Assembly (NCBI RefSeq): GCF_000421605.1
Contig: NZ_ATXI01000007.1
Location: 1-64,000 of the forward strand
Direction of reading: 5' to 3'
DNA: 64,000 nt
DNA from: Thermodesulfobacterium thermophilum DSM 1276
GTDB taxonomy: Bacteria > Desulfobacterota > Thermodesulfobacteria > Thermodesulfobacteriales > Thermodesulfobacteriaceae
Positions 1 through 64,000 of the stretch are shown here, one piece after another. How positions within the stretch are numbered: position 1 is the first letter of the stretch; every line of letters begins with the position of its first letter. Position numbers and translations under genes: made by a program. A model generated the notes under the pieces. It worked only from the letters and a program-made list of their open reading frames with translations, was not told the DNA's origin and did no database searches.

Positions 1-95
1 TCAAGCCTGTTGCGTTGGAAGAGGGTTTGAGGTTTGCGATTAGAGAAGGTGGAAGGACAGTTGGTGCTGGCGTAGTAACTAAAATAATAGAATAA
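1..95 (+). CDS. tuf: Elongation factor Tu, C-terminal end (partial)
   Basis: Only the last 30 codons lie in the window; the 5' end is off the edge. The reading frame gives [17 protein letters not shown] followed by [13 protein letters not shown] and a TAA, the classic end of domain 3 of EF-Tu, the GTPase that delivers aminoacyl-tRNA to the ribosome. It is followed 15 bp later by rpmG, the usual tuf-rpmG-trnW-secE-nusG order of many bacteria. The match is strong for so short a piece. Confidence 0.93.
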
Positions 96-110
96 TAGGG
101 GTTTTTAGGG

Positions 111-281
111 ATGGCTAAAAAGGGAGAAGCAAGGGTTATCATTCATTTACAGTGTACAGAGTGTAAAAGAAATAATTATACCACTACCAAAAACAGGAGA
201 AATACACCTGATAGGTTAGAGCTTAAGAAATATTGCCCCTGGGATAAAAAACATACCGTACATAAAGAAGTTAAAAAATAA
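111..281 (+). CDS. rpmG: 50S ribosomal protein L33
   Basis: A 56-codon ORF starting [19 protein letters not shown]. It carries two halves of the zinc-ribbon-like L33 fold: CTEC near residue 15, and then only one further cysteine (YCPWDKKH near residue 42), so the second pair is incomplete (C-minus-like). L33 is a small 50S protein near the E site. It lies between tuf and tRNA-Trp, as in many bacteria, and the stop is 5 bp before the tRNA. The ATG is preceded by a weak purine stretch. The length is normal for the family. Confidence 0.93.
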
Positions 282-286
282 ATGGT

Positions 287-363
287 AGGCCAGTAGCTCA
301 ACTTGGCAGAGCGTCGGACTCCAAATCCGAAGGCTGGGGGTTCAAGTCCCTCCTGGCCTGCCA
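287..363 (+). tRNA. trnW: tRNA-Trp (anticodon CCA)
   Basis: A cloverleaf can be drawn: acceptor stem AGGCCAG with CTGGCCT, anticodon loop CTCCAAA giving anticodon CCA, a T arm containing GGTTCAAGTCC, discriminator G and an encoded CCA 3' end. It reads UGG. Its position between rpmG and secE is conserved in many bacteria. A CCA anticodon does not predict efficient reading of UGA, which matters for the in-frame UGA in the cytochrome gene at 57045. Confidence 0.96.
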
Positions 364-391
364 TTTTTTATTTTTTTAAGGTAGGGATTGT

Positions 392-613
392 ATGGCTTTA
401 AAAGATCAAGATTTAAATAAAGAAAATTTTAAAGATAGGGTGGTAAGATTTTTAAAAGAGGTTAAAATAGAAGCCAAAAAGATTACATGGGCTCCTAAGA
501 AGCAAGTTTTAATGGGAACGTTGATGGTGGTTGTTTTTAGTCTATTTATAGGTGCATATTTAGGAATTTTGGATATAATATATAATTTTATAATCTCTAT
601 TTTGGTGGGATAA
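392..613 (+). CDS. secE: Preprotein translocase subunit SecE
   Basis: 73 residues with the bacterial short-form SecE layout: a charged N-terminal amphipathic region including VKIEAKKITWAPKKQVL (the conserved W-P motif near residue 34), then a single transmembrane helix (about residues 40-70). SecE clamps SecY in the inner-membrane Sec channel. The start codon follows AAGGTAGGG. The stop is directly followed by the GTG of nusG, so the two are probably translated together. Confidence 0.95.
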   Translation: MALKDQDLNKENFKDRVVRFLKEVKIEAKKITWAPKKQVLMGTLMVVVFSLFIGAYLGILDIIYNFIISILVG

Positions 614-614
614 G

Positions 615-1142
615 GTGGCTAAAGTTTGGTATTCAGTCCAGGTTTGGTCTGGTTGGGAAGAAAAAGTTAAGGCTCTGGTAGAAGAGCTTTTGTCCCGCAA
701 GGGGGTCTCTGATAAGGTAGAACGTTTTTTTGTGCCTCCTCCAAAGGAGATAGAGGTTAATTTTTCTCCAGAAAAGCAATTTGTTAAGCTTTTTTATTCT
801 GGATATTTTTTGATGTTAGGTGAGATTGATGAAGAGTTGAAGGAAGAGATAAAAAGGCTGGAAGGTGTTCTTGACGTGATTGGTGGAGACAGGCTTTATG
901 TCTTTAGAACCGAGGAGGTTGACAAACTTATTTCTCAGTTGGTAGTAGAAGAAATAAAGCCTAAACCTCGTTATCAATTTGCTCAAGGTGACAGAGTTAG
1001 GATTACAGAGGGACCTTTTGCCAACTTTATAGGGGTGGTAGATGAGGTTAAGCCTGATAAAGGTAAGGTTAAGGTGTTGGTAAGTATATTTGGTAGAGAG
1101 ACTCCTGTAGAAATAGAGTTTGCTTATTTACAGAAGATTTAA
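615..1142 (+). CDS. nusG: Transcription termination/antitermination factor NusG
   Basis: 175 residues. The NGN domain starts with [15 protein letters not shown], and a C-terminal KOW motif (about residues 122-150) contains [18 protein letters not shown]. NusG binds RNA polymerase to suppress pausing and links it to Rho or ribosomal S10. The start is a GTG one base after the secE stop; the first residues AKVWYSVQ fit the family start, so the GTG is accepted. It precedes the ribosomal L11 gene, as usual. Confidence 0.96.
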
Positions 1143-1157
1143 GGGGGATAGGGAGGT

Positions 1158-1583
1158 ATGGCTAAAAAGGTAATAGCACAAATAAAGTTACAGCTTCCTG
1201 CAGGGCAGGCTACTCCGGCACCTCCTGTTGGTCCGGCTTTGGGTCAGCATGGTGTTAACATCATGGAGTTTGTTAAGGCGTTTAACGAGAAGACCCGTGG
1301 ACAGGAAGGTTATATCATTCCTGTGGTGATTACCGTTTATGCAGACCGGTCTTTTACTTTTGAGTTGAAGACTCCACCTGCTTCGGTGCTTATTAAAAAG
1401 GCGATTGGTATTGAGACAGGAGCACATGCTCCTGGTAAAGAGGTGGTGGGCAAAATTACTCGAAAACAGTTGGAAGAGATAGTAAAGATGAAGATGCAGG
1501 ATCTTACGGCGGCATCTTTAGAGGCTGCTATTAGGACTATAGAGGGTACAGCCAGAAGTATGGGCGTTCAAATTGTAGATTAA
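1158..1583 (+). CDS. rplK: 50S ribosomal protein L11
   Basis: 141 residues, full family length. Diagnostic segments are the N-terminal [20 protein letters not shown] and the C-terminal rRNA-binding domain ending [11 protein letters not shown]11 forms the GTPase-associated centre with 23S rRNA. It is the substrate of PrmA, encoded at 58794 in this window. AGGGAGGT lies upstream of the ATG. It is in an operon with rplA 11 bp downstream. Confidence 0.98.
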
Positions 1584-1594
1584 GGAGAGGTGGT

Positions 1595-2317
1595 ATGGCT
1601 AAGCACGGTAAGAAGTATAGAGAGGCTTTGGCTAAAGTTGATAGAACAAAAAAATATTCTTTTGAAGAGGCAGTTAAGCTTGCTTTAGAGACAGCTCATG
1701 CTAAGTTTGACGAAACGGTAGAGGTGGCGGTAAAATTGGGGGTTGATCCAAGACATGCAGACCAAATGGTTAGGGGGTCTGTGGTTTTACCTCATGGAAC
1801 TGGAAAGACTGCGCGAGTGTTGGTTTTTGCTAAAGGAGAGAAGGCTAAAGAAGCTTTAGAGGCTGGTGCAGATTATGTAGGGGACGAGGACCTTATTGAA
1901 AAGATTCAGAAAGAGAATTGGCTTGAGTTTGATAAGGTAATAGCCACTCCAGATATGATGCCAGCTGTTAGTAAGTTAGGTAAAATCTTAGGGCCAAGAG
2001 GTCTTATGCCAAGCTCTAAGACAGGGACAGTAACTTTTGATGTGGCTAAAGCGGTAAAAGATATTAAGGCAGGTAAGGTTGATTTTAGAGTTGATAGAGG
2101 TGCGGTGGTGCATGTTCCTGTAGGTAAGGTTTCTTTTGGTGAAAAGAAGATTTTAGAAAACATGGCTGCGTTTTTTGAAGCTTTATTAAAGGCTAAGCCC
2201 TCTGCAGCCAAAGGACAATATATAAGAAGTGTTGCTATATCTACTACGATGGGTCCTGGAATTAAGGTTGACCCTAACGAGGTAAAAAATTTAATCCAGA
2301 GATATTCTGGAGATTAA
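1595..2317 (+). CDS. rplA: 50S ribosomal protein L1
   Basis: 240 residues, starting [16 protein letters not shown], with the L1 signature region [20 protein letters not shown] near residues 128-147. L1 forms the mobile stalk at the E site and, in many bacteria, represses its own operon. The start follows GGAGAGGT. A 160-bp leader separates it from rplJ. Confidence 0.98.
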
Positions 2318-2324
2318 ATTAGAG

Positions 2325-2462
2325 GTTTGAGCCCCTTGAGGTCCTTCAAAAGCAGGGTGTCTCTTGGGGCCAGAGATTAGTAGGTGCCATTTTGGCTTAA
2401 ATGAGGAAGCTTCCTCAGCCTACTATAGGCGAAAGGGTACCCTTTCATGTGGTTAAAATTTA
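2325..2462 (+). promoter_or_regulatory. Ribosomal protein L10-type leader of rplJL
   Basis: The 160-bp gap between rplA and rplJ has the elements expected of an L10 leader. There is a GAGCCCCTTGAGG / CTCTTGGGGCC pairing region around 2330-2372, and further pairable segments (GAGGAAGCTTCCTC, then AGTAGG with CCTACT). The L10-(L12)4 complex is known to bind this mRNA region and repress translation of L10 and L12. The assignment rests on position and on visible complementarity, not on a covariance-model search. Exact ends are uncertain. Confidence 0.75.
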
Positions 2463-2477
2463 TAAGGAGGTATAGAC

Positions 2478-3005
2478 TTGCTTACCCGAGCTCGTAAGGC
2501 AGAAATCATCAAAGATGTAAATGAGAAGTTTGTTAAGTCACAAGGGGTTTTTGTTACTTCTTTTAGAGGTTTTACGGTAGCTGAAAGTAATGAAATAAGG
2601 AAGCTTGTTAGGGAAAAGGGAGGAGAGTTTAGGGTTATTAAAAATACCCTTATAAGGATTGCCTCTGAAAACACAGATTTTAAACCTGTAAGTGATTACA
2701 TCGAAGGGCCTACAGCTTTGGTTTTTGCATATCAAGACCCTGTAGAGATTGCTAAGGTTTTAAATGATTTTGTTAAAAAACATCCGGCTTTACAGATAAA
2801 GGGTTTTGTTATTCAGGGTAAGGGCTATAAGCCTGAATTTATTGAGGATCTGGTTAAACTTCCTCCAAGAGAGGTTTTGTTGGCTCAGGTACTTGGTACC
2901 ATTCAGGCACCGGTATCCAACTTTGTTGGGGTATTGGCGGCTATTATCAGGAATTTCCTTTATGTGCTTAAGGCTATTGAAGAAAAGAAGTCAAAGGGTG
3001 AGTAA
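2478..3005 (+). CDS. rplJ: 50S ribosomal protein L10
   Basis: 175 residues, normal length. The N-terminal rRNA-binding part includes MLTRARKAEIIKDVNEKFVK and GGEFRVIKNTLIRIA; a C-terminal helix anchors L12 dimers. The start is a TTG preceded at good spacing by AAGGAGG. No other start suits the family N-terminus. It lies downstream of a leader that fits L10 autoregulation. Confidence 0.97.
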   Translation: MLTRARKAEIIKDVNEKFVKSQGVFVTSFRGFTVAESNEIRKLVREKGGEFRVIKNTLIRIASENTDFKPVSDYIEGPTALVFAYQDPVEIAKVLNDFVKKHPALQIKGFVIQGKGYKPEFIEDLVKLPPREVLLAQVLGTIQAPVSNFVGVLAAIIRNFLYVLKAIEEKKSKGE

Positions 3006-3046
3006 AATTTAAAAAACAGAAAAAAAGCAAAAGGAGGGATTAGGAA

Positions 3047-3439
3047 ATGCCAGTAACCAAAGAGGAAGTCATCGAGTTTATCGCCAACATGAGTGTGTTA
3101 GAACTTTCTCAGTTTATCAAAGAGTTAGAGGAGAAGTTTGGTGTAACTGCGGCTGCTCCTGTAGCTGCCGTGGCAGCTGTGGGTGCTGTGGCTGGTGCTC
3201 CTGCTGAAGCTGCTCAGGCTGAGGAAAAGACAGAGTTTGATGTGGTTTTGACTGATGTAGGAGGTAACAAGATCAACGTGATTAAGGTGGTAAGAGAAAT
3301 TACAGGCTTAGGGTTAAAAGAGGCTAAGGATTTGGTTGAAGGTGTACCCAAGCCAGTAAAAACTGGTGTTAGCAAGAATGAAGCAGAAGAGATTAAGAAA
3401 AAATTAGAAGAAGTAGGTGCCAAAGTAGAAATCAAGTAA
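3047..3439 (+). CDS. rplL: 50S ribosomal protein L7/L12
   Basis: 130 residues: an N-terminal dimerisation domain (about 1-35), an alanine-rich hinge (about 36-60) and a C-terminal factor-binding domain with [19 protein letters not shown]. It forms the multimeric stalk that recruits translation GTPases. A strong AAAGGAGGG lies before the ATG, which fits the need for several copies per ribosome. An attenuator-like hairpin follows. Confidence 0.97.
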
Positions 3440-3483
3440 GCCTTGTATAGTTTAAAATTTTATTTTCTAAAATCTACTTTTTC

Positions 3484-3517
3484 AAAGGGTTTCCCCTGTC
3501 CCTGGGGAAACCCTTTT
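3484..3517 (+). terminator. rplL-rpoB intergenic hairpin (partial terminator/attenuator)
   Basis: A perfect 13-bp stem (AAAGGGTTTCCCC with GGGGAAACCCTTT) closes a 7-nt loop and is followed by only four T residues and then CG. In many bacteria an attenuator here sets the ratio of ribosomal protein to RNA polymerase transcripts. The short U tract suggests partial read-through into rpoB rather than full termination. Confidence 0.8.
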
Positions 3518-3553
3518 CGTCATTTATAAAAATCCAGGGAGGGGATCATAAAA

Positions 3554-6500
3554 ATGCTAAACAACCAAAGAAACTTATCTGTTCGTAAAAGTTTTTCTAA
3601 AGTAAAACAGATCCAAGAAGTACCCAATCTTTTAAAAATACCTAAGGAATCCTATGATAAATTTTTACAGGCCAAAACCCCTCCAGAAAACAGAATAGAC
3701 ATAGGTATCCATAGGTGTTTAAAGTCTGTATTTCCGATAAGAGACTATTCTGAGACAGCGGTTTTAGAATATATAGATTATAAGATTTTAGAACCAAAGT
3801 ATGCCCCAGAAGAGGCTAAAGATAAAGGTTTAACTTATGAAGCCCCGATGAAATTAAAGGTAAGGCTGGTAACCTATGACTTAGACCCAGAAACTGGTAT
3901 AAAGAGTATTAAAGATGTTAAAGAGCAGGAGGTATATTTTGGCACCATTCCTTTGATGACTGAAGACGGAAGGTTTATCATAAATGGGACAGAACGTGCT
4001 ATTGTCAATCAGCTTCAACGGTCTCCTGGTGTTATCTTTGAAAAAGAGAAAACTCATGCTAAAGCAGGTAGGTTAACCTATATTGCCAGGGTTATTCCGG
4101 TTAAAGGGTCTTGGTTGGATTTTATTTATGATTATAAAGGTAGGTTTTTCGTAAGGATAGATAAGAGAAAGAATATTTTAGCTACTATTTTCCTTAAGGC
4201 TATGGGGATGAGTGAAGAAGAAATTCTTTCTCTTTTTTATCCTTCTGAGACCTATTTAATCTTGGAAGAAGGGGTTGAAAAACTCTTAGACTATGAACTT
4301 TTAGCAGGACAAAAGGCGGTTTCTGACATCGTTAATCCTGAGACCGGAGAGGTTATCGTTAAAAAAGGTAAGGTTATCACGGCAGGTCTAATAAAAAGGT
4401 TAAAAAGGTTAGGGATTGGCTCTATAAAACTTTCTGACGAGGCTTTGATAGGGAAGATTTGTGCTAAAGATATAGTAGACCCAGAAGGCACTGGGGAGGT
4501 CCTTTTAGAAGCCAACCACGAAATAACCAAAGAAAAATTAGATTTGCTGAGAGAAAAAGGTATAAAAGAGGTAAAAGTCCTTTTTGTAGACCTTCATTAC
4601 TATACTTCTTCTGTAAGAGAAGCTTTAAAAAGCGATAAAGTAAGAAATACAGAAGAGGCCCTTATCGAAATCTATAGAAAAATGCGTCCTTCGAGTCCTG
4701 TAAGTTATGAAGTGGCAGAGGCTTACTTTAGGTCCCTCTTTTTTGACCCTGAGACTTATGACCTTTCTGAAATAGGACGCTATAAAATCAACCTACGTTT
4801 AAACTTAGATATCCCGATTACTCAAAGGGTGCTTACCAAGCAGGATGTCATAGCCATTTTAAAGGAATTGATAAGACTCAGAGAAAGAGAGGAGGAAGGA
4901 GACGATATAGACAGTCTTTCCAACAGAAGGGTTAGAGCAGTAGGCGAGTTGGTAGAAAATCAGTTCCTTATCGGTCTTATGAGAATGGAGAGGTCGATAA
5001 AAGAAAAACTTCAGCTTCAGGAACTTGAGGAGATAACCCCTGTAGAGCTTATAAACAGCAAGCCTGTTGTGGGTGCGGTAAAAGAATTTTTTGCCCAGGG
5101 ACAGCTTTCTCAGTTTATGGACCAAACTAACGTTCTCTCCATGCTTACCCATAAAAGAAGACTTTCTGCTTTAGGACCAGGTGGTTTGACCAGAGAAAGG
5201 GCAGGTTTTGAGGTCAGAGACGTTCATCCCAGCCATTATGGAAGGATCTGTCCTATCGAAACACCTGAAGGTCCAAACATCGGTTTGATTGTTTCTCCTA
5301 CCACCTTTGCCCAGACCAATCCTTATGGATTTTTAGAGACCCCCTATAGGATGGTTAAAGATGGTAGGGTTACAGATCAAGTAATTTACTTGAATGCTGC
5401 TGAAGAAAAAGATTTGGTTATAGCTCAATCTACCATTAGACTGGATAAACAAGGAAATATTTTGGATGAATATGTTCCTGCCAGAAAAAACGGAGAGTTT
5501 GTTATAGCCCATAGGGACGAGGTTGATTTGATAGACCTTGTGCCTGCTCAAGTAGTCAGTGTTTCCAGCTCTTTGATACCTTTCCTTGAACACGATGACG
5601 CTAACCGTGCACTTATGGGATCTAACATGCAACGACAGGCTGTACCTTTGATAAAAACCAAAGCTCCTCTGGTTGGTTCTGGTATGGAAAGGGTGGTGGT
5701 TTTAAACTCAGGTATGGTGGTAGTGGCAGAAAATGATGGTGTGGTTGAGGATGTAGACAGCACACGGATAGTGGTAAGGTATGACGCTAAGGAGGGAGAG
5801 CTTCCTGAGGTAAAGATTTATGAGTTGATAAAATGGAAAAAATCTAACCAGAATACTTGCTTTTTACAAAGACCTATAGTGAAACCAGGGCAGAGGGTCA
5901 AAAAAGGAGAGATTTTAGCAGACGGTCCTTCGATTAGCCAAGGAGAGTTGGCGCTGGGTAAAGATGTTTTGGTTGCGTTTATGCCTTGGAGAGGTTATAA
6001 CTTTGAGGACTCTATCATCATCTCTGAGAGGTTGGTAAAGGATGACGTTTTTACCTCTATCCATATAGAAGAGTTTGAATGTGTTGCCAGAGAGACTAAG
6101 CTTGGAAGAGAAGAAATTACAAGAGATCTCCCTAATGTAAGTGAAGAACTTTTAACCAATCTTGACGAAAGTGGTATAATAAAAATAGGAAGTTATGTAA
6201 AGCCTGGAGATATTTTGGTAGGGAAGGTAACCCCTAAAGGAGAGACTACTCTTACCCCTGAGGAAAAACTTTTAAGAGCCATTTTTGGAGAAAAGGCAAA
6301 AGATGTAAAAGATACCTCTTTAAAAGTTCCTGCAGGTATAGAAGGTATTGTGATAGATACCAAGATCCTTACCCGAAAAGGTATAGAAAAAGATGCAAGG
6401 GCTAAACAAAAGGAAGATGAAACCATAGCTAAGCTTTTGAGAAACCAAGCAGCTGTTTTAGAGGTTCTTTTTAGACATACGGTAAACAGATTGGCCTATG

Positions 6501-7642
6501 TTTTAAATGGAGAGGTAGCTACTACTGATCTGGAAAGAGAGGGGCAGGTTTTTATCAACAAAGGAGAGGCTTTAACTTTAGAGAAACTTAAGACTTTACC
6601 CACTTCTCTTTTGTCTAAGTTGAAAGAGGTAGTTTCTTCTGCTAAAAAAGAAGTAGTTTCGGAGATCATAAAGGCCTATGAAAAGAAGAGAAAAGAGATT
6701 ATGGAAGAGTATGAGGCCCATATCAACAGGATAAAGAAAGGTGATGAACTACCCCCTGGTGTTTTGAAGGTAGTGAAGGTTTATGTAGCCATGAAGAGAA
6801 AGCTTCAACCAGGAGATAAGATGGCAGGAAGGCACGGAAACAAAGGTGTGGTCTCTAAAATCGTTCCTATCGAGGACATGCCTTATTTACCTGACGGAAC
6901 ACCGGTAGACATGATCCTTTCACCTTTAGGTGTTCCTTCTCGTATGAACATAGGTCAGCTTCTTGAAACCCATCTGGGGTGGGCTTGTAAGGAGTTAGGT
7001 AAAAAGTTAAGTAAGTTGGCACAGGAATACCAGGTAGAGAGTGTGAAGGCACTTTTAAAAGAGATTTTTTATGAAGACGAATATGAGAAGTTGGTAGAAG
7101 GTAAGACCGATGAGGAAATATTAGAACTTGCTAAGGGTTTTGCTGATGGAATTCCTATTGCTACCCCTGTTTTTTCAGGAGCTAAGGAGGCAGAGATCAA
7201 AAAGTGGCTGTCTTTAGCTGGGTTAAGTGAAAGTGGAACTACTGTTCTTTATAATGGTATGACAGGAGAACCTTTTTACGAACCGGTAACCGTAGGTTAT
7301 ATGCATATGTTAAAACTTCATCACTTGGTTGACGATAAGATCCATGCTCGTTCTACTGGGCCTTACTCACTGATAACCCAGCAACCTCTTGGTGGAAAGT
7401 CTCAGTTCGGTGGACAGAGATTAGGAGAGATGGAAGTGTGGGCGATAGAGGCTTATGGAGCTGCTTATACCCTCCATGAGTTCCTTACGGTTAAAAGTGA
7501 CGATGTAGAAGGACGTACCAAGATGTATGAAAAACTGGTTAAGGGTAAGAACTTTTTAGAAGGAGGTATGCCTGAAAGTTTTAAAGTGTTAACCAAAGAG
7601 TTGCAAGGTCTCTGCCTTGATATAGAACCTATAGAAGAATAA
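3554..7642 (+). CDS. rpoB: DNA-directed RNA polymerase subunit beta
   Basis: 1362 residues, typical of the proteobacterial/desulfobacterial form. Landmarks: the rifampicin-cluster region with [20 protein letters not shown], then [21 protein letters not shown], the [16 protein letters not shown]-type segment (here [14 protein letters not shown]) and the C-terminal [18 protein letters not shown] clamp motif. An inserted segment near residues 245-345 carries two similar stretches ([15 protein letters not shown] and [15 protein letters not shown]), resembling the lineage-specific insert of related phyla. The subunit forms the catalytic core with beta'. rpoC starts 24 bp downstream. Confidence 0.98.
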
Positions 7643-7666
7643 AAAAACAAAGGGGGTGTTTATATA

Positions 7667-10600
7667 ATGAAAGAACTCCTTTCTATTTTAGAGAAACCTA
7701 AGGATGTGATGAAAATAAAGGCATTAAAGATAGGGTTAGCCTCTCCTGAAAAGATAAGAGAATGGAGTTACGGAGAGGTTAAAAAACCGGAGACGATTAA
7801 CTATAGGACTTTGAGGCCTGAAAAGGACGGTCTATTTTGTGCTAAAATTTTTGGTCCTGTTAGGGATTATGAATGTATCTGTGGTAAATATCGTGGGATG
7901 AAACATAGAGGAGTTATCTGTGAAAAGTGCGGGGTTGAGGTTATCCAGAGCAAGGTTAGAAGAGAGAGGATGGGACATATTGAGTTGGCTGCGCCGGTAG
8001 CTCATATTTGGTATCTGAGGAGTATTCCCTCGAAAATAGGTATTTTACTCAACATGACCCTTAAAGAAGTAGAGTCTATTCTTTATTTAGAAAGATATGT
8101 AGTTATAGAAAGCCAGGTTGAAGAATTTCCTGTGGGCACCATTCTTACCGAAGATAAATACTACACCTTAAGAGAGATGTATGGAGACCAGATAATAGCT
8201 GATACAGGGGCTTCGGCTATTTATGAACTTTTAAGAAACATAGACCTTGACAAACTTATTCAGGACATCCAGATAGAACTTCAAACCACCCACAGCGAGG
8301 CTCGTAAAAAGAAACTTGGCAAAAGGCTTCAGATAGCCAGGGCATTTAAACAGTCAGGTAATAAACCTGAATGGATGATTTTAAAGGTTATACCGGTTAT
8401 TCCTCCTGAATTGAGACCTTTAGTTCCTTTAGAGGGGGGGAGGTTTGCTACCTCAGACTTAAACGACCTTTATAGAAGGGTTATCAACCGTAACGTGAGA
8501 CTTAAAAAGTTGATAGACCTTGATGCCCCTGAAATTATTTTAAAAAACGAAAAAAGGATGTTACAAGAGGCTGTTGATGCCCTTTTTGATAACGGTAGAA
8601 GAGGGCGTCCTGTGATGGGGCCTAACAGAAGGCCTTTAAAAAGTCTTTCTGACATCCTTAAGGGTAAACAAGGTAGGTTTAGACAGAATCTTTTGGGTAA
8701 AAGAGTGGATTTTTCAGGTAGGTCTGTTATTACCGCAGGCCCTGAGTTAAGGATGTATCAGTGTGGTTTGCCTAAGAAAATGGCCTTGGAACTTTTTAAA
8801 CCCTATATTTATGGTTGGTTAGAAAAGCATGGATATGCTACCAACATCAAAACTGCTAAAAGGTTGGTGGAAGAGGAACATCCTGCGGTTTGGGATGCCC
8901 TTGATGAGATCGTAAAAGAATATCCGGTTATGTTAAACCGTGCCCCTACCTTGCACAGGTTAGGTATTCAGGCCTTTGAACCAGTGTTGATAGACACCAA
9001 GGCTATCCAGCTACATCCACTGGTCTGTGTAGCTTACAACGCTGACTTTGACGGAGACCAGATGGCTGTCCATGTTCCCCTTTCAGTAGAGGCGCAGATA
9101 GAAAATAGAGTTCTTATTCTTTCAACCAACAACATCCTTCTTCCTGACAACGGTATTCCTGTAGTTTATCCTACCCAAGATATGGTTTTAGGAATTTACT
9201 ACATGACGTTAGAACGTCCTTTTGCGAAGGGAGAAGGTAAAGTTTTTAGAGATAAAGATGAGGTGATCCTTGCATATCAGACAGGAGCTGTCCATCTACA
9301 AGCGAAGATAAAGGTAAGGATTGATGGTAAACTTTTAGATACAACGGTAGGTAGAGTCCTGTTTTCGACCATCGTTCCCGAAGAGATTCCTTTTGAAGAG
9401 TATAATAAACCATTGACCAAAAAAGAGCTTCAAAAGTTGATAGACATTTCTTATCGTAGAGCAGGTATTAAGAAAACAGTAATTTTTGCGGATAAATTAA
9501 AAGATTTGGGGTTTGCACAAGCTACTGAAGCTGCTCTTTCTATTTCTGTGGATTATCTTACCATTCCTAAGAAAAAAGCGGAAATTTTGGCTGAGGCAGA
9601 TAGAAAGATTGCAGAGATCTGGGAGCAGTATAGAGAAGGTTTGATCACCGAGAGTGAAAGGTATAACAAAGCAATAGATATATGGTCTAATGCTACTGAG
9701 CGTGTTACTGAAGAGATGATTAAAGAAATGGAAACCAAGGAATATATCGGGCCTAACGGAGAGAAAGTGATAGGTCCCAGCTTTAACCCAGTCTACATCA
9801 TGGCCTTTTCTGGAGCTCGTGGTTCTAAAGATCAGATAAGGCAGCTTGCTGGTATGAGAGGTTTAATGGCTAAGCCCTCGGGAGAAATTATTGAAACCCC
9901 GATTAAAAGTAACTTCAGAGAAGGACTTTCGGTTTTGGAATACTTTGTGTCTACCCATGGAGCCCGTAAAGGACTTGCAGACACAGCTTTAAAAACCGCT
10001 AATGCCGGATATTTAACAAGAAAATTAGTAGATGTTGCTCAAGACTGTGTGGTAACTGAAGAAGATTGTGGAACCATAGATGGTATAGAAGTAGGTCATC
10101 TTATTGAGGCAGGTGAGATTATCGAACCTGTTTGGGATAGAGTGTTGGGAAGGGTTGCCTTAGAAGATATTTTAGACCCTATTACAGGAGAGGTATTGAT
10201 CGAAGCTAATCAAGAAATAGATGAAGAAGGGGTTAAAAAGCTTAAAGAAGCAGGAATAGAGAAGGTCATGATAAGGTCTGTGCTTACCTGTGAGGCAAAG
10301 CATGGAGTTTGTAGAAAGTGTTATGGAAGAGACCTTGCTACTGGAAAGTTGGTAGAGATAGGAGAAGCCGTAGGGATTATTGCCGCTCAGTCTATTGGAG
10401 AACCTGGAACTCAGCTTACGATGAGAACCTTCCACATCGGAGGTGCGGTAGGTAAGGCTTTAGAACAAAGCGAACACAGAGCTCAGTCAAGAGGTTTGAT
10501 AAAGTTTCTTAATTTAAGACTGGTTAGAAGGGAAGATGGTACTTTAGTGGCTTTAAACAGACAAGGAGAGATTGCTATCGTGTCTCCTGACGGTAGGATT

Positions 10601-11728
10601 TTAGAAAAATATCCAGTCACCTATGGTGCTAAGATTAAAGTAGAAGAAGGTCAAGAGGTAAAACCTGGAGACCTCTTGGTAGAATGGGATCCTTATACCA
10701 CACCTATCATCGCCGAAGTTTCTGGAAGGGTAAAGTTTGGAGATATCATAGACGGGGTAACGGTTGATGAAAAGATAGACGTAACCACCGGTAGAGCAAG
10801 TATTATCGTAAGAGACTACAAACTTACCGACTATAGACCAAGGATTTCTATCAAAGATGAGAAAGGAAGAACCATCGACCTTCCAGATGGGAGAGGTAAA
10901 GCCAGGTATGAGTTACCGGTAGGAGCTATCATCAGCGTTCAGGAAGGAGATATGGTAAAGGCAGGAGATATCATCGCAAGAATTCCTCGAGAAACTTTGA
11001 AAGCTAAAGACATCACCGGAGGTCTTCCAAAAGTTACCGATTTATTTGAAGCACGTAAACCTAAAGAGTATGCCACCATCACTGAAATCGATGGAACGGT
11101 GGTGTTTGAAAAAGAAGCCAGAGGTAAGAAAAAGGTTGTTATTCAACCTGAGGTAGGAGAACCTTTAGAGTATTATATTTCTAAAGGTAAACATATCTTG
11201 GTAAGAGAAGGTGATGTGGTTAAAGCTGGAGATCCTCTGGTAGAGGGTTCTCCTAATCCTCATGATATCTTAAAGGTTAAAGGAGTTAAAGGGGTTGCAA
11301 GATTCTTGGTTGAAGAGATTCAGGAAGTTTACAGGCTTCAGGGTGTTAAGATAAACGATAAACACTTTGAGGTTATCGTAAAACAGATGCTTAAAAAGGT
11401 TAAGATAAAAGACCCAGGTGATACCAACTTTATGATCGGTGAGTATGTGGATAAAGTTAGGTTTGAGGAGGAAAACGAAAAGATCATAGCTACTGGAGGA
11501 AAACCAGCAGTAGCTGAACCTGTAATCCTTGGCATCACAAAAGTAGCCTTGCTTACTGATTCTTGGTTGTCTGCTGCCTCCTTCCAGGAAACTACGAGAG
11601 TTCTTACCGAGGCCTCTATTGCCGGTAAGGTAGACTATCTAAAGGGACTAAAAGAAAACGTAATCATCGGAAGGTTAATTCCTGCAGGGACAGGAAGGAT
11701 TGTTTACGAAGAAAAAGGATGGCTGTAA
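7667..11728 (+). CDS. rpoC: DNA-directed RNA polymerase subunit beta'
   Basis: 1353 residues. The N-terminal zinc finger reads [20 protein letters not shown], the catalytic Mg-binding loop reads [12 protein letters not shown], and the trigger-loop region contains [22 protein letters not shown] second cysteine cluster ([13 protein letters not shown]) binds zinc. A GGGGGT element lies before the ATG. It forms an operon with rpoB and ends just before a bidirectional terminator. Confidence 0.98.
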
Positions 11729-11747
11729 GACCAAATAGACTTTAAAT

Positions 11748-11782
11748 AAAAAAGGGAGGGTTTCAAAAACCCTCCCTTTTTT
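11748..11782. terminator. Bidirectional terminator between rpoC and rpsO
   Basis: An inverted repeat AAAGGGAGGGTTT / AAACCCTCCCTTT with a 3-nt loop. It is flanked by A's on the left and a T tract on the right, so it reads as an intrinsic terminator from both strands. It ends the rpoBC transcript on the + strand and the rpsO transcript on the - strand. Confidence 0.92.
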
Positions 11783-11812
11783 ATTTGTTTTTAAAGGATT
11801 GAATTTTTGAGC

Positions 11813-12082
11813 TTACTTTTTAAGTCCTATTTTCTGAAGCAAAGCCTGATATCTGTTAAAATCTGTTCTTTTAAGATAGTTTAGAAGAGCCCTTCTCTGA
11901 CCGATCAGCTTCATAAGACCTCTTCTTGAATGAAAGTCTTTGCGATGAGTTTTTAGGTGTTCCTCCAGTTGTTTTATCCTTGCGGTTAGCAAGGCAATCT
12001 GAACCTCTGGAGAACCTGTGTCGTTGGGGTGACGCTGGAAAGTTTGGATGATCTCTTGTTTTAACTCTGGGTCTAAAGGCAT
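11813..12082 (-). CDS. rpsO: 30S ribosomal protein S15
   Basis: 89 residues, exact family length: [19 protein letters not shown], then the conserved [22 protein letters not shown] and [20 protein letters not shown]15 binds 16S rRNA helices 20-22 early in assembly. It is convergent with rpoC and transcribed alone here. A GGAGG lies upstream on the minus strand. A small hairpin in the leader (12109-12125) could take part in S15 autoregulation, which is known in other bacteria but not shown here. Confidence 0.97.
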
Positions 12083-12391
12083 ACACTCAACCTCCTTTTT
12101 GTATTTTTAAGCCTGGGGAAGGCTTATTCCACCCCCAAGCAGTTATCTTAAATATAACTGATTTTTGAAAAAATACAAACCTAAGTTTGGCCTATCGCCC
12201 TCTTGTCTAAAATTTTTTTAGCAGTAATGTTAATTTAATGTTAAAAAAATTTTTAATGACATTTTGTGAGGTTTTTATTCTGATATTTCAATTCTGTTTG
12301 TTATGGTTTTTTTATTCTCTATTTTGACCTTTTCCATCTACGTCAGTTTTCCCGTGATAAAAATTTAACATCAAAATAGAGGGGTGCAGAG
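12083..12391. other. 309-bp gap between divergent rpsO and the PDZ protein gene
   Basis: No ORF or RNA gene is apparent. Next to rpsO there is its GGAGG and a 5-bp hairpin (AAGCC / GGCTT around a TGGGGAA loop, 12109-12125). The rest is AT-rich and must hold the promoters of both divergent genes, but no -35/-10 pair is convincing enough to call. Confidence 0.6.
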
Positions 12392-15300
12392 ATGTTTAAA
12401 AGAGGGATCAGGGTTTTGGTTCTCCTAATCTTGATAAACTCGATTTTTGTATCATGGGCTCTTGCTAAGAGGGAGGTAAGGTCAGAATTGTTAAAAACTG
12501 AAGGGGTTTATGTAATCAACGTGGAAACGGGATCTCCAGCCGCTAAAGCAGGATTAAACCCAGGAGATATCATTTTAACGATTAACAACCAGCCAGTTTC
12601 TTTAGAAAACATAAAAACACTTGTCTTATCAGGGACTCTCAGCAGGAACAACCCCAACATCGTGATGTCAGTTTTAAGGAACGGCAAGATTTTTAATGTT
12701 TCTACCCATGTACACCCGGAAAATCCAAACTTAGGGGTTGTGGTTAGAGCTCCTCAGGAAATAAAAAGAGTTTCTTCTGATAGTTATTCAGGGCAGAGGT
12801 TGATAGAAAAGGCAAACAAAAGAGTAGAGGTTTCTGAAAAAGATAGTTTATCTACCAAGCTTCTTTCTATCAACGTTTTAGACGCAGTTTTTATCGATAA
12901 AAACACCGGAGAGATCACGTTTGTTGGACATTATGATGACAGGTATAAAACTGGTCCTCTACCTTATTTTCAGATGTTAGACGAGGCTTTGAAATATCCC
13001 TATCCATCTTTTTCTTTAGAGCCAACCCCAAACACAGAAAGAGCTTTAAAAGAGATAAAAGATATCTTTGACCGAAAGATGACAAAAGTTAACAGAGATC
13101 TCAGTTATGGGGCTGATTGGTTATCAGGTATTTTAAAAGAAATTTTATATGCAGATAACCAGCTGCTAGAAAAACAGATACTTTTAGCAAGGCTTAAGAA
13201 ATTTTCTATAACCCCAGAGGAATTTAATGCTTATCTTAGGTGGGATCCAAAATCAAAAAAATGGAGGTTTGACAGCAAAGAGCAGCTTGAGATGTATTTT
13301 AATCTGCAAAGTTTTTTCATTAAAGTTTTTAAGGCGTTAGGATTTGAGGGTAAGTATGGGCAGGCTGTGGTGGAATGGTGGGGATTTCAGAAGTTTGCAG
13401 AAGCGTATGGTATGGAAAATGCGGGACACTGGTTTAGACAAGTTTACGAAACAATGGGACTTATAGAGGATTTTGAAAAAATAAGGACTTTGTTTAATGC
13501 CGGTCAGATAGATAATTGGGAAGCCACTCGGAGATTGCTATTTCTTTTTTACGGAAATCTTTTTAAAGGTATTGGGGTAGACGAACATACCATAAATGAT
13601 CTATTAAGAAGAGCCCCAAAAACAGGCAAAATAGACTTAGAACTAAGCGAAATTACTAATAAAAGGGTGGGAAAAATCCAATCAGAGTTTCTTATAGATT
13701 TTTTAATAAATAACCTTGTTTTAAGTGATACTTTTCTAAAAAAGCGTTTTAGACTGCCGGTAATTGAAGTTAAGCCTACTTACTATAACCTCCCCTCTGA
13801 CACATATATGGCTAAAATTTTCTTTTATGCAGACTATACTTTAAAATATTTAACTACAATAAATCCTGAGACAGCGACTTTTAAAGATTTTGATCCTTTT
13901 GTGGCTTATCTCAGTAAAAAGGCTGAGGAAAAGGGAAAACTCAGAGAGTTTCAGATGATGCAAAGTGGTTTTGATAGATACTGGCTTTTTCCTGGGAGAA
14001 TTGAGTTAAAGGTAAGTCAAGATAAATCAGCGATTTATTTTGGGAAATCTGAGGTTAAAATCGGTAGTGAAAGTCTATATTCAGGGATGCCTTCTTGGTA
14101 TAACGAGATCTTAAAAGAATATTCACAAACGTTAACAGGAAGATATGAAGAATTCGCTCAGATATTTCCTTCTCTTCATACTATGCGAGAGGTTCAGAAG
14201 ATAATAGCTTTAGCCAGATGGATTCATTCTAACCACCTTAAGGTGTTTATACCTGAATATCAAAAAGTGCAGTTAGAAAGTCTTACTGGGGTAACAGGAA
14301 CTACGGTAGCTACTTTTTATTCTTCAAAAACAAGAGATACCTTTTCCTTTTTTGTTGAAAATCATGGAGGAGGTGTAGACTATGCTGAAAAGAATAATGC
14401 TTGGATACAGGAAAAATATATAGAAACTAAAGATGCACTTCATCAGCTGGAATCAAGCTCAGTTTTAGCTGAAAAGGCTGTAGCTTCAGCCCTTGCAGGC
14501 GACCTTGAGGCTGCCAGAGCCCTTGCTGAAAAAAGTGCTCAAGCTATGGTTGGTCATATCGACCTTGGGAGCTTAGGGATTAAAATACCTCCTACAGTTA
14601 ATCCTAAACTTAGTTCTTTACCAGCAGGCTCTCAAGGAGTTTTTACTCAAAAAACTTTAGAAGTCGTCGGGGCTAATCTTGATGAATATGTGAAATTGAA
14701 AAAAGATTTAAAGGTAGCAGAAGGTTATAAAGACGTTGACCCAGAAAAGTACCAGCAAATTTTAACTGAGGCTAAGGTTAAAGAAGCTAAGATAAAAGAG
14801 TCCTTGCAAAAACTTAACGAACTTTTAAACAGTTATAGAAATAACCCGTTAGATTACAAGAGAATAGAACAGGAATTGGTTCAATTAAACCCCAAAAAAC
14901 CTTCTTTCATAGATGTAGCAGCTTTAAAGCCTAAACCTGAGGATTTAAAACCTAAGACTGAAAAGGATAAAAAAGTCAAAAAAGAAGGTTTTTTGCCTGA
15001 TGAGCGTAAACTTAGAGAAGAATTGACAGACCTAAGGCATAAACTTGAACTTGCGAAAACCAACTTAGACCAGTTAACTAAGATTATCATGGAAAATACT
15101 AAAGAGTTTGAAAGTTGGAGGGAAAAGACTGAACGGGCTATTTCAAGCAGTGAAGCCAGATTTAAAGAAGTTATGTTAGATATGATCCAGGAAAACATTT
15201 TTGAAAATATAAAACATGAATTTTCTAAATATCCAGATCGGTTGAGAGAAATTGAAAAATTTCAACAACTTTTGGATACTAAAGATTTTACAGATTGGGC

Positions 15301-15610
15301 CTCGATGGATCCCAAAACCTGGGAAGATATAGCAGAAGGATTGGTTAAAGCAGTAAATGCCCTTCCTGGTATAGGAGATTACACCAAGAAATTGACCAAA
15401 ACTTTATATCATTTGGTTAATACTGGGTATGATGTAACCACGATCTTTATTCATTGGAAGAAGATGAAAGAATTTGAAAAGAACTTAGATCTATACTTTA
15501 AGGCTGTAGTTACACAAAAAGAATATATGGCTAAGACTATAAAGCGTATAAAGGAAATAGAAGAGGAGTTGGAAAAACTTGCTAAAGCTAAAGAAAATCC
15601 TCAGCTATAA
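12392..15610 (+). CDS. Large exported protein with an N-terminal PDZ domain, function unknown
   Basis: 1072 residues. A signal peptide (about 1-25, ending SWALA) is followed by a PDZ domain (about 30-115) with the carboxylate-loop-type stretch GSPAAKAGLNPGDIILTINN. The rest matches no family I recognise. A middle part (120-690) is rich in aromatic residues. A predicted helical, charged part follows (about 700-1065), with coiled-coil-like stretches such as LREELTDLRHKLELAKTNLDQLTK and a C-terminal Lys/Glu helix. There is no protease Ser-His-Asp signature, so it is not a DegP or Ctp enzyme. It is monocistronic and probably acts in the periplasm or at the envelope. It could be a scaffold or adhesin-like factor; this is inference. 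Confidence 0.7.
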   Translation: MFKRGIRVLVLLILINSIFVSWALAKREVRSELLKTEGVYVINVETGSPAAKAGLNPGDIILTINNQPVSLENIKTLVLSGTLSRNNPNIVMSVLRNGKIFNVSTHVHPENPNLGVVVRAPQEIKRVSSDSYSGQRLIEKANKRVEVSEKDSLSTKLLSINVLDAVFIDKNTGEITFVGHYDDRYKTGPLPYFQMLDEALKYPYPSFSLEPTPNTERALKEIKDIFDRKMTKVNRDLSYGADWLSGILKEILYADNQLLEKQILLARLKKFSITPEEFNAYLRWDPKSKKWRFDSKEQLEMYFNLQSFFIKVFKALGFEGKYGQAVVEWWGFQKFAEAYGMENAGHWFRQVYETMGLIEDFEKIRTLFNAGQIDNWEATRRLLFLFYGNLFKGIGVDEHTINDLLRRAPKTGKIDLELSEITNKRVGKIQSEFLIDFLINNLVLSDTFLKKRFRLPVIEVKPTYYNLPSDTYMAKIFFYADYTLKYLTTINPETATFKDFDPFVAYLSKKAEEKGKLREFQMMQSGFDRYWLFPGRIELKVSQDKSAIYFGKSEVKIGSESLYSGMPSWYNEILKEYSQTLTGRYEEFAQIFPSLHTMREVQKIIALARWIHSNHLKVFIPEYQKVQLESLTGVTGTTVATFYSSKTRDTFSFFVENHGGGVDYAEKNNAWIQEKYIETKDALHQLESSSVLAEKAVASALAGDLEAARALAEKSAQAMVGHIDLGSLGIKIPPTVNPKLSSLPAGSQGVFTQKTLEVVGANLDEYVKLKKDLKVAEGYKDVDPEKYQQILTEAKVKEAKIKESLQKLNELLNSYRNNPLDYKRIEQELVQLNPKKPSFIDVAALKPKPEDLKPKTEKDKKVKKEGFLPDERKLREELTDLRHKLELAKTNLDQLTKIIMENTKEFESWREKTERAISSSEARFKEVMLDMIQENIFENIKHEFSKYPDRLREIEKFQQLLDTKDFTDWASMDPKTWEDIAEGLVKAVNALPGIGDYTKKLTKTLYHLVNTGYDVTTIFIHWKKMKEFEKNLDLYFKAVVTQKEYMAKTIKRIKEIEEELEKLAKAKENPQL

Positions 15611-15639
15611 GTTAGATTATGCGAAAGCCCCCTTTAGCC

Positions 15640-15667
15640 TTGACTTTTGTTGAAGGTTTATTATACT
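15640..15667 (+). promoter_or_regulatory. Sigma-70-type promoter of the acyP operon
   Basis: TTGACT (15640-15645) and TATACT (15662-15667) are separated by 16 bp. This is close to consensus and sits 42 bp before the acyP ATG. It would drive acyP, the M20 peptidase, comF and the nitrilase-HldE fusion, all closely spaced on the + strand. Confidence 0.7.
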
Positions 15668-15709
15668 TCTAAACATAGCTTATAACTAAAGATCGATGGG
15701 GGAGCCCTT

Positions 15710-15982
15710 ATGAAAAGGGTCCATGTTTATATCTCTGGTAAGGTACAAGGAGTTTATTTTAGAGCTTATACAGAAGAAGAAGCTTTAAGACTTGGGGTAA
15801 AAGGTTGGGTGAGAAATCTTCCTGACGGAAGGGTTGAGGCGGTATTTGAAGGCGAAGATGAGGCAGTCGATCAGATGGTAGCCTGGTGTCATCGAGGCTC
15901 TCCTTATGCTAAGGTGACTCACGTAGAGGCGATAGAAGAGCCTTATAAAGGTGAATTTAACGACTTTAGGATAAGACGTTAA
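15710..15982 (+). CDS. acyP: Acylphosphatase
   Basis: 90 residues, the usual size. It has the catalytic motifs VHVYISGKVQGVYFRAYTEE (anion-binding loop with Arg) and GWVRNLPDGRVEAVFEG (catalytic Asn in VRN). It hydrolyses acyl phosphates such as 1,3-bisphosphoglycerate or carbamoyl phosphate in the cytosol. Small stable forms are common in thermophiles. Its TAA overlaps the ATG of the next gene by one base. Confidence 0.95.
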   Translation: MKRVHVYISGKVQGVYFRAYTEEEALRLGVKGWVRNLPDGRVEAVFEGEDEAVDQMVAWCHRGSPYAKVTHVEAIEEPYKGEFNDFRIRR

Positions 15983-17121
15983 TGATCGATATAGACAGAT
16001 TAGTTTTAGAATTTCAAACCCTTCTTTCTATAGAAAGTCCTTCGAAAAAAGAAGGAAAACTTGCTCATTATCTGGCAGACATCTTTGAGGCCCTTGGATA
16101 TCGTTGTTTTTTTGATAAATCTGCAGAAAATACCGGTTCAGAGGTAGGAAATCTTATCGTTAAAATCCCTGGAATGATCCCAGCTCCTCCTATATTTTTT
16201 TGTGCTCACCTTGATACAGTGGGACCTTGTGAAAATCTTAAGATTATTTTTGAAAACGGGGTTTTTAAAACTGACGGAAGGACCATCCTCGGGGCTGACG
16301 ATAAATCAGGTATAGCTATCTTGGTAGAATTAGCCAGAGTTCTTAGAGAAAACCGATTTCCCCATCCGCCTTTAGAGTTTATTTTTACCACCTGCGAAGA
16401 GATAGGGTTGTTAGGGGCTAAGTTTCTTGATTTAGAATTGATAGATGCTAAAGAAGGATATGTTTTAGACAGTGAAAATCCAGAGGTAGTAACCATCGGT
16501 GCCCCGTCTTCTTACAAGTTTAAGATTAAGGTTAAAGGGAAAGCTGCCCATGCAGGTCTTGAACCAGAAAAAGGGGTAAATGCTATTCACGTGTTATCAA
16601 AACTGATAGCTGAGTTAAATCCCGGGAGAATAGACCAAGAAAGTACGATGAACATAGGTATTATCTCAGGGGGTAAATACGTTAACATCGTACCAGAAAG
16701 TGCAGAGGCAGAAGGAGAGATAAGAAGTCATAACTCAAAAACCTTAGAAAGTATGATCCAACAGATAGAAGACCTTGGTGCAAAGGTAGAAAAAGGTTAT
16801 CAACCTAAAATAGAGGATTTACCTAAGGTTTCTGTAAGGTTTGAAAAACTATATCAAGCTTTTTTAATCTCTCCTGATGACCCTATTTTGCAACCTATAA
16901 AACAAGCCGGGGAAAGGTTAGGAATAAATTTTTTCTTTATAAAGAAGGAGGGAGGGTCAGACGCTAACATTTTTAACGAGAGAGGAAAAAAAGCGGTAAT
17001 TTTAGGTACGGGGATGCAAAAGGTTCATACCACAGAAGAGTTCATCAGGGTAAAAGATCTGGTAAAAGCCACCCAAATTGTGGTTGAGATCGTAAAGGCC
17101 AAGGGTGAGTCTTTTAAATAA
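15982..17121 (+). CDS. M20-family metallopeptidase, peptidase T-like
   Basis: 379 residues with the two-domain M20 layout. Metal ligands appear in order: FCAHLDTVGP (His and Asp), GADDKSGIAILVEL (bridging Asp), TTCEEIGLLGAK (general base and ligand Glu), VLDSENPE, and a late His in KVHTTEEFI. The lid domain lies at about 175-290. It resembles the PepT-like aminopeptidase group that cleaves small peptides. It is coupled to acyP (one-base overlap), and its 3' end overlaps comF by 17 bp. Confidence 0.88.
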   Translation: MIDIDRLVLEFQTLLSIESPSKKEGKLAHYLADIFEALGYRCFFDKSAENTGSEVGNLIVKIPGMIPAPPIFFCAHLDTVGPCENLKIIFENGVFKTDGRTILGADDKSGIAILVELARVLRENRFPHPPLEFIFTTCEEIGLLGAKFLDLELIDAKEGYVLDSENPEVVTIGAPSSYKFKIKVKGKAAHAGLEPEKGVNAIHVLSKLIAELNPGRIDQESTMNIGIISGGKYVNIVPESAEAEGEIRSHNSKTLESMIQQIEDLGAKVEKGYQPKIEDLPKVSVRFEKLYQAFLISPDDPILQPIKQAGERLGINFFFIKKEGGSDANIFNERGKKAVILGTGMQKVHTTEEFIRVKDLVKATQIVVEIVKAKGESFK

Positions 17122-17818
17122 AGTTCTCGATTTTTTCTTTCCAGAGTTTTGTGAAGTCTGCAACCATCATCTTAAACCTCAAGAAGTATTTGTTTGTAGG
17201 CGATGTTTAAATACACTACCTTTTTTAAAGCTTTATTGCCAAAGGTGTGGAAGTTTGGTATCTGAAAGCCTGCTTGAAAAAGGTATAGATAGGATAGAAT
17301 ATTGCTCCTATTGTTCCCAAAAAAACTTTTATTTTGATAGAGTTTTTGCCCTTTTTCAGTATAAGGAACCTATTTCTGAGTGGCTGTTGCGGGTAAAGTT
17401 TGCTCAGGATTTCAGGTTGGCTTTTGCCTTGGGAAAGCTGATAAGGACATTTTTTTCTTTCTTACTTAGCGATGTTGATATGATCATCCCTGTTCCTCTT
17501 TCTAACGAGCGATTAAGAGAACGAGGTTTCAACCAAAGTACTCTTTTAGCCTGGGGTTTTCTTGGAAGAAAACCCTTTTCAGAAGCTATATTCAGGGTTA
17601 AATGTACCAAACCTCAAACCGAGCTTACCGGTAAAGAACGTTGGGAAAACGTAAAAGGAGCCTTTTTAGCCAAAGATTGGGTAAAAGATAAAAAAGTCCT
17701 TCTTATAGACGATGTAATGACTACAGGTGCTACGGTAAACGAAGCAGCTAAAGCCTTAAAGATGAAGGGAGCAAAAGAGGTATACGTGTTGGTGGTAGCA
17801 AGGAATCAGTTGATGTAA
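17105..17818 (+). CDS. ComF family protein (amidophosphoribosyltransferase-like)
   Basis: 237 residues. An N-terminal double zinc finger (CEVCNHH, CRRC, CQRCGS, YCSYC at about residues 13-75) is followed by a phosphoribosyltransferase domain whose PRPP loop reads VLLIDDVMTTGATVNEAA. ComF is linked to DNA uptake in transformable bacteria, but homologues are widespread and the exact role here is open. The start is a GTG inside the previous gene's 3' end, which fits translational coupling. Confidence 0.88.
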   Translation: MSLLNKVLDFFFPEFCEVCNHHLKPQEVFVCRRCLNTLPFLKLYCQRCGSLVSESLLEKGIDRIEYCSYCSQKNFYFDRVFALFQYKEPISEWLLRVKFAQDFRLAFALGKLIRTFFSFLLSDVDMIIPVPLSNERLRERGFNQSTLLAWGFLGRKPFSEAIFRVKCTKPQTELTGKERWENVKGAFLAKDWVKDKKVLLIDDVMTTGATVNEAAKALKMKGAKEVYVLVVARNQLM

Positions 17819-17829
17819 AGGGGAAAAAG

Positions 17830-19011
17830 ATGCTAAACATTTCTTTAGTTCAAATAAAACCAACCTCTGATTTAAAACAAAACGTAGAGACCATTAAAGA
17901 GCTTTTAACCAAGGCTAAAGGAAACTTAGTGGTTTTTCCTGAATTAGCTCTTACTGGATATGATGTAGATTTAAAAAGTTTAAACCAAGAAAAAGTTCTA
18001 TCTTTTCTTTTAGAAATAACAAAGGTTTTATCAAACGATAAGGTAGTTCTTCTTGGAGCTCCCTGGTATGATAAAGATAGAATTTTTAACGCAGTTTATC
18101 GTTTAACCAAAGATAAGGTAGAACCTTTAGCCCAAAAGCTCCTTCTTTTTCCAGGATTAGACGAGCCTTTTGCCTCGGGTTTAGGGACGAGAATTTTTGA
18201 TTTAGCAGGTTTTTCTTTAGGAATATTGATTTGCTTTGAACTTAGGTCTCCTGAGTTTGCCAGAGACCTTATAAAGGCAGGTGCAGACCTTCTTTTGGTG
18301 TTTGCTCTTTGGCCTTTAGAAAGGATTAAACACTGGTTGAATCTAAGCTGGGCAAGGGCTGTAGAAAATCAAACTTATCTGGTTGGGGTCAACGGATGTG
18401 GGTTTTCTTTGGTGGTTTCTCCTGAAGGGGAGGTTTTAACTCAGCTTACGGATAAACAACCAGAGGTCTTTGAGTTTGTGTTGCCAGAAAGGTTTAATCC
18501 TCTTATCTATCCGCTTAAAACCCCATTTTTACCCCAAAAAAACAAGCTTAAAACCCTTGAAGAACTGAAAAGACATGTGACTAAAAGAAGGGCTAAGGGT
18601 CAAAAGATGGTTTTTACCAACGGATGTTTTGACCTTCTTCATGCCGGCCATGTAGACTATCTTGAAAAGGCACGGTCCTTAGGAGATTTTTTAGTCATAG
18701 GATTAAACAGCGACCTTTCAGTAAAAAAAATCAAAGGACCAACAAGGCCGGTTAATCCTCAGGAATTTAGAGCCAGGGTTCTCTCTGGTCTTGAATGCAT
18801 AGATTATATAGTTCTCTTTGATGAAGAAACCCCAGAAAGGCTTATAAAGGAGCTAAAACCCGATTTTTTAGTAAAAGGATCAGACTGGAAAGAAGACCAG
18901 ATTATAGGAGCAAAGTTTGTGAAAAGTTATGGAGGAAAAGTTATACGTATCGATTTTTCTTATCAAGTTTCTACTACAGGGTTAATAGGTAAGATTAAGC
19001 AATCTCATTAA
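17830..19011 (+). CDS. Nitrilase-family amidase fused to HldE2/RfaE2-type adenylyltransferase
   Basis: 393 residues in one uninterrupted frame. Residues 1-225 are a carbon-nitrogen hydrolase with the Glu-Lys-Cys triad (FPELALTGYD, AQKLLLFPG, LICFELR). Residues 250-393 are a D-glycero-beta-D-manno-heptose-1-phosphate adenylyltransferase domain: FTNGCFDLLHAGHVDYLEKA with HxGH, and a C-terminal STTGLIGKI. The heptose enzyme makes ADP-heptose for lipopolysaccharide core and is normally alone or fused to the HldE kinase. Fusion to a nitrilase is unusual. The last 17 bp overlap the convergent flgM. Confidence 0.88.
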   Translation: MLNISLVQIKPTSDLKQNVETIKELLTKAKGNLVVFPELALTGYDVDLKSLNQEKVLSFLLEITKVLSNDKVVLLGAPWYDKDRIFNAVYRLTKDKVEPLAQKLLLFPGLDEPFASGLGTRIFDLAGFSLGILICFELRSPEFARDLIKAGADLLLVFALWPLERIKHWLNLSWARAVENQTYLVGVNGCGFSLVVSPEGEVLTQLTDKQPEVFEFVLPERFNPLIYPLKTPFLPQKNKLKTLEELKRHVTKRRAKGQKMVFTNGCFDLLHAGHVDYLEKARSLGDFLVIGLNSDLSVKKIKGPTRPVNPQEFRARVLSGLECIDYIVLFDEETPERLIKELKPDFLVKGSDWKEDQIIGAKFVKSYGGKVIRIDFSYQVSTTGLIGKIKQSH

Positions 19012-19315
19012 GGAGAGTACCTACCATAGCTCTTGCGATCTCTCTGTTAGAGACGTTATAAGTCCCGGCCTCGATTTGAGCTTTAATTTGAGCAACCTTT
19101 TCTTCTCTTATCTCAGGAAGTTGAGAAGCCCTTTTAACAGCTTTTTCTATTAGGTTTTGAGAAGAAAGCTCTACCACCGCAGGAGAAGCCTCCTTAGCCT
19201 TTGCTTCACCTTCCTTTGGTTTAACCTCTGAAGAAACTACCTCTTCTCTTTTTTTAGCCTCTTTTAAGTTCTTAAGATTTTCAACGTTTACCCCTAAAAG
19301 GTCGTTGATTTTCAT
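18995..19315 (-). CDS. flgM: Anti-sigma-28 factor FlgM
   Basis: 106 residues. A disordered, charged N-terminal half (rich in Lys, Glu and Ala) precedes the FlgM core: VKRASQLPEIREEKVAQIKAQIEAGTYNVSNREIARAMVGTLLNE. FlgM holds sigma-28 (FliA) inactive until the flagellar hook-basal body exports it. No other flagellar gene is in the window, so it is an orphan here. It lies opposite to its neighbours and overlaps the preceding gene's 3' end by 17 bp. A GGTGATAT lies upstream of the ATG. Confidence 0.9.
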   Translation of the reverse strand: MKINDLLGVNVENLKNLKEAKKREEVVSSEVKPKEGEAKAKEASPAVVELSSQNLIEKAVKRASQLPEIREEKVAQIKAQIEAGTYNVSNREIARAMVGTLLNEIA

Positions 19316-19504
19316 TAAATATCACCTCGCTTTTTTACGGTTTATATTTTATATCGGAACAAGTTAGTATTTCTTTAGTTCCTTTTTATTATATAATAAA
19401 CATAAAAAATTTTTTGTCAAATCTTTTAATTAAAAACCTTTGGTTTCTGGTAAAAACCAAAAAGAGAATAATTTTAGAAAAAAATAAAGGTTCTTTTAAA
19501 GATT

Positions 19505-20380
19505 ATGGTTAAAGCATGTTTTTGCTTAGGAATAAAAAACAGGTTTTTAAAAGTTTTTTTATTCTTAGTTGCAAACTTATTGATCACAAGCTCAAGTTAT
19601 GCTTTAACACTTTTGATAGACAAGGGAGAAAGAACCTTAAAGGTTTTAGAGAATCAGAAAATACAAAAGGTTTATCCTGTAGGGTTGGGGTTAGACAGCC
19701 TACTTCCTAAGGAAAAAAGGGGGGACTTTTTAACCCCAGAGGGCCTTTATAAGATAACTGAAATAAGACCGTCTAAAAGTTTTGGGTATTTTATAGAAAT
19801 AAACTATCCTAATTTAAACGACCTTGGATGGGCCTATTACAAAGGGTTTATTTCTAAAGAACAGTTGGCCGTTTATTTAGAAACCTTTTTAGCCAATGCT
19901 AAAGTAGAACAAACTCCTTTAGGAAGTAAGATAGGAATACATGGGGGTGGTGCCTATAGGAAAGAAAAAGGAAAGAAGGATTATTTTTGGACCCAAGGGT
20001 GTATCGCTTTGGAGGATAGAGATCTGAGGGACCTTTTAAACAGGATTTCTGAAGGACAAAAGGTGATTATTTTAAACTCTCAAAAGCCTCTTTATGAAAT
20101 ATTAAAGAAACTAATTTATCCTGTTAGGATCAAGCCTTTGGATTTTTGGGAAGGTGAGTTATATTTAAAATTAAATGATTATGTATTTTTAACCTTTACC
20201 CTTAGAGAGACCTATAAGGGAGCTCGTTATTTAGAGATAAAAAAATGGGTGCAAGGGGAACTTAAAGAACAGATAAGGAGTGACGAGTTTGGCAAGGTTA
20301 ATCAAGAAGACCAACTTAAAAACGTCCTTTTAGAAAACTTAGAAAATTTATTAAATCCTTATAAAATTTTGGAGTTTTAG
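19505..20380 (+). CDS. L,D-transpeptidase (YkuD domain), exported
   Basis: 291 residues. A signal peptide or anchor spans about 1-33 (ending SSSYA). The YkuD catalytic domain follows, with the signature IGIHGGGA, then WTQGCIALEDRDLRDL containing the active-site Cys in the S/TxGC motif. It would form 3-3 cross-links in periplasmic peptidoglycan or attach proteins to it. The C-terminal 90 residues are unassigned. The stop is 3 bp before panC, suggesting co-transcription. A 189-bp AT-rich region separates it from divergent flgM. Confidence 0.88.
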   Translation: MVKACFCLGIKNRFLKVFLFLVANLLITSSSYALTLLIDKGERTLKVLENQKIQKVYPVGLGLDSLLPKEKRGDFLTPEGLYKITEIRPSKSFGYFIEINYPNLNDLGWAYYKGFISKEQLAVYLETFLANAKVEQTPLGSKIGIHGGGAYRKEKGKKDYFWTQGCIALEDRDLRDLLNRISEGQKVIILNSQKPLYEILKKLIYPVRIKPLDFWEGELYLKLNDYVFLTFTLRETYKGARYLEIKKWVQGELKEQIRSDEFGKVNQEDQLKNVLLENLENLLNPYKILEF

Positions 20381-20382
20381 CT

Positions 20383-21231
20383 ATGGTTGAGGTAATAAAA
20401 ACCATTCCTGAGATGAAGGCTAAGGTTAAGGAATTAAAAATCCAAGGGTATAAAGTAGGTTTTGTACCTACGATGGGTTATCTGCATGAAGGCCATCTTT
20501 CTTTGGTAAGAAAGGCCAAATCTCTTGCGGATAAAGTAGTAGTAAGCATTTTTGTTAATCCTTTACAGTTTGGTCCAAGAGAAGATTTTAGAGAGTATCC
20601 AAGGGATTTAGAACGAGATATAAGTTTGTTAGAAAAAGAAGAGGTAGACGTGGTATTTGTGCCTTCAGAAGAAGAGATGTATCCTTCGGACTATCAAACC
20701 TATGTAGAAGTTGTAAACCTGACTGATAAGTTGTGTGGAGCTTTTAGACCAGGACATTTTAAAGGAGTCACCACGGTTGTGTTAAAGCTTTTTAACATCA
20801 TACAGCCTGATGTAGCCGTTTTTGGAGAAAAGGATTATCAACAACTTTTGGTTATAAAACAGATGGTAAAAGACTTAAACCTTGATATAGAAATCGTGGG
20901 TAGCCCTACTGTAAGAGAGCCAGATGGACTTGCGATGAGTTCAAGAAACATTTATCTATCTCCTAAGGAAAGAGAATCTGCGTTAAGCTTAAATAGGGCG
21001 CTTGAACTTGCCGAAAAATTAGTAAAAGAAGGAGAAAAAAATCCTGAGAAAATAAAGAAAACCCTCTTTGAATTCCTAAGAATGCATCCTTATTTAATAG
21101 TTCAGTATATAGAGATCGTAGACCCAGAGACCTTGGACCCGGTAGAAGTAATAGAAAAACCTGTGGTTTGTGCGATCGCTGCTTATGTTGGTAAAGCAAG
21201 ATTAATAGATAATAGGCTGATAAAACTTTAA
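20383..21231 (+). CDS. panC: Pantothenate synthetase
   Basis: 282 residues, typical length. Motifs are GFVPTMGYLHEGHLSLVRKA (HxGH-type ATP-binding), SIFVNPLQFGP, VFGEKDYQQL, and the KMSKS-like MSSRNIYLSP. It joins pantoate and beta-alanine with ATP. panD, which supplies beta-alanine, follows 15 bp downstream, so the two steps are co-encoded. panB is not in the window. Confidence 0.97.
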   Translation: MVEVIKTIPEMKAKVKELKIQGYKVGFVPTMGYLHEGHLSLVRKAKSLADKVVVSIFVNPLQFGPREDFREYPRDLERDISLLEKEEVDVVFVPSEEEMYPSDYQTYVEVVNLTDKLCGAFRPGHFKGVTTVVLKLFNIIQPDVAVFGEKDYQQLLVIKQMVKDLNLDIEIVGSPTVREPDGLAMSSRNIYLSPKERESALSLNRALELAEKLVKEGEKNPEKIKKTLFEFLRMHPYLIVQYIEIVDPETLDPVEVIEKPVVCAIAAYVGKARLIDNRLIKL

Positions 21232-21246
21232 ATCCGAGGGGAGTTG

Positions 21247-21612
21247 ATGCTGATAAAACTGCTAAAAAGTAAAATTCATTTAGCCACGATAACTGATAAA
21301 AATTTGCTATATGAAGGTTCGTTAACCTTAGATAAAGAGCTTATCAAAAAAGCTAATCTTAGACCTTTTGAAGCTGTATGGATTTACAATATTAACAACG
21401 GGATCAGGTTTGAAACCTACCTTATAGAGGGAGAAAAAGGCGAGGTGGTTTTAAACGGAGCAGCCGCAAGGTTAGGGGAGGTTGGAGATAGGATTATCAT
21501 AGCCTCTTATGCTTGGGTCCCTGAAAATGAGTTAGAAAGCTTTTATACCATTTTAGTTTATTTAGACGAAAAAAATCAGGTCTTAAATCTTAAAAAGGTT
21601 TCTTCTTGTTAA
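21247..21612 (+). CDS. panD: Aspartate 1-decarboxylase
   Basis: 121 residues from the ATG. A TTG one codon upstream is also possible, but the ATG sits better after CCGAGGGGAG. PanD is a pyruvoyl enzyme that self-cleaves at Gly-Ser; here the site is in LLYEGSLTLD (Ser near residue 25). Conserved parts are KSKIHLATIT, GEVVLNGAAARLGEVGDRIII and SYAWV. It makes beta-alanine for panC. Its 3' end overlaps the start of rimO. Confidence 0.94.
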   Translation: MLIKLLKSKIHLATITDKNLLYEGSLTLDKELIKKANLRPFEAVWIYNINNGIRFETYLIEGEKGEVVLNGAAARLGEVGDRIIIASYAWVPENELESFYTILVYLDEKNQVLNLKKVSSC

Positions 21613-22904
21613 AACTCGTGAGTGAAAAAAGACTGAGGATCTATCCTGTAAGCCTTGGTTGTGCTAAAAACAAGGCTGATTTTGAAAAGTTACTTGCCCT
21701 GTTGATTAAACAAGGGGCAGAAATAGTTCTTGTTCCTGAAGAAGCAACCCACTTTTGGGTTAATACCTGTGCTTTTATTAAACCGGCGATAGAAGAATCG
21801 TTAGAACATATTTTTGATTTAGGGGAAATTAAAAAACAGGGGCAAGCCCTTATAGTTTCTGGTTGTCTAACAGGAAGATACGGGGTAGAAAAGTTAAAAG
21901 AACTTTTACCTGAGGTAGACGAATTTTACGGGATAGAACCTTATCAGTATTTTGCTAAACAAGAGCCGTATGAAAGAATACTAACAGAAAATCCCTTTTA
22001 TGCCTTTTTAAAGATCTCCGAAGGTTGTAATAGAAACTGTGCTTATTGTACTATCCCTCGTATAAGAGGACGTCTAAAAAGTAAGCCTGTAGATTTATTG
22101 CTAAAGGAAGCCGAGTTTTTACTTACCCTTGGGGTAAAGGAACTTATCCTGGTAGCTCAGGACATAACTTCCTATGGTTTAGACCTAAAACCAAAAGTAG
22201 ATTTGGTAAATCTGGTTAAAACCTTGAGTAAACTTCCTTTTGAGTTTAGGATAAGACTACTTTATCTTTATCCTGTTCCTAACCTAAGAAGATTTCTAGA
22301 AGACCTTTTATCCATACCTAAAGTAGTTCCTTATTTTGACCTTCCTATCCAGCATGCTCATCCAGAGATTTTAAAAGCCATGAGAAGGCCTAATCACATA
22401 GAGTCTTTGGCAGAAACTATATTTTATCTTAGAACGGTAATCCCAGAGGTTGCGTTCAGGACTACGGTGATGGTTGGTTTTCCTGGGGAAGGAGAAAAAG
22501 AGTTTGAGTTCCTTTGTAATTTTTTGAAAGAGGTTGAGTTTGATCACTTAGGGGTATTCCCTTTTTATCCTGAAGAAGGTACTTTAGCTGAAAAACTCCC
22601 AGGTAAGGTTCCTTATAGAGAAAGGTTAAGAAGAAGACGGGAAGTTTTGAGACTACAGAAAGAGATTTCTAAAAAAAGGTTAAAGTTAAGAAAAGGGAAG
22701 GAAGAAGAGGTGCTTTTGTTAGGGGAAGATGAAAAAGGAAGATTTTGGGGGATATCTAAGACTCAAGCCCCAGAGGTAGACGGTATCACCTATCTCCTTT
22801 CACCTAAGAGGTCAAACCTTAAATTAATGCCAGGAGAATTAATCAAAGGAAAGGTAAAAAAAACAACCACTTACGACCTATATGTTGAACCTATTATAGA
22901 ATAA
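21606..22904 (+). CDS. rimO: Ribosomal protein S12 methylthiotransferase RimO
   Basis: 432 residues from a TTG; a GTG at 21618 is an alternative. The UPF0004 domain begins [18 protein letters not shown], a RimO-type signature. The radical SAM site is [18 protein letters not shown] (CX3CX2C). A TRAM domain ends the protein (about 365-432). RimO puts a methylthio group on an Asp of S12. SLGCAKN favours RimO over MiaB. It is convergent with hslU, with a short overlap. Confidence 0.93.
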
Positions 22905-24222
22905 ACTTTGCCAACTCTTGATCTTGTATAATACTTTCTAATTTTTCTCTTACATATTCTGGGGTAATTACTACTTTAGTAGGTGCGATGTCTGGTGCTT
23001 CAAAAGAGATATCTTCTAACACTTTTTCCATCACGGTGTAGAGCCTTCTTGCACCGATATTTTCCATTTTTTGATTAAGTTCAAAGGCAACCTTAGCTAT
23101 TTCTTCGATAGTTTCTGGAGTAAAATCTATCTCTACTTGTTCAGTAGCTAATAAGGCCTTGTATTGTTTGATGATTGCGTTTTCAGTTTCAGTAAGAATT
23201 CGGATAAAATCTTCTTTGGTCAAAGGATCCAATTCTACTCTAATAGGGAACCTACCTTGAAGTTCAGGTATCAAATCTGAGGGTTTTGCTATATGGAAGG
23301 CTCCACTTCCGATGAAAAGAATATAATCTGTTCTTACCATCCCATATTTGGTGTTAACCGTGGTTCCTTCTACGATGGGGAGTAAGTCTCTTTGAACTCC
23401 TTCTCTTGAAACATCAGGGCCATGCCCTTCTCCTCGACTTGCAATCTTGTCTATCTCATCTATGAAGATGATGCCGTTTGTCTCCGTCCTTCTTATGGCT
23501 TCCTTTATTACTTTATCCATGTCTATAAGCTTAGCTGCTTCTTCTTTAGTTAAAATCTCTAAAGCCTCTTTTACTTTTACCTTTCTTTTTTTTGGTTTAA
23601 ACGGTAAAAGGGTAGAAAGCATATCTTTAAGTTGCATTTCTATTTCTTCTAACCCTGAGGCTGCAAGGATTTCTATGGTAGGAGGTTTTTGTGAGGCCTC
23701 AACCTCGATTTCTACATATCTGTCATTTAAGATCCCTTCCCTTAACATTTTAAGAAATTTTTCCCTGGTAAGAGGGTCATATTCTACCTTTGGAGAGGTA
23801 GAAGGTAAAAGAAGATCTACCACCCTTTCTTCTGCTAAAGTTTTTGCCTTTTCTAAAACCTTTTTCTCTTCCTCTTCTCTTACCATTTTAACAGCTATGT
23901 GGACTAAATCTCTTATCATCGATTCTACGTCTCTACCTACATAACCTACTTCAGTAAACTTGGTAGCCTCAACTTTTAGAAAGGGGGCGTTAGAAAGTTT
24001 GGCTAACCTTCTTGCTATCTCTGTTTTTCCAACCCCTGTAGGCCCGATCATCAAGATATTTTTAGGATAGATCTCTTCTTTTAAATCTTCTTTTAACTGT
24101 TGTCTTCTCCAGCGGTTACGCATAGCTATGGCAACAGCCTTTTTTGCCCTGTCTTGTCCTACGATATACCTGTTAAGCTCTGCTACGATTTCTCTTGGAG
24201 TAAACTCTTTTGGCTCATTCAT
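22894..24222 (-). CDS. hslU: ATP-dependent protease ATPase subunit HslU
   Basis: 442 residues. Walker A is [18 protein letters not shown] and Walker B is [12 protein letters not shown], with the HslU I-domain between (about 110-230) and the C-terminal tail that docks into HslV (ending QELAKFIL). It unfolds substrates for the HslV peptidase in the cytosol. It overlaps hslV by 4 bp, an ordinary hslVU operon. Confidence 0.98.
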
Positions 24223-24746
24223 AGCTCTTCAACCGTTATTTCTAAATTGGTGTAGATACAGATTTCTCCTGCGATTTTGATGGCGGTTTCTGCGATTTCT
24301 TTGGCAGAAAGCTCAGAGTATCTGAGTAAGGCCTTGGCTGCAGCTAAAGCCATCGGTCCACCTGAACCTATGGCCACCACCTCTTCGTCTGGCTCTACCA
24401 CATCTCCTGCCCCCGAGATGAGAAGGATGTGCTCTTTATCACAAGCTATTAAAAAGGCTTCAAGCCTTCTTAAGATCTTATCTGTCCTCCAGTCCTTAGC
24501 AAGCTCAACCGCAGCCCTTAAGAGCTGCCCTCCATAAGCTTCAAGCTTTTTTTCTAATCTCTCAAACAGGGTTAAAGCATCTGCCGTAGAACCAGCAAAA
24601 CCAACCACCACGTTCCCTTTATAGAGTTTTCGTATTTTTTTGGCCTTGTGTTTTAAGATAGTGTTGCCAAAAGTGACTTGACCGTCACCTGCTATAGCCA
24701 CCTTGCCGTCTTTTTTGACTGCTATAACCGTTGTCCCATGAAACAT
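24219..24746 (-). CDS. hslV: ATP-dependent protease peptidase subunit HslV
   Basis: 175 residues. The mature N-terminal Thr follows a short MFHG leader in [13 protein letters not shown]. Other landmarks are [20 protein letters not shown] and [17 protein letters not shown]. It is the proteasome-like threonine peptidase of the HslVU complex. Its promoter must lie in the 184-bp gap before the adh stop, which holds no other gene. Confidence 0.97.
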
Positions 24747-24930
24747 GTATTTATTTATACCACAAAAACTAAAATTAAAAAGTACTTATAAAGATTTTGA
24801 TGCTGAAAACATCATAAACTAAAGTCTATCTGTTTTTATCTGGGTTTAAACTTTAAAACCTTAAAAAGAACCTTTCAACGGTAAGTTAATAAAACTACAA
24901 CATAGAAAGGCTATAAGTTATACTTTATGA

Positions 24931-25980
24931 CTAAAAATTTACCATGGTTAAGACCTTGGCTCCTTTTATCCTACCTTCTTTAAGTTCCAAAAGGGCCTTG
25001 GGAGCTTCATAAAAGGGATAACCTATAACGTCTGGCTTAAGTTTTAACCTTTTAGCAAGAGACAAAAACTCTTCAAGGTCTTGACGGGTAATGTTAGCCA
25101 CAGACTTTATCTCTTTTTCAAGCCACAGGTCTCTTCCATAATCAAGAAAAAGAAGTTTTTCTTTGTCTTGCTCTTCCTTGCGGACGGCGTTTATGATAAA
25201 CCTTCCGTTTGGTTTTAGGTTCTTAAGGAGAAGTAAAGGACGCCAGACTGGAGTGGTATCGATTATAGCTTTAAGACCCTCAGGTGGAGTTTCTTCAAAG
25301 TCTCCTGCCCAATCTGCACCAAGACTCAGTGCATGTTCTCTTTGTTTAGGGTTTCTGGCAAAAACATAGGTTTTGACTTTAGGAAATAGGGCTTTTACCA
25401 GTTTTAGGACTAAATGGTTTGAGGCTCCAAAACCAGAAAGCCCTAAGGTTTCTCCTTCTTCACCTTTTAGCTGAGTAAGCTTAAGAGCCCTATATCCGAT
25501 AGCTCCTGCACAAAATAAAGGTGCAGCCTCCATAAGCGTTAATCCCTCAGGGATGGCAAAGGCAAAAGTTTCTTTTATCTTAAAATATTCTGCATACCCT
25601 CCGTTAGCGTCTTTACCTGTGGCTTTAAATTCTTGACAAAGGTTCTCCAAGCCTCTTTGACAATATTCACACCTTTGGCAAGAACTATAAATCCAACCAG
25701 CTCCTACTTTATCTCCTATCTTAAATTTTTTAACTTTTGGCCCTACCTCAACCACCTCTCCCACTATTTGGTGCCCTGGAACAACGGGTAAAATGTCTGG
25801 TGTGACTCGCCCTTCAATTTCGTCAAGCTCTGTATGGCAAATCCCACAAAAGTAGACCTTAACCAAAATTTCGTCCTCCTTAACCTCTGGAACAGGAAGT
25901 TCAACCAGCTTTAAAGAATCGGGTGAGAGGAGCCCAACCTTATCGATTACCCAGGCCTTCATCATTTTTCCCTTCTCCAT
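24931..25980 (-). CDS. Zinc-dependent alcohol dehydrogenase, AdhA-like
   Basis: 349 residues from the ATG at 25980, chosen because GGAGG lies 7 bp upstream; an in-frame start at 26067 would add an unlikely leader. Catalytic zinc ligands are in FCGICHTELDEIEG and VVPGHQIVGEVVEVG; structural zinc ligands are CQRCEYCQRGLENLC. The nucleotide-binding domain has the glycine-rich GLSGFGASNHL. The PGHQ (not GHE) form is typical of the AdhA/CAD-like group. It would interconvert alcohols and aldehydes; the substrate is unknown. It is transcribed away from the TonB operon. Confidence 0.88.
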   Translation of the reverse strand: MEKGKMMKAWVIDKVGLLSPDSLKLVELPVPEVKEDEILVKVYFCGICHTELDEIEGRVTPDILPVVPGHQIVGEVVEVGPKVKKFKIGDKVGAGWIYSSCQRCEYCQRGLENLCQEFKATGKDANGGYAEYFKIKETFAFAIPEGLTLMEAAPLFCAGAIGYRALKLTQLKGEEGETLGLSGFGASNHLVLKLVKALFPKVKTYVFARNPKQREHALSLGADWAGDFEETPPEGLKAIIDTTPVWRPLLLLKNLKPNGRFIINAVRKEEQDKEKLLFLDYGRDLWLEKEIKSVANITRQDLEEFLSLAKRLKLKPDVIGYPFYEAPKALLELKEGRIKGAKVLTMVNF

Positions 25981-26097
25981 ATCCAACCTCCGCAATCTAT
26001 ACGTTGTTTTTAAAATAATATGAAAACTTAGATAATAAAGAAAACAAAAATCCTTTGAAACAAACATAAAATTATAGTTCTTTTAATTTTATTAAAC

Positions 26098-26125
26098 TTG
26101 ACAAGGTAATATTTTATGTTATACA
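26098..26125 (+). promoter_or_regulatory. Promoter of the TonB/chelatase operon
   Basis: Consensus TTGACA (26098-26103) and TATACA (26120-26125) with a 16-bp spacer, about 120 bp before the first gene. This is one of the strongest promoter matches in the window. It is followed by an AT-rich leader with a long inverted repeat. Confidence 0.72.
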
Positions 26126-26139
26126 AGTTTTAAAAATAA

Positions 26140-26191
26140 GCATTTTTATAAAAATTTTTAAAATACATATAAAATATTTTATAAAAAATGC
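26140..26191 (+). promoter_or_regulatory. Long inverted repeat in the TonB-operon leader
   Basis: GCATTTTTATAAAA (26140-26153) pairs with TTTTATAAAAAATGC (26177-26191), with one bulged A, around a 23-nt AT-rich loop. It lies between the promoter and the ATG, so it could fold in the mRNA or bind a dimeric regulator. It is not a visible cobalamin riboswitch, and no classic Fur box stands out. The function is unknown. Confidence 0.55.
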
Positions 26192-26243
26192 AAAAGTATT
26201 TTAAAAAAGTAGCTACAAAATAAAAATTTTAGGAGGTATAGAC

Positions 26244-28460
26244 ATGATTTTTCGATTTTGTGTTAAGTTTTTATTTGTTTTGATTTGGATTTTAACAGCT
26301 TTTATTCCTTCTTTTGCTGAAGAAAAAGAGACAAAGCTTGAGGAGATTGTGGTAACTGCAACGAGAACTGAGAAAGAGGTGGGATCTGCTCCAGCTTCTG
26401 TAAATGTTGTTACAAAGGAAAAGATCGAGCTTAAAGCTCCAAAAACAATTGATCAAACACTTAATGATATCCCTGGGGTCATGGTAAGAAGGGGCAAGGG
26501 CTTGATGGATACACTTTCTTTTATTACTCTAAGAGGAATTCCTGAACAAAAAAGAACTTTGATTATGATTGATGGAGTTGTTCTAAATAATCCCTATACT
26601 GGAAATGTAAAAATGGGCGGATACTTTCCTGAAGACCTTGAAAGAGTTGAGGTTGTAAAAGGACCTTTTTCCTCTCTATATGGTGGTTATGCGATGGGTG
26701 GTGTTGTAAACTTTATCACAAAGATGCCTGAAAAGAGAGAATTTACCTTTAAAACAGGATATGGCTCAAGCTGGGACCGCGGAGAGGCAATGGATGACTT
26801 AAGAAGAGTTTATATTTCTTATGGAGATAAACTTTGGGGCAAATTTAGCATATTTTTAAGCTATGGCTGGCAGGGAACAAATGGATATCCCACTGTTTTG
26901 AATGTCCAGACAACAAAGCCACCAGTAGGAATTACCGGATATGAGGTAACCTCCACGAAAGAGGGTAAAACTGCCTATTTAATTGGTGATAAGGGAGATA
27001 ATAGGTGGTGGGATGATGGAATAACAATTAAGGCACAGTATGAGTTTACAAAGGATACGAAGATAAATATTTCATTTATGAGAAATCGTTATGAGTATAA
27101 CTACGATGATCCTCATACTTACTTGAGAAATGCCGCAGGAAATCCAGTTTGGTCTTACGGATCTGTTACAGAAAACTCATTCCTTAATGGTGCTGGAGGA
27201 AGAATTCAGAATACCTATGCCCTGAGTTTTGAGACCTCTCTTTTTAAAGACTTAAAGATGAAGCTAAATCTTTCATACCTTGACACAGAAAAAGATTGGT
27301 ATGTAACAACAAGTTCTGGTGCAAAGTTGGATGGTAGCTGTACTTCAACTTCATGCTATGTATCAAATACTCCAGCAAAAGCTTACATGGCAGACCTGCA
27401 GTTTAGTGTTCCACTATTCAACAATCAGATTCTTACCTTTGGTGGTTCTTTCAGACACGGATATGCAAATACAAAAGAAAAATATCTCAAAAACTGGAAG
27501 GACGAAAACTTAACAACAACCTTAAAATATGAATCAAAGGGGAAGGATAAGACCTACTCTTTCTTCATTCAGGATGAGATAATGCTTCTTAATAATCTTA
27601 CTGCTTATATTGGATTCAGGCAGGATTGGTGGAAAACCTATGATGGATATGCTAATGATGTTGGTAAAGCTGGATATCCAAAGGAGTATCCATCAAAGAC
27701 CGCTTCTTCTTTTAGTCCGAAATTTGCTCTTGTTTATAAACCCTTTGCTATTACAACCCTTCGTGGCTCGATTGGAAAGGCATTTAGACCACCAACAGTA
27801 TATGAGCTTTACAGAACATGGACTTCTGGGTCAACCATCTACGTTTCCAATCCTGATTTAGACCCTGAAAAAGTTACCTCATGGGATATTGGAGTTGAGC
27901 AGAAACTCTGGAAAGGTGCAAAGGTATCCCTGATATATTTTGAAAACTACATGAAAGACTTAATTTATCGTAAAACTGTTAAAATTGGATCATATACCCG
28001 GCAGGAGTATGTCAATGTTGGAAAAGCTGAATCTCGTGGAGTTGAGTTTGAGCTTGAGCAGAAATTTGAAAATTGGTTTAGAGTTTTCGTAAATTTCACC
28101 TATACAGATTCTGAGATCAAAGAAAATGAGGCAAAGCCAGAAACTGTAGGTTGCAGATTGACATATACTCCATTATGGAAGGCAAATATAGGAGCTGAGT
28201 TTGAGAAATCCGGTTTTCAAGTATTTATCATTGGTAGATATGTTGATAAGTGGTATGGTAATGATGACAATTCAGACAAAGAAAAAAATGTTTATGGTTC
28301 CTATGATCCATACTTTGTCGTTGATGGAAGAATTGCATATCAGATAACTAAGTTTGCAAAGCTTAGCTTCTCAGTTGATAACATATTTGACAGAAAATAC
28401 TATCAATACTACAGAGCACCGGGAAGGTCATGGTTCGCCGAGCTTACTTTAAAGTTTTAG
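26244..28460 (+). CDS. TonB-dependent outer-membrane receptor
   Basis: 738 residues. Signal peptide about 1-25 (ending PSFA), a TonB-box-like EEIVVTATRTEKEVG, a plug domain (about 45-155), then a 22-strand-type barrel ending in a terminal Phe (WFAELTLKF). Near residue 520 it has an AFRPPTVYELY box followed by NPDLDPEK, resembling the FRAP/NPNL boxes of haem receptors, although they also occur in other TonB receptors and no His lies between them. It should import a scarce ligand. A strong GGAGGT precedes the ATG. It overlaps the next gene by 31 bp and heads the operon. Base usage differs from the flanks. Confidence 0.93.
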   Translation: MIFRFCVKFLFVLIWILTAFIPSFAEEKETKLEEIVVTATRTEKEVGSAPASVNVVTKEKIELKAPKTIDQTLNDIPGVMVRRGKGLMDTLSFITLRGIPEQKRTLIMIDGVVLNNPYTGNVKMGGYFPEDLERVEVVKGPFSSLYGGYAMGGVVNFITKMPEKREFTFKTGYGSSWDRGEAMDDLRRVYISYGDKLWGKFSIFLSYGWQGTNGYPTVLNVQTTKPPVGITGYEVTSTKEGKTAYLIGDKGDNRWWDDGITIKAQYEFTKDTKINISFMRNRYEYNYDDPHTYLRNAAGNPVWSYGSVTENSFLNGAGGRIQNTYALSFETSLFKDLKMKLNLSYLDTEKDWYVTTSSGAKLDGSCTSTSCYVSNTPAKAYMADLQFSVPLFNNQILTFGGSFRHGYANTKEKYLKNWKDENLTTTLKYESKGKDKTYSFFIQDEIMLLNNLTAYIGFRQDWWKTYDGYANDVGKAGYPKEYPSKTASSFSPKFALVYKPFAITTLRGSIGKAFRPPTVYELYRTWTSGSTIYVSNPDLDPEKVTSWDIGVEQKLWKGAKVSLIYFENYMKDLIYRKTVKIGSYTRQEYVNVGKAESRGVEFELEQKFENWFRVFVNFTYTDSEIKENEAKPETVGCRLTYTPLWKANIGAEFEKSGFQVFIIGRYVDKWYGNDDNSDKEKNVYGSYDPYFVVDGRIAYQITKFAKLSFSVDNIFDRKYYQYYRAPGRSWFAELTLKF

Positions 28461-29425
28461 TAATATTAACAACATTTTTAATGGTAGGGGTAGTTCATGC
28501 CTCTACCATAACTATAACTGACAAGCTTGGAAGAAAGGTAAGTCTTAAAGTCCCTGTTAAAAGAGCAGTAGTTGTCATTTCATATGAGCTTATACCTGCA
28601 TTGAATTTATGGGATCAGGTTGTAGGTGTGTCTCGCTGGGCAGAGGAAAACTGCGGTTTGTATAAAGCATTTGTAAATGAGAATCCTGCACTTAAGAAAC
28701 CTTTAGTTGGTGCTGGAAGTGATGTAAATGTGGAGGCTGTGTTGAAACTTAATCCTGATGTAGTAATTACATGGACATACAATCCTAATACAATAAGATT
28801 TCTTGAACAAAAGGGAATAAAAGTAATTGGAATATATCCTGAAAGTCTTACAGAGCTTTACCGGGATATGAGAATGCACGGAAAGATTTTCGGTAAAGAA
28901 AAGAAAACAGAAGAAGTAATAAAAGAAATGAACAGAATATTCAAACTTATTGAAGACAGAGTAAGTAAAATACCCTCAGATAAGAGAAAAAAGGTAATCC
29001 ATCTTGGAGGAACTCCAACAAGGGTTTCAGGAGTATTGGGAGTTATTAATGATTTAATAAAAATTGCAGGAGCAATTAATCCTGCAGGCACAATCATGCA
29101 AAGAAATGTTGATGTTTCAGTAGAAAAAATAATTGAGTGGAATCCGGATGTAATATTCATCTGGGGTTCTGCAGGATATGATGAATCCTGGCTCTACCAT
29201 AATTCCCAGTGGAGGTTCATAAAGGCAGTAAAAAACCGTAAAGTCTACAAGCTTCCAAGGTGGTCAACATGGTCGCCAAGACTAGCACCAATTGCTCTTT
29301 ACATGGCTATGAAGATTTATCCTGAGTATTTTAGGGACATTAACTTTGAAAAGATAGCTGATGATTTTTACAAAAAAGTGTTTGGAATATCTTACTATAA
29401 AGTGAAGCGGTATGAAGGGTATTAA
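28430..29425 (+). CDS. ABC transporter periplasmic binding protein, FecB/BtuF type
   Basis: 331 residues. Signal peptide about 1-24 (ending VVHA), then a type III binding-protein fold with TITDKLGRKVSLKVPVKR, VEAVLKLNPDVVI and VEKIIEWNPDVIFIWG. These proteins deliver siderophores, haem or cobalamin to a FecCD/BtuC permease. Ligand identity cannot be told from sequence. Its start lies inside the receptor gene, and the permease start overlaps its end by 14 bp, showing tight coupling. Confidence 0.9.
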   Translation: MVRRAYFKVLVILTTFLMVGVVHASTITITDKLGRKVSLKVPVKRAVVVISYELIPALNLWDQVVGVSRWAEENCGLYKAFVNENPALKKPLVGAGSDVNVEAVLKLNPDVVITWTYNPNTIRFLEQKGIKVIGIYPESLTELYRDMRMHGKIFGKEKKTEEVIKEMNRIFKLIEDRVSKIPSDKRKKVIHLGGTPTRVSGVLGVINDLIKIAGAINPAGTIMQRNVDVSVEKIIEWNPDVIFIWGSAGYDESWLYHNSQWRFIKAVKNRKVYKLPRWSTWSPRLAPIALYMAMKIYPEYFRDINFEKIADDFYKKVFGISYYKVKRYEGY

Positions 29426-30413
29426 AGCGATAATGATAATTTTTTCTCCTTTACTTGTCTCTTGGATTGCTCTTTTTCTTGGTGCCTACGAGATTACGCC
29501 ATTCATGGTTTTAAAGATTCTTTTGAATGAGACATTTCATATCTTTGAAATCGGAGATATACCTGAAAAGGCAATAATTATTGACATAAGACTTCCGAGA
29601 GTGATCCTTGCCGGATGTGTAGGTGCCTCACTTTCAGTTTCAGGAGTAACCCTTCAGGGTATATTCAGAAATCCTCTGGTTGATCCATTTATCCTCGGGA
29701 TTTCAGCAGGTGCTGCCTTTGGATGTGCCCTGACTATCGGATTTTTGAGTGTGCTTCCTGTTCAGATTATGGCTTTTTTATTTGCCGTGCTTGCCGTAGT
29801 CATTGCTTATACAGTTGCGAGGGTGCAGGGGGAGGTGTCCCGTCTCCCTCTTATTCTTTCTGGAGTGATAGTTTCAGCCTTTTTTACAGCAATGGTTTCA
29901 ATAGTCAAATTTCTTGTTGACCCTCACAAACTTCAGAGCATCGTTTACTGGCTTATGGGAAGTTTCTCTCTTGCCGACTGGAAAGCTGTAAAAATTGGAG
30001 CAGCTGGAGTTTTTTTTGGAGTTTTGCCTATTTTTTTAATGCGATGGAGGCTTAATGTAATGAGTATGGGAGAAGAGGAGGCTAAGGCACTGGGAGTAAA
30101 CATAAAGAGGGAGAGACTACTTTTCATAGGCTTTTCAACTTTTGCTGTAGCTGTGGCTACATCTCTTTGTGGGATCATAGGATGGGTTGGTCTTATCGTG
30201 CCTCATCTGGTAAGAATGCTTACAGGGCCTGACCATAGAAGCCTTGTTCCACTTTCTCTTTGTGCAGGTGCTGCCTTCATGATTGCTGCCGATACTATTT
30301 CAAGAACTCTTACAAGTTTTGACATACCTGTAGGAATAGTAACAGCCCTTACTGGTGCACCATTTTTCCTATACCTTATGAAACATGGGGGTCAAGAAGC
30401 CTGGGGTAAGTGA
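29412..30413 (+). CDS. ABC transporter permease, FecCD/BtuC family
   Basis: 333 residues with about nine or ten hydrophobic segments. Family signatures include IRLPRVILAGCVGASLSVSG and LQGIFRNPLVDPFILGISAGA in the N-terminal half, and the coupling-helix region with CGIIGWVGLIVPHLVRML. It forms the membrane channel for the binding protein at 28430 and the ATPase at 30410, with which it overlaps by 4 bp. Confidence 0.94.
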   Translation: MKGIKAIMIIFSPLLVSWIALFLGAYEITPFMVLKILLNETFHIFEIGDIPEKAIIIDIRLPRVILAGCVGASLSVSGVTLQGIFRNPLVDPFILGISAGAAFGCALTIGFLSVLPVQIMAFLFAVLAVVIAYTVARVQGEVSRLPLILSGVIVSAFFTAMVSIVKFLVDPHKLQSIVYWLMGSFSLADWKAVKIGAAGVFFGVLPIFLMRWRLNVMSMGEEEAKALGVNIKRERLLFIGFSTFAVAVATSLCGIIGWVGLIVPHLVRMLTGPDHRSLVPLSLCAGAAFMIAADTISRTLTSFDIPVGIVTALTGAPFFLYLMKHGGQEAWGK

Positions 30414-31183
30414 TGCTTAGCGTAAAAAATATTTATTTCAAGCATAAAACAACCGGAAGGGAAGTTTTAAAGGGTGTAAGTTTTGATGCTCTGGATGGTA
30501 GCATTACCACAATTCTTGGCCCAAATGGTTCAGGGAAAACCACACTTTTTAAATGCATAATCGGACTGTGGAAACCTCATAAAGGCGAGGTTATGGTTGA
30601 TGGTGTTTCTGTAGATAAGCTTTCTTTCAGAAAAAGGGCAAGGATTTTTTCGGTGGTTCCTCAGGAGCATGAACCTCCTTTTCCCTATTCAGTTTTTGAT
30701 GTGGTTTTGATGGGCAGAGCAAGCTATGTTGGAGTTTTTTCATCTCCTGGTAAAAGAGATTATGAAATGGCTGAAGAGGCTTTAAAAATAGCTGGAATTG
30801 AACATTTAAGAGATGTGCCCTACACAAAAATAAGTGGTGGAGAGAGACAGCTTACCTTGATTGCAAGAGCTCTTTGCCAGAATGCTCCTGTGATGTTACT
30901 TGATGAGCCGACCTCACATCTTGATTTTAGAAATCAGATAACTCTGCTTAAAAAAATCAAGGAAATTGCAGGACAGAGAAAATTGACTGTTGTTATGACC
31001 CTACACGATCCAAATCTGGCAGGTATTTTTTCTGATAAGGTGGTTGTAATTAACTCAGGAACCAAGGTAGCAGAAGGAAGTCCTGAAGAAGTTCTTACAG
31101 AGGATTTGATTAAAAGAGTTTATGATGTTGAGGTAAGAAAAACTCAGATTAACGGACGAAGTATAATATGTCCTGTTTTGTAG
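30410..31183 (+). CDS. ABC transporter ATP-binding protein, FecE/BtuD family
   Basis: 257 residues. Walker A is ILGPNGSGKTTLFKCI, the signature is ISGGERQLTLIARAL, Walker B is VMLLDEPTSHLD, and the H-loop is MTLHDPN. It powers the importer. The next gene, a CobN-like chelatase, starts 10 bp downstream after AGGAGG, so uptake and chelatase genes share a transcript. Confidence 0.95.
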   Translation: MMLSVKNIYFKHKTTGREVLKGVSFDALDGSITTILGPNGSGKTTLFKCIIGLWKPHKGEVMVDGVSVDKLSFRKRARIFSVVPQEHEPPFPYSVFDVVLMGRASYVGVFSSPGKRDYEMAEEALKIAGIEHLRDVPYTKISGGERQLTLIARALCQNAPVMLLDEPTSHLDFRNQITLLKKIKEIAGQRKLTVVMTLHDPNLAGIFSDKVVVINSGTKVAEGSPEEVLTEDLIKRVYDVEVRKTQINGRSIICPVL

Positions 31184-31193
31184 GAGGATTAAA

Positions 31194-33599
31194 ATGCTCA
31201 AAATAGTTTCCATCGTTTGGCAGAGCTATTACAATGCAGTTTTAAGAGCATCAAAAAGTATTAAAGAGTTTAAGATAAAAGTCTACTCAGCAAGAGTCCT
31301 TGACTCAAAACCTGAGAGGCTTGATGAAGTCTTGAAAGAGATTAAAGATGCTGATATTTTATTTCTTTATCGTTCAACAGAACCAGTTTGGGAAGAGATA
31401 GAAAAAACAATAAAGAAAGAGGGTTTAAAAGCAAAAATAGTATGCCTTGGGCATGATCCTTCTTACTGGATGCTTTCCAATGTAGACCATAAGATTGTGC
31501 ATAAAGCATATAAATATCTCGTGATAAATGGGGAAAAAAATATTAAAAATCTATTTCTCTTTCTTGCTAATGAGCTCACCGGTTTAAATATTCTTTATGA
31601 TGAACCCGAAGAAATTCCATGGGAAGGGCTATATCACCCAAGGGCAGAAATCATTTTTACTGATGTTGAGGAATATCTCAGCTGGTATCAAAGATACAAA
31701 CCTCATACATACGGAAAAAATCCCACAGTTGGAATACTTTTTTCGAGGCATTACTGGATAAACGGTAATACCGAGGTTGAGGATTTGCTTATTGAAGAGC
31801 TTGAGGCAAAGGGATTTAATGTAATCTCAGCGTTTGCCTATTCTGTAAAGGATAATGCTTTAGGAACAAAGGGTAGCGGAGAGGTAATATTAGATTGGTT
31901 CTTTGATGAGCATGGTACACCAAGAATTGATATTATGGTGAAGCTTATCTCCTTTTTCTTGGGAACTAACAGAGAAAAGACAATAGATAACACTGAAGTA
32001 GCCGCAGATGGAGTTGAGATTCTGAAAAGGCTTAATGTGCCGGTTATTTCACCCGTCTCTTCTTATTATAAAACAATTGAAGAATGGGAAAAGGAAGATT
32101 TAAATCTTGATATTGGTTGGTCTATTGCGCTTCCTGAGTTTGAAGGAGTCATTGAGCCAGTTATTATTTCTGCGCAAAAAGAAGGCTCTGAAGATGAAAG
32201 GATAAAAGTCCCAATAAGAGAAAGGGTGAAAAAACTTGTAGAAAGGATTTCTCGATGGGTTGAGCTTAAAAAAACTCCTGCCCATGAAAGAAGGGTTGCC
32301 TTTATACTTCACAACAACCCATGTGCCTCTGTTGAAGCAACGGTTGGCTCAGCTGCTTATCTTGACAGCATTGAAAGTGTAGTTGAGATTATGAAAAAGA
32401 TGAAAGAATCTGGCTACAATGTTGATCCACCTGAGAACGGAAAAGCCTTGATAGATGAGATAATGAGTAAAAAGGCAATTTCAGAGTTCAGATGGACAAC
32501 TGTTGAAGAAATCGTTGAAAAAGGTGGTGTTATTGCTTTAGTTGATAAGGAAAAATATCTTGAATGGTTCAATGAACTTCCTCCCAAGACCCGTTTAAAA
32601 ATGATTGAGGCATGGGGAGAGCCTCCAGGGGAACACAAAAATGAAATACCTCCTGCAATGGTTTACGATGGAAAAATCGTAATCACAGGGCTTAGATTTG
32701 GAAATGTTTTGGTTATGGTTCAACCAAAAAGAGGATGTGCAGGAGCAAGATGCGATGGACAGGTCTGTAGAATACTTCACGATCCCGATACACCACCACC
32801 TCATCAGTATGTGGCAACGTATAAGTGGCTTTCCCGTGAGTTTAAAGCTCATGCAGTAGTTCATGTAGGCACTCATGGAAATCTTGAATTTTTGCCAGGT
32901 AAAGGGGTTGCCCTTTCTCAAGCCTGTTTTCCTGACATTGGTATTGATACAATGCCTCACCTTTATATTTACAATGCCGACAATCCACCTGAGGGTACCA
33001 TCGCCAAGAGACGCTCTCTGGCAGTTCTTGTTGATCACATGCAGACTGTCCTTACGGAAGGAGGACTTTACGATGAACTTTTAGAGCTTGACAGACTCCT
33101 TGGTGAGTATGAAGAGGCAAAGAAAAAAGAACCTGCAAGGCTTCATGTTCTTGAACACTTGATAATACATGCGATTACCAAATCAAAGCTTGACAGAGAG
33201 ATAAAAGTTTTATGGCAGGGCAAGAAGATTTCACTTTCAGAGTTAAGCCATGATGAGCTGCATCAGATACCCTTTGAGAAAATTGTGGAAGAAGCGCATG
33301 CAAAGCTTTCGCTTATTAGAAATACCCAGATCCAGGATGGTATGCATGTTTTTGGCAGGGTTCCAGAGGCAGAAAGAAGGATTGATTTTATTTATTCAAT
33401 TCTAAGATACGATGCAGGAAGTGAAGTTTCACTGAGAAAAGAGATCGCAAAATTACTTGGATACGAGCTTTCAGATCTTGTTTCGAATCCTCAGGGTTTT
33501 GATCCTGAAAAAGGCAAATCCTACGGTGCAATTTTAGAAGAGATAGACAGGATAGGCAAAGAAGTGATAAAAAAAGTTTTGTTTCAGGAGGTTAACTGA
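31194..33599 (+). CDS. CobN/BchH-family chelatase, N-terminal two-thirds (split gene)
   Basis: 801 residues. It matches the N-terminal and central parts of CobN, the large subunit of class I cobalt/magnesium chelatases: PPHQYVATYKWLSREF, VVHVGTHGNLEFLPGKG, YIYNADNPPEGTIAKRRS and VLVDHMQTV. An extra cysteine cluster, C515-X4-C520-X4-C525 in KRGCAGARCDGQVC, lies just before the catalytic-core motifs. The remaining CobN sequence is in the next gene, whose ATG overlaps this TGA (ATGA). Usual CobN is about 1270 residues, and the two pieces total 1290. HmuS of Bacteroidota haem-uptake operons belongs to this family. The tetrapyrrole and metal are unknown. Confidence 0.88.
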   Translation: MLKIVSIVWQSYYNAVLRASKSIKEFKIKVYSARVLDSKPERLDEVLKEIKDADILFLYRSTEPVWEEIEKTIKKEGLKAKIVCLGHDPSYWMLSNVDHKIVHKAYKYLVINGEKNIKNLFLFLANELTGLNILYDEPEEIPWEGLYHPRAEIIFTDVEEYLSWYQRYKPHTYGKNPTVGILFSRHYWINGNTEVEDLLIEELEAKGFNVISAFAYSVKDNALGTKGSGEVILDWFFDEHGTPRIDIMVKLISFFLGTNREKTIDNTEVAADGVEILKRLNVPVISPVSSYYKTIEEWEKEDLNLDIGWSIALPEFEGVIEPVIISAQKEGSEDERIKVPIRERVKKLVERISRWVELKKTPAHERRVAFILHNNPCASVEATVGSAAYLDSIESVVEIMKKMKESGYNVDPPENGKALIDEIMSKKAISEFRWTTVEEIVEKGGVIALVDKEKYLEWFNELPPKTRLKMIEAWGEPPGEHKNEIPPAMVYDGKIVITGLRFGNVLVMVQPKRGCAGARCDGQVCRILHDPDTPPPHQYVATYKWLSREFKAHAVVHVGTHGNLEFLPGKGVALSQACFPDIGIDTMPHLYIYNADNPPEGTIAKRRSLAVLVDHMQTVLTEGGLYDELLELDRLLGEYEEAKKKEPARLHVLEHLIIHAITKSKLDREIKVLWQGKKISLSELSHDELHQIPFEKIVEEAHAKLSLIRNTQIQDGMHVFGRVPEAERRIDFIYSILRYDAGSEVSLRKEIAKLLGYELSDLVSNPQGFDPEKGKSYGAILEEIDRIGKEVIKKVLFQEVN

Positions 33600-35068
33600 T
33601 GGAAATTTTAAAGAAGATTGACTGGCAAAGACCAGAATGGAAGGCAATAAAGGAAAAAATTCTTGAAATTAACAGAAAGATTGAGGAATCACGTGAGATA
33701 GAATCTTTACTTCATGGACTTTCTGGAGGGTATATTCCTCCAGGTCCTTCAGGATTGATAGCCCGTGGAAGGGATGATGTTTTACCTACAGGGAGAAACT
33801 TTTACAGCCTTGATCCCCACAGAGTTCCTACAAAAACTGCCTTTGAGATTGGTAAAAGACTTACTGAAAAACTTATTGAAAAGCATGTTACTGAAGAGGG
33901 GAGATATCCAGAAAATGTTGCTATTTATTGGCAGTGCTCAGACATCATGTGGGCAGATGGAGAGGGTATGGGTCAGATTATGTATCTTTTAGGAGTAAAG
34001 CCTATATGGCTTTCCAATGGAAGGGTCAAAGGGTTTGAAATAATTCCTTTAAATGAGCTTGGTAGACCCCGCATTGATGTCACCATCAGGGTCTCAGGTA
34101 TTACAAGAGACAATTTCCCGATGTGCATCGAACTTATAGATGAGGCCATACAAGTAGTTGCCTCTTTAGATGAGCCATTGGATATGAATTTTGTTCGCAA
34201 GCATACTTTAGAGTTAATTGCTCAAAATGAAGTTGACTTTCGTTCAGCAACATTAAGAGTTTTCTGCTCAATGCCTGGTACCTATCAAGCAGGGACTCAG
34301 CTTGCTGTTTATGCTTCGGCATGGAAAGAAGAAAAAGACCTTGCGGAAGTATTTCTTTACTGGAATGGATATGCCTACGGAAAGGGAATCTGGGGTGAAA
34401 GCAAGCATAAAGAGTTTGCCCAGATTTTAAAAAGCGTTGATATTACTTACAATAAAGTAGTATCAGACGAGTACGATCTTTTGGGATGTTGCAGTTATTT
34501 TGGAACTTATGGAGGAATGACAGCTGCAGCAAGGCATTTAAGTGGTAAGGAGGTAAAAACCTACTATGGAGATACAAGAAATCCTGACCATGTAGAGGTA
34601 AGAACACTTTCTGATGAGATAAGACGTGTGGTAAGGACAAAGCTTCTAAATCCAAAATGGATTGAGGGAATGAAGAGACACGGATATAAAGGTGCTGGGG
34701 ATATTTCAAAAAGAATAGGAAGAGTCTATGGTTGGGAAGCAACAACTAAAGAAGTTGATGACTGGATATTTGATGACATAGCAAGAACATTTATCATGAA
34801 CGAGGAAAATAGAAAATTTTTTGAGGAACATAATCCATGGGCGATGGAAGAGATTGCCAGAAGACTTATTGAGGCGATGGAGCGCGGATTGTGGAATCCT
34901 TCCGAGGATGTAAAAGAGGTCTTGAAGGTATTTTATCTTGAAATTGAAGGCTGGATAGAAGAAAAAATGGGAGATATTAAAGGGGATTTTCAAGGAGGTT
35001 CAATTGATGTTATAACAGCAGAAGAGGTAGAGTTCTGGAAAAATAAAATGAGAGAGGTAATAAAATGA
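33599..35068 (+). CDS. CobN-family chelatase, C-terminal third (split gene)
   Basis: 489 residues, continuing CobN from a linker. Recognisable segments are [63 protein letters not shown], a [10 protein letters not shown] stretch and [22 protein letters not shown]. On its own it lacks the HVGTHGNLEFLPGK core in the previous gene, so the two polypeptides must work together. Its start overlaps the upstream stop (ATGA). This argues for a working two-gene form rather than random breakage. Confidence 0.88.
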
Positions 35069-36075
35069 TATTTCCATTTACTGCTATTGTCGATCAGGAA
35101 GAGATGAAGCTTGCATTAATTCTTAATGTGATCGACCCAAGCATCGGTGGAGTACTTATTATGGGTGAAAAAGGAACTGCTAAATCAACAACTGTTCGTG
35201 CTTTGGCTGATTTACTTCCTGAGATAGAAGTGGTTAAGGGTTGTAGATTCAACTGTTCCCCGGAAGGGCCTTTTTGCAGTGATTGTTTAGAAAAAATTAA
35301 AAATAACGAAACATTAGAGTTTGAAAAAAAGAAGATGAGAGTGGTTGAGCTTCCACTTGGAGTAACCGAAGACAGGGTTGTTGGGAGCCTTGATATTGAG
35401 CATGCAATAAAAAAAGGCGAAAAACGCTTTGAGCCAGGTATTCTTGCAGAGGCCAACAGAAACTTTCTTTATATTGATGAAGTGAATCTTTTAGAAGATC
35501 ACATTGTGGATTTACTCTTGGATTCTGCAGCGATGGGAGTAAACACGGTCGAAAGGGAGGGGATCTCCTTTGTTCATCCTGCAAGATTTATTCTTGTTGG
35601 AACCATGAACCCTGAAGAAGGAGAACTCCGTCCACAACTTCTCGACAGATTTGGACTGTGTGTTTTTGTTAATTCATTAAAAGAAAAGAGTTTAAGAGTT
35701 GAAGTACTTAAAAGAAAAGCCGAATTTGATGATGATCCTGAAGGTTTTTTAAAAAAATGGGAACCTCATCAACAAAGCCTTGCCGCAAGGATCATAAAGG
35801 CAAAAGAGAATCTTAAAAACGTAAAAATTACTGAAGACGCTCTCTCTAAAGTTGTTGAGATTACTTCTCAATTAAATCTTGATGGTCATAGAGCAGACAT
35901 AGTGATGTTAAAAGCTGCCCGTGCTCATGCAGCGTATAATGAAAGAAAAGAGATTATTCCAGATGATATTAAAAAAATTGCGCCTTTAGCTTTAAAACAC
36001 AGGCTTAAAAGACTACCTTTTGAAGAAATCTCAACAGAACTGGAAAAGCTTAACGAAGTTATTACACGAATATAG
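35065..36075 (+). CDS. ChlI/BchI-like AAA+ chelatase subunit
   Basis: 336 residues. Walker A is [16 protein letters not shown], the Walker B region is [20 protein letters not shown], and the sensor region is [25 protein letters not shown] cysteine-bearing loop ([15 protein letters not shown], about residues 59-73) is typical of BchI proteins. It would form the ATPase ring that drives metal insertion by the CobN-like subunit (CobS-equivalent). It overlaps the previous gene by 4 bp. Confidence 0.92.
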
Positions 36076-36076
36076 A

Positions 36077-37891
36077 ATGACTTTTTCAGATTTTGTAGAC
36101 CAAGAACAGGCAAAACTTGCTCTGATTTTAAATGCAATACTGCCAGACTGTGGTGGACTTCTATTAGTTGGTAAGAGAGGAACAGGCAAGTCCACCCTCT
36201 TAAAAGCTTTCAAAAATATTGTTCAGGCTCTTAATATTCCTTTTGTTGAACTTCCCATGAATTCTACTGAAGAGGCAGTTTTAGGCGGAATTGATATTGA
36301 AGAGACAGTTAAGCAAGGTAGAAGAATTTATCAAAAAGGACTTGTTTCAAAGGCACACGGGGGATTTCTTATGATTGAAGATATAAACCTTTTCCCTAAT
36401 GATATACTCTCCCTGATTTTTGAAGTCCAATCAAGAGGGGAAAATATCATTGAAAGAGAAGGAATTACACTAAAAGAGCCAGCTAAATTTCAGATTCTTG
36501 CAACGATGAACCCAGAGGAAGGAGATTTTTCAGCTCATTTTCTTGATAGATTTGGTATGTGCGTGATTATGGATGAAATTAAAGATAAAAATAAAAGGAT
36601 AGAGATCGTAAAACTTAATCTCGACTGTGCAGATCAAAATAAGGATTTTCAGTTAATAGAAAGAATTTTAAAGTCAAAGGAATTTATCAAACAACTCAGA
36701 CTTTCAGATGAAATAAAAGAATACATAGCCGAATTAACGCTAAAAGAAGCTGTTTCAGGACATAGGGCTGATATATTTTTAATGTATGCCTCAAAGGCCT
36801 ATGCAGCTTATAAGGAAGAAAAAGAAATCCGAAAAGAACATGTTGATAGGGTTGCTCCTCTTGTTTTTATTCACAGAAAAAGGCAGGTTGAGAATCCTCA
36901 AACAGAAGAGAAAGAACAAGAGCAGAAAAGAAAGGAAAATACAGAGGAAAGAGGAAACAAAGAAAATAAACCAAAACATACTTCATCAACTCAATTTTCC
37001 GAGCAAGGAAGTCCTCAGGAAAGGCCATCAAGTGAAAAAGAGGAAGTTTTTCCAGTTGGTGACAGCTTTAAAGTAAAAAGAATTTTATTGAAAAAGGATA
37101 GAATTTTGCGAGAAGCATATGGAAGAAGAACAAAAACAAAAATAAAAGGTAGAGGAGGAAGATTTGTTAGAAGTCTTATGCAAAAAAGAGAGGATATTGC
37201 CATTTCTGCAACACTTAGAGCAGCAGCTCCATTTCAAAAAGTAAGAGGTAGAAAAGATAAGCTTATCATAAAAGATCAGGATCTAAGATATAAAGAAAAA
37301 GAGAGAAAGATGAGCCATATTGTTATATTTGTTGTGGATGCTTCTGGTTCTATGGGTGTTGAGCAAAGGATGATACAAACAAAAGGAGCAATACTGTCTC
37401 TTCTTATGGATTGCTATCAGAAAAGAGATAAAGTTGCGATGATTGTTTTCAGAAAAGACCGTGCAGAGGTAGTTCTCCCCCCAACCTCTTCTCATGACCT
37501 TGCTTTAAAAAGACTAAAACAAATTCCCACAGGAGGTAAAACACCACTTTCAGCAGGGCTTATGGAAGCATATAAGTTGATAAAAAGAACATCTTTAAAA
37601 GAACCAGAAGCCCGTTTTTTGATGATTCTCGTCACAGATGGCAAAGCTAACGTTCCTATCGCTGAAAAATCCTCTATCACTTTATTTGAAGAAGTCAGGA
37701 AAATCTGTTCTACACTGAAAAATATACCTAAAGTCGATTTTGTAGTCGTTGATACAGAAAAGAAAAATAAATTTATAAAAATAGATATGGCACTAAAAAT
37801 TGCAGAGTGGCTTTCTGGTAAATATTTTAAAATAGATACTCTTACATCTGAAAATCTTGTAGAAATTGTAAATTTTTATAAGATTGATTAA
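36077..37891 (+). CDS. ChlD/BchD-like AAA+ and vWA chelatase subunit
   Basis: 604 residues from the ATG one base after the previous stop; an upstream in-frame TTG at 36020 would overlap chlI by 56 bp and is less likely. The AAA+ domain (about 1-270) keeps a good Walker A, VGKRGTGKSTLLKAF. A Lys/Glu/Gln-rich linker (about 275-345) leads to a C-terminal von Willebrand A domain (about 410-600) with the MIDAS motif VDASGSMG. BchD bridges the I ring and the large subunit. It is the last gene of the operon; the IS remnant begins 12 bp after its stop. Confidence 0.92.
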   Translation: MTFSDFVDQEQAKLALILNAILPDCGGLLLVGKRGTGKSTLLKAFKNIVQALNIPFVELPMNSTEEAVLGGIDIEETVKQGRRIYQKGLVSKAHGGFLMIEDINLFPNDILSLIFEVQSRGENIIEREGITLKEPAKFQILATMNPEEGDFSAHFLDRFGMCVIMDEIKDKNKRIEIVKLNLDCADQNKDFQLIERILKSKEFIKQLRLSDEIKEYIAELTLKEAVSGHRADIFLMYASKAYAAYKEEKEIRKEHVDRVAPLVFIHRKRQVENPQTEEKEQEQKRKENTEERGNKENKPKHTSSTQFSEQGSPQERPSSEKEEVFPVGDSFKVKRILLKKDRILREAYGRRTKTKIKGRGGRFVRSLMQKREDIAISATLRAAAPFQKVRGRKDKLIIKDQDLRYKEKERKMSHIVIFVVDASGSMGVEQRMIQTKGAILSLLMDCYQKRDKVAMIVFRKDRAEVVLPPTSSHDLALKRLKQIPTGGKTPLSAGLMEAYKLIKRTSLKEPEARFLMILVTDGKANVPIAEKSSITLFEEVRKICSTLKNIPKVDFVVVDTEKKNKFIKIDMALKIAEWLSGKYFKIDTLTSENLVEIVNFYKID

Positions 37892-38051
37892 AGATTATTT
37901 CATAGTGTTTATTTAATTGTGTCTATCAATTTGGGGTAAGAAGCCTCCCTCCTAAAATTAGATATCATCCAACAATACCAAATATAACACCTTGTAAACT
38001 GAATCCACCTCCGAAAATACCTTTCCACCTTAGCCCTTATCAATATCTTTT

Positions 38052-38495
38052 TCATTTGAACCATCTCTCCTTAAACTTCATCAACCTTTGCCTCACTTCC
38101 TCCCGATTGTGGGGCAATTTTTCTGCCTCCTTTAGCCCCCTCAATCCGTCTCCTATTACTACCTCTACCCTCTTTAGCCCCCTACCTTTAAGCTCTACCA
38201 ATACCTCTCTCCAATTAATCGCGCTCTCCCCCTCAGAACCAAAAACCCAAAAACCCAAAAACCCAAAAACCCAAAAACCCAATATCTCCCTCCTACCCTC
38301 ACACGTAAGCCCAACAAACACAACTACATATACCGGCTCCTTACTAACACCTCCTCTCCTTAACACCTCCTCTTCAACCTCTCGATTCCTCCATTTATCT
38401 ATCTTTTGAGTCGCTACCTCTATAAGTCTACTAATGCTTGCAGGAGAGTTAATAGGGAAGGTTTTTCGGTTTAAAATCTCTTTTAAGTCTTTCAT
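38052..38495 (-). pseudogene. IS256-family (mutator-type) transposase remnant
   Basis: An open frame of 147 codons, against about 400 for intact transposases. SISRLIEVATQKIDKWRNRE and FVGLTCEGRREILGFWVFG match the DNA-binding and pre-catalytic parts, and GRGLKRVEVVIGDGLRGLKEA matches the region of the second catalytic Asp. The usual first catalytic Asp (YLFLD-type) region looks deleted, and the C-terminal third with the catalytic Glu is missing. An 8-bp tandem repeat inserts GFWVFG-like repeats within the frame. It is probably inactive. Confidence 0.75.
38241..38280. repeat. Five tandem copies of an 8-bp unit (AAAAACCC)
   Basis: Five perfect AAAAACCC units run from 38241 to 38280, with partial units at both edges (ACC before, AA after). 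On the minus strand it reads GGGTTTTT and encodes the GFWVFG-type repeats in the transposase remnant. Each unit is 8 bp, so a change of one copy shifts the frame and three copies restore it. It probably arose by slippage in an unselected sequence. Confidence 0.95.
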
Positions 38496-38660
38496 AGGCT
38501 TCCCCTCCTTCTTAATTTTGATTTTAACTTTATCATTTTTACCGGTAAGGGAAGCTCTTTACTACAAAAATTTAGACACAACTAATGAAACACTACCGGG
38601 AAGATTAATATAATTTTGTGACATTTAAACTTTGAACTTACAAAAAATTTATCTTAGGGA

Positions 38661-38689
38661 TTGACTTTTGTTTAAAGATGAATTATTTT
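38661..38689 (+). promoter_or_regulatory. Promoter of the desulfoferrodoxin-rubredoxin operon
   Basis: TTGACT (38661-38666) and TATTTT (38684-38689) with a 17-bp spacer, 31 bp before the ATG of the desulfoferrodoxin gene. The surrounding sequence is very AT-rich, so the exact -10 is uncertain. No clear PerR or Fur box was identified. Confidence 0.6.
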
Positions 38690-38720
38690 AATTTAAAAAC
38701 TTTTATAAAAAGGAGGGGTT

Positions 38721-39101
38721 ATGGCGGTAAAACTTGGGCTTTATAAATGTCAGGTCTGTGGAAACATTGTGTTGGTGATACATGAAGGAAAGGGACAGTT
38801 AGTATGTTGTGGGAAACCGATGGAGTTACAAAATCCTAATACAGTGGATGCAGCCGTTGAGAAACATGTTCCTGTGATAGAAAAAGAAGGGGATGTCTAT
38901 AAGGTAAAGGTAGGAAGCGTGCCTCATCCTATGACAGAGGAGCATTACATAGAGTGGATTGAGTTGCATGCTGATGAAGATAAGGTTTACATTAAGTTTT
39001 TGAAGCCTGGGGAGGCTCCTGAGGCGGTTTTTGAGGTAAAAGCAGCAAAGGTAGTGACTAAGGAGTGGTGCAACCTTCATGGATATTGGCAAAGCGCATA
39101 A
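38721..39101 (+). CDS. dfx: Desulfoferrodoxin (superoxide reductase, two-iron type)
   Basis: 126 residues. The N-terminal desulforedoxin-like FeCys4 centre uses YKCQVCGN and LVCCGKPM. The catalytic FeHis4Cys centre uses [19 protein letters not shown] and [10 protein letters not shown]. It reduces superoxide to peroxide without releasing oxygen, a standard defence of sulfate reducers and other anaerobes. Electrons come from rubredoxin, and three rubredoxin genes follow. A strong AAGGAGGGG lies upstream. Confidence 0.97.
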
Positions 39102-39124
39102 ATTTTAAAGATAGAGGTGAAGTT

Positions 39125-39301
39125 ATGGCTGAAAAACCTAAAAAGTATAAATGTAGCAGATGTGGTTATATTTATGACCCCGAGCAAGGAGATACAAAAG
39201 GAAATATTCCCCCAGGTACACCTTTTGAGAAACTTCCAGATAACTGGAAGTGCCCAAGATGTGGAGCCCCTAAAAATATGTTTTTACCTTTGCCAGATTA
39301 A
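39125..39301 (+). CDS. Rubredoxin 1
   Basis: 58 residues from the ATG after AGAGGTGAAGTT; an upstream in-frame extension overlapping dfx is rejected. The Fe(Cys)4 site is [15 protein letters not shown] with CPRCGAPKN. It carries single electrons in the cytosol, probably to the superoxide reductase or the flavodiiron protein at 40171. Its size and the NWKCPRCGA end match canonical rubredoxins. Confidence 0.95.
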
Positions 39302-39328
39302 TTAGTAAAATAAACAGGAGTAAGTTTT

Positions 39329-39523
39329 ATGGAAAAGAACCACAAAAGAGGAAAAAAATATAGGTGTAAATGTTGTGGTTACCTTTATGACCCGGAGAAA
39401 GGGGATCCTTCGAGGTTTGTTTCTCCTCCAGGAACTTGTTTTGAGAACCTACCTGAAAGCTGGACTTGCCCTCATTGTGGAGCTAACAAAACCACGTTTA
39501 AGGAAGAGGAAGGCGGTTTCTAA
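39329..39523 (+). CDS. Rubredoxin 2 (longer, divergent)
   Basis: 64 residues. The iron site is [15 protein letters not shown] with CPHCGANK. It differs from its neighbours in a basic N-terminal extension ([11 protein letters not shown]), a changed loop ([18 protein letters not shown]) with a fifth cysteine, and an acidic C-terminal tail. This could tune redox potential or partner choice. It is the second of three tandem rubredoxins, probably co-transcribed from the dfx promoter. Confidence 0.93.
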
Positions 39524-39564
39524 GTTGTTACTTAAACCATAAAAATTAAACCAGGAGGTTACCT

Positions 39565-39726
39565 ATGAAAAAGTACAAGTGTAGTGTTTGTGGTTATGTT
39601 TATGATCCGGCCAACGGGGATCCTGACAACGGTATTCCTGCAGGCACTCCTTTTGAGAGTCTTCCTGAAGATTGGACCTGTCCGATTTGTGGAGCAGCTA
39701 AAAGCGATTTCGTACCAGAAGATTAA
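39565..39726 (+). CDS. Rubredoxin 3
   Basis: 53 residues, [19 protein letters not shown] followed by [16 protein letters not shown], then [16 protein letters not shown]. This is the most canonical of the three and close in length to Desulfovibrio-type rubredoxin. An AGGAGGT lies 7 bp before the ATG. A strong hairpin follows the stop, so it ends the dfx-rubredoxin unit. Confidence 0.96.
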
Positions 39727-39733
39727 TTGATCA

Positions 39734-39762
39734 AAAGAAGGGAGGAAAATCCTCCCTTCTTT
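39734..39762 (+). terminator. Hairpin after the rubredoxin cluster
   Basis: A perfect 13-bp stem (AAAGAAGGGAGGA with TCCTCCCTTCTTT) with a 3-nt AAA loop. It begins 8 bp after the third rubredoxin. The trailing U tract is short, so termination may be partial and allow some read-through into the DsrE-like and flavodiiron genes. Confidence 0.8.
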
Positions 39763-39788
39763 ACCTTTAAAAATTTAGAGGTGATGTT

Positions 39789-40136
39789 ATGGATAAAATA
39801 GCCTTTTTTGCCTTTAAAGAAGAGCCTATGTGTTTTATCCATGTTTTGTTAAATGCTTTGGATGCGGCAGAAAAAGGTCTTGAAGTGAAGGTAGTTTTAG
39901 AGGGAGCTTCTACTAAATTAATCCCTGAACTATTTTCGGAAAAAAGTATGCTATACAATCTTTTTCAGAAAAGTTTAGAAAAAGGTCTTATAGCAGGTGT
40001 TTGCAAGGCTTGTGCACAAAAGATGGGAACTTTAGAGGTAGCTAAAGAAAAAGGACTTGAGATTTTGGAAGATATGTATGGGCATGCTGGTATGGCAAAC
40101 TTTATAAAAAAAGGTTATACTATCATTACACTCTAA
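39789..40136 (+). CDS. DsrE-like cytosolic protein
   Basis: 115 residues of the DsrE/YchN fold: the N-terminal MDKIAFFAFKEEPMCFIHVL, LNALDAAEKGLEVKVVLEG, and a cysteine pair in AGVCKACAQKMG near residue 76, where sulfur-carrying relatives have their active cysteine. Family members move persulfide sulfur or act in redox reactions. It lies between rubredoxins and the flavodiiron gene, so a stress or redox role is as likely as a role in sulfate respiration. The exact substrate is unknown. Confidence 0.75.
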   Translation: MDKIAFFAFKEEPMCFIHVLLNALDAAEKGLEVKVVLEGASTKLIPELFSEKSMLYNLFQKSLEKGLIAGVCKACAQKMGTLEVAKEKGLEILEDMYGHAGMANFIKKGYTIITL

Positions 40137-40170
40137 CTCTAAACATATTAAATGATTCCAGGAGGAGTTT

Positions 40171-41361
40171 ATGGAGCCAGTTAAGATTAAAGAAGGGATT
40201 TATTGGGTAGGAGCAGTAGACTGGCATGTAAGAAATTTTCACGGTTACACAACCATTAAGGGTACTACCTACAATAGTTACCTTGTGATCGATGAAAAGG
40301 TTACGCTGTTTGATACCGTAAAACACGGGTTTGAAGATGAGATGCTTGAGCGCATTTCTAAGATAATCAACCCTGAAAAGATTGATTATTTAGTGGTAAA
40401 CCATATTGAACCTGATCATGCAGGAGGTTTCAGCTATATTGCTCAAAAAATAAAACCTGAAAAGATTTTTATTACCAAAAACGGAAAAATAGGGCTTTCT
40501 GCCTATCTACATAACACTGATTTTCCCTTTGAAGAGGTAAAAACAGGATATGAAGTAAAGATCGGTAAAAGGACCATCCGGTTTATAGAAACCCCGATGA
40601 TACACTGGCCTGATAGTATGGTTAGTTATATTCCTGAAGAAAAACTTCTTATTTCTCAGGATGCCTTTGGCCAGCATTATGCAACCAGTGTAAGGTTTGA
40701 TGACGAGGTGGACTACTGTGTTTTAATACAGGAGGCTGCCAAATATTACGCTAACATAGTTTTACCTTTTTCTCCTCAGGTCCAAAAGCTGCTAAAAACC
40801 ATAAAAGACTTAGGTCTTGAAATAGAAACCATTTGTCCTGACCATGGGGTGGTTTGGAGAAGCAAAATAAATGAGATTATAGAACTTTATGATAAATGGA
40901 GTTCTTATAAGGCAGATAATCGGGTGGTGATAGTTTATGATACCATGTGGAAGAGTACCGAGAAGATGGCTTATGCTATCGCTGATGGTATTTTAAAAGA
41001 GGGGATAGAGGCAAGGGTGTTTAAACTTTCTGTTTCTGACATAACAGAGGTTATGACTGAGGTTATGCTTGCTAAAGGTGTAGTTTTAGGTTCTTCCACC
41101 CTGAACAACAACCTGCTTCCTACTATGGCTTCTTTTTTGACCTATATGAAAGGACTTAGGCCGAGGAAAAAGTTAGGGTTTGCTTTCGGTTCCTATGGAT
41201 GGAGTGGGGAGGCAGTTGCTCAGCTAAACGAGTATTTAAAAGAGATTCAGGCTGAGGTTATTCATGAAGGGATAAAATGTAGATACGCTCCTACTCAAGA
41301 AGTACTTAAAAGTTGTGAAGATTTAGGAAGAATGTTAGCCCAAAAGATAAAAGAGGTATAG
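40171..41361 (+). CDS. Flavodiiron protein (rubredoxin:oxygen/NO oxidoreductase)
   Basis: 396 residues. The N-terminal metallo-beta-lactamase-like diiron domain (about 1-250) has HIEPDHAGGFSYI (HxExDH), IHWPDSMVSY, DAFGQHYA and CPDHGVVW. The C-terminal flavodoxin domain (about 253-396) has an FMN loop VYDTMWKSTEKMAYAIADG. It has no fused rubredoxin, so it needs an external one, and three are encoded upstream. It reduces O2 to water and/or NO to N2O. AGGAGG precedes the ATG. Confidence 0.96.
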   Translation: MEPVKIKEGIYWVGAVDWHVRNFHGYTTIKGTTYNSYLVIDEKVTLFDTVKHGFEDEMLERISKIINPEKIDYLVVNHIEPDHAGGFSYIAQKIKPEKIFITKNGKIGLSAYLHNTDFPFEEVKTGYEVKIGKRTIRFIETPMIHWPDSMVSYIPEEKLLISQDAFGQHYATSVRFDDEVDYCVLIQEAAKYYANIVLPFSPQVQKLLKTIKDLGLEIETICPDHGVVWRSKINEIIELYDKWSSYKADNRVVIVYDTMWKSTEKMAYAIADGILKEGIEARVFKLSVSDITEVMTEVMLAKGVVLGSSTLNNNLLPTMASFLTYMKGLRPRKKLGFAFGSYGWSGEAVAQLNEYLKEIQAEVIHEGIKCRYAPTQEVLKSCEDLGRMLAQKIKEV

Positions 41362-41373
41362 AAGAGGTTAATT

Positions 41374-42099
41374 TTGAATAGTTTTTATCGGAGTTCACTT
41401 AAAAAGAGGGTCCTCAGGGCTTTGGAAGAGGATCCTCTTTTTAAGGCAATAGAAACTATAAAAACATTTCCCCCTTCTAAGGTGGTAAGTTTTCTAATAG
41501 GAGCTTTTTTGCATAAAGATGAAATGGTACGATGGAAGGCTATAGCTTGTTTTGGAGTGGTTGTAAAGAAAATAGCAGATCAGGAGATAGAGAAGGCAAG
41601 GGTGGTAATCAGAAGACTTATGTGGATGTTAAACGAAGAGTCAGGAAGTATGGCTTGGGGGGTTCCTGAAGGATTTGCTGAGGCGATGTTTTATTCAGAG
41701 GTTTTGAGAAAAGAATATCTTTCGATTTATGTTTCCTACATCTGGGACCCAAAGGATGAAAGAAAATATAAGGCAGATAATTACTTGGAGTTCCCTCCGG
41801 CTCAGAGAGGGGTAATCTGGGGGATAGGGAGATTAGCTCAAGCTAAGACCGAAGACCTTATAGAAAGAAAGGCACATGTTTATTTATATGATCACATCTT
41901 ATCTACAGATAAGGTGGTAAGCTTTTTAAGTTTATGGTCTCTTTCTCAGATTTCTCCTGATTTATCTCTCCTTAACTTAGACCCAACTCCAATAAAACAA
42001 CGGTTAGAAGGTTTTAAGAAAGAGGGATTCCAGTTTCTTATGTTTGATGGTCAAGATATCCGTTATAAAGATTCAGAAAATTTGGTTTTTAGGGTTTAA
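41374..42099 (+). CDS. HEAT-like repeat protein resembling the DVU0298 family
   Basis: 241 residues from a TTG start after GAAGAGGTT. Helical repeat-like segments include VVSFLIGAFLHKDEMVRWKAIACFG and RRLMWMLNEESGSMAWGVPEGFAEAM, and later QRGVIWGIGRLAQA. The pattern resembles a family known mainly from sulfate-reducing bacteria, named after Desulfovibrio DVU0298. No catalytic motif is visible and the function is unknown. It follows the flavodiiron gene by 12 bp and may share its transcript. Confidence 0.65.
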   Translation: MNSFYRSSLKKRVLRALEEDPLFKAIETIKTFPPSKVVSFLIGAFLHKDEMVRWKAIACFGVVVKKIADQEIEKARVVIRRLMWMLNEESGSMAWGVPEGFAEAMFYSEVLRKEYLSIYVSYIWDPKDERKYKADNYLEFPPAQRGVIWGIGRLAQAKTEDLIERKAHVYLYDHILSTDKVVSFLSLWSLSQISPDLSLLNLDPTPIKQRLEGFKKEGFQFLMFDGQDIRYKDSENLVFRV

Positions 42100-42131
42100 T
42101 TTTTTAAAAATTGTTTTATATTTATCTCGCT

Positions 42132-43275
42132 ATGAAAACAGCAGCTCAAGTTTATAAAAACATAGACTTAGAAAAAATGCTAAACTACTTTTCTGAACAA
42201 CTTCAAGATTTAAGGGGGTGCCTTTGACCCTGATTCCATCAAAATACGCCTTTCTCAGATAGAAGAAATTTTTCAAAATAACGACATCGATTGGGAATCA
42301 CCTTCTATTAAGAATCTTCTTAAAGAGCGTGCAAGCCTGATAGAAAGATTAAACCTTTTTGAAGATTTAGAAAAAGATTTTCGAAATCTTTCTGAGTGGT
42401 ATGAACTCTACAAAGAGGAAAAAAGTCCAGATTACTTAGAAATCCTTTTTGAAGAGATAGAACAGTTTGAAAAAAAACTAAAAAAAGAAGAAAGCAAGCT
42501 CCTTCTTTCCGATGAGTATGACTATTCTTCTGCTATTTTAAGCATCCATGCTGGTACAGGAGGGACAGACGCGCAGGACTGGGCTTATATGTTGCTAAAG
42601 ATGTATGTTAAGTGGGCTGAAAAAAAAGGATTTTCGGTAAAATTGGTAGACAGCCTTCCTGGAGAAGAGGCAGGTATAAAAAACGCGGTAGTTTTAGTAG
42701 AGGGTCCTTGGGCTTACGGATATCTTAAAGGAGAAAAAGGTGTTCATAGGTTGGTAAGGATTTCGCCTTTTGACGCCAACGCAAGGAGACATACCTCTTT
42801 TGCTTCGGTAACGGTGATTCCTGAAATAGAGGAAAACATAGAAGTGGAAATAAGGCCCGAAGACTTGAGGATCGAAACCATGAGGGCAGGAGGTCATGGA
42901 GGTCAGCATGTAAACAAAACAGAAAGTGCGGTTAGAATTACTCACATCCCTACAGGGATAGTTGTTACTTGCCAAAATGAGAGAAGCCAACATCTTAACA
43001 AGGCCATAGCTTTGAAGATATTAAAATCAAGGTTATATCAATTAGAAAAGCAGAAACTTGAACAGAAAAAAGAAAGCCTGATCGGAGAGAAAAAAGAGAT
43101 AGGTTGGGGCAATCAAATAAGAAGTTATATCTTACATCCCTACAGGGTGATTAAAGACCATCGTACCCAGTTAGAGGTTTTTAAGGTAGAAGATGTTTTA
43201 GACGGAGAGATAGACGACTTTATCCGAGAATATTTACTTTGGGATGCAAAACAAAGGCTTAACCATAAAAATTAA
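42132..43275 (+). CDS. prfB: Peptide chain release factor 2, programmed +1 frameshift
   Basis: Two frames join at CTT TGA C. The first 31 codons end at an in-frame TGA (42225-42227); shifting +1 gives GAC at 42226 and continues to 43275, for 380 residues in total. The AGGGGG upstream (42213-42218) matches the internal Shine-Dalgarno of known prfB shift sites. RF2 reads UGA and UAA, so low RF2 raises its own synthesis. The tRNA-mimic loop keeps GGQ but reads AGGHGGQHVNKTESAV, with His where SGAGGQ has Ala. UGA is therefore a stop in this organism. Confidence 0.95.
42213..42228 (+). promoter_or_regulatory. prfB recoding site
   Basis: AGGGGGTGCCTTTGAC contains the SD-like AGGGGG, the slippery CUU and the UGA followed by C, all in the conserved order. 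The spacing (AGGGGG, TGC, CTT, TGA) is that of the classic RF2 autoregulatory frameshift. Confidence 0.95.
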
Positions 43276-43291
43276 AAATAAGAGGTGCCTT

Positions 43292-44425
43292 ATGGATAAA
43301 CACAAGGCCTTGGTAATGTTAGAAGACGGAACCTACTTTTGGGGAAGGTCTTTTACCATAACCGGGGAAACCTATGGTGAGATAGTGTTTAACACTGGGA
43401 TGACTGGTTATCAAGAAATACTCACCGATCCCTCTTATTATGGTCAGATAGTAACCATGTCTTACCCTCTTATCGGAAACTATGGCATCAATTTTGAGGA
43501 TATGGAAAGCGAAAGTATTCAAGTAGCAGGTTTTATCGTAAGAGAATATCAACCTTTTTACAGCAACTGGAGGGCTGAAAAGTCCTTAGGAGAGTGGTTG
43601 ACTGAAAATAACATTTTGGCGGTAGAGGGAATAGATACCAGGGCTTTAACCAGGCACCTTAGACTTTACGGTTCTATGAAGGGAGGAATAACCACCGAGA
43701 CTTTGGATCCTAAAAAATTTTTAGAAAAGATAAAAGAAAGTCCTGATTATGTAGGTAGGGATTTAGTCCAATATGTTACTTGTAAAGAGCCTTATTATTA
43801 CGGAAAACAGGGGAAGGAAAGGATAACCACTTTTAAGGGGGAAGCTAAGTACAAAATAGCGGTGTTAGACTGTGGTTTAAAGTTTAATCAATTAAGGTTG
43901 TTTGTAGAAAGAGATGCCGAGTGTTTGGTGTTTCCGTGCTATACCTCAGCTGAAGAGATCCTTGCCCATAACCCTGACGGAATTTTCCTTTCTAACGGTC
44001 CAGGAGACCCTGCACCTTTACAGCATATCGTAAAAACGGTAAAACAACTCTTAGGTAAAAAACCCCTTTTCGGTATATGTTTAGGTCATCAGATTTTAGG
44101 ACAAGCCTTAGGAGCTACTACTTATAAACTAAAGTTTGGACATAGAGGCATAAACCATCCTGTTTTAAACCTTATAAACAAAAAGGTAGAAATTACCTCT
44201 CAAAACCACGGTTTTTGCGTTAAAAAAGAAGAGCTTCCTAAGGATACGGTGGTTACACATGTAAATCTTAACGATGATACCCTTGAAGGAATTTTTGTGC
44301 CAGACCTTAGGGCAATGTCAGTCCAATACCATCCTGAAAACGCCCCGGGGCCCCATGATTCAGTCTATCTTTTTGACAGCTTTTTAAAGTTGGTGGAGGG
44401 GAAGGTTGAAAATATATACCCCTAA
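43292..44425 (+). CDS. carA: Carbamoyl-phosphate synthase small (glutaminase) subunit
   Basis: 377 residues from the ATG following AAGAGGTG; an in-frame start 48 bp upstream would run into prfB and is rejected. The N-terminal domain contains ALVMLEDGTYFWGRSF and GIDTRALTRHLR. The class I amidotransferase domain has the nucleophile elbow PLFGICLGHQILGQALG and the His/Glu of VQYHPENAPGPHDS. It feeds ammonia to the large subunit (not in the window) for pyrimidine and arginine synthesis. It overlaps ribF by 20 bp. Confidence 0.97.
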   Translation: MDKHKALVMLEDGTYFWGRSFTITGETYGEIVFNTGMTGYQEILTDPSYYGQIVTMSYPLIGNYGINFEDMESESIQVAGFIVREYQPFYSNWRAEKSLGEWLTENNILAVEGIDTRALTRHLRLYGSMKGGITTETLDPKKFLEKIKESPDYVGRDLVQYVTCKEPYYYGKQGKERITTFKGEAKYKIAVLDCGLKFNQLRLFVERDAECLVFPCYTSAEEILAHNPDGIFLSNGPGDPAPLQHIVKTVKQLLGKKPLFGICLGHQILGQALGATTYKLKFGHRGINHPVLNLINKKVEITSQNHGFCVKKEELPKDTVVTHVNLNDDTLEGIFVPDLRAMSVQYHPENAPGPHDSVYLFDSFLKLVEGKVENIYP

Positions 44426-45326
44426 GGATTTCCCTTTGCCTTTCGAAACCGCTGTTACCATAGGAAGTTTTGATGGTATTCATTTAGGACACAAAAACCT
44501 TTTTAGAGAAACTTTTGCCCTTAGTAAAGAATTAGGGGTAACCCCTTTGTTAGTTTCTTTTGACCCCCATCCTCGAACTGTTTTGTTCCCTGAGGCCAAC
44601 TTTAAACTTTTAACCACCTTTGAAGAAAAACTTGACCTTTTTTTTCGTCTAAACATAGAAAATATCGCTATAATACCTTTTTCAGTTAGCGTAGCTCAAC
44701 TTACCCCAGATCTTTTTGTAGAAGAATACTTAGTAGATAACTTTAAGGCTAAAGGGATAGTCATAGGTTTTAACTTTAGATTTGGCAGAAAAAGAGAGGG
44801 TGACCCAGAATTTTTAAAAAGATTAGGAGAAAGGTTTGGTTTTGTGGTAAAGATGGTAAATCCTGTTACCGTTGACCATACAACTGTTTCAAGTACTTTG
44901 ATAAGACAAACCATCGAAAAAGGAGATATAGAAAAGGCCAACCTTTTCCTTGGACATCGCTACTTTCTGATAGGAAAGGTGATAAAAGGTCAAGGGATAG
45001 GGAAAAAACTTGGATTTCCTACGGCTAACATAGAAACCCCTAAAAACAAACTTTTGCCTCCCTCAGGGGTTTACGCGGTGTGGGTTTACTACCAAAATCA
45101 AAGGTTTAAAGGAGCTATGAACATCGGCTTTAAACCTACCTTTGAACAAAAAGAACTCTCTGTAGAAGTCCACCTGTTAGGATTTAACCAGGAATTGTAC
45201 GGAAAACAACTTAAGATAGAATTTGTCAAAAAAATCAGACCAGAAAGGAAATTTGGCTCTATAGAAGAACTTAAGACCCAAATTAGTAAAGATTGTGAAT
45301 TGATAGAAACAATCTTAAACGATTAA
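44406..45326 (+). CDS. ribF: Bifunctional riboflavin kinase / FAD synthetase
   Basis: 306 residues from a TTG inside the end of carA. The N-terminal FMN adenylyltransferase domain has VTIGSFDGIHLGHKNLFRE and FNFRFGRKREGD; the C-terminal riboflavin kinase domain has KGQGIGKKLGFPTANIE (PTAN motif) and SGVYAVWV. It makes FMN and FAD. It precedes a convergent small HTH gene, 3 bp away. Confidence 0.95.
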   Translation: MKIYTPKDFPLPFETAVTIGSFDGIHLGHKNLFRETFALSKELGVTPLLVSFDPHPRTVLFPEANFKLLTTFEEKLDLFFRLNIENIAIIPFSVSVAQLTPDLFVEEYLVDNFKAKGIVIGFNFRFGRKREGDPEFLKRLGERFGFVVKMVNPVTVDHTTVSSTLIRQTIEKGDIEKANLFLGHRYFLIGKVIKGQGIGKKLGFPTANIETPKNKLLPPSGVYAVWVYYQNQRFKGAMNIGFKPTFEQKELSVEVHLLGFNQELYGKQLKIEFVKKIRPERKFGSIEELKTQISKDCELIETILND

Positions 45327-45329
45327 TCT

Positions 45330-45557
45330 TTATTTTTCTTCTTTTAACATTTCTACAAACTGATCATAAACATTCATCTTTTTACCGATTTTTTTAGGAA
45401 TATTAATACCTCTTTTTCTCAGTTCATTTACTATTTTGTTTACTTGAAATTTACTAATCCCTAATTTTTCCGCTATTTCAGATGCACTCATCTTGGCATA
45501 ATTTTCATACACAAATTTTACATCATCTATGGTAACAAATCTGCTTCTTTTTTTCAT
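45330..45557 (-). CDS. Small helix-turn-helix protein
   Basis: 75 residues: MKKRSRFVTIDDVKFVYENY, then a good HTH, KMSASEIAEKLGISKFQVNKIVNELRKRGI, and a basic then acidic tail. The HTH resembles those of sigma-70 region 4-like or MarR/Crp-type regulators, but no larger domain is present. It is probably a DNA-binding regulator of unknown target. An A/T-rich partial dyad (TATATTATACAATTATACTA, 45584-45603) lies upstream and could be its own operator or promoter; this is inference. Confidence 0.7.
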   Translation of the reverse strand: MKKRSRFVTIDDVKFVYENYAKMSASEIAEKLGISKFQVNKIVNELRKRGINIPKKIGKKMNVYDQFVEMLKEEK

Positions 45558-45903
45558 CTTACATCTCCCTGGTAGGATTTTGTTATATTATACAATTATA
45601 CTATAAATCGTAAAGAAAACAACCAGAAAATAGATACTTTTTAAAAGGGAAAGTTATGATAGAAATTGTATATATTAATATTTAGTGTAGCTAATATTTT
45701 AGAAATAAAAAACATAAAACTAAAACTGAAAAAAGTACTTGATGAAAACTCAAGAAATGAATCCATAGAAGGTGTAAAAATGCCTGCTGCTCTCCTCTTA
45801 AGCACTTTTATGAAAAAAAGGGCACAAATTTATAGGGAGTGTTGCTTTAAAGATAATTAGTTTTATACTAAATTGAGTAAAATTAAAAATGTAGAGAGTT
45901 ACG
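45558..45903. other. 346-bp gap with one doubtful ORF
   Basis: Besides the upstream region of the HTH gene, it holds an open frame 45666-45860 (+), 64 codons from a TTG, with VANILEIKNIKLKLKKVL and MPAALLLSTFMKKRAQIY. It matches no family I recognise, has no convincing ribosome site and is AT-rich. It may be a fragment of a lost gene. The promoter of the deacetylase gene must lie at the right end, but none is clear. Confidence 0.5.
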
Positions 45904-46950
45904 ATGTTAAAGAAGGTAGCTGTTATTTTTGATGAAATTTTTTTAAAACATAGGGCTGATAATTTTCATCCTGAAAGTCCTGAAAGGCTTAGATTTATAG
46001 TGAAGAGACTAAAGGAGAGAGATGTAAACCACATGATAGAGATTTTTCCTCCTGATAGAGCCACTAAGGAAGAAATACTTTGGAACCATACAGAAGGTTT
46101 GTATAATTTAATAAAGACCTCTTCAGAAAAGGTTTTTTTTCAGATAGATGGAGATACAGCGGTAAATGAACATTCTTTTGAGGCTGCTTGTTATGCAGTC
46201 GGTGCTCAAAAAACAGGATTAAGGCTTCTTTTTGAAGAGGGATTAAATTACGTGTTGGCCTTAGTTAGACCACCTGGACATCATGCAGAAAGAGATCGGG
46301 CCATGGGTTTTTGCCTTTTTAACAACATAGCTCTTGCAGCTTATTATGCAAGAAATTATTACGGAATTAAAAGGATTTTAATAGTAGACTTTGACCTTCA
46401 TCATGGAAATGGGACCCAAAAGTCTTTTTATCATACTGATGAAGTTTTATTTTTCTCTACCCATCAATATCCTTATTATCCAGGAACTGGAAACTATGAT
46501 GAAATAGGAACAGGTTATGGAAGAGGCTATACGATAAATGTTCCCTTGAAGCATGGATGTGGAGACGACGACTTTATTTTCTTTTATCAAAACCTTCTTA
46601 AACCTATAGCGTTTCAATATAAACCTCAGTTAATACTTATCTCTGCAGGTTTTGATTGTATGGTAGGTGACCCTTTAGGAGATCTCGAGGTCACTGTTAA
46701 AGGAATCTTCAGGATTACCGAGATCTTTAAAGAGATAGCCTATAATTTTTGTGATGGTAAAATTTTGTTTTCTTTAGAAGGAGGGTATGACCTTAACAAT
46801 CTTTCAGAAGGGATGGTTACCATAATCAAAAAACTGGTAGAAGAAGAAACAAAATATTCTTCTTATGAGGTTTCCCCTTCCACTTATGCCTTAGAGCTTT
46901 TTAGAAAAATCAAGGATTTGTTTTCTTTTAAAGGACTTTGGGAGATTTAA
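45904..46950 (+). CDS. Histone deacetylase-like (AcuC/HDAC superfamily) amidohydrolase
   Basis: 348 residues. Zinc-site and charge-relay motifs are present: VRPPGHHAERDRAMGFCLFN, IVDFDLHHGNGTQ (Asp and His ligands), SAGFDCMVGDPLG (second Asp ligand) and SLEGGYDLNNLSEG. Bacterial members deacetylate proteins (AcuC on acetyl-CoA synthetase) or small amides such as polyamines. No acetyl-CoA synthetase gene is nearby, so the substrate is open. It is 12 bp before rluD. Confidence 0.93.
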   Translation: MLKKVAVIFDEIFLKHRADNFHPESPERLRFIVKRLKERDVNHMIEIFPPDRATKEEILWNHTEGLYNLIKTSSEKVFFQIDGDTAVNEHSFEAACYAVGAQKTGLRLLFEEGLNYVLALVRPPGHHAERDRAMGFCLFNNIALAAYYARNYYGIKRILIVDFDLHHGNGTQKSFYHTDEVLFFSTHQYPYYPGTGNYDEIGTGYGRGYTINVPLKHGCGDDDFIFFYQNLLKPIAFQYKPQLILISAGFDCMVGDPLGDLEVTVKGIFRITEIFKEIAYNFCDGKILFSLEGGYDLNNLSEGMVTIIKKLVEEETKYSSYEVSPSTYALELFRKIKDLFSFKGLWEI

Positions 46951-46962
46951 GGTTAAGTGGCT

Positions 46963-47880
46963 ATGGAAGAAAAGGTGTTAGAACTTAAGGTAGAAGAACA
47001 TGATAGAGGAAAAAGGTTAGATGTTTTTTTAAAAGAAAGAATTTCGGACCTAAGCCGTAGCAGAGTCCAAGAGCTGATCGAAACGTCTTTGGTTTTAGTA
47101 AACGGTAGCCCGGCAAAACCAAGTTATAAAATCAAAATACAAGACTTTATTCAGGTTAAAATCCCTGAGCCTAAACCTTTAGAGCTTAATCCTAAGGATG
47201 TTCCTTTTGACATAATTTACGAGGATGAACATATAGCTATTATCAACAAACCTGCCGGGATTGTCGTTCATCCTGCCCCAGGGCATTTGGACGATACTTT
47301 GGTCCATGGCTTATTAAAAAGACTTAAAAATCTCTCAGCCATCGGAGGGAAAATACGTCCTGGGATAGTACACCGTTTAGACAAGGATACCTCAGGTCTT
47401 ATGCTGGTTGCCAAAAATGACATGTCTCATAAGTTGCTGGTAGAGGCTTTTAAACAAAGATTGATAGAGAAAAACTATTTAGCTATTCTCTACAAACATC
47501 TTAAACCCCAGCAAGGTAAAATAGAAACCTTTATCGGACGCCATCCTACCCACAGAAAAAAGATGGCAGTTCTGAAAGAAGGAAGGCTGGCTATTACTTT
47601 ATATGAAATAAAAGAGTATCTTAACAAAGCGTCCCTGGTTGTTGCCAAACCTGTTACCGGAAGAACTCATCAACTAAGGGTTCATTTTTCTTTTTTAGGG
47701 CACCCAATCCTGGGAGACCCTATCTATGGAGGGTTAAAACCTGATGTTCCTAAACCACCAAGGTTGATGCTTCATGCCTTTCGGTTAAAAATTTTCCATC
47801 CTATCTCGAACATAGAGATGGAATTTGAGGCCCCTATTCCTGAGGATTTTCAAGTCTATTTAAACCTGGTTAAAAAATGA
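46963..47880 (+). CDS. 23S rRNA pseudouridine synthase, RluD family
   Basis: 305 residues from the ATG; a GTG two codons upstream (46957) is possible. An S4 domain (about 15-70) has RLDVFLKERISDLSRSRVQELI. The catalytic motif GIVHRLDKDTSGLMLVAKN carries the Asp nucleophile, and GRTHQLRVHFSFLGHPILGD is the family's late signature. It modifies uridines in 23S rRNA, most likely in helix 69. coaE starts within its stop codon (4-bp overlap). Confidence 0.92.
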   Translation: MEEKVLELKVEEHDRGKRLDVFLKERISDLSRSRVQELIETSLVLVNGSPAKPSYKIKIQDFIQVKIPEPKPLELNPKDVPFDIIYEDEHIAIINKPAGIVVHPAPGHLDDTLVHGLLKRLKNLSAIGGKIRPGIVHRLDKDTSGLMLVAKNDMSHKLLVEAFKQRLIEKNYLAILYKHLKPQQGKIETFIGRHPTHRKKMAVLKEGRLAITLYEIKEYLNKASLVVAKPVTGRTHQLRVHFSFLGHPILGDPIYGGLKPDVPKPPRLMLHAFRLKIFHPISNIEMEFEAPIPEDFQVYLNLVKK

Positions 47881-48437
47881 AGAAAATAGCCATTACTGGA
47901 GGAGTTGCTACAGGTAAGACTTCCTTATTGAACCTTTTACGGGAATTAAGCTGTCCTGTCTTTTCTTGTGATGAAGTAGTAAAAAAACTCTATGAGCAAC
48001 CTGAGATTAGAGAAAAAATTTACCAGTTGTTTGGGACTTTGGATAAAAAAAAGATTTTAGAAAAAATCATATCAGATGAAAAGGCAAAAAAGTCTTTAGA
48101 GGAGGTTTTGCATCCAGCGGTCAGGGCTGAATTAAAAAGCTTTTTTGAAACCTGTAGGCAAAAAGGAGAAAAGGTGGTTTTTGTTGAGGTCCCGCTTTTG
48201 TTTGAATGTGGATGGGAGGAGATGTTTGATGAGGTTTGGGTGGTTGTTTGTTCCTCAAAAACCCAGCAAGAAAGGATTAAGACAAGGTCAACCTGTCCTG
48301 AGTTGGTGTTAAAACTGGCAAGCTTACAACTTCCCTTAGAAGAAAAAGCTAAAAGGGCTCATAGAGTTTTTTCTTCAGAAAAACCTTTAGAGGTTCTTAA
48401 AGAAGAAATTAAGACTATTTTAAAGGAGTTTCGATAA
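47877..48437 (+). CDS. coaE: Dephospho-CoA kinase
   Basis: 186 residues. The P-loop is ITGGVATGKTSLLNLL, the substrate region is SCDEVVKKLYE, and HPAVRAELKSFF and VEVPLLFECGWEEMFD are the diagnostic CoaE segments. It phosphorylates dephospho-CoA, the last step of CoA synthesis; panC and panD in this window serve the same pathway. It overlaps rluD by 4 bp and is convergent with ribD, overlapping it by 23 bp. Confidence 0.94.
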   Translation: MKKIAITGGVATGKTSLLNLLRELSCPVFSCDEVVKKLYEQPEIREKIYQLFGTLDKKKILEKIISDEKAKKSLEEVLHPAVRAELKSFFETCRQKGEKVVFVEVPLLFECGWEEMFDEVWVVVCSSKTQQERIKTRSTCPELVLKLASLQLPLEEKAKRAHRVFSSEKPLEVLKEEIKTILKEFR

Positions 48438-49548
48438 GACTAATCCCTTGCTCTGTGTACCCATGAAACATATAAGAGTCTCCTAATTTTTTAACATTTA
48501 GCTCATGAAGGCGTACAGCCTCTTTAAGAGTTGGTATTGGATCTCTCTCTATCGCAGAAATTCCTTTTTTATCTCCAATAATCATAGGACCGATCATGTA
48601 ACAGACCTCATCTACCAAACCTTCTTCTAAAAAACTACCATGAACTTTGGCGCCTCCTTCAACCATTATAGAGTTGATACCATGTTCTAAACATTTTTCC
48701 ATCAAAAAGTTCAGGTCTACTTTGCTGTTTTTTAACGGAAGTTTCCAAACGAGAACCCCTGCGTTTTGAAAGGCTTTTTCTTTTTCTTCGGGCACTTTTT
48801 CCTGGCATACTATAATCGTTTGAGCTTCATCTAAGGTTTGAAAGACCTTATAATCCAAGCCAAGACTTAGATTGGTATCAAGAATAATCCTTATAGGGTT
48901 TTTTCCTTTTTTTAACCTGCAGGTAAGAAGGGGGTTGTCTTTAACTACCGTGTTTTTTCCAACCAGGATGGCATCAAACATTCCTCTTAGCTTATGGGCG
49001 TATGCTCTTGCTTTTTTCCCGGTTATCCATTTTGAATCACCGGTAGAAGTAGCAATCTTACCGTCTAAGCTTGCCGCAACTTTTAGTAAAACCCAGGGTC
49101 TTTTTCTTAGGATTCTGCTAAGAAAAAAACGGGTTAAAACTTTTACTTCCCTTTCTAATACCCCGGCGTTGACTTCTATTCCTTTTGAAGCAAGAAACTC
49201 AAGGCCTCCTTTAGCTACAGGGTTTGGGTCCCTTATTCCACAGACCACCTTTTGGATACCACTTGCTAAAATTTTTTCAGTGCACGGAGGGGTTTTCCCA
49301 TGATGGTTGCAAGGCTCTAAGGTAACATAAAGGATAGCCCCTTGGGTTCTCCCCTTTGCTTTTTCTATGGCTACTACTTCTGCATGAGGTCCTCCGTAGT
49401 GCTTATGATAACCTTTGGAGATTACTGCTTGAGTAACAGGATCTACCAGAACTGCCCCTACCACCGGATTAGGAGAAGTGTAGCCTAACCCTTTTTCTGC
49501 CTCTTTGATAGCAAGTTTCATGAAAAATTCGTCAGACAATTTTTCCAT
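48415..49548 (-). CDS. ribD: Bifunctional riboflavin deaminase/reductase RibD
   Basis: 377 residues. The deaminase domain (about 1-150) carries the zinc motif HAEVVAIEKA with LEPCNHHGKTPPCTEKI. The reductase domain (about 150-365) has VAASLDGKIATSTGDSKWIT and IMVEGGAKVHGSFLEEGLVDE. It performs two steps from the GTP-cyclohydrolase product toward riboflavin. It ends convergent with coaE. A DUF1992 gene lies 3 bp upstream, so the four minus-strand genes from 51108 to 48415 may form one operon. Confidence 0.96.
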   Translation of the reverse strand: MEKLSDEFFMKLAIKEAEKGLGYTSPNPVVGAVLVDPVTQAVISKGYHKHYGGPHAEVVAIEKAKGRTQGAILYVTLEPCNHHGKTPPCTEKILASGIQKVVCGIRDPNPVAKGGLEFLASKGIEVNAGVLEREVKVLTRFFLSRILRKRPWVLLKVAASLDGKIATSTGDSKWITGKKARAYAHKLRGMFDAILVGKNTVVKDNPLLTCRLKKGKNPIRIILDTNLSLGLDYKVFQTLDEAQTIIVCQEKVPEEKEKAFQNAGVLVWKLPLKNSKVDLNFLMEKCLEHGINSIMVEGGAKVHGSFLEEGLVDEVCYMIGPMIIGDKKGISAIERDPIPTLKEAVRLHELNVKKLGDSYMFHGYTEQGISLIETPLK

Positions 49549-49551
49549 CGT

Positions 49552-50013
49552 TTATTTTTTTCTTGGCTTTAAAGAAGAAATGTATAGAAAAGTTTGAAGT
49601 TTCATCCAGTCGATCTCTTTCTTTTCTGCAGGTTCTTTGCTACTTTCTTTAGCCAGCTTGATTTTTTCAGCTACTTTGCAAAAATATTCGTCAGGAATGT
49701 TTATAGGGCCTTTTCTTATCTGGTTTAGATGAAAAAGAAGGGTTGAAAGTTTTTTAACCTTTGAATAAGCATCTTGCAAGTCTTCTTCTAAAAGTTCTTC
49801 TAATTTAGCGATCTCTTTTCGAAGCTCTACTTCCTTAGGGAGAAAGCCTGCGTTTTGAAGTATTTTATAGACTATCTTTAGGTCTTCAGGAACAAAAGGA
49901 TTTTCTTCAAGTTTAAGGGGTTTCCCTTTAAGCTCAAGATGGTCAAACTCTCCGTTTTCCATGGCTTCTCTTATTTTTTCTTCGGCCAACTTTTTAAAAA
50001 TAAGAAGGCTCAT
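49552..50013 (-). CDS. DUF1992 (DnaJ-homologue subfamily C28 conserved domain) protein
   Basis: 153 residues. The N-terminal domain reads LAEEKIREAMENGEFDHLEL followed by KGKPLKLEENPFVPEDLKIVYKILQNAGFLP, the hallmark of the DUF1992 family; the rest is a charged helical tail. The name comes from an animal DnaJ relative, but no J domain is present and the bacterial role is unknown. It is between ribD (3 bp) and a TPR protein (3 bp) in a tight minus-strand operon. Confidence 0.85.
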   Translation of the reverse strand: MSLLIFKKLAEEKIREAMENGEFDHLELKGKPLKLEENPFVPEDLKIVYKILQNAGFLPKEVELRKEIAKLEELLEEDLQDAYSKVKKLSTLLFHLNQIRKGPINIPDEYFCKVAEKIKLAKESSKEPAEKKEIDWMKLQTFLYISSLKPRKK

Positions 50014-50016
50014 GGT

Positions 50017-50625
50017 TTAGTTTAGGTTTTTTATTTTGGTTTCGGCAATGCCTTTTAAAATCTCATCTTGGGTTTGATTTAGAACTTTTTGATAGGACTC
50101 TTTTGCTATCTGAGTTTTACCGATTTTTTCTGCTGCGCGGCCTAAGTCTAATAGTATTAAATTTTGAAGGTCAGGATATTTCTGGTTGATTTTTTGGTAA
50201 AGTTCAAAGGCCTGGTTCCAGTTGCCTTGAGATTCTGATATCTTAGCTTGATAGTACCAAACAAGTCCTTTTATTTTTTCAGGATATTTTTTCTCTAAAA
50301 CAGGTAAAAGTTCCTGGGTTTTGTTAAAATTCTTTTGTTGGTAATAATAGTCTGAGAGGATTATAGCAGATATTAATCCAGCTGAGGTGTTTTTATGTTT
50401 TTTGGTTACCTCTTCTAATGAGGCTATCAAGTTAGGGCTGCTTACAGCTTTTAAAAGTTCAAAAGTAGCTTCCTTTTCTTTTTTAGCAAAATAGTATTTA
50501 ACCCCACCCCATAAAATTCCTATACCTATAAGAATTACCACACAGGCTAAGATAAGCCTTAGATAGCGGTCAAAAAAATGTTGCAATCGTTCTGTATAGT
50601 ATAAAAGTTTGTCTCCTAAGTTCAT
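50017..50625 (-). CDS. Membrane-anchored tetratricopeptide protein, YfgM-like
   Basis: 202 residues. A short cytosolic N-terminus precedes one membrane helix (about residues 23-45, LILACVVILIGIGILWGGVKYYF). A periplasmic part follows with TPR-like helices, such as SEGNWNQAFELYQKINQKYP-type and KIGKTQIAKESYQKVL. The topology matches YfgM, an ancillary chaperone-linked partner of the Sec translocon and PpiD in proteobacteria. The TPR similarity is clear; the YfgM function is inferred. Confidence 0.72.
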   Translation of the reverse strand: MNLGDKLLYYTERLQHFFDRYLRLILACVVILIGIGILWGGVKYYFAKKEKEATFELLKAVSSPNLIASLEEVTKKHKNTSAGLISAIILSDYYYQQKNFNKTQELLPVLEKKYPEKIKGLVWYYQAKISESQGNWNQAFELYQKINQKYPDLQNLILLDLGRAAEKIGKTQIAKESYQKVLNQTQDEILKGIAETKIKNLN

Positions 50626-50628
50626 GGT

Positions 50629-51108
50629 CTATCCCTCAAGTCCACCAAAATAATCATCCCAGTTAAAAATAAGAGGCTCTTGCCCTTCTTTTAAAATCTG
50701 ATAATCTCCAACTTCTCCGATTACTATGATGTGGTCTCCTGCTTTACATTCTCCGTAGATCTCACACTCAAAGTAGGCTATGGCGTCTTTTAACACAGGC
50801 ATCCCGTTTAACGAAAAGGTATAAGGTATGTTTTCGAACTTATTATAGGTTTTTCCGCTTTTAAACCCAAAGTGTTTAGCAAGGTCCTGTTGCCCTTTAC
50901 CTAAGACGTTGATGCAAAAAAATCCAGATTCTTTGATAAGTTCATAGGTATACCTTTGAGGAGCAATCGAGACGGCTATGAGTCTTGGTCTGAAAGATAC
51001 TTGAGACACCCAGGCTGCTGTCATCCCGTTTATCTTATCGTTAGCTTTAGAGGTAACGATAAAAACGCCTTGCGGAAGATATTGAGTTATTATTTTTTGA
51101 AGCCCCAT
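50629..51108 (-). CDS. Flavin reductase-like FMN-binding protein (flavoredoxin type)
   Basis: 159 residues. The fold's hallmark segments are QGVFIVTSKANDKINGMTAAW, VSFRPRLIAVSIAPQRYTYELI and GFFCINVLGKGQQDLAKHFG, with GDHIIVIGEVGDYQIL late. Members bind FMN and reduce flavin or pass electrons; Desulfovibrio flavoredoxin is one. Partner and substrate are not evident. A GGAGGGAAACG-type ribosome site lies on the minus strand before the ATG at 51108. Confidence 0.85.
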   Translation of the reverse strand: MGLQKIITQYLPQGVFIVTSKANDKINGMTAAWVSQVSFRPRLIAVSIAPQRYTYELIKESGFFCINVLGKGQQDLAKHFGFKSGKTYNKFENIPYTFSLNGMPVLKDAIAYFECEIYGECKAGDHIIVIGEVGDYQILKEGQEPLIFNWDDYFGGLEG

Positions 51109-51364
51109 CGTTTCCCTCCTTGATAAACTTAAAGCTTATATTATTAATTTTACTATAATTTTAGAAAAAGGGAAATGCAGCCTCTATTTTAGGATATAAA
51201 AGACATGAGAACAGAGTGGTATAAATTTTTAAGTGTTAAAGGAGATTTATGTAGCTTAAATATTGGCTTTTCTTAGAGATTATTTTATTCTTAAGGTAAG
51301 AGACTATGCCCTAAAAGATGGAATTAAATATAAACTCTCACAGGGAAGGTTTTATGGGTAAGAA

Positions 51365-51881
51365 TGTTAAGAAAAAAGTATACGGGAATCTGGATGGTAT
51401 TATAGATTTTAAAAGTAGTCGGTTGGGTTTTTAACGAAGAAAGGCCAGAGGAAAGGGTTGAGGCGATAGTTTTGATTGACGGAAGAACCTGTAACTGAGG
51501 GGGTAGTCGATCGGTTTAGAGAAGACCTAAAATGATTATTATTCTTGTAGAGATGTTTTGTTTTCACCTGACTGTCCTCTTAATCGTTGTGTCACTCGAG
51601 GGAGGGCAGTTGCTTAACCTACCCAACCAGGTTTATTAGAGAGCAAACAGGTGGCTTTTAAAATGCCAGATGGAACCATAAAGGTAATAGGTGATCCCGA
51701 ATATCATGGTAATCCTCAGGATCCCAAAAATGGATCCTTAGTTACCTGGAAATACGGGTATGACTTACCATACCTTATTCAAAAGAGAACAGGATTTGAT
51801 GTAGAGGTCTTTAGATTTCAATCTCTTGATATCGCAGTCTGTGGGCTCTATACAGAGGTTTATTTATGTGGAAAAAGATAG
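51365..51881 (+). pseudogene. Decayed class I SAM-dependent methyltransferase gene
   Basis: Pieces in different frames read as one damaged protein. KKVYGNLDGIIDF, then after a shift GWVFNEERPEERVEAIVLID, then after another shift GVVDRFREDL, resemble a domain found beside glycosyl/methyltransferases. Later RDVLFSPDCPLNRCVTRGRAV is followed by a stop, and the open frame 51651-51881 ends PEYHGNPQDPKNGSLVTWKY, GYDLPYLIQKR and LYTEVYLCGK, a methyltransferase C-terminus. Several shifts and stops show loss of function. The likely role was sugar or lipid modification. The left edge is uncertain; 51109-51364 holds only small broken frames. Confidence 0.6.
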
Positions 51882-51899
51882 TTTATGTATAGGAGAAAA

Positions 51900-51984
51900 T
51901 GCCGGGGGCGGGAGTCGAACCCGCACGGGGGTGAACCCCAGTGGATTTTGAGTCCACCGCGTCTGCCAATTCCGCCACCCCGGC
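51900..51984 (-). tRNA. trnL: tRNA-Leu (anticodon CAA)
   Basis: Read on the minus strand, acceptor GCCGGGG pairs with CCCCGGC. The anticodon loop CTCAAAA gives CAA, there is a long variable arm (class II tRNA), and the T arm contains GGTTCGACTCC. The discriminator is A, and the 3' CCA is not encoded, unlike in the tRNA-Trp of this window. It reads UUG. Confidence 0.96.
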
Positions 51985-52017
51985 GGAAAAATTTATCAAA
52001 ACTTATTTTAATAGAGT

Positions 52018-52045
52018 TTGAATTTTTGGCAAGACCTATTATACT
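52018..52045 (+). promoter_or_regulatory. Promoter of yebC-ruvCA
   Basis: TTGAAT (52018-52023) and TATACT (52040-52045) with a 16-bp spacer, 30 bp before the yebC ATG. The -10 is near perfect. It lies right after the oppositely oriented tRNA-Leu. Confidence 0.6.
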
Positions 52046-52075
52046 TATTAAAAAATTTTTTTAAGGGGTGGTATT

Positions 52076-52825
52076 ATGGCTGGACATTCCCATTGGGCAC
52101 AGATAAAGAGAAAAAAAGCTGTTCAAGATGCTAAAAGAGGTCAAATATTTACTAAACTGATAAGAGAAATCGTTATTGCTGTAAGGGCAGGGGGAAGCGG
52201 AGATCCTGAGTTAAATCCAAGGTTGAGGGCAGCTATCCAGGCGGCAAGAGCAGCTAACATGCCCAAAGAAAACATCGAAAGGGCCATAAAAAAAGCCTTA
52301 GGGCAAGAAGAAGGGACTAATTATGAAGAGGCGGTGTTTGAAGGGTATGGTCCTGGCGGGGTTGCCATCTTGGTCCATGCTATCACCGATAATAGGAGAA
52401 GGACTGTTTCTGAGGTAAGACACATTTTTAGTAAACATGGGGGTAATTTGGCAGAGCCAGGGGCAGTTTCTTGGATCTTTGAACACAAAGGATTGATCGT
52501 TGTACCTAAAAAGGATGAAGAGAAGGTTTTAGAGATAGCTATAGAAAAAGGGGCAGAGGATACCAAAGAGTATGAAAGTGAGGTCGAAATCATCACCGAG
52601 CCTTCTCAGTTTGAAGAGGTTAAGAAAGCCTTAGAAGAGGCTGGGATTGAAATCCTTTCTGCCAAGCTTACTTTGGTACCAAAAACTTTTGTTCCTATCT
52701 CAGATGAACAAACCGCAAACACCCTCTTAAAACTTATCGAAGCACTGGATGATAACGACGATGTTCAGCAGGTATATGCTAACTTTGATATCCCTGAAAA
52801 TATCATGGAAAAACTTAATAGATGA
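52076..52825 (+). CDS. YebC/PmpR family protein (TACO1-like)
   Basis: 249 residues, starting MAGHSHWAQIKRKKAVQDAK, with ELNPRLRAAIQAARAANMPK and GGVAILVHAITDNRRRTVSEVR. The family has been described both as DNA-binding regulators and as translation factors easing polyproline stalling. It overlaps ruvC by 4 bp, the conserved yebC-ruvCA arrangement. AAGGGGTGG precedes the ATG. Confidence 0.96.
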   Translation: MAGHSHWAQIKRKKAVQDAKRGQIFTKLIREIVIAVRAGGSGDPELNPRLRAAIQAARAANMPKENIERAIKKALGQEEGTNYEEAVFEGYGPGGVAILVHAITDNRRRTVSEVRHIFSKHGGNLAEPGAVSWIFEHKGLIVVPKKDEEKVLEIAIEKGAEDTKEYESEVEIITEPSQFEEVKKALEEAGIEILSAKLTLVPKTFVPISDEQTANTLLKLIEALDDNDDVQQVYANFDIPENIMEKLNR

Positions 52826-53322
52826 AAATTTTGGGGATAGACCCTGGGCTCAATCATTTAGGTTATGCCTATGTGGAAAAATTTCAGCAAGGATTTAGGG
52901 TGTTAACCTGGGGGACCATCAGTCCCCCTCAACATTTAACCCTTCCTCAAAAGCTGGTTTTTATCTTTGAGAACCTTAAAGAAATCATAAATAAAATTTC
53001 CCCAGATTATTTGGCGTTAGAAGAGGTTTATACCCGAGGGGTTGGAAATGCGACCCTAAAGCTTTCGCAGGCTCAGGCCTTGGTTTTGCTTCTCTGTGGG
53101 CTTTATAACCTTAGGTTTAAAGTTTTTAATCCTAAGGAAATAAAAAAGTTTCTGACCCAGAATGGAAATGCTGAAAAACAGGATATGGTTTCTCAAATTC
53201 AGTGGTTGAGAAAACACGGGGTTTTATCTTTTGTGGAAGATTTTGAGGAAGATTCGTTAGACTCTCATAAGGTGGATGCCTTAGCAGTGGCTCTTTTACT
53301 TGGTTTTGAATTGGGAGGTTAA
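52822..53322 (+). CDS. ruvC: Holliday junction resolvase RuvC
   Basis: 166 residues. Catalytic acidic residues are in MKILGIDPGLNHLGYAYVE (first Asp), ALEEVYTRGVGNATLKLSQAQ (Glu), and near SLDSHKVDALAVALLLG (late Asp). It cuts Holliday junctions with RuvAB. It lies between yebC and ruvA; ruvB is not in the window. Confidence 0.95.
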   Translation: MKILGIDPGLNHLGYAYVEKFQQGFRVLTWGTISPPQHLTLPQKLVFIFENLKEIINKISPDYLALEEVYTRGVGNATLKLSQAQALVLLLCGLYNLRFKVFNPKEIKKFLTQNGNAEKQDMVSQIQWLRKHGVLSFVEDFEEDSLDSHKVDALAVALLLGFELGG

Positions 53323-53324
53323 TT

Positions 53325-53948
53325 TTGTTTTTTGCAGTCTCAGGAGTTCTAAAAACCGTAAATCCTCCTAATAAGGCAATCATAGAAATTTTACAGGTTT
53401 TTTCCATAGAGGTTTTTGTGCCTTTAAACTTGGTAGAGCCGCTTAAAACTAAGTTTATTGATAAACCGATAACCATGTATTTGGTTAGTTTTATAAGAAA
53501 AAACGAATTTTTAGAGCTTTATGGGTTTTTAGACAAAGAAACCAGAGAGCTTTTTATAAAACTGAACACCCTTTCTAAGGTTGGTCCTAAACTTGCCTTA
53601 AACATACTTTCTGTCTTTTCTCCTGAAGAGCTAAGACAAGTAATCCTTGAAGCACGTTGGAAGGAACTTGCAAAAGTGCCAGGTATTGGCCCAAAAAGGG
53701 CAGAAAAACTGTTTTTAGAACTAAAGAACCTATTTTTAAAACCCAGCCTCAAAGGGATAACCTTACCTCCAGAAAAAGAAATGATCCTTGAAGAGGCTAA
53801 AAGCTGTCTTTTATCCTTAGGATTTAGTTCTAAAGAGATAGACTCTGTTTTGTATAACGTTTTTGAAGAAGGGGTTACCTTAGACGAACTGATAAAAAGG
53901 GCTTTAAAGGAACTTGCACCAAGTGTTAAAGAAGAAAGGTTTGACTAA
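53325..53948 (+). CDS. ruvA: Holliday junction ATP-dependent DNA helicase subunit RuvA
   Basis: 207 residues from a TTG 2 bp after the ruvC stop. Domain I is a degenerate OB fold (about 1-65). The helix-hairpin-helix pair contains KVGPKLALNILSVFSPEELR and VPGIGPKRAEKLFLELKN. Domain III (about 145-200), which contacts RuvB, has LSLGFSSKEIDSVL. The N-terminus is divergent from the usual MIAYLRG start. RuvA binds the four-way junction as tetramers. Confidence 0.92.
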   Translation: MFFAVSGVLKTVNPPNKAIIEILQVFSIEVFVPLNLVEPLKTKFIDKPITMYLVSFIRKNEFLELYGFLDKETRELFIKLNTLSKVGPKLALNILSVFSPEELRQVILEARWKELAKVPGIGPKRAEKLFLELKNLFLKPSLKGITLPPEKEMILEEAKSCLLSLGFSSKEIDSVLYNVFEEGVTLDELIKRALKELAPSVKEERFD

Positions 53949-53968
53949 AAACTACAGGGGGTATTAAG

Positions 53969-54532
53969 ATGGACTGGGAAAGGTATTTTATCAAGCCCGA
54001 AGAGGCAATTCTGATTGTGGTAGATGTACAGGAAAAGTTGGTGAGAGCGATGGAAGAAAAGATAGTTTCTAAGATAATAAAAAACATAACCATCTTGGTT
54101 GAGGTAGCTAAAGTCTTAGGAATACCTGTTATCCTTACCGAACAATATCCTAAAGGGTTAGGACAAACCATAGAAGATTTAAAACAGATTCTTCCGGAAT
54201 ATCATCCTATTGAGAAGATAACCTTTGATTGTTGTGCCGAAGAGAAATTTTTAGAGAGTTTGAAATCTTATGGACGTAATAAAGTAATTCTGACAGGGAT
54301 GGAAACCCACATTTGTATCTATCAAACTGCCTTAAGCCTTCTTTCGAAAGGATATTTTGTGTTTTTACCTAAGGATGCTGTATGTAGCCGTAAAGAGGAA
54401 AACTGGAAGACAGGCCTTCAGCTTAGCATACTTGCAGGGGCTTTGCCTGTTGATACCGAAACCATCACTTTTCAACTTTTACAAAAAGCAGGAACCGAAG
54501 AGTTTAAAAAATTATCGGTTTATTTTAAATAA
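53969..54532 (+). CDS. Isochorismatase-family cysteine hydrolase
   Basis: 187 residues. The cysteine hydrolase triad can be assigned: Asp in ILIVVDVQEKLVRAM, Lys in the central region, and the nucleophile Cys in ILTGMETHICIYQTAL. Members hydrolyse amides such as nicotinamide or biuret; the substrate here is unknown. GGGGG lies upstream of the ATG. It follows ruvA by 20 bp, and the Rieske gene begins 2 bp after it. Confidence 0.88.
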   Translation: MDWERYFIKPEEAILIVVDVQEKLVRAMEEKIVSKIIKNITILVEVAKVLGIPVILTEQYPKGLGQTIEDLKQILPEYHPIEKITFDCCAEEKFLESLKSYGRNKVILTGMETHICIYQTALSLLSKGYFVFLPKDAVCSRKEENWKTGLQLSILAGALPVDTETITFQLLQKAGTEEFKKLSVYFK

Positions 54533-54534
54533 AA

Positions 54535-54930
54535 ATGGATAAAAAGAGACGAAACTTTTTAAGGCTTTTTTCTTTAGGTGTTTTGGGTTTTTTAACCTAT
54601 GGAGCTTTTAAAAACCTAACTAGTTTATCTTCTCCCCCACCTAAAAAGGTTATCGTTCTTTTTGAGGAGATAGAAAAAGCTAAAGATATACTTTTTAAAG
54701 AAAACTTTATTGTGATAAAAACAGGCTCTAATTTTAAAGTCTTTTCCAGGAAGTGTCCTCATTTAGGCTGTTTGCTTAACTATTCTCCTGAAGAGGATCT
54801 GATCGTCTGCCCCTGTCATCAAAGTAAGTTTAATCTTTCTGGAAAGTTTATCTCTGGACCTGCAAAAAAGGACCTTACTACATACAATTACAGACTTACT
54901 TCTCAGGGTTTAGAGGTTGAGGTTTTTTAG
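54535..54930 (+). CDS. Rieske iron-sulfur protein, membrane-anchored
   Basis: 131 residues. The N-terminus KKRRNFLRLFSLGVLGFLTYGAF is a Tat-like or uncleaved anchor with a membrane helix (about 9-24). The [2Fe-2S] cluster ligands are CPHLGC (about residue 75) and CPCHQS (about residue 93). It should take electrons from quinol in a bc-type complex with the cytochrome b encoded next (14-bp overlap) and pass them to the multihaem cytochrome. It is shorter than most Rieske proteins. Confidence 0.93.
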   Translation: MDKKRRNFLRLFSLGVLGFLTYGAFKNLTSLSSPPPKKVIVLFEEIEKAKDILFKENFIVIKTGSNFKVFSRKCPHLGCLLNYSPEEDLIVCPCHQSKFNLSGKFISGPAKKDLTTYNYRLTSQGLEVEVF

Positions 54931-55777
54931 CTTTCCCACCTCTCCTAAGCTCAACTTGTTTATAGCCAATCTCTGTTTGATAAGCCTTATAATCTCCATT
55001 TTATCTGGGATGGTGGTTAGTTATCATTACTTTTATACCGAACCTCTCTACAGCGTAATTCGGTTAGAGTCATCGGTGCCTTTTGGCAGGTTTTTTAGAA
55101 GCCTTCACTACTTTTCTTCTCAACTTGCTTTAATCTCAACTTTTTTCCATCTGATAGATAGCCTTTACAAAGGATGGCATCATAAAAAGAATTTTGTTGC
55201 CTGGTTGTTTTTGGTGTTAAGCTTTATCGTCCTTATTTTTATTACCTTTACCGGTTATGTGATAAGGTTTGATGAGGTAGGGAAGCTTGCAGGAACCATA
55301 GCTGAAAATCTTTGTTTAAGCATACCTTATGTAGGAGGAGTCTTAAGAGACCTTTTGTTCCCAATCTCTAAAGGAGGTCTTTATAGAGTTTATTTAGCCC
55401 ATATTTATGGTTCTTTTTTATTAGCCATAGGGCTTTTTGTTTGGCATGCCTCGATTAAACGGGTTTTAAGCCTTAAATATGCCCCTTATCTTTACCTAAA
55501 CCTGATTTTGCCTCTCATCTTTTATGTTCCTCTTGAGTCAGAGAAAGGGAAAACGATAGTTACTGGTCCATGGTTTTTTTGGGGAGCTCAGGGACTTTTA
55601 AAGTTTTTACCCCCTTTGGGAGTGCTTTTTTTACTTTTTTTAGCGGTTGTTTGGCTTATTCTTTTAGGTTTTAAGCCTGCAAGAAAGTTCAGCTCCTGGG
55701 TAGGTGGTATTTTAATATTATGGTTGTTAGTTTATGTTATTTTTAGTCTTATCATCTACAGAGATGCCCACACTTAA
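54917..55777 (+). CDS. Cytochrome b6-like subunit of a Rieske/cytb complex
   Basis: 286 residues from a TTG inside the Rieske gene. About seven or eight membrane helices. Haem ligands: LHYFSSQLALISTFFH in helix B (13 residues between the His pair) and AHIYGSFLLAIGLFVWH in helix D (14 between), the spacing of b6 rather than mitochondrial b. A GPWFFWGAQGLLKFLPP stretch sits where PEWY occurs in other cytochromes b. It should oxidise menaquinol at the inner membrane. The multihaem cytochrome gene begins before its stop. Confidence 0.9.
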   Translation: MRFFSFPTSPKLNLFIANLCLISLIISILSGMVVSYHYFYTEPLYSVIRLESSVPFGRFFRSLHYFSSQLALISTFFHLIDSLYKGWHHKKNFVAWLFLVLSFIVLIFITFTGYVIRFDEVGKLAGTIAENLCLSIPYVGGVLRDLLFPISKGGLYRVYLAHIYGSFLLAIGLFVWHASIKRVLSLKYAPYLYLNLILPLIFYVPLESEKGKTIVTGPWFFWGAQGLLKFLPPLGVLFLLFLAVVWLILLGFKPARKFSSWVGGILILWLLVYVIFSLIIYRDAHT

Positions 55778-57482
55778 ACGTTTAGCTAAGACTAAGTCAT
55801 TTTGGATTTTATTAGGATTAGTTATCTTACTCTGTTTGTTCTATTCTGAAGCTAAAAAAGATAGACGGGAGGTTGCTAAGTTAACCTCAGGTGAAGTAGA
55901 GTTATGTATTACTTGTCATCAGGAGGTAGTTCCTGAAAAGGTGCACGACAAAAAGGTCGTTGGTTGTTCTTCTTGTCATTTAGGGAATCCCTATACGTTA
56001 GACCTTAAAGAGGCCCATAAAAACATAGTAAAAAACCCCGGGGATCTGAGATATGTTAATCTTACCTGTGGACAACCAGGCTGTCATCCTACTGAGATAT
56101 CGAAGGTAAAAAATTCTCTTATGGCTACCAACCATGGAATGATAAAAAGAGTGGTTGAAGTTTTTGAAGAAAAAGAGGTTTTATCTTTATATCCTAAGTT
56201 GAGTGTGTCTCAACTTTATCAGAGTGAGGTTTATCATAAAACCCGAAACAGCTTAGGTTTAGACTATTACCGAAAACTTTGTGGCAGTTGTCATCTTTGG
56301 TTAGAAAAGGGAAAACTCCCCTATTTTCTGAAAGAAAAAGGAGGGGGATGTACTGCCTGTCATTTGGTAAAAGAGGAAGATGAGGGCCTCAATTCTTCTC
56401 GAAAAACCCATCCTAAACTGGTTAGATATCCTCCGATGGAAAACTGTGTAAGATGCCATAACCGAAGTGGGAGGATAGGTTTTACCTACCAAGGACTTTA
56501 TGAAAATGAGCAAGGAGGGGTAGGAGATGAAGTTTGGGTTGACGGAAGATGGTTAGATCGGGTTTCTCCTGACATTCATTTCCAAAAAGGGTTAAACTGC
56601 GTAGACTGCCATACTAAAGAAGAGGTGATGGGAGATGGGAATTTTTACTACAGTTTGCATGAGGCTTTAGAAATCGAGTGCCAAACCTGTCATGGAGGAG
56701 ATGGGACTACTAAAAAAGGAAGAAAACTAAAAAATTTTCAGAAAAAAGGGACTAAGGCTTATTTAGAAATAAAAGGTTCTAAAAAATTACTTTTAATCAA
56801 AAAACCGGTTAGAGTTTGCAGCCTTTCATATCATAAACGATTAACCTGTGTAAGTTGTCATGCCAAACATATGCCTGATTGTTACGGCTGTCATATCAAA
56901 TATGACCCAAGAGAGACCCATCTTGACAAAATACTTGCTAAGGAAACGAAGGGGCTTTGGATAGAGCATGAATCTTATAGAAGACTTGCACTTCCTACTT
57001 TAGCGGTGGAAGATAATCAAAGAGTGGTTACCGTTACCCCAGGCTGACAGGATTTTATCACCATCCTCTCAGAGAAAGGAGAGGTAAAAAAAGAAATAAC
57101 AAGCCTTACCTTTGCTAAACTGAACCCTCATAGCACAGGGAAACAGGGGCGTTCTTGTAAAAGTTGCCATCAAGACACAAAAACCTTAGGGTTAGGGTAT
57201 GGAAAGGTGGTAAAAGGTAAAAACTCTATAGAGGTTGTAAACTTAGAAAAACCTTTTCTAAAATCTCCGCGGGTTTGTCTTTCTCAGATGGTTACCCTTA
57301 ACGGAACTAAGCTGGTCAATTTTCCTCAGCCCAATCTTCGTCCTTTTTGTCAGGAGGAACTGGTAAAGATTTTAAGGGTGGGTTTTTGTCTAAACTGCCA
57401 TTCTGAAAAGGATAAGATTTTTAAAAAATGGCCTCCTAAAAGGGTTTGCCCTTATGCAAAAGAATTGAAAAGTAATTTCTAA
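55764..57482 (+). CDS. Membrane-anchored dodecahaem cytochrome c with an in-frame UGA
   Basis: The ATG at 55764 is chosen because the next residues form an anchor helix (FWILLGLVILLCLFY); an upstream in-frame ATG is less likely. The frame meets TGA at 57045-57047 (codon 428) but then stays open, in the same frame, to TAA at 57482, for about 572 residues. Before the TGA there are nine CX2CH motifs (such as CITCH, CSSCH, CGSCH, CTACH) and one CX4CH (CGQPGCH); after it come CKSCH and CLNCH, giving 12 haems if read through. The last gene of the Rieske operon, it should accept electrons from the cytochrome b. The UGA may be selenocysteine, a nonsense allele or a sequence error. Confidence 0.8.
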
Positions 57483-58681
57483 GAATCTTTTGAGTTTAAA
57501 CCCTGGGTAACTTTAGGTATCAAAAGAAAAGCAGGAAAGGAGATCAAAAAGGTTAGGCCAAAAAATAGGGTATAACCTAAATAGGTGGTTAAAAGACCTG
57601 ACAATCCTCTTGATAAAGTTAAAGAAAGACTGAAAAGGGTAGAAAAAACCGCGTACTGGGTTGAAGAAAACTCTTTTTGACAAAGCTTGGTAAGAAAGGT
57701 AACAAAGGCTGCTGTGCCAAGGCCTCCGGTAAAGCTTTCGATTATAGAGGCTAAATAAACGGTCTCTTTGGGAAGGGCTGGGATCGAGGCAAAGGTATAA
57801 CCTAAGTTAGAGAAGGCTTGAAATAAGCCTAATGTTAGCAAGGATTTTTTGACGGTCCATCTGCTGGAAAGATATCCTCCTAAAAGGGACCCAAGGATGG
57901 TAAGAAGGCTTCCGATAGAGCCTGCAACTAACCCTATTTCTAACCGAGAAAAACCTCTGTCCACCCAAAAGGGATAAACCATCGCCCCAAGCAAAGAATC
58001 CCCTATTTTGTAAGTAAAGACAAACAAAAGAAGGGTGAAAACCCCTTTCCTCTTTAGTATCTCAGCGATGGGTAGAATAAACTGGTCTTTTAGAGAATAA
58101 GTTTTTTTAGGTGGGTTGTGTTTAAGAAAAGGGTTGAGTAGTAAAAACAGCCCTATGGATAAACCTGTAAGAAAGATTAGATAAAATACCGGTTTAAACC
58201 CCAAGTAATGGCTTACTGCAACCAACCCACCTCCAAAAGTAATCAGAGCTAATCGATAGGCTGCTATCCTTAGGCCATTGGCTTTTCCTAAGGTAGCAGT
58301 AGGGATCCACTCTACCACAAAACCATCGGCAGCGGTATCAAAAACCGAGGAAAAAAAACAAAGCAGGGTAAGCAAGATGAAAAAGGTGATCCCTTGAGGA
58401 GGAATAAAGGCTAACGATAAGATAACTATTCCGATGCTTATTAAAGATATGCCCATCCAAAAAGTTTTATTAAAATACCGGTCTATCAAAGGAGCCCATA
58501 AAAGTCTTAGACTCCAGGGCAAACTGGCTAAGGAAAAAAGTCCGATGTGTACTAAACTTATTCCTTCTGTCCTTAAAAATACAGGAATAAAGGTATAGAA
58601 AAACCCAAAAGGAAGGCCTGAAAAGAAATAGATAAGACTTAGATAAATAAGTTTTTGAGTTTCTTCTGGGAATTTTCGCAT
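57479..58681 (-). CDS. MFS transporter, AmpG-like
   Basis: 400 residues from the ATG at 58681, chosen over a TTG at 58747 because MRKFPEETQKLIYLSLIYFF begins the first helix. About 12 hydrophobic segments. SGLPFGFFYTFIPVFLRTEG and LPWSLRLLWAPLIDRYF resemble AmpG, which imports anhydromuropeptides for cell-wall recycling (the L,D-transpeptidase at 19505 is unlinked). It could be another MFS carrier. It is convergent with the cytochrome gene (4-bp overlap) and divergent from prmA across 112 bp. Confidence 0.82.
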   Translation of the reverse strand: MRKFPEETQKLIYLSLIYFFSGLPFGFFYTFIPVFLRTEGISLVHIGLFSLASLPWSLRLLWAPLIDRYFNKTFWMGISLISIGIVILSLAFIPPQGITFFILLTLLCFFSSVFDTAADGFVVEWIPTATLGKANGLRIAAYRLALITFGGGLVAVSHYLGFKPVFYLIFLTGLSIGLFLLLNPFLKHNPPKKTYSLKDQFILPIAEILKRKGVFTLLLFVFTYKIGDSLLGAMVYPFWVDRGFSRLEIGLVAGSIGSLLTILGSLLGGYLSSRWTVKKSLLTLGLFQAFSNLGYTFASIPALPKETVYLASIIESFTGGLGTAAFVTFLTKLCQKEFSSTQYAVFSTLFSLSLTLSRGLSGLLTTYLGYTLFFGLTFLISFPAFLLIPKVTQGLNSKDS

Positions 58682-58793
58682 ACAACCTACTATTTTACAA
58701 CCAATTTTTAAGATTGGCACGTTATTTTTTGTCTGGGTAAAATCCAAAAATGTTTTAAAATATGATCAAAAAGGAATTAGGGGGCTTTCTTAA

Positions 58794-59633
58794 ATGCTTT
58801 ATGAAATAAACGTAAAAGTTCCCACAGAAAAAGAGGAAGAAATAGAAGAAGTGCTTTATCAGTTACTTTCTCAAGGATGGGAAACAGCCTATCAGGAAGA
58901 CAGGGTGGTTTTTAGGTTTTACTTTAAAGAGGATAGTCCAGAGTTAGAAGAAGTTGAGAAAACTTTAGCTAAATACCCTTTTGTGGAGTTAGAATATAAA
59001 GTTTTTGAAGAAAAGAACTGGGCAGAACTTTGGAAGGCAAACTTTAAGCCTTTAAAAGTAGGAAAACATCTTTGGGTTATTCCTCCCTGGGAAGAAGGGT
59101 TTAGCACCCAGGGTGAGGTGGTGATTTTAATAGAACCAGGGCAGGCCTTTGGAACAGGGCATCATCCTACCACCCAGATGATGCTTGAATACATAGAACA
59201 TTTTGCCTTGACTAAGGGACAAAACAGTCCTTATAAGGTGCTTGACCTTGGCTGCGGGACAGGTATCTTGGCCATAGCCTGTGCTAAGCTTTTACCTAAA
59301 GCCAAAATCTGGGCAGTAGACATAGATGAAGAAGCTCTAAAATCCTGTCTAGAAAATCTTCAGTTAAACCAGGTAGAAGGAAGGATTATTATAAGTAAGG
59401 AAGTCCCTGCCGAAAAATTTGATCTGATACTTGCTAACATAGGTTATAGAGAGCTTAAAAATCTTTCTCAAAAGATGGTTGAAATCTCTGAGAAAGGAAA
59501 AACAAATATTTTTTTAACAGGTATCCTAATCGAAGATGCAGAGGAGATGTTAAGAATATATGAAGCTTTAGGTTATCGGTTGGTAGAAAAAAAGTTTTTA
59601 AAAGAGTGGGCCTTTCTGTGGATGGAGTTTTAA
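58794..59633 (+). CDS. prmA: Ribosomal protein L11 methyltransferase
   Basis: 279 residues. The N-terminal L11-recognition domain (about 1-85) is followed by GQAFGTGHHPTTQMMLEYIE, the PrmA hallmark, then the SAM-binding motif VLDLGCGTGILAIACAKL and ILANIGYREL (N-I/P-P-Y-like site). It trimethylates L11, encoded at 1158 here. It stands alone on the + strand, and the radical SAM gene converges on it with a 4-bp overlap. Confidence 0.96.
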   Translation: MLYEINVKVPTEKEEEIEEVLYQLLSQGWETAYQEDRVVFRFYFKEDSPELEEVEKTLAKYPFVELEYKVFEEKNWAELWKANFKPLKVGKHLWVIPPWEEGFSTQGEVVILIEPGQAFGTGHHPTTQMMLEYIEHFALTKGQNSPYKVLDLGCGTGILAIACAKLLPKAKIWAVDIDEEALKSCLENLQLNQVEGRIIISKEVPAEKFDLILANIGYRELKNLSQKMVEISEKGKTNIFLTGILIEDAEEMLRIYEALGYRLVEKKFLKEWAFLWMEF

Positions 59634-60958
59634 GGTGGTGATAACCTATGTCTTATGGCTCTGGCCAAATTCTTTATCCTTTCTATGTCTTCCCAAACAG
59701 GGTTTTTTAAGGCAGGAAACACCGAGTTGTTATGGAAGATAGGGTCATCTTCTATGGGATAGCGGGAGTAAATTTTAGCCAGTTCAAAAAAAGGAGTCCC
59801 TGGGATAGGCGAAAACTCTGCTAAATAAGGGCTTACTCCTATTTTTTCAAGGAAAAATAGGGCTTTTTCTACTTCTCTAAAGTTTTCTTCAGGGATACCG
59901 TAAAGGACATAAGCCCCTATTTCTTTAGCAGTAAATTCTGCCTGTTTAAGGTAAGAGACTGCCTCTATGAATTCTTCAAGAGTAACTTTATGGTCAAACC
60001 GATTTTCTACCCTTTCAAGCCCAAGTCTTATGGTTTTAAATCCTGCCTGTTTTAAAAGTAAGGCGACCTCTTTATCTATAAACCTTGCATGCACTGCATT
60101 AGGGGTATGAAACCTTATGTTAAGTTTGGAATCGATAACCTTTTCTAAAAAGGGTCTTAATTTTTTTTCAAAATTAAAAAGTAAGGCATCGTCATAAAAA
60201 GCAAAATCCTTAACTCCGTAGGTTTTGTGCCAAAAAATTACCTCCTCCCAAAGCCCTTCAGGAGATCTTTCTTTATAGTAAGGATAAAGCCTTTTAGAGG
60301 CACAGTAAGGGCAGTTAAACGGGCACCCCAGACTGGTCATTATGATTACGTAAGGTATTCGGGTTTGCAGGTCAAACACAGGATAGTCATGAATAAAAGC
60401 TGGGCCAGAAGGAAAGAACTCTTTTTGGACCTCGGCGAGGAATTCTTCCTCTTCTTGGGTAACCACAACAGTTTTTGTGTCTGGATAGTATGATAAAAAA
60501 TGTAGGAGGTGGTCTTTACAGAGTTTGGCGTAGATTCCTCCTATGTAAATCGGGGTTTGAGGATAATTTTTAGCAAAAAAATCTATCAGACAAAAAAGCC
60601 CAGGATACCAGTAGGTAAGGGTGGTGGTAATAAAGACTGCTTTAAATTTAAGACGAGATATCTTATGCTTAAAGGTTTCGAAAGGAAGTCCATAGCGATA
60701 AAATCTTCTTGGAACGTCTTGAAAAAAACAAGGCTTTGGCACAGGTTGTTTATAAAAATGTCCTGTGCCAAAGTCCCTTCTTTTAGGAAGCTTAGGTAGT
60801 TCTTCTGCAAAGGGGTCAAGCAGGTCTAAATAATAAATTCTATATCCTAACTTTCTTAACTTACCCCCTATATACAGTAACCCATAAGGTTTAAGCCAGA
60901 AATCATAGGCAGAAAAGTCATATATCCAAGGATTAATAAATAAAAAATCTACTTCCAA
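59630..60958 (-). CDS. B12-binding-type radical SAM protein
   Basis: 442 residues. The N-terminal region (about 1-190), with LFINPWIYDFSAYDFWLKPYGLLYIGGKLRKLGY, looks like a cobalamin-binding domain of this superfamily, although the DxHxxG ligand motif is not evident. The radical SAM site is SLGCPFNCPYCASKRLYP (CX3CX2C). The C-terminus has GLERVENRFDHKVT and GAYVLYGIPEE. The reaction is unknown; relatives modify peptides, lipids or RNA. It shares an operon with a rhodanese gene 3 bp upstream. Confidence 0.86.
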   Translation of the reverse strand: MEVDFLFINPWIYDFSAYDFWLKPYGLLYIGGKLRKLGYRIYYLDLLDPFAEELPKLPKRRDFGTGHFYKQPVPKPCFFQDVPRRFYRYGLPFETFKHKISRLKFKAVFITTTLTYWYPGLFCLIDFFAKNYPQTPIYIGGIYAKLCKDHLLHFLSYYPDTKTVVVTQEEEEFLAEVQKEFFPSGPAFIHDYPVFDLQTRIPYVIIMTSLGCPFNCPYCASKRLYPYYKERSPEGLWEEVIFWHKTYGVKDFAFYDDALLFNFEKKLRPFLEKVIDSKLNIRFHTPNAVHARFIDKEVALLLKQAGFKTIRLGLERVENRFDHKVTLEEFIEAVSYLKQAEFTAKEIGAYVLYGIPEENFREVEKALFFLEKIGVSPYLAEFSPIPGTPFFELAKIYSRYPIEDDPIFHNNSVFPALKNPVWEDIERIKNLARAIRHRLSPP

Positions 60959-60961
60959 CTT

Positions 60962-61438
60962 TTACCAGCTAAGCCCCACCACACTTCTTCCGGCTGCTTT
61001 GGTAAGTTCAGAAATACCACCATCAAGGACTATAGCTTTATACCCAAGCATGTTAAGAGGCAAACTGGCAGCAATCGCTCTGGCTCCGGTGTGGCAAACT
61101 ACCACGATTAATTTATCCTTAGGAAGTTTTTTAAGGTTTTCTTCTTTAAAAAGTTCATGCATCGGTATGTCTATCGTGTTAGGAAGGGAAATGCTAACAA
61201 ATTTTTTTTCTTGAGGAGTTCTTATGTCCAAAACCACAAAAGGTTCTTTTTTTTCAATCATCTCAAACAGATTTTTTACACTTATCATACAGGGTTTCTT
61301 AGCTATTACCTCTGGGGTAAGCTTAGAGAAAAAACTATCAAACTTTTTAGCAAGTTCTACATCATAACCCCAACCATGCTCTAAGTATCCAAGAAAAACC
61401 AACAAACCTATCGCAAATTTTTGCAAAATCCCTTTCAT
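60962..61438 (-). CDS. Exported rhodanese-domain protein
   Basis: 158 residues with a signal peptide (about 1-24, ending GWG). A single rhodanese domain (about 50-150) has VVLDIRTPQEKKF and the active-site loop VVCHTGARAI with the catalytic Cys. It should handle persulfide or thiosulfate sulfur in the periplasm, or bind sulfur for a partner. It is coupled to the radical SAM gene on the minus strand and 45 bp downstream of the DUF523 gene. Confidence 0.88.
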   Translation of the reverse strand: MKGILQKFAIGLLVFLGYLEHGWGYDVELAKKFDSFFSKLTPEVIAKKPCMISVKNLFEMIEKKEPFVVLDIRTPQEKKFVSISLPNTIDIPMHELFKEENLKKLPKDKLIVVVCHTGARAIAASLPLNMLGYKAIVLDGGISELTKAAGRSVVGLSW

Positions 61439-61483
61439 AGGCTCCTCTATTTTATTGTTTTTTTAAAATTTATAAAACACAAA

Positions 61484-62440
61484 TTATTCTAATTCAAGAG
61501 GGTATGGGTTCAAAAACACCTGGTTTTTGAGGTAATGGTCTTCAAACCTAAACGTCCAGGCTCTAAGAATTTCAAGAAGGGTGTTTTTGGAAGTTTTCCC
61601 TTTTTTGTAGCGTTCTATCAACCATAGAAAGTGTTTCCTTTCTCCAGGTGTTAGTTTAGAAGAGAAATGGCCAAACACGTGAAGTAATACATTTATTTCC
61701 TTTCCTTTTGTAGGAGGTTGAGATAAGACTTTTTTAAAAAGAGTTTTGTATTTCTGTAAGGTTTGATTAAAAGGAAGTTTATTTCCACTGGCTACCAGTT
61801 GACCTAATTCTTTAAGTCCTTCTGGTGAATAGCTCATCAAAAGATATTTATATCTTTGATGAAAGGCTATAAGGTCTTTGAAAGATTCTGCTTTGGTTAA
61901 AAAGTTTCTTAGGTTTGCCAGGCTAAAAATCTTTGTGAGAAAGTTTTCTCTGATAAAAGGATCATGAAGCCTTCCGTCGTCTTCGACAGGAATGTCAGGA
62001 AAGATTTTCTCAGCCTCTATCGCAAAAATACCCTTTCCTCTACCGATAGGAAAGGTGCCTTCTTTATCTTTATACCAGCGGGTTCCAGAAACTCCGCAGG
62101 AAGGAGATCGACTTTTTAACAAAAAGCCATCTATATCTTTAAGGTTCTCAAGAAATTTTTTAGAAAAGTTTAACATTTCTTCTGTCAAATCTCTTTTTTG
62201 AGCTGGTTGAAAGACCCCAGGTTTTCCCTCTTTTTTGTAGACAATAATTCTATCTCGTGGCACAGGAAGACCTATGTCTACTTCTGGGCAAACCTTTACA
62301 AATTCACAAAACTTGGAGAGTTTTTGGATTAAAGGGAATACAATGGGATTTCCGTCATATCTCGTGTTTTCTCCTAAAAGGCAGGCGCTTATAACTAGTC
62401 TTGGTTTGGGATAATTGGTCCACATTTTTAAAGGGCTCAT
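61484..62440 (-). CDS. DUF523-DUF1722 two-domain protein
   Basis: 318 residues. The DUF523 domain (about 10-160) starts RLVISACLLGENTRYDGN and contains KVCPEVDIGLPVPRD and KSRSPSCGV, with conserved cysteines. The DUF1722 (YbgA-like) domain (about 190-310) has FHQRYKYLLMSYSPEGLKEL. The fusion is known in bacteria; relatives of the parts have been linked to photolyase loci and 2-thiouracil desulfidation, but the role here is unknown. It is probably cytosolic. Confidence 0.88.
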   Translation of the reverse strand: MSPLKMWTNYPKPRLVISACLLGENTRYDGNPIVFPLIQKLSKFCEFVKVCPEVDIGLPVPRDRIIVYKKEGKPGVFQPAQKRDLTEEMLNFSKKFLENLKDIDGFLLKSRSPSCGVSGTRWYKDKEGTFPIGRGKGIFAIEAEKIFPDIPVEDDGRLHDPFIRENFLTKIFSLANLRNFLTKAESFKDLIAFHQRYKYLLMSYSPEGLKELGQLVASGNKLPFNQTLQKYKTLFKKVLSQPPTKGKEINVLLHVFGHFSSKLTPGERKHFLWLIERYKKGKTSKNTLLEILRAWTFRFEDHYLKNQVFLNPYPLELE

Positions 62441-62551
62441 CTCTTAGTTATATGGGAGATATTATAAAACTTATTTACCTAAATGAAAAGTTTTGATAAA
62501 AATTGGGATATCTGAGGTTTACGAAGTTAAAAGTTTATTTTTAAGGAAACG

Positions 62552-62579
62552 TTGGCAAAACCAAAAATTAAGATAAAAT
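62552..62579 (+). promoter_or_regulatory. Promoter of leuA
   Basis: TTGGCA (62552-62557) and TAAAAT (62574-62579) with a 16-bp spacer, 33 bp before the TTG start. The leader after it is too short for a leucine attenuator. A consensus AAGGAGG lies at 62600. Confidence 0.55.
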
Positions 62580-62612
62580 TTTTCTTAAAAAATCTTACTA
62601 AGGAGGTTTACC

Positions 62613-64000
62613 TTGAATCCCAGAATAGTGTTTTTCGATACCACTCTTAGAGATGGAGAACAATCTCCTGGGGTATCACTGGACTTAAAACAAAAGATAG
62701 AGATAGCCAAGGTTTTGGAAGATTTAGGTATAGACGTAATAGAGGCAGGGTTTCCCATAACATCTCCTGGAGATTTTGAGGCAGTAAAAAACGTGGCTAA
62801 GGAGATGAAAAGATGTACTGTTGCGGCCTTAGCCAGGGCTAATCAAAAAGACATAGAGGTAGCTTGGGAGGCTATCAAACATGCTGTGTCTCCGCGAATT
62901 CATACCTTTATAGCTACTTCTGACATCCATCTTAAGTATAAACTGAAAAAAGACAGGGCTCAGGTGTTAGAAATCGCCAGAGAAGCTGTAAAGTATGCCT
63001 GCTCTTTGTGCCCTAACGTTGAATTTTCTGCCGAGGATGCAACCAGAAGTGATTGGGAATATTTGGCTCAAGTGGTGATAGAGGTGGTAAAAGCAGGAGC
63101 CACTACCATCAACATTCCTGATACCGTGGGTTATACAGTGCCTCAGGAGTACTATAACCTGTTTAAATTTTTGGTAGAAAAATTGATAGCTGCTGGATAC
63201 GAAGAAGATTTGAAATCTGGACGTTTAAGACTTTCTGTTCATTGCCATAACGACCTTGGGCTTGCGGTTTCTAATTCCCTTTCTGCCATCTTAGCCGGTG
63301 CAACTCAAATAGAAGGCACGATAAACGGTATCGGAGAAAGGGCAGGAAATGCCGCCTTAGAAGAAGTTATAATGGCTCTTAAGGTTAGAAAAGATTTCTT
63401 TGAAAAGTCCTTAGGATATCCTTTAGAGGTAAACATTGCGACTGAGAAAATAGTGCCTACCAGCCAGCTTATTTCTAAGTATACCGGAATGTTGGTACAG
63501 CCCAATAAAGCCATCGTTGGAGCCAATGCCTTTGCTCATGAATCTGGTATTCATCAACATGGTGTTATCTGTGAGCGTACTACCTATGAGATTATCAAGC
63601 CAGAAGAGGTAGGTTGGACTGGGTCTGCTATCGTTCTCGGTAAACACTCAGGAAGACATGCCCTGTCTTTCAAACTAAAAAGCAGAGGCTGGCAGTTTGA
63701 TGATACCGTTTTAACTAAAGTTTTTGAAAAGTTTAGAGAAGAAATAAAGGATGTTTTAAGAAAGATAGACGAAGAACATTTAGAAGGAATTCTTCTTGAT
63801 CTCTTTTGTGACAAAGAGTATCGTTATGAGTTGGTTTCCTCTCAGGTGATAAGTGTGTTGAGTGGCTCACTTAAGCCGGTTGCTCAAGTAGAGATAAGAG
63901 ATAATCTTTCAGGAAATAAAGTAGCTGTAGGTTTAGGGATAGGGCCTATAGATGCAGCCTATAAAGCAGTAGCTCAAGCCTTAGGGTATAGCTTTAATGG
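62613..64000 (+). CDS. leuA: 2-isopropylmalate synthase (partial, 3' end beyond window)
   Basis: At least 462 codons from a TTG with AGGAGG at ideal spacing; the frame runs open to the window end. The HMGL-like catalytic barrel has FFDTTLRDGEQSPGVSLDLK, the metal-binding HCHNDLGLAVSNSLSAI and QIEGTINGIGERAGNAALEE. The C-terminal LeuA regulatory domain begins near residue 390. It condenses acetyl-CoA and 2-oxoisovalerate, the first leucine step. HEFSIHQHG-type residues (here HESGIHQHGV) favour LeuA over homocitrate or citramalate synthases. Confidence 0.94.
   Translation, partial: MNPRIVFFDTTLRDGEQSPGVSLDLKQKIEIAKVLEDLGIDVIEAGFPITSPGDFEAVKNVAKEMKRCTVAALARANQKDIEVAWEAIKHAVSPRIHTFIATSDIHLKYKLKKDRAQVLEIAREAVKYACSLCPNVEFSAEDATRSDWEYLAQVVIEVVKAGATTINIPDTVGYTVPQEYYNLFKFLVEKLIAAGYEEDLKSGRLRLSVHCHNDLGLAVSNSLSAILAGATQIEGTINGIGERAGNAALEEVIMALKVRKDFFEKSLGYPLEVNIATEKIVPTSQLISKYTGMLVQPNKAIVGANAFAHESGIHQHGVICERTTYEIIKPEEVGWTGSAIVLGKHSGRHALSFKLKSRGWQFDDTVLTKVFEKFREEIKDVLRKIDEEHLEGILLDLFCDKEYRYELVSSQVISVLSGSLKPVAQVEIRDNLSGNKVAVGLGIGPIDAAYKAVAQALGYSFN

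Follow-up and report, generated by a model that had tools for sequence, protein, structure and literature searches.

Does the TGA that stands in frame at codon 428 of a multihaem cytochrome gene end its translation, or is it read as selenocysteine (Sec)? The gene lies in the first 64,000 nucleotides of a contig of Thermodesulfobacterium thermophilum DSM 1276 (the window; the whole assembly comprises 1.79 Mb in 46 contigs), and a sequence-only reading had offered it as either a selenocysteine candidate or a nonsense allele. It occupies 55764..57482 on the forward strand, from an ATG at 55764 (another in-frame ATG lies farther 5', at 55734) to a TAA at 57480-57482, and its 572 codons include the TGA at 57045-57047. 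Translated with TGA as U, it gives a protein of 572 amino acids with Sec as residue 428, in the motif VTPG-U-QDF. As had been claimed, 144 open codons follow the TGA in the same frame and encode two more haem motifs, CKSCH (codons 465-469, 57156..57170) and CLNCH (codons 542-546, 57387..57401), both also recognised in the alignment of homologues; the TGA is indeed one base from TGC or TGG. Translation and alignment together give eleven CxxCH motifs and one CX4CH motif (C102-H108), so that twelve haems are predicted, and the N-terminal helix (residues 3-32) looks like a membrane anchor. In BLAST, residues 48-555 align with Geobacter-type ExtM (30% identity, E = 6.5e-68). The NCBIfam ExtM model (NF040943) matches the protein at 307.9 bits; since the curated cut-off is 800 bits, this cytochrome is ExtM-like and not ExtM in the equivalog sense.

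A read-through search of 60 genomes yielded 30 long homologues at 45-95% identity, drawn from several genera and three families. Codon 428 is TGA in 29 of these, among them the copy of Thermodesulfobacterium hveragerdense DSM 12571 (95% identity), and TGC in the remaining one, from a metagenome-assembled genome of Caldimicrobium thiodismutans (L022, identical to L121). The wider family was collected by running a profile built from 19 homologues against 197 loci. All 180 rows that cover the site, duplicates included, have TGA (66) or TGC/TGT (114) there, and Trp never occurs; removal of identical stretches left 46 Sec and 107 Cys sequences. Six additional rows with F, Y or H at the site are partial matches to other cytochromes and have a different motif. 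The pair formed by Cys/Sec and the following Gln is invariant in all 180 rows. The QD subfamily, Geobacter-type ExtM and most of the remaining relatives keep PG(U/C)Q, and a few distant relatives with Cys have SPCQ or APCQ instead; the Geobacter-type ExtM proteins that exceed the NCBIfam cut-off (L048-L055) read VTPGCQTF. Sec forms are found in Thermodesulfobacterium, Thermosulfurimonas, Thermodesulfatator, Caldimicrobium and several further lineages of the phylum, and Cys forms in the Desulfobulbales, cable bacteria among them. It is because dozens of relatives either keep TGA at this position or have Cys there that the TGA is best read as Sec. Several of the genomes with a Sec ExtM-like gene also hold a Cys paralogue with the motif IPGCQVIFTQIG, which forms a separate clade (L100, L101, L107, L112-L115 and L077).

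A hairpin shortly past the TGA had also been pointed out, and its pairing was confirmed: CCTCTC (57065-57070) and GAGAGG (57079-57084) form a 6-bp stem around the 8-nt loop AGAGAAAG, giving a bacterial SECIS-type hairpin (57065..57084, forward strand) whose stem begins 17 nt past the TGA and whose second loop base is G. Taken by itself, the hairpin of this gene stands out only mildly from dinucleotide shuffles (z -1.6). The family-level test set each of the 46 Sec and 66 Cys genes against 150 synonymous recodings that followed the gene's own codon usage. From +12 to +38 the Sec genes have a mean folding energy of -8.97 kcal/mol where -4.97 was expected, an excess of stability (z -1.70), whereas the Cys sister genes have none (mean z -0.28); the two sets of z values differ with a Mann-Whitney p of 1.4e-9, related sequences being treated as independent. 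The same recodings revealed no excess folding in the Sec genes at +30..+60, +40..+70 or +60..+90. The signal was blurred in a broad 48-nt folding interval and resolved in shorter ones. A stem of 5-13 bp starting 8-19 nt past the TGA is found in all 46 Sec genes, and in 39 of them a G is the first or second loop base; in one subgroup of 14 sequences three of seven pairs have compensatory changes. The hairpin is of the bacterial SECIS type in its position and its loop G, and taken as a group the Sec genes have it and the Cys genes do not.

The means to decode such a codon are encoded in the genome. The suggested check for selA, selB, selC and selD found all four: selA, selB, tRNA-Sec (anticodon TCA) and selD are each over their curated cut-offs. 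An in-frame TGA also occurs within selD itself and within the alpha gene of a formate dehydrogenase. The one in selD (L198, C3:6179-7111) lies near locus position 1532 and precedes a strong inverted repeat, TTCCACAAGAGTTTCTTGTGGAA; the formate dehydrogenase gene is at C12:37887 (L204). Across the genomes checked, selA is present in 76 of 80, and selB exceeds its cut-off in 45 of the 46 that carry the cytochrome, the exception being a genome that is 76% complete. With the four Sec genes, a site that is only ever Cys or TGA, and a hairpin specific to Sec genes, the selenocysteine candidate is well supported, and we infer with high confidence that the protein has Sec at residue 428. SelB and tRNA-Sec would decode the UGA, directed by the hairpin downstream of it.

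In a tree of 122 rows, calculated with the site masked and rooted at the midpoint only, some of the deep branches being long, all 46 Sec rows form one clade in which two Cys rows (L022 and L084) are nested. The Sec/Cys label changes three times on this tree, against 37 times in shuffles. We read this history as one gain of Sec from Cys followed by two reversions. Both revertants' genomes are among those with selB; L022 retains the stem, a point against the Sec reading, and L084 is without a simple hairpin. These natural Sec/Cys pairs, the two reversions included, make the role of residue 428 directly testable.

The product would be a full-length, periplasmic, membrane-anchored, ExtM-like cytochrome with twelve haem-binding motifs, and its neighbours suggest where its electrons come from. 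Immediately upstream on the same strand, and in the same operon, is a Rieske iron-sulfur protein of 131 amino acids (54535..54930; NCBIfam Rieske models, E = 1e-11, below cut-off), followed by an ExtP-like cytochrome b of 286 amino acids (54917..55777; NCBIfam cytb_ExtP, E = 9e-23, 81 bits against a cut-off of 290). The cytochrome b gene overlaps both the Rieske gene upstream of it and the dodecahaem cytochrome gene downstream. The simplest reading is of a quinol-oxidising module that feeds a periplasmic 12-haem cytochrome; electrons would probably pass from menaquinol through cytochrome b and the Rieske protein to the dodecahaem cytochrome. This gene order is common to Thermodesulfobacterium, Thermosulfurimonas and Thermodesulfatator. 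Next to the copies in Caldimicrobium, and next to the Cys copies in the Desulfobulbales, neither the Rieske nor the cytochrome b gene was found, and so the electron donor may vary among relatives. Near the operon, the reverse strand (60962-61438) encodes a small rhodanese-like protein that seems to have a signal sequence; the Geobacter ext cluster includes a rhodanese-like protein, ExtH.

A first structure model, made with 19 sequences, was poor (pLDDT 43), and a second AlphaFold model, with 93 sequences, reached a pLDDT of 89.9. The latter puts residue 428 on a stretch rich in beta structure, flanked by the CxxCH motifs at 373 and 465. Searches with this model by Foldseek and VIA-align returned no similar solved structure, and a profile search of the PDB gave weak matches only, to cytochrome c nitrite reductases at residues ~256-324. 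Two more non-haem cysteines of the protein are conserved, C352 (codon 56817-56819) and C562 (57447-57449), and might be partners of Sec428. C562 is near-invariant among the homologues whose C-terminus is covered. All of the QD subfamily has C352, whereas Geobacter-type ExtM and other relatives have another residue there, mostly His; because Cys at 428 persists where C352 is replaced, the idea of C352 as an obligatory partner is weakened. Two copies of the same group (L119 and L120, genomes G005 and G002) lack part of the stretch that separates the last two haem motifs, at about residues 480-506 of the protein described here.

The selenol in the invariant PG(U/C)Q, a thiolate in the Cys relatives, would most likely serve as a redox-active or substrate-binding site, with an oxidised sulfur or selenium compound as an example of a possible substrate; this is the more conventional expectation, and carries about half of our confidence. 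Alternatively, the Sec or Cys side chain could be an axial haem ligand and not a catalytic nucleophile, a difference that concerns the role of the residue and not its insertion. Against twelve haem motifs there are only six invariant non-motif histidines (H61, H85, H216, H272, H357 and H456), so several haems may be without a conserved distal His, and with residue 428 itself invariant as Cys or Sec, a ligand role is possible even when Met120 and Met289 are counted as well. However, those two methionines and Lys171 are invariant and could be alternative ligands, and every sequence has non-conserved histidines too (the median is 12 non-motif histidines per sequence); we consider an axial-ligand role the less likely assignment, at perhaps half the weight of the redox or substrate site. 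More speculative still, and in our view unlikely, is that Sec ligates one of the twelve haems axially as a naturally occurring selenolate; such a haem might lie at the catalytic end of a respiratory complex that draws on quinol to reduce compounds of sulfur or selenium.

It is also conceivable that two products are made deliberately, a short form that stops at the UGA and a long Sec form, in a ratio set by selenium supply. The short form would retain ten of the twelve haem motifs, and partial termination at Sec UGA codons is usual in bacterial selenoproteins; but no conserved feature that favours the short form was found, and the Cys relatives produce the long form only, so that this seems improbable. 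Selection reaches past the TGA. In three pairs among the source genome, G006 and G013, dN/dS 3' of the TGA is 0.34, 0.14 and 0.10, and purifying selection of this kind indicates that the region encodes functional protein. A nonsense allele or sequencing error at codon 428, which the single-base distance from TGC or TGG would allow, is excluded for practical purposes by this selection and by the presence of TGA at the same codon across genera in independent assemblies. Equally negligible is the insertion of Trp or another standard amino acid, through reassignment or a near-cognate tRNA, for which the open frame is the one point in favour: relatives have Cys and never Trp, the genome holds the Sec machinery, and the tRNA-Trp of the window (287..363, forward strand) has, as had been pointed out, the anticodon CCA, with no hint of UGA-to-Trp reassignment. 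The window's prfB (42177..43275, forward strand), which had been cited as using UGA as a stop, begins with a programmed +1 frameshift site of the classical type (AGGGGG-TGC-CTT-TGA-C, within 42177-42230, its in-frame TGA at 42225-42227); this is consistent with UGA being a stop signal for release factor 2. An annotation that ended at the UGA would lose the last quarter of the Sec ExtM-like proteins.

Multihaem cytochromes with predicted Sec have been described before. ExtKL (GSU2937-2936; NF040886) was predicted to be a selenoprotein in 2007 (PMC1914089), and its cluster, which likewise includes a Rieske protein and a cytochrome b, has been linked to selenite and tellurite reduction (PMC5877670). 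A 2026 catalogue of 119 prokaryotic selenoprotein families, said to include those of a 2025 paper (PMC12013261), lists ExtKL and a cytochrome of the octahaem tetrathionate-reductase family (PMC13188914). The sequence-only reading had considered a selenoprotein among the haem cytochromes notable in itself; the Sec insertion behind that statement is supported, and the statement itself is somewhat too strong, since ExtKL had already been predicted. Sec in ExtM is absent from the 119 families of the catalogue (PMC13188914), and may have been mentioned elsewhere in the literature. The present protein resembles the octahaem cytochrome in being a multihaem cytochrome with Sec, and the NCBIfam model for that family (TIGR04315) gave no match to it up to an E value of 10. 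An identity with ExtKL was rejected: NF040886 is matched neither by the cytochrome at E values up to 10 nor anywhere in the genome. ExtKL also differs in having five haems and an unrelated Sec context (HSIPDG-U-PTP in L048).

The nearest Cys sister group consists of the ExtM homologues of Desulfobulbales and cable bacteria (PMC11976967), at about 40-46% identity and with the motif VTPGCQD; unlike the Sec genes, these have on average no SECIS-like hairpin, and no adjacent Rieske or cytochrome b gene was found. To ExtM of the Geobacter ext cluster the likeness is one of full-length homology, twelve haem motifs, the invariant PG(C/U)Q and a Rieske protein and ExtP-like cytochrome b nearby. The differences are Sec here and Cys there, a score of 308 bits against the cut-off of 800, and another gene order. 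No cluster of the extHIJKLMNOPQS type is present at the locus, where the Rieske and cytochrome b genes are the only such neighbours, and ExtKL is missing from the genome. A single invariant thiol or selenol is marked as the key residue of the ExtM family, a poorly understood group known from Geobacter, cable bacteria and sulfur disproportionators, and the Sec ExtM-like form adds a well-supported selenoprotein family to the respiratory multihaem cytochromes. In the Geobacter-type operon L048 (G102), the UGA is in the five-haem ExtKL-like protein and the next gene is an ExtM with Cys, whereas in the lineage studied here the UGA is in the ExtM-like protein; the two related systems thus have their Sec in different proteins.
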